Source of the DNA: Clostridia bacterium
Lineage (GTDB): Bacteria; Bacillota_A; Clostridia; Christensenellales; Aristaeellaceae
DNA: 10,625 nucleotides
Direction of reading: 5' to 3'
Assembly (NCBI GenBank): GCA_017412025.1
Contig: JAFQOY010000052.1
Location: forward strand, 1 to 10,625
Shown here: positions 1 through 10,625 of the stretch, piece after piece
How positions within the stretch are numbered: position 1 is the first letter of the stretch
How the letters are laid out: each line of letters opens with the position of its first letter
Program-made: the position numbers and the translations under genes
The notes under the pieces: generated by a model
Told to the model about the DNA's origin: nothing
Databases searched by the model: none
Seen by the model: only the letters and a program-made list of their open reading frames with translations

Positions 1-1
1 C

Positions 2-145
2 GTGCCGCCGGACGAGGTGATCATGGCGATGAAGGAAGTCGGCGACAAGATGGACGTTTCCCTGCGCGAGACGGGTATGGGCGGCGTGGCCGCCACGCCG
101 TTTGGCCAGGCGGTCAATCAGAAGATGAGCGGCAGGAAAGACTGA
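2..145 (+). CDS. sdaAA: L-serine dehydratase (ammonia-lyase) alpha subunit, C-terminal end
   Basis: The gene enters from the left edge and only its last 47 codons are present. They read VPPDEVIMAMKEVGDKM, then SLRETGMGGVAATPFG, then QKMSGRKD and a TGA stop. The PPDEVI..M..VG and LRET..GG.A.TP.G pattern is characteristic of the C-terminus of the iron-sulfur L-serine dehydratase alpha chain. With the beta chain this enzyme deaminates L-serine to pyruvate and ammonia in the cytoplasm. The Fe-S cysteines and the beta subunit would lie outside the window. The PHP phosphatase gene starts 51 nt downstream on the same strand with no terminator between, so co-transcription is likely. The assignment rests on a short C-terminal stretch, but the motif is distinctive. 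Confidence 0.85.
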   Translation: MPPDEVIMAMKEVGDKMDVSLRETGMGGVAATPFGQAVNQKMSGRKD

Positions 146-157
146 AGGAAAGACTGA
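134..157 (+). repeat. 12-bp perfect tandem duplication across the sdaAA stop codon
   Basis: The 12-mer AGGAAAGACTGA occurs twice head to tail (134-145 and 146-157), followed by a third partial unit, AGGAAGGAC. The first unit contains the last sdaAA codons and its TGA stop; the second repeats the stop in the same frame. The duplication adds purine-rich, GGAAGG-like sequence between sdaAA and the next gene. It probably arose by replication slippage. Confidence 0.8.
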
Positions 158-196
158 AGGAAGGACAGCATAAGGACAATAAAGGAAGGATCAGTA

Positions 197-907
197 ATGA
201 AGCTTATCGCAGATATCCATACGCATACCATCGCCAGCGGGCATGCGTATGGCACCATCCGGGAAATGGCGCAGGCAGCAGCGCAGCAGAAGCTGAGCAT
301 TCTGGGCGTCAGCGAGCATGCGCCGGGCATTCCCGGCACGGTGCAGCCGATTTATTTCTGGAACCTGCACTGCGTGCCCAAAGAGCTGTATGGCGTACGG
401 TTGATTCACGGCAGCGAGATCAACGTGCTTGAAGGCGGAAAGCTCTCTTTAGAGGAACGCTATATCGACCGGCTGGATTACGCCATTGCGGGCATACATT
501 CGCTGTGCTATACCGTTTCGGACAGGATGACAAACACGAAAAACATCATCGGCTGCATGGAGGCTCACCGCAAGGTGCGCTTCATCTCCCATCCGGACGA
601 TGACCGCTGTCCGCTCGATTATGAGATGCTGGTCAAGGGCGCAAGGGACAATCATGTTGCGCTTGAGGTGAACAACAGTTCTCTTACGCCGGGCAACAGC
701 CGCCTGAATGCGGATAAAAACTACAGGATGATGCTTGAATACTGCGAAAAGTACCGTGTGCCGGTGATCGTCAACACCGACGCGCACGATCCGAGCGCCG
801 TCGGGCGTTTTGACGCGGCGCTTTCGCTGATTCAGTCGCTTGGCTTTGACGAGGAGCTTGTGCTCAATACGGATGAAGAAAAGCTGCTTCGGTTTATTCT
901 TGTATAA
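197..907 (+). CDS. PHP-domain metal-dependent phosphatase (YcdX-like)
   Basis: This 236-residue protein is a complete single PHP domain, close in length to E. coli YcdX (about 245 residues). The expected trinuclear metal ligands are all visible: H8 and H10 (DIHTHT), H16, H41 (SEHAPG), E74 (GSEINV), H101 (IAGIHS), H132 (ISHPDDD), and D195 with H197 (NTDAHDPS). Such proteins bind three Zn/Mn ions and hydrolyse phosphate monoesters; the physiological substrate cannot be told from sequence. The ATG at 197 follows a GGAAGG ribosome binding site at 184-189 with 7-nt spacing. It follows sdaAA by 51 nt and is probably in its operon. A U-run hairpin ends 77 nt after the stop. A histidinol-phosphatase role is less likely because of the short length and YcdX-type ligand spacing. 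Confidence 0.88.
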   Translation: MKLIADIHTHTIASGHAYGTIREMAQAAAQQKLSILGVSEHAPGIPGTVQPIYFWNLHCVPKELYGVRLIHGSEINVLEGGKLSLEERYIDRLDYAIAGIHSLCYTVSDRMTNTKNIIGCMEAHRKVRFISHPDDDRCPLDYEMLVKGARDNHVALEVNNSSLTPGNSRLNADKNYRMMLEYCEKYRVPVIVNTDAHDPSAVGRFDAALSLIQSLGFDEELVLNTDEEKLLRFILV

Positions 908-911
908 GCAA

Positions 912-949
912 AGCCCCCGGCCTTAGATGGGTGTTCGTAAAACAGTTAA
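912..949 (+). repeat. Outer inverted repeat, copy A (38 bp)
   Basis: The segment consists of AGCCCCCGGCC (912-922), a 12-nt variable middle, and TCGTAAAACAGTTAA (935-949). The same two blocks in the same order and nearly the same spacing occur on the opposite strand at 2126-2088. Both copies lie just after the stop codon of a core gene and lead directly into a hairpin. The pair brackets the island holding the DUF559 and GNAT genes. Confidence 0.75.
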
Positions 950-984
950 TCCGACCTATGGTTACGAACATAGGCCGGATTTTT
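949..984 (+). terminator. Intrinsic terminator after the PHP phosphatase gene
   Basis: ATCCGACCTATG (949-960) pairs with CATAGGCCGGAT (969-980) with one A/C mismatch and an 8-nt loop, followed by a run of U (980-984). It lies 42 nt after the PHP stop codon. The loop sequence TTACGAAC (962-969) is also the perfect complement of GTTCGTAA at 933-940, so an alternative pairing that excludes this hairpin can be drawn. Confidence 0.75.
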
Positions 985-1004
985 GTGTTATGTATCGGTT
1001 TTGG

Positions 1005-1056
1005 AAAGGCTCCCTTGTGTAAAGGGAGCTGTCAGCGCAGCTGACTGAGGGATTGT
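1005..1056 (+). repeat. Left terminal repeat of the DUF559 element
   Basis: The repeat contains a hairpin CTCCCTT-gtgta-AAGGGAG, then the perfect hairpin GTCAGC-gca-GCTGAC, then TGAGGGATTGT. Its inner half is coding on the minus strand: the final residues of the DUF559 protein (SLSQLR) and its TGA stop at 1032-1034 are read from repeat sequence. Confidence 0.8.
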
Positions 1057-1400
1057 TTTACCGTAGCATCAATATACTCGCAAACTCCACGGAAGTTTCT
1101 GTTGACTTCGTTATTAGGAATACGAATAACGGTAAGGCCATAACCTTCCAGAAAAGCAGTTCGGTCTGCGTCTTTTTGAATTTCGTCCGCCTCATAGTGT
1201 TGAGATCCGTCCAATTCAATGATGAGCTGTGCTTCTGCACTGTAGAAATCAGCTATATATTTTCCAAGCACCTTTTGTCTAGAAAAACGGACAGGGTAGG
1301 AACGCAGGAAGTCATACCATAAGTGCCGTTCTTCTTTTGTCATTTCTTTTCGCAGTTGCTTTGCCAATGGAACCAACTGTTTATTGTGTTTTGATTGCAT
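1032..1400 (-). CDS. DUF559 family protein, Vsr-like PD-(D/E)xK nuclease fold
   Basis: This 122-residue protein has the typical length and layout of DUF559. A basic N-terminal part (KQLRKEMTKEERHLWYDFLR) is followed by the core RFSRQKVLGKYIADFYS (about 39-54) and LIIELDGSQHY (59-69), then a C-terminal FLEGYGLTVIRIPNNEV. D51, E62, D64 and H68 are candidate metal or catalytic residues of a Vsr-like nuclease fold. Function is not established for the family; a DNA-cleaving role is inference. I chose the ATG at 1400 because GGAGGG precedes it by 6 nt; that sequence belongs to the right terminal repeat. An upstream in-frame ATG at 1433 would add 11 residues translated from repeat sequence and has no clear ribosome site. 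The stop codon also lies in a repeat. Confidence 0.82.
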   Translation of the reverse strand: MQSKHNKQLVPLAKQLRKEMTKEERHLWYDFLRSYPVRFSRQKVLGKYIADFYSAEAQLIIELDGSQHYEADEIQKDADRTAFLEGYGLTVIRIPNNEVNRNFRGVCEYIDATVKQSLSQLR

Positions 1401-1401
1401 G

Positions 1402-1457
1402 ACAATCCCTCCGTCACGGCTTTGCCGTGCCACCTCCCTTTACACAAGGGAGGCTTT
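1402..1457 (-). repeat. Right terminal repeat of the DUF559 element
   Basis: Read on the minus strand this matches the left repeat, with the same CTCCCTT/AAGGGAG hairpin. The second hairpin is CACGGC-aaa-GCCGTG instead of GTCAGC-gca-GCTGAC: sequence differs, pairing is kept. It ends in GACGGAGGGATTGT directly before the DUF559 ATG and so provides that gene's ribosome binding site. Confidence 0.8.
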
Positions 1458-1481
1458 GGTGCGGTGCAAAACCGCGTGTGA

Positions 1482-1512
1482 CGCACTACACCGAACGGTG
1501 TATAGAAGTGCG
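1482..1512. repeat. Imperfect palindrome outside the right terminal repeat
   Basis: CGCACT (1482-1487) followed by ACACC pairs with GGTGT and, after a 5-nt bulge, AGTGCG (1507-1512). The apical loop is GAAC. It lies between the GNAT stop codon and the DUF559 element and has no U run, so it looks more like a repetitive palindrome or an outer part of the element than a terminator. Confidence 0.5.
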
Positions 1513-1544
1513 CCCTTAAAACTATTCGACAAATTGTAACTGTA

Positions 1545-1982
1545 TTATTCGATCCACTGAATAAATGCCGTTTTATCAGAACTGTTATATCCAGCATTGC
1601 AATAAAAATTTAGCGTATCTTTTTCCTTTGAACCTGTAAGCAGCATCATTTTATAACAGTTTTCTCTTAAAGCTATCTTTTTTGCGTAGTTTAAACATTC
1701 TGTTGCATACCTTTTTCCGCGATAGGCTGAATGAGTAACAACATTTTCGATGAATGCATACGGTCTAATGTTTCTTGTCAGATTTGGTATAATCACACAA
1801 ACACATGAAGAAACGATTTTCCCATCTATTTCTTTAACGATAATATGATGATTTTTATCTTCCATAATGACGTTCCATGTTTTTTTCAAATGCTCCGTCA
1901 TTTCTGGAACAGAAGTCTCATGTAAAAATAAATACAACTCCAAAAGTTCGTTTAATTCGGTTTCCTTTACTTCTCTGACCAT
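1545..1982 (-). CDS. GNAT family N-acetyltransferase
   Basis: This 145-residue protein has single-domain GNAT architecture. The N-terminal helices (MVREVKETELNELLELYLFL) precede strands IIVKEIDGKIVSSCVCVII. The acetyl-CoA binding motif is VVTHSAYRGKRYATECL (81-97, with the RGKRYA loop at 88-93). The C-terminal motif is LNFYCNAGY (124-132). It should transfer an acetyl group from acetyl-CoA to a small molecule or protein amine; the substrate is unknown. The ATG at 1982 is preceded by GGAGAGGG at a good distance; an upstream in-frame start at 2012 would add 10 residues without a clear ribosome site. The gene is markedly AT-richer than the exporter and phosphatase genes around it and sits inside the repeat-framed island, which fits acquisition from another source. 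Confidence 0.85.
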   Translation of the reverse strand: MVREVKETELNELLELYLFLHETSVPEMTEHLKKTWNVIMEDKNHHIIVKEIDGKIVSSCVCVIIPNLTRNIRPYAFIENVVTHSAYRGKRYATECLNYAKKIALRENCYKMMLLTGSKEKDTLNFYCNAGYNSSDKTAFIQWIE

Positions 1983-2025
1983 TGAACCCTCTCCATCAAA
2001 TTCAAGTTGCAAACTGCTTGATTAC

Positions 2026-2054
2026 ATACTATCATGCCAAGGGGAAATATACAA
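2026..2054 (-). promoter_or_regulatory. Candidate promoter of the GNAT gene
   Basis: On the minus strand TTGTAT (2054-2049) and TAGTAT (2031-2026) are separated by 17 bp and lie about 45 nt upstream of the GNAT start. The -35 box overlaps the tail of the upstream terminator-like hairpin. Both boxes are partial matches only. Confidence 0.4.
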
Positions 2055-2089
2055 GAACATCCACAACAGATCAACCTGTTGTGGATGTT
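2045..2089 (-). terminator. Terminator-like hairpin after the exporter operon
   Basis: AACATCCACAACAG (2056-2069) and CTGTTGTGGATGTT (2076-2089) form a perfect 14-bp stem with a 6-nt loop. Read on the minus strand it lies 53 nt after the exporter stop codon and is followed by a U-rich but interrupted tail (CTTGTATATTT). It is therefore a probable, not ideal, terminator for the exporter operon. Confidence 0.6.
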
Positions 2090-2126
2090 AACTGTTTTAC
2101 GAGCACTCGCCCTTTGGCCGGGGGCT
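2088..2126 (-). repeat. Outer inverted repeat, copy B (39 bp)
   Basis: On the minus strand this reads AGCCCCCGGCC (2126-2116), a 13-nt variable middle, then TCGTAAAACAGTTAA (2102-2088), matching copy A at 912-949. It starts 16 nt after the exporter stop codon and its last bases form the foot of the 14-bp hairpin. Confidence 0.75.
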
Positions 2127-2142
2127 GCTGTATATGGCGCGA

Positions 2143-4053
2143 TTATGCAAAGTCTCCGGTGTAGAGCTGATAATACTTGCCCTTCTGCGCGATGAGCTCG
2201 TCGTGCGTGCCGCGCTCGATGATGCGGCCCTGTTCAAGCACCATGATGCAGTCGCTGTTTTTGACGGTGGAGAGCCTGTGCGCGATGACAAACGTCGTGC
2301 GTCCCTTCATCAGGGAATCCATGCCGGCCTGCACGAGGGATTCGGTTCTCGTGTCGATGGAGGAGGTCGCCTCATCAAGGATGAGCACGGGCGGATCGGC
2401 GACCGCCGCGCGCGCGATGGAGAGCAGCTGGCGCTGTCCCTGGGAGAGGTTTGCGCCGTCGCCGGTGAGCACCGTGCCGTATCCTTGGGGCAGACGGCTG
2501 ATGAAGCCGTGCGCGTTGGCGAGCTTCGCCGCAGCGATGCACTCTTCATCCGTCGCGTCAAGCCGTCCGTAACGGATATTCTCCATCACTGTGCCGGTAA
2601 ACAGGTGCGTATCCTGAAGGACGACGCCAAGCGAGCGGCGCAGATCGGCCTTTCTGATCTTGGTGATGTTGATGCCGTCGTAGCGGATCTTACCGTCCTG
2701 GATGTCGTAGAAGCGGTTGATCAGATTGGTGATGGTCGTCTTGCCTGCGCCGGTGGAGCCGACGAAGGCGATCTTCTGCCCCGGCGTGGCGTAGAGCCTG
2801 ACGTCGTGCAGCACCATCTTTTCATCCGTATAGCCAAAGTCCACGCCGTCCATGACGATATCGCCCTTCAGTTCCACATAGTCGGTCTTTCCGGTTTCCC
2901 TGTGCGTATGTTTCCATGCCCACAGTCCCGTGCGCTCGCTGCATTCGCTGAGCGTGCCGTCGCCGTTTCGCCTGGCGTTGACGAGCGTGACATAGCCTTC
3001 GTCCTTTTCCGGCTCCTCGTCAAGCAGCTCGAACACGCGCTCCGCGCCGGCAAGCGCCATGATGATGGAGTTGCTCTGCTGGGAAACCTGGTTGATCGGA
3101 TGATTGAAGCTCTTATTGAGGGAGAGGAAGGAGACCAGCGTGCCGACGGTCAGGCCCAGATAGCCGTTGGCGGCCAGCAATCCGCCTGCGATGGCGCAGA
3201 GCACATAGCTCAGGTTGCCGATGGCCATGTTGACCGGCATGATCGTGTTGGAGATGCTGTGCGCATTTTCGGCGCTTGAGCGGAGCTGATCGTTGAGCTT
3301 TTTGAATTCGCCGATCACCTCGTCCTCGTGGCAGAAGACCTTGACGACTTTCTGTCCGTCCATCATCTCTTCGATATAGCCGTTGACCGCGCCCAGATCC
3401 TGCTGCTGGCGCACGAAGAAGCCGCCTGCGCGGCCGATGCGCTTCATGGAGATCGTCAGCATCAGCGCGACCATCATCAGCGTGACGAGCGTCAGCGGCA
3501 CATCGAGGATGATCATGGAGGAGAGCACGCTGATGATCGTCACGACGCTTGACACGAGCTGCGTGAGGGACTGGGAGATCATCTGGCGCATGGTGTCAAT
3601 GTCGTTGGTGTATACGCTCATCACGTTGCCGTGCGCATGGGTGTCAAAATAGCGGATGGGCAGGCGTTCCATCTTTTCAAAGACCTTGGCGCGCAGGTTC
3701 AGCAGCGTGCCCTGGGTGACAAAGATCATCAGGAAGTTCTGCAGCCATGAGGCAAACGCGCCGATGGCATATACGCCGGCGATGCGCAGCATGGCGGAAA
3801 GAAGCGGCGCAAAGTCCGGATCCGGAGCGCCGGTCATCGGGATGATGTAATCATCAATCAGCGTCTGGGTGAAGAGCGTGCCGCGTACGCTGGCAAACGC
3901 GCTGATTACAATACAGACAAGTACGATCAGGTAGTGGAATTTGTATCGGCTCATCACCTCGCCGATGATGCGCTTCATCGTCTTTCCGGGATGTTTAGCG
4001 CCGGGCTTTCCTGCGTTTTTCATGCGTGCGCCGCCGGGACCGCCTCTCATCAT
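2143..4053 (-). CDS. Heterodimeric ABC exporter, subunit with the consensus catalytic Walker B (TM288-like)
   Basis: This 636-residue half-transporter has an N-terminal transmembrane domain (about residues 38-320, including YLIVLVCIVISAF and LTLVTLMMVALML) and a C-terminal ATPase domain. Walker A is GSTGAGKT (432-439), the Q-loop Q480, the signature LSQGQ (536-540), Walker B VLILDE with catalytic E561, and the switch H592. The signature deviates from LSGGQ. Together with the partner's degenerate Walker B this gives one active and one degenerate ATP site, as in TM287/TM288. An insertion at about 353-395 separates the two domains. The start overlaps the upstream gene's stop (ATGA), with GGGAGG just upstream, so translation is probably coupled. 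It likely exports drugs or lipids across the membrane; the substrate is not readable from sequence. Confidence 0.92.
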   Translation of the reverse strand: MMRGGPGGARMKNAGKPGAKHPGKTMKRIIGEVMSRYKFHYLIVLVCIVISAFASVRGTLFTQTLIDDYIIPMTGAPDPDFAPLLSAMLRIAGVYAIGAFASWLQNFLMIFVTQGTLLNLRAKVFEKMERLPIRYFDTHAHGNVMSVYTNDIDTMRQMISQSLTQLVSSVVTIISVLSSMIILDVPLTLVTLMMVALMLTISMKRIGRAGGFFVRQQQDLGAVNGYIEEMMDGQKVVKVFCHEDEVIGEFKKLNDQLRSSAENAHSISNTIMPVNMAIGNLSYVLCAIAGGLLAANGYLGLTVGTLVSFLSLNKSFNHPINQVSQQSNSIIMALAGAERVFELLDEEPEKDEGYVTLVNARRNGDGTLSECSERTGLWAWKHTHRETGKTDYVELKGDIVMDGVDFGYTDEKMVLHDVRLYATPGQKIAFVGSTGAGKTTITNLINRFYDIQDGKIRYDGINITKIRKADLRRSLGVVLQDTHLFTGTVMENIRYGRLDATDEECIAAAKLANAHGFISRLPQGYGTVLTGDGANLSQGQRQLLSIARAAVADPPVLILDEATSSIDTRTESLVQAGMDSLMKGRTTFVIAHRLSTVKNSDCIMVLEQGRIIERGTHDELIAQKGKYYQLYTGDFA

Positions 4054-5873
4054 ACGCGCTCACCTCCCTTTTGCTCATGGGCGTCCTTTTTCGCCTCTTC
4101 GTCAAAGTCGCCGCTGCCGTTTCCTGCCTGGCTGGCATATACCTCCTGATAGATGGCGTTGTGTTCAAGCAGGTTTGCCGGCGTGTCAAACGCGTCGACG
4201 CGGCCTTCGTCCATGACGATGATGCGGTCGGCGTCCTCGACGGAGGCGATGCGCTGGGCGATGATGATCTTTGTGGTTTCAGGCAGATAGGTTTTCAGCG
4301 CATTCCGGATTTTTGCGTCTGTCGCCGTGTCCACGGCGCTGGTGGAGTCATCGAGGATCAGCACCTTGGGCTTCCTGATGAGAGCGCGCGCGATGCACAG
4401 GCGCTGCTTCTGTCCGCCGGAAAGGTTTGTGCCGCCGCGCTCGATGCGGGTATTGTACTGCTCGGGCATGCGGCGGATGAATTCGTCCGCGCAGGCCAGG
4501 CGGCAGGCCTCCATGCACTGCTCCTCGGTCGCGTTTTCGTCGCCCCAGCGCAGGTTTTCAAGGATGGTGCCGGAGAAGAGCACGTTCTTCTGCAGCACGA
4601 CGGCGACCTCGCTGCGCAGCGTTTCGATATCGTAGCTGCGCACGTCCGCGCCGCCGACCCTGACGCTGCCGCCGTCCACATCGTACAGGCGGGAAATGAG
4701 GTTGACGAGGCTGGATTTGGAGGAGCCGGTGCCGCCGAGGACGCCGATGGTTTCCCCGGAGCGGATGTGCAGATTGACGTCGCTGAGCACGGGTTTTCCC
4801 GCCTCGTCGTCCGGCTTGTGATAGGAGAAAAACACGCTGTCAAAATCGATGGAACCGTCGCGCACGGATGTTTTTGCGTTTTCGGGCGATACGATATCCG
4901 CCTTCTCGTCAAGCACTTCGCCGATGCGCTGCGCTGCGGCCATGGACTGGGTGACCATGACGAAGATCATCGAGAGCATCATCAGGCTCATCAGGATGTT
5001 CATGACGTAAGAGAGCAGGCTGGTCAGCTGGCCGGTCGTCAGCCCTGTGCCGCCGACGATCATCTTCGCGCCGAACCAGCTGATGAGCAGAATGCACGTA
5101 TACACGCAGCCCTGCATGATCGGGGCGTTGAAGGAGACGATCTTTTCCGCAGAGACGGAGTTGCTGAACACGTCCTGAGCGGCGCGGGAGAACTTCTCGT
5201 TTTCATGCTTTTCGCGCACAAAGGCCTTCACCACGCGGATAGCGCCGACGTTTTCCTTGATCACGCTGTTGAGCGCGTCATATTTTTTAAACATCTGCTT
5301 GAAATAGCGCATGGCCATGGGCATGAGGATGCTCAGGGCGATGATCAGCACCGCCATCACGCCAAGGAAAATGACGGACAGCCTGGCGCTGATGGACAGG
5401 GCCATCACCAGCGCGACAATCAGCGTAATCGGCGCGCGGGTGCATACCTGCATCAGCATCTGGAACGCCATCTGAACATGATTGATGTCCGTGGTCAGGC
5501 GGGTGACAAGACCTGCGGTGGAGAATTTATCGATATTGGAAAAGGAAAAAGTCTGGATGTTTTCAAACATCGTTTCGCGCAGGTTGCAGGCGAAGCCCGT
5601 GCTGGCCTTTGCGCTGAAACGGCCGGCCATCACGCCGCAGAGCATGGCCAGCATGGCCATGACGGTCATAAGAAGGCCCGTGCGGATCACATGCCCCATA
5701 TCGCCTGCGGTGATGCCCTTGTCGATGATCGACGCGGTCAGGTAGGGAATCAGGATTTCCAGAATCACGCACAAAATCGTAAATACGGGGGAAAGAAGCG
5801 CATATTTGCTGTATTGCCCCACCTGCGGCGCAAGGCGTTTGACGACGCTGATTTTGCTCTGCTCTTTATTCAT
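4050..5873 (-). CDS. Heterodimeric ABC exporter, subunit with degenerate ATP site (TM287-like)
   Basis: This 607-residue half-transporter has about six membrane segments (residues 20-310) followed by an ATPase domain. Walker A reads GGTGSSKSS (about 380-388) and the signature is a perfect LSGGQ (484-488). Walker B is VLILDD, so the catalytic glutamate is aspartate (D509), and the switch histidine is Q540 (AQR in place of AHR). These are the hallmarks of the non-hydrolysing subunit in asymmetric bacterial exporters. The start at 5873 is chosen because GGAGG lies 6 nt upstream; a GTG at 5900 would add 9 residues. It is the first gene of the operon and overlaps the partner gene by 4 nt. A consensus promoter lies 67 nt upstream. 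The charged C-terminal tail (about 590-607) is likely flexible. Confidence 0.92.
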   Translation of the reverse strand: MNKEQSKISVVKRLAPQVGQYSKYALLSPVFTILCVILEILIPYLTASIIDKGITAGDMGHVIRTGLLMTVMAMLAMLCGVMAGRFSAKASTGFACNLRETMFENIQTFSFSNIDKFSTAGLVTRLTTDINHVQMAFQMLMQVCTRAPITLIVALVMALSISARLSVIFLGVMAVLIIALSILMPMAMRYFKQMFKKYDALNSVIKENVGAIRVVKAFVREKHENEKFSRAAQDVFSNSVSAEKIVSFNAPIMQGCVYTCILLISWFGAKMIVGGTGLTTGQLTSLLSYVMNILMSLMMLSMIFVMVTQSMAAAQRIGEVLDEKADIVSPENAKTSVRDGSIDFDSVFFSYHKPDDEAGKPVLSDVNLHIRSGETIGVLGGTGSSKSSLVNLISRLYDVDGGSVRVGGADVRSYDIETLRSEVAVVLQKNVLFSGTILENLRWGDENATEEQCMEACRLACADEFIRRMPEQYNTRIERGGTNLSGGQKQRLCIARALIRKPKVLILDDSTSAVDTATDAKIRNALKTYLPETTKIIIAQRIASVEDADRIIVMDEGRVDAFDTPANLLEHNAIYQEVYASQAGNGSGDFDEEAKKDAHEQKGGERV

Positions 5874-5939
5874 CGGTTTCCTCCACTTTATATTTTGCAC
5901 ATAAAACGTATTGCAGGCAATTGAACGGATGATTTCATT

Positions 5940-5968
5940 ATTATAGAAAAATAAAGAAGCGCTGTCAA
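5940..5968 (-). promoter_or_regulatory. Consensus promoter of the ABC exporter operon
   Basis: On the minus strand TTGACA (5968-5963) and TATAAT (5945-5940) are separated by exactly 17 bp, a perfect match to the housekeeping sigma consensus. The predicted leader is about 60 nt, with no terminator-like hairpin before the GGAGG at the exporter start. Confidence 0.88.
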
Positions 5969-5993
5969 TACATCCGCATACCGGTCAGTCTGC

Positions 5994-6022
5994 TTGACAA
6001 GGCATGATCGGCGTGATATGAT
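5994..6022 (+). promoter_or_regulatory. Promoter of the ABC-F leader and gene
   Basis: TTGACA (5994-5999) and TATGAT (6017-6022) are 17 bp apart on the plus strand. Its -35 box lies 25 bp from the -35 box of the divergent exporter promoter, so a regulator bound between them could affect both. Transcription would start near 6029, giving a leader of about 215 nt before the ABC-F ATG. Confidence 0.82.
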
Positions 6023-6056
6023 GGCGGCAGAAAGAACGAAGAGGTGAAACAAGACC

Positions 6057-6068
6057 ATGCGCATCTGA
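6057..6068 (+). CDS. Three-codon leader ORF (Met-Arg-Ile-stop) upstream of ABC-F
   Basis: ATGCGCATCTGA encodes only M-R-I. A GAGGTG ribosome binding site lies at 6041-6046, about 10 nt upstream. It sits roughly 28 nt into the predicted transcript, where leader peptides of ribosome-sensing attenuators are found. Its stop codon lies inside the segment (6064-6071) that can pair with the attenuator downstream. Very short leader ORFs are known ahead of antibiotic-induced ABC-F genes. A longer frame from a GTG at 6044 (61 residues) lacks a ribosome site and a protein-like composition. Translation is inferred, not shown. Confidence 0.55.
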   Translation: MRI

Positions 6069-6154
6069 TTCTGCATTTGATAAGCACGGCTCCGGCTGCG
6101 GAAAGCAGGCGGTTTGTTTTGCTGTGCCGGCTGCGGAATCAGAAAGCATGCTTT

Positions 6155-6185
6155 TCCTCTTGTTTGGTTATAACAGGGATTTTTT
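6155..6185 (+). terminator. Possible weak upstream terminator in the ABC-F leader
   Basis: TCCT and TTGTT (6155-6164, with a small bulge) can pair with AACA and GGGA (6172-6179) around a 7-nt loop, followed by six T (6180-6185). The stem is short and AU-rich, so it is much weaker than the hairpin at 6196-6227. Confidence 0.35.
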
Positions 6186-6195
6186 GCGCATGCGT

Positions 6196-6227
6196 TCCGC
6201 TTCCGGCGTGGCCGGGGCGGATTTTTT
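6196..6227 (+). terminator. Intrinsic terminator just before ABC-F
   Basis: TCCGC (6196-6200) pairs with GCGGA (6217-6221), and CCGG (6203-6206) with CCGG (6212-6215), around a 5-nt loop. Six T follow (6222-6227). The U run ends 6 nt before the ABC-F ribosome binding site, so it would block expression unless prevented from forming. Confidence 0.8.
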
Positions 6228-6243
6228 GATATAAGGGAGAATT

Positions 6244-7782
6244 ATGCTGACCGTATCACAACTGACCATCACGCACAGGAAGGACCTGACGTGCCTGATT
6301 GAAAATCTTTCTTTTTCTGTCGGACAGGGAGAACGCATTGCGCTCATCGGCGAGGAGGGCAACGGAAAATCGACCCTCATCCGCGCCATTGCCGGGGACA
6401 AGAGCATTGAGCAGTACGCAGAAATCAGCGGGAGAATCATAAACAGCGGCAGAGCGGCGTACCTGCCGCAGGAGCTGCCTGCGCATGACAGGGAAAAAAG
6501 CGCCTATGAATTCTTCTGCGATCATCCTGCATTCTTTGATCAGACGCCGCGCAGTCTGGGCGAAATCGCCTCAAGACTGCATATGCCCGCGGATGTGTTT
6601 TACAGCGAGCAGCGCATGGCGTCGTTTTCCGGCGGAGAGCGCATCAAGCTGCAGATCGCAAGGCTCCTGCTGGGCGAGCCGGAGCTGCTGCTGCTGGATG
6701 AGCCGAGCAACGACCTTGACGGAGAAACCGTGCGCTGGCTGGAGGGTTTTCTCGTTTCCTGCGGCCTTTCCGTGCTGTTTGTCTCCCATGACGAGACGCT
6801 CCTTCGCCGCGCGGCGACGGGCGTCATCCTCCTTGAGCGCCTGAGGCGCAGGCAGCAGCCGCGCGCCAGCGTATCCAGAGCGTCCTACGACGAGTTTGTC
6901 TCTGCCAGAGCGGATCTCTTTGCCCATCAGGAGCAGGTGGCCCGCAAGGAGCGGGAGGAACTCAAAAGCAAAATGCAGCGCTATAATCAGATCCGCCAGC
7001 GCGTGGAGCACGAACAGAATGCCATTTCCAGGCGCGATCCCGGCGGCGGAAGGCTGCTGAAAAAGAAGATGCACGCCGTCATGTCCATGGGCAGGCGGTT
7101 TGAGCGCGAGGCGCAGAATATGACGGACATGCCCGAGAGCGAGGAAGCCATCTTTGCCAGGCTTGAATGCGTCCCGCTGCCGTCCGGCAAGGCTGTGCTG
7201 AATCTTGCGCTTGACAATCTCATGATCGGAGAGCGCGTACTCTCAAAGGATATCCGCCTGACCGTGCGCGCGGATGAAAAGGTATGCATTACGGGCAGGA
7301 ACGGCGTGGGAAAATCCACGCTGCTGCGCTGCATCCGGGATGAACTGAAGGATCGCCGGGACGTCAGTGTGTTTTATATGCCTCAGGATCCGTCCGATAT
7401 GCTTGACATGAACAGTACGCCGGTTGAAGCGCTGACAAAAAGCGGCGAGAAGGAGGAGAATATACGTATCTGCGTAGCGCTTGGCTCGATGAAATTCACG
7501 GCCGATGAGATGAACCATCCATGCAGCGCGCTTTCCGGCGGACAGAAGGCTAAACTCATGTTTCTGTCCATGGCGATGTCGGGCGCTAATGTGCTGCTGC
7601 TGGATGAGCCCACGCGCAATCTCTCTCCGCTTTCAGGCCCTGTGGTGCGGGATCTCTTTGCGCAGTATCCGGGATGCATCATCGCGGTTTCTCACGATGT
7701 GCTGTTTGAAAGGGAGGTCTGCACGCGGCGGCTTGCGCTTGATGCGAATGGCCTTCATCAGACAGAATCAGACAGATTTTGA
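6244..7782 (+). CDS. ABC-F family ATPase, probable antibiotic-resistance ribosome protection protein
   Basis: The 512-residue protein has two ABC domains and no membrane segments. Domain 1 has Walker A GEEGNGKS (36-43), signature FSGGE (128-132), Walker B LLLLDEPS with E153 and switch H182. Domain 2 has Walker A GRNGVGKS (351-358), signature LSGGQ (430-434), Walker B LLLDEPT with E455 and H484. A long charged interdomain linker (about 200-300, rich in K/R/E/Q) corresponds to the tRNA-interaction region that reaches the ribosomal peptidyl-transferase centre. LDEPTRNLSPLSGP (453-466) resembles the Lsa/CplR-type resistance group. AGGGAG lies 4 nt before the ATG. Expression is probably attenuator-controlled by the leader upstream. 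A housekeeping ABC-F is the alternative; the leader argues for resistance. Drug spectrum cannot be predicted. Confidence 0.88.
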   Translation: MLTVSQLTITHRKDLTCLIENLSFSVGQGERIALIGEEGNGKSTLIRAIAGDKSIEQYAEISGRIINSGRAAYLPQELPAHDREKSAYEFFCDHPAFFDQTPRSLGEIASRLHMPADVFYSEQRMASFSGGERIKLQIARLLLGEPELLLLDEPSNDLDGETVRWLEGFLVSCGLSVLFVSHDETLLRRAATGVILLERLRRRQQPRASVSRASYDEFVSARADLFAHQEQVARKEREELKSKMQRYNQIRQRVEHEQNAISRRDPGGGRLLKKKMHAVMSMGRRFEREAQNMTDMPESEEAIFARLECVPLPSGKAVLNLALDNLMIGERVLSKDIRLTVRADEKVCITGRNGVGKSTLLRCIRDELKDRRDVSVFYMPQDPSDMLDMNSTPVEALTKSGEKEENIRICVALGSMKFTADEMNHPCSALSGGQKAKLMFLSMAMSGANVLLLDEPTRNLSPLSGPVVRDLFAQYPGCIIAVSHDVLFEREVCTRRLALDANGLHQTESDRF

Positions 7783-7865
7783 TAAAAAGTGGAGAATCGC
7801 GTCATAAATTTTAAGGAAAGTTCAAAATAAATGGTGTGTATATGGAGTAAAAAGGGCATATATGA

Positions 7866-7893
7866 TTGACAAGTGGAAAAAAATGGTTAAAAT
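7866..7893 (+). promoter_or_regulatory. Promoter of the MBL-fold hydrolase gene
   Basis: TTGACA (7866-7871) and TAAAAT (7888-7893) are separated by 16 bp. They lie in the AT-rich gap between ABC-F and the hydrolase, about 50 nt upstream of its start. No terminator is evident after ABC-F, so some readthrough is possible. Confidence 0.65.
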
Positions 7894-7945
7894 GGAGTTG
7901 TGAAGAAGCAGCAATACAGCAAAAAAATGATTGGGAAAGGAGATT

Positions 7946-8752
7946 ATGCCTGTGAAGGATATTGCGATTGAATATCTGGGAGGAAGCGGCTTCCTGATGG
8001 CGATCGGTGAAACCGGATTGCTCTTTGACGCCAGCGAACACGGACCGGACAAGCGCACTCTGCCGGACAGGGCCGCCCTCCGCGCTTTCAAAAAGCTGTA
8101 TGTCTTTGTGAGCCATCGCCATGAGGATCATTTTTCTCAGAGCATTTACGATCTGTGCGGCGAGGGCGCCGTGTATATCGTGGGATACGACGTGCCCCAG
8201 CCGCATCGCGGCGTGCGCATGCAGCCGGGAGAGACGCAGGGCTTTGGCCCGGTGTCGGTTACGGCCTGCGGCTCCACGGACGAGGGCGTTTCCTTCTTTG
8301 TGGAATATGCGGGTATTACGATCTTCCATGCCGGAGATCTCAATTTCTGGCACTGGCGGGATGAATCCTCCATTGCAGAGATCGAATCTGCGGAGAAGGC
8401 GTTTTACAGCTGCGTGGCGCAGATCCCGAAAAAGAAAATCGACGTCGCCTTTTTCCCTGTCGATCCCAGGCAGGGCAGCATGTATGACGCGGGCGCTGGG
8501 TATTTTGTGATGAGCGTCAAACCGAGAATCCTGATTCCCATGCATTTTCAGGGCAGAGGGGATGTGGCGCTCCGGTTTGCGCTCACCTGCGATGAGCGGC
8601 ATACGCGGGTTGTCGTGCTGGAAGAGCCGGGCGACGCCATTGACCTGAGCATACCCGATACGGATGAAACTGCGCCGGACAGGAAGCTGAAAGCGCTGCT
8701 GGCGGACGAGACGTTCGCAGAGATTGAAGACGCTGAACAGGCGCAGCGCTAA
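7946..8752 (+). CDS. MBL-fold metallo-hydrolase (UlaG-like superfamily)
   Basis: This 268-residue protein has the metallo-beta-lactamase fold. IEYLGGSGFLMAIGETGLLFDA (8-29) forms the first strands. The metal-binding HxHxDH motif is SHRHEDH (H57, H59, D61, H62). Later ligands are likely D131 in FHAGDLNFWHW and H200 in ILIPMHFQ. The layout matches the COG2220/UlaG-like group of hydrolases acting on phosphoesters, lactones or amides; the substrate is unknown. The ATG at 7946 follows AAGGAG by only 3 nt. A GTG at 7952, two codons later, has 9-nt spacing and could be the true start. The C-terminal tail is acidic and probably flexible. It has its own promoter, so it need not function with ABC-F. 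Confidence 0.85.
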   Translation: MPVKDIAIEYLGGSGFLMAIGETGLLFDASEHGPDKRTLPDRAALRAFKKLYVFVSHRHEDHFSQSIYDLCGEGAVYIVGYDVPQPHRGVRMQPGETQGFGPVSVTACGSTDEGVSFFVEYAGITIFHAGDLNFWHWRDESSIAEIESAEKAFYSCVAQIPKKKIDVAFFPVDPRQGSMYDAGAGYFVMSVKPRILIPMHFQGRGDVALRFALTCDERHTRVVVLEEPGDAIDLSIPDTDETAPDRKLKALLADETFAEIEDAEQAQR

Positions 8753-8768
8753 AAGGAATAAGCAAATG

Positions 8769-8803
8769 CAATACCGGCTTTCGCTTGAAGAAAGCCGGTA
8801 TTG
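8769..8803 (+). terminator. Hairpin after the MBL-fold gene
   Basis: AATACCGGCTTTC and GAAAGCCGGTATT form a perfect 13-bp stem with a 7-nt loop, plus one closing C-G pair, 16 nt after the stop codon. There is no strong U run after it; the following hairpin at 8821-8847 may complete termination. Confidence 0.6.
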
Positions 8804-8814
8804 ATAATTATGAG

Positions 8815-8850
8815 CAAAAAAGAACGTGAGCCCAAAGCCCACGTTCTCTT
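8815..8850 (-). terminator. Intrinsic terminator of kdgK, possibly bidirectional
   Basis: AGAACGTG (8821-8828) pairs with CACGTTCT (8840-8847), with three more inner pairs possible. On the minus strand the stem is followed by a run of six T, 36 nt after the kdgK stop. On the plus strand CTTTTGTTT follows, so it may also stop transcripts from the MBL-fold gene. Confidence 0.8.
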
Positions 8851-8882
8851 TTGTTTGGTTGAGGCGAAATGCTCTCTGGCGC

Positions 8883-9911
8883 TTAGCGCTCGACGCGGCC
8901 GGAGCCGGAGCCCTTCATCAGGGAGGTCACTTCCGCGACGGTGACGCGGTTGTAGTCGCCGGAGATGGTGTGCTTGAGGCAGGAAGCCGCAACAGCGTAC
9001 TCCAGAGCGTCGCTCTGCTTCTCATAGGTCAGCAGGCCGTAGATCAGGCCGCCGGAGAAGGAGTCGCCGCCGCCAACGCGGTCAACGATATCGGTGATCT
9101 CGTACTTGCGGGAGACGTAGAACTCCTTGCCGTCGTAGATGCAGGCAGCCCAGTCGTTGCGGTCCGCAGACTTGGACTCACGCAGGGTGATGGCAACGCG
9201 CTTGAGGTTCGGATACAGCTCCATGGCCTTCTTGGCAATGCCTTCGTAGACGTTGCGGTCCAGAGAACCGGACTCGACGTCGGAAGAAGCGGTGATGCCC
9301 AGGGACTTCTGGAAGTCTTCCTCGTTGGCGATCGCAACGTCGATGTACTTGGCGATCTCGCTCATGACTTCCTTGGCTTCCTTGCCGTACTTCCACAGGT
9401 TCTTGCGATAGTTCAGGTCGCAGGAAACGGTGACGCCGCACTTCTGGGCAGCCTTGCAGGCGGCCAGGGACAGCTCGGCAGCGGAAGCGGAGATGGCCGG
9501 AGCGATGCCGGAGATGTGGAACCAGTCGGCGCCTTCGAAGATCTTCTCCCAGTCGAACAGATCGACCGGAGCGATCGCGATGGCAGACTCGGCGCGGTCA
9601 TACACGACCTTGGACGGGCGCTGGTTGGAGCCGGTCTCCAGGAAGTAGATGCCCATACGGCCGTCGGTCATTTTGATGTTGGAGACGTCGACGCCGAAAG
9701 AACGGACGTCACGACGGCAGGCCTCGCCGATCGCGTTGTTCGGCAGAGCGGTCACGAACGCAGCGTCCATGCCGTAGTTCGCCAGAGAAACAGCAACATT
9801 GGCCTCGCCGCCGCCGAAGGTGGCTTCGAGGGACGGGCTCTGGAAGAAACGCTCCAGACCCGGGCTCTTGAGACGCAGCATGATTTCGCCGAAGGTAATA
9901 ATACGGGCCAT
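8883..9911 (-). CDS. kdgK: 2-keto-3-deoxygluconate kinase, PfkB/ribokinase family
   Basis: This 342-residue sugar kinase phosphorylates 2-keto-3-deoxygluconate to KDPG, a step of hexuronate and pectin breakdown. The N-terminal sugar-binding region MARIITFGEIMLRLKSPG and GGGEANVAVSLANYG (33-47) is typical of KdgK. The PfkB ATP-site signature is DRVGGGDSFSGGLIYG (277-292), with D283 as the catalytic base. CDLNYRKNLW (164-173) is also a KdgK hallmark. The ATG at 9911 follows AGGAG at a good distance. Codon choice is strongly biased (ATC, GAC, AAG, CTG, CGT), suggesting high expression. The gene stands alone, with its own promoter and terminator; no KDPG aldolase or isomerase gene is adjacent here. 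A related PfkB kinase such as fructokinase is less likely. Confidence 0.88.
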   Translation of the reverse strand: MARIITFGEIMLRLKSPGLERFFQSPSLEATFGGGEANVAVSLANYGMDAAFVTALPNNAIGEACRRDVRSFGVDVSNIKMTDGRMGIYFLETGSNQRPSKVVYDRAESAIAIAPVDLFDWEKIFEGADWFHISGIAPAISASAAELSLAACKAAQKCGVTVSCDLNYRKNLWKYGKEAKEVMSEIAKYIDVAIANEEDFQKSLGITASSDVESGSLDRNVYEGIAKKAMELYPNLKRVAITLRESKSADRNDWAACIYDGKEFYVSRKYEITDIVDRVGGGDSFSGGLIYGLLTYEKQSDALEYAVAASCLKHTISGDYNRVTVAEVTSLMKGSGSGRVER

Positions 9912-9986
9912 TGGTAATCACTCCTGAATTTTATTTGAGGCATATGTGCAGAAAAAACCCGAACATATTTCCTCACTATTACCATT

Positions 9987-10015
9987 ATTATACACGATGG
10001 ATATACTGAAATCAA
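9987..10015 (-). promoter_or_regulatory. Promoter of kdgK
   Basis: On the minus strand TTGATT (10015-10010) and a perfect TATAAT (9992-9987) are 17 bp apart, giving a leader of about 70 nt. ATATGT and ACATAT within the leader (about 9942-9968) can form a small hairpin. No convincing operator palindrome is visible. Confidence 0.7.
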
Positions 10016-10489
10016 GTCATCAGACCAATTTTTATTTCAAATGACGAAATTCATGAATAATAAATAATAATTTAACTCATAATATGGAAAATATAAATCG
10101 AAGCTTTGAATTTGCATAAAATATATGTAAAAATCATACAGTGCATTTTATGCGTGTGGCGCTGAAAAAGAGGATGATTCTGGCAAAGAGGCATAAAAAG
10201 CTTTGATGAGCGCGGTGAACACAGCGAACAGGCGCATAACGGCAGCTGCATCGGAAAGACGGATAACGGGCGGCAGACGCTGATGAAGCGGATTTGTTCG
10301 GATTTGGCGGAAAACAGACGGAGAAACCCAGACAGTGCAGACTGCATTCGGATGATGCAGCACATGTACGAATGAATATATTATGTTTTATACAGCTCCA
10401 ATGGACGGATATAAAGCATAAAAGCGATTATGAGAAGGAGTATGAACAAAAACGCCCATATTCAGAAAAATATTCGGTGATTTTACCAG
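10016..10489. other. Long AT-rich gap with an unexplained GC-richer island
   Basis: No supported gene lies between the kdgK and purE promoters. The outer parts are very AT-rich. Positions 10141-10375 are GC-richer and hold three small plus-strand frames of 18, 25 and 30 codons (10150-10206, 10206-10283, 10283-10375). Each start overlaps the preceding stop as TGATG. The first has no ribosome binding site and none resembles a known protein. A hairpin CTGCAT/ATGCAG lies at about 10340-10360. I see no riboswitch motif, insertion sequence or tRNA. A decayed gene or a small RNA are possible explanations. Confidence 0.5.
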
Positions 10490-10518
10490 TTGTCATTCAC
10501 AGAGCAATCGATTATACT
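10490..10518 (+). promoter_or_regulatory. Promoter of purE
   Basis: TTGTCA (10490-10495) and TATACT (10513-10518) are separated by 17 bp and lie 54 nt upstream of the purE start. The short leader leaves little room for a riboswitch downstream of the start site. Confidence 0.65.
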
Positions 10519-10572
10519 ATTATCGATATTTCCTTATATCATCCTGTTGCTGATTTCAATCGGGAGGTATGG

Positions 10573-10625
10573 ATGTTGATGAAAAAGAAAGTGGCCATCA
10601 TCATGGGCAGCGTCAGCGATCTGCC
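10573..10625 (+). CDS. purE: N5-carboxyaminoimidazole ribonucleotide mutase, N-terminal fragment
   Basis: Only the first 17 codons and part of the next are present: MLMKKKVAIIMGSVSDL. The KVAIIMGSxSDL stretch is the signature N-terminus of PurE, where the GS.SD loop binds the ribonucleotide phosphate. PurE converts N5-CAIR to CAIR in de novo purine synthesis. The ATG at 10573 has GGGAGG 5 nt upstream; an ATG two codons later is a weaker alternative. The gene runs off the right edge, so other pur genes may follow outside the window. Confidence 0.9.
   Translation, partial: MLMKKKVAIIMGSVSDL

Follow-up and report, generated by a model that had tools for sequence, protein, structure and literature searches.

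The chromosomal ABC-F gene in the window (the whole 10,625-nt stretch of Clostridia DNA analysed here) is very probably controlled by ribosome-mediated transcription attenuation. The initial annotation had proposed that a ribosome stalled by a drug on a short leader ORF encoding Met-Arg-Ile frees an antiterminator and switches on the gene. We found the parts of such a switch in the leader, their conservation among relatives and a change between alternative structures in computed folds, and these support the mechanism at the level of sequence and RNA folding. In the mechanism, where a drug as the signal, the sequence of steps during transcription and resistance through the ABC-F product are inferred, RNA polymerase would start near 6029 and a ribosome would load the Met-Arg-Ile ORF before 6126-6151 is made. 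With drug absent, the ribosome would finish the three codons and depart, and the ORF would pair with 6126-6151 to form an anti-antiterminator that would also bury the leader start codon; the terminator at 6196-6227 would then form. A peptidyl-transferase-centre drug holding the ribosome anywhere on the ORF would leave 6126-6151 free to capture the terminator 5' arm (6188-6207), and the polymerase would read into the ABC-F gene, the product of which would clear the ribosome.

The leader, its folds and the ABC-F gene

The ABC-F leader is ~215 nt long and has its own near-consensus promoter, from which transcription would start near 6029 (Table 1). This promoter, the Met-Arg-Ile ORF preceded by GAGGTG and the U-run terminator ahead of the ABC-F ribosome site had all been named by the initial annotation and were recovered here. 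Across 5500-8500 we counted 6 promoter-like sites compared to a shuffle mean of 1.8, and 7 terminator-like sites compared to 3.2 in shuffles. The spacing between GAGGTGA and the leader ATG is longish at 9 nt. The same GAGGTGA stands before the leader ORF in 8 of 13 close leaders, and GGGGTGA in 2 more. The ABC-F gene begins with ATG at 6244.

Table 1. Features of the ABC-F leader and gene in the window
Feature	Position	Strand	Evidence and remarks
ABC-F gene promoter, TTGACA-17-TATGAT	5994-6022	+	consensus scan, sigma-70-type, 11/12 consensus matches; TG before second hexamer
Leader-ORF Shine-Dalgarno, GAGGTGA	6041-6047	+	sequence
Leader ORF, ATGCGCATCTGA (ATG CGC ATC TGA, Met-Arg-Ile-stop)	6057-6068	+	sequence
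Anti-antiterminator, long interrupted hairpin	6034-6165	+	minimum-energy fold, inverted repeat; own partner best against 41 swapped
Shared strand, partner of leader ORF or of terminator 5' arm	6126-6151	+	inverted repeats; constrained folds
Weak hairpin (-5.4 kcal/mol), then T6 at 6180-6185, at antiterminator apex	6154-6179	+	computed fold
Terminator 5' arm and flank, pairing with 6126-6151 in antiterminator	6188-6207	+	inverted repeats; constrained folds
Intrinsic terminator, stem 6196-6221 (-17.8 kcal/mol), T6 6222-6227	6196-6227	+	terminator scan, fold energy
ABC-F gene Shine-Dalgarno, AAGGGAG	6233-6239	+	sequence; outside terminator stem
ABC-F ATPase, 512 aa	6244-7782	+	profile scores, structure model

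The shared strand can pair in either of two ways. In the anti-antiterminator, a core of 6056-6075 paired with 6132-6150 covers both the start codon and the stop codon of the leader ORF. The pairing first noticed, between the stop region (6064-6071) and 6136-6143, is exact and extends to 6064-6075 with 6132-6143 at 92%; it lies within a competing hairpin that is far longer, with outer pairs at 6034-6165, and that in the minimum-energy fold also pairs 4 of the 7 bases of the leader Shine-Dalgarno. In the antiterminator, constrained folds pair 6126-6151 with 6188-6207. The initial annotation had described this element as 6126-6138 paired with 6195-6207, which is present (85% complementary), but its extent was understated because GCATGC at 6146-6151 also pairs with GCATGC at 6188-6193. 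The weak hairpin and T6 at the apex are pause-like and, by analogy with SL-2 of vmlR, may have a role in pausing. The sequence CCGGCTGCGGAA occurs twice in the leader, at 6092-6103 and at 6127-6138. When 6029-6243 is folded with the leader ORF blocked, the terminator 5' arm pairs with the second copy, and the terminator 3' arm (6208-6218) with 6089-6099, which overlaps the first copy; if the fold is extended to 6270, no such pairing of the first copy is seen.

A held ribosome was mimicked by keeping 32 nt single-stranded, with block starts in steps of 4 along the leader. Folded freely, the window leader formed the terminator stem with a probability of 0.92. This probability was 0.00-0.02 for blocks starting -16 to +4 of the leader ATG, compared to 0.86-0.94 for blocks starting -28 to -20 or +8 to +108. 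It made no difference to the outcome whether the block covered the start codon, codon 2 or codon 3, and the minimum-energy fold with the leader ORF blocked was the antiterminator. The proposal that a ribosome held on the leader ORF frees the antiterminator was therefore borne out in constrained folds, the terminator falling from 0.92 to ~0.01. The window fold had a z of -2.47, and 3 of 200 shuffles were as good. The duplex between the leader ORF and its anti strand was equalled by 1 of 300 shuffles and the antiterminator duplex by 5 of 300 (0 of 200 for each with slightly different segments). We also folded a truncated RNA that ends before the terminator 3' arm, which is nearer to events during transcription. 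The probability that the 5' arm was paired upstream rose from 0.02 in the free RNA to 0.83 with the ORF blocked, and 0 of 60 shuffles matched this. The gene Shine-Dalgarno was not freed in the induced fold, the mean unpaired probability of 6234-6239 being 0.49 free and 0.38 blocked.

The ABC-F product is a probable ribosome-protection factor. Its best family score, 265 bits to NF000355 (ribosomal protection-like ABC-F), was below the cut-off of 380, and among the best 25 of 196 families the named resistance ABC-F families scored far below their cut-offs (bits/cut-off: Vga 196/725, Sal 170/725, Msr 166/680, CplR (NF043038) 158/780, OptrA 145/1450 and Lsa 127/750). In the AlphaFold model (pLDDT 87.2), the two ATPase domains are separated by a helix of 50 residues (215-264) and one of 24 residues (268-291), and the best-ranked solved structures for this model were PoxtA, VmlR2, EttA and Sal(B). 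The predicted fold is that of an ABC-F protein; the top structure matches mix resistance and housekeeping members, which fold and sequence alone do not separate. The attenuator is the best argument for an inducible ribosome-protection role, with resistance as the presumed function. Clostridia bins and 'Candidatus Ventricola' are among the relatives at 70-75% identity. ABC-F relatives on plasmids comprised 2640 records, all below 60% identity, and the ten listed were at 28-30%.

Divergent from the ABC-F promoter, a perfect 12/12 sigma-70 consensus on the minus strand (TTGACA-17-TATAAT, 5968-5940) faces two MsbA-like ABC exporter genes, 5900-4050 and 4053-2143, the products of which probably form a heterodimer. 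Downstream, a further strong promoter-like site (11/12) at 7866-7893 lies in the interval that separates the ABC-F gene from a metallo-beta-lactamase-fold gene at 7931.

Three-codon leader ORFs among relatives

Genome contigs were scanned with a 16-protein alignment, and the best 80 of 230 stretches encoding a relative were taken; together with the window and 3 loci from contigs of a viral collection, these gave 84 loci. ORFs were counted if they started with ATG, were preceded by a ribosome site and lay within 450 nt upstream of the gene, and expectations were taken from stretches elsewhere in the same loci. Of the 84 loci, 60 had such an ORF with a length of exactly three codons, compared to 3.3 expected. 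The count was 59 before GAGTG was added as a ribosome site, and the extra locus was taken, by eye, as L053. Because related genomes are not independent, we also counted protein clusters, and found the ORF in 34 of 49 at 80% identity, 14 of 23 at 70% and 8 of 11 at 60%. Two-codon ORFs (19 compared to 5.0 expected) and one-codon ORFs (9 compared to 3.4) were also in excess, probably because Met-Met-X ORFs hold nested starts. Lengths of 4 to 20 codons reached at most ~2.5 times expectation, and none was enriched comparably to three.

The leader peptide is MRI in the window and in L004, L005, L007, L010, L011 and L013, and MRK in L003, L009, L016 and 8 of 12 bins titled Oscillospiraceae. Elsewhere it is MRM, MRR, MRE, MKR, MMK, MMR, MMM, MMN, MNK, MEK, MIK, MTR and more. 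ORFs starting Met-Arg were found at 34 of the 84 loci compared to 0.5% of random stretches. As a rule, the ORF is fixed at three codons across relatives, and codons 2 and 3 drift. The emphasis that the initial annotation had placed on Met-Arg-Ile itself was too narrow, as relatives keep the length and change these codons, and in the window fold it is immaterial which of the three codons the block is placed over. It is conceivable, although we would put it no higher than a tentative proposal, that geometry and not peptide sets the sensor throughout this uncharacterised ABC-F subfamily from gut Clostridia: with an ORF of three codons, a ribosome halted at initiation or at any first peptide bond would always cover the strand that controls the terminator, and codons 2 and 3 could drift. 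If true, such a sensor would be a general detector of arrest at translation start and would mark the whole subfamily as inducible ribosome-protection factors.

The variation in codons also bears on the nature of the signal. The same RNA switch could respond to general translation stress, such as slow first peptide bonds or a shortage of initiator or aminoacyl-tRNA, and a starved Arg or Ile codon would then hold the ribosome as well as a drug. As the window fold switches with a block over any of the three codons of the leader ORF, the cause of the ribosome's arrest is invisible to the RNA. However, the drift of codons 2 and 3 (MRI, MRK, MRR, MRE, MRM, MKR, MMK, MNK, MEK, MIK, MTR) speaks against the sensing of one amino acid, and the gene family and the cplR and vmlR precedents point to drugs, so that translation stress is an unlikely signal compared to the drug that we favour. 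A ligand-binding RNA switch or a protein-controlled terminator, to which the three-codon ORF is incidental, would be in keeping with a long stable leader with alternative folds. This is extremely improbable given that Rfam returned 0 matches at the gathering threshold in the whole window, that ORF length is strongly conserved although sequence varies, and that the shared strand has its complement in the ORF itself.

The three-codon ORF was absent from 5 of the 18 close loci (the window, L001-L016 and L039), namely L001, L002, L008, L012 and L039. By eye, L001, L002 and L039 have promoter-like sequence directly before the gene; they may be natural losses of the switch and may be constitutive. 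L012 comes from the same bin as L002 and is a second ABC-F copy, 68% identical to that of the window; ahead of the gene lies a hairpin with T6 that resembles a terminator, but a search there found no ORF of three codons. Leader ORFs of 7 or 8 codons starting Met-Tyr-Arg (MYRISCK, MYRVTCEQ and similar) were seen in L018, L026, L032, L035 and L046, mostly in Roseburia and Lachnospira relatives, and are possibly a longer version of the sensor. L025 and L065, from bins titled Erysipelotrichaceae and Solobacterium, have ATG AAG CTG TAA (Met-Lys-Leu) with AGG immediately before the ATG, and were left out of the counts as no ribosome site was found at a usual distance. L081-L083 are on contigs of 5.9-11.3 kb from a viral collection; their ABC-F relatives are at 48% identity and have, 220 nt upstream, an ORF encoding MIIR.

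The gene was present in 6 of 150 sampled genomes of the family (E 1e-150 or better); four of these repeat L007, L008, L009 and L016, and the new loci L088 and L089 enter no count. An exact search for the leader start with two patterns found none in 396 genomes of the order of L009. The patterns are strict, missing the leader of the L009 genome itself, and few sampled genomes hold the gene, and for these reasons the search reveals little on whether other genes use the switch.

Pairing and switching among relatives

Fold tests were performed on 54 of the 59 three-codon loci, with L020, L046, L081, L082 and L083 dropped by eye as unlikely leaders. Terminators were found in 53 of the 54 and none in L051. 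Leaders with a terminator near the gene and a middle that was long enough entered the duplex shuffle test (n = 42) and the truncated-RNA test (n = 40). A MAFFT alignment of 13 leaders placed the shared strand of the window a few columns out of register, and its pair counts were not used; pairs were instead read from duplexes anchored on the leader ORF. As duplexes always yield pairs, significance was taken from shuffles and swaps and not from pair counts.

The pairing of the leader ORF with its anti strand beat shuffles (at most 15 of 300 as good) in 33 of the 42 leaders, with a median z of -3.4, and in 7 of the 13 close leaders, with a median z of -2.1. The pairing is kept though the sequence changes, the ORF's own anti strand ranking a median of 4 against 41 others, and first in the window. 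Purely as illustration, positions +15 to +18 of the ORF region had 3, 3, 4 and 5 pair types in the best duplexes of the close group. The antiterminator duplex beat shuffles at the same threshold in 20 of the 42 leaders and in 3 of the 13 close ones, its own partner ranking a median of 8 against 41. The initial annotation had made conservation in orthologous leaders a check on its proposal, and this conservation holds for the ORF (60/84) and for its pairing with the anti strand (33/42), but the antiterminator duplex stands out in only 20/42.

In the truncated RNA, 30 of 40 leaders, including 11 of the 13 close ones, hid the terminator 5' arm when the ORF was blocked, by a change of 0.5 or more; the remaining ten, L005 and L015 among them, changed by less. 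In 23 of the 40, no more than 1 of 60 shuffles did as well. With the full terminator at equilibrium, blocking the ORF lowered the terminator probability from at least 0.7 to at most 0.3 in 10 of 53 leaders. As few leaders switch at equilibrium, the antiterminator would have to form first in most relatives. The presumed terminator hairpin hardly formed even in the free RNA in 5 of the 53 (L038, L045, L057 and L064, 0.00; L077, 0.28). In 10 leaders (L006, L010, L023, L030, L031, L050, L054, L063, L071 and L072) a block elsewhere cut the terminator to 0.15 or less, and in L050 it did so more than the ORF block. The sharp position dependence of the window is therefore not general.

These results also bear on whether the gene simply has a plain terminator and a constitutive leaky promoter, with pairings that arise by chance in GC-rich RNA. 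The leader is indeed GC-rich, 4 of 300 leaders with a shuffled middle equalled the terminator loss of the window upon ORF block, and some orthologues are without the leader ORF. Nevertheless, the three-codon ORF recurs in 60 of 84 loci and 34 of 49 protein clusters, and this conservation, together with the shuffle and partner-swap results, argues against chance and makes this a very unlikely account. Collectively, the three-codon ORF and its complementary strand are a strongly conserved feature, and a strong antiterminator is seen in the window and in many, not all, relatives.

Known systems

Induction of several resistance ABC-F genes in Firmicutes by ribosomes stalled on short leader ORFs was already named by the initial annotation, in agreement with published accounts of cplR (Met-Arg-Ile) and vmlR (Met-Ile-Asn). 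The leader ORF of C. difficile cplR encodes Met-Arg-Ile, with a group consensus of MR[I/M], and a start-codon mutant reporter was inactive (Obana et al. 2023, PMC10201436). The authors expect that pleuromutilins, lincosamides, streptogramin A and nucleoside drugs would stall ribosomes on such short ORFs with only a small influence of the sequence. Compared by published description, cplR and the window share a Clostridia host, a Met-Arg-Ile leader ORF held in a 5' hairpin, a terminator before the gene and an alternative antiterminator. As described there, the gene ribosome site of cplR is also hidden by the terminator stem, and attenuation of translation is enough for repression, whereas in the window the site lies outside the stem and is not freed. 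The window protein is not CplR, judging by its score of 158 bits against the NF043038 cut-off of 780.

B. subtilis vmlR has a Met-Ile-Asn ORF, an anti-antiterminator, an antiterminator with an apical hairpin and a terminator (Takada et al. 2022, PMC9226507). The window has the same three-helix logic, likewise with a three-codon ORF and a hairpin at the antiterminator apex. Among variants of the vmlR tripeptide, MDN and MDK match or exceed MIN in function, and MRK falls short of it. vmlR is also described there as having RNA polymerase pausing and a hairpin that sequesters the Shine-Dalgarno; in the matching place the window has a hairpin and T6 (6154-6185), a putative pause. The second, translational layer of cplR and vmlR, in which the gene ribosome site is hidden in the off state and free in the on state, was not found in the window folds.

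Listeria lmo0919 (rli53) is described as having, like the window, a leader ORF and a conditional terminator before an ABC-F gene (PMC11550727), and its leader is aligned with cplR leaders in Figure 3B of PMC10201436. The account of L. monocytogenes hflXr (rli80) likewise has a drug-induced ribosome stall on a leader ORF that switches a terminator, but with a 14-codon ORF, an RLR stall motif and a different gene family (PMC6310831). A search of the open-licence PMC literature found no paper on the leaders of the present ABC-F subfamily.

The attenuator predicts that drugs blocking formation of the first peptide bonds would induce this uncharacterised subfamily, which here comes mostly from metagenome-assembled Clostridia, and the three-codon ORF with its complementary strand provides a sequence signature for finding such genes without culture. 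The fixed length and free peptide make it testable whether these sensors read initiation arrest and not the nascent peptide. The type of switch is already known from the cplR and vmlR precedents; what the window and its relatives add to them is the host group, the uncharacterised ABC-F subfamily and a fixed three-codon length with a drifting peptide.
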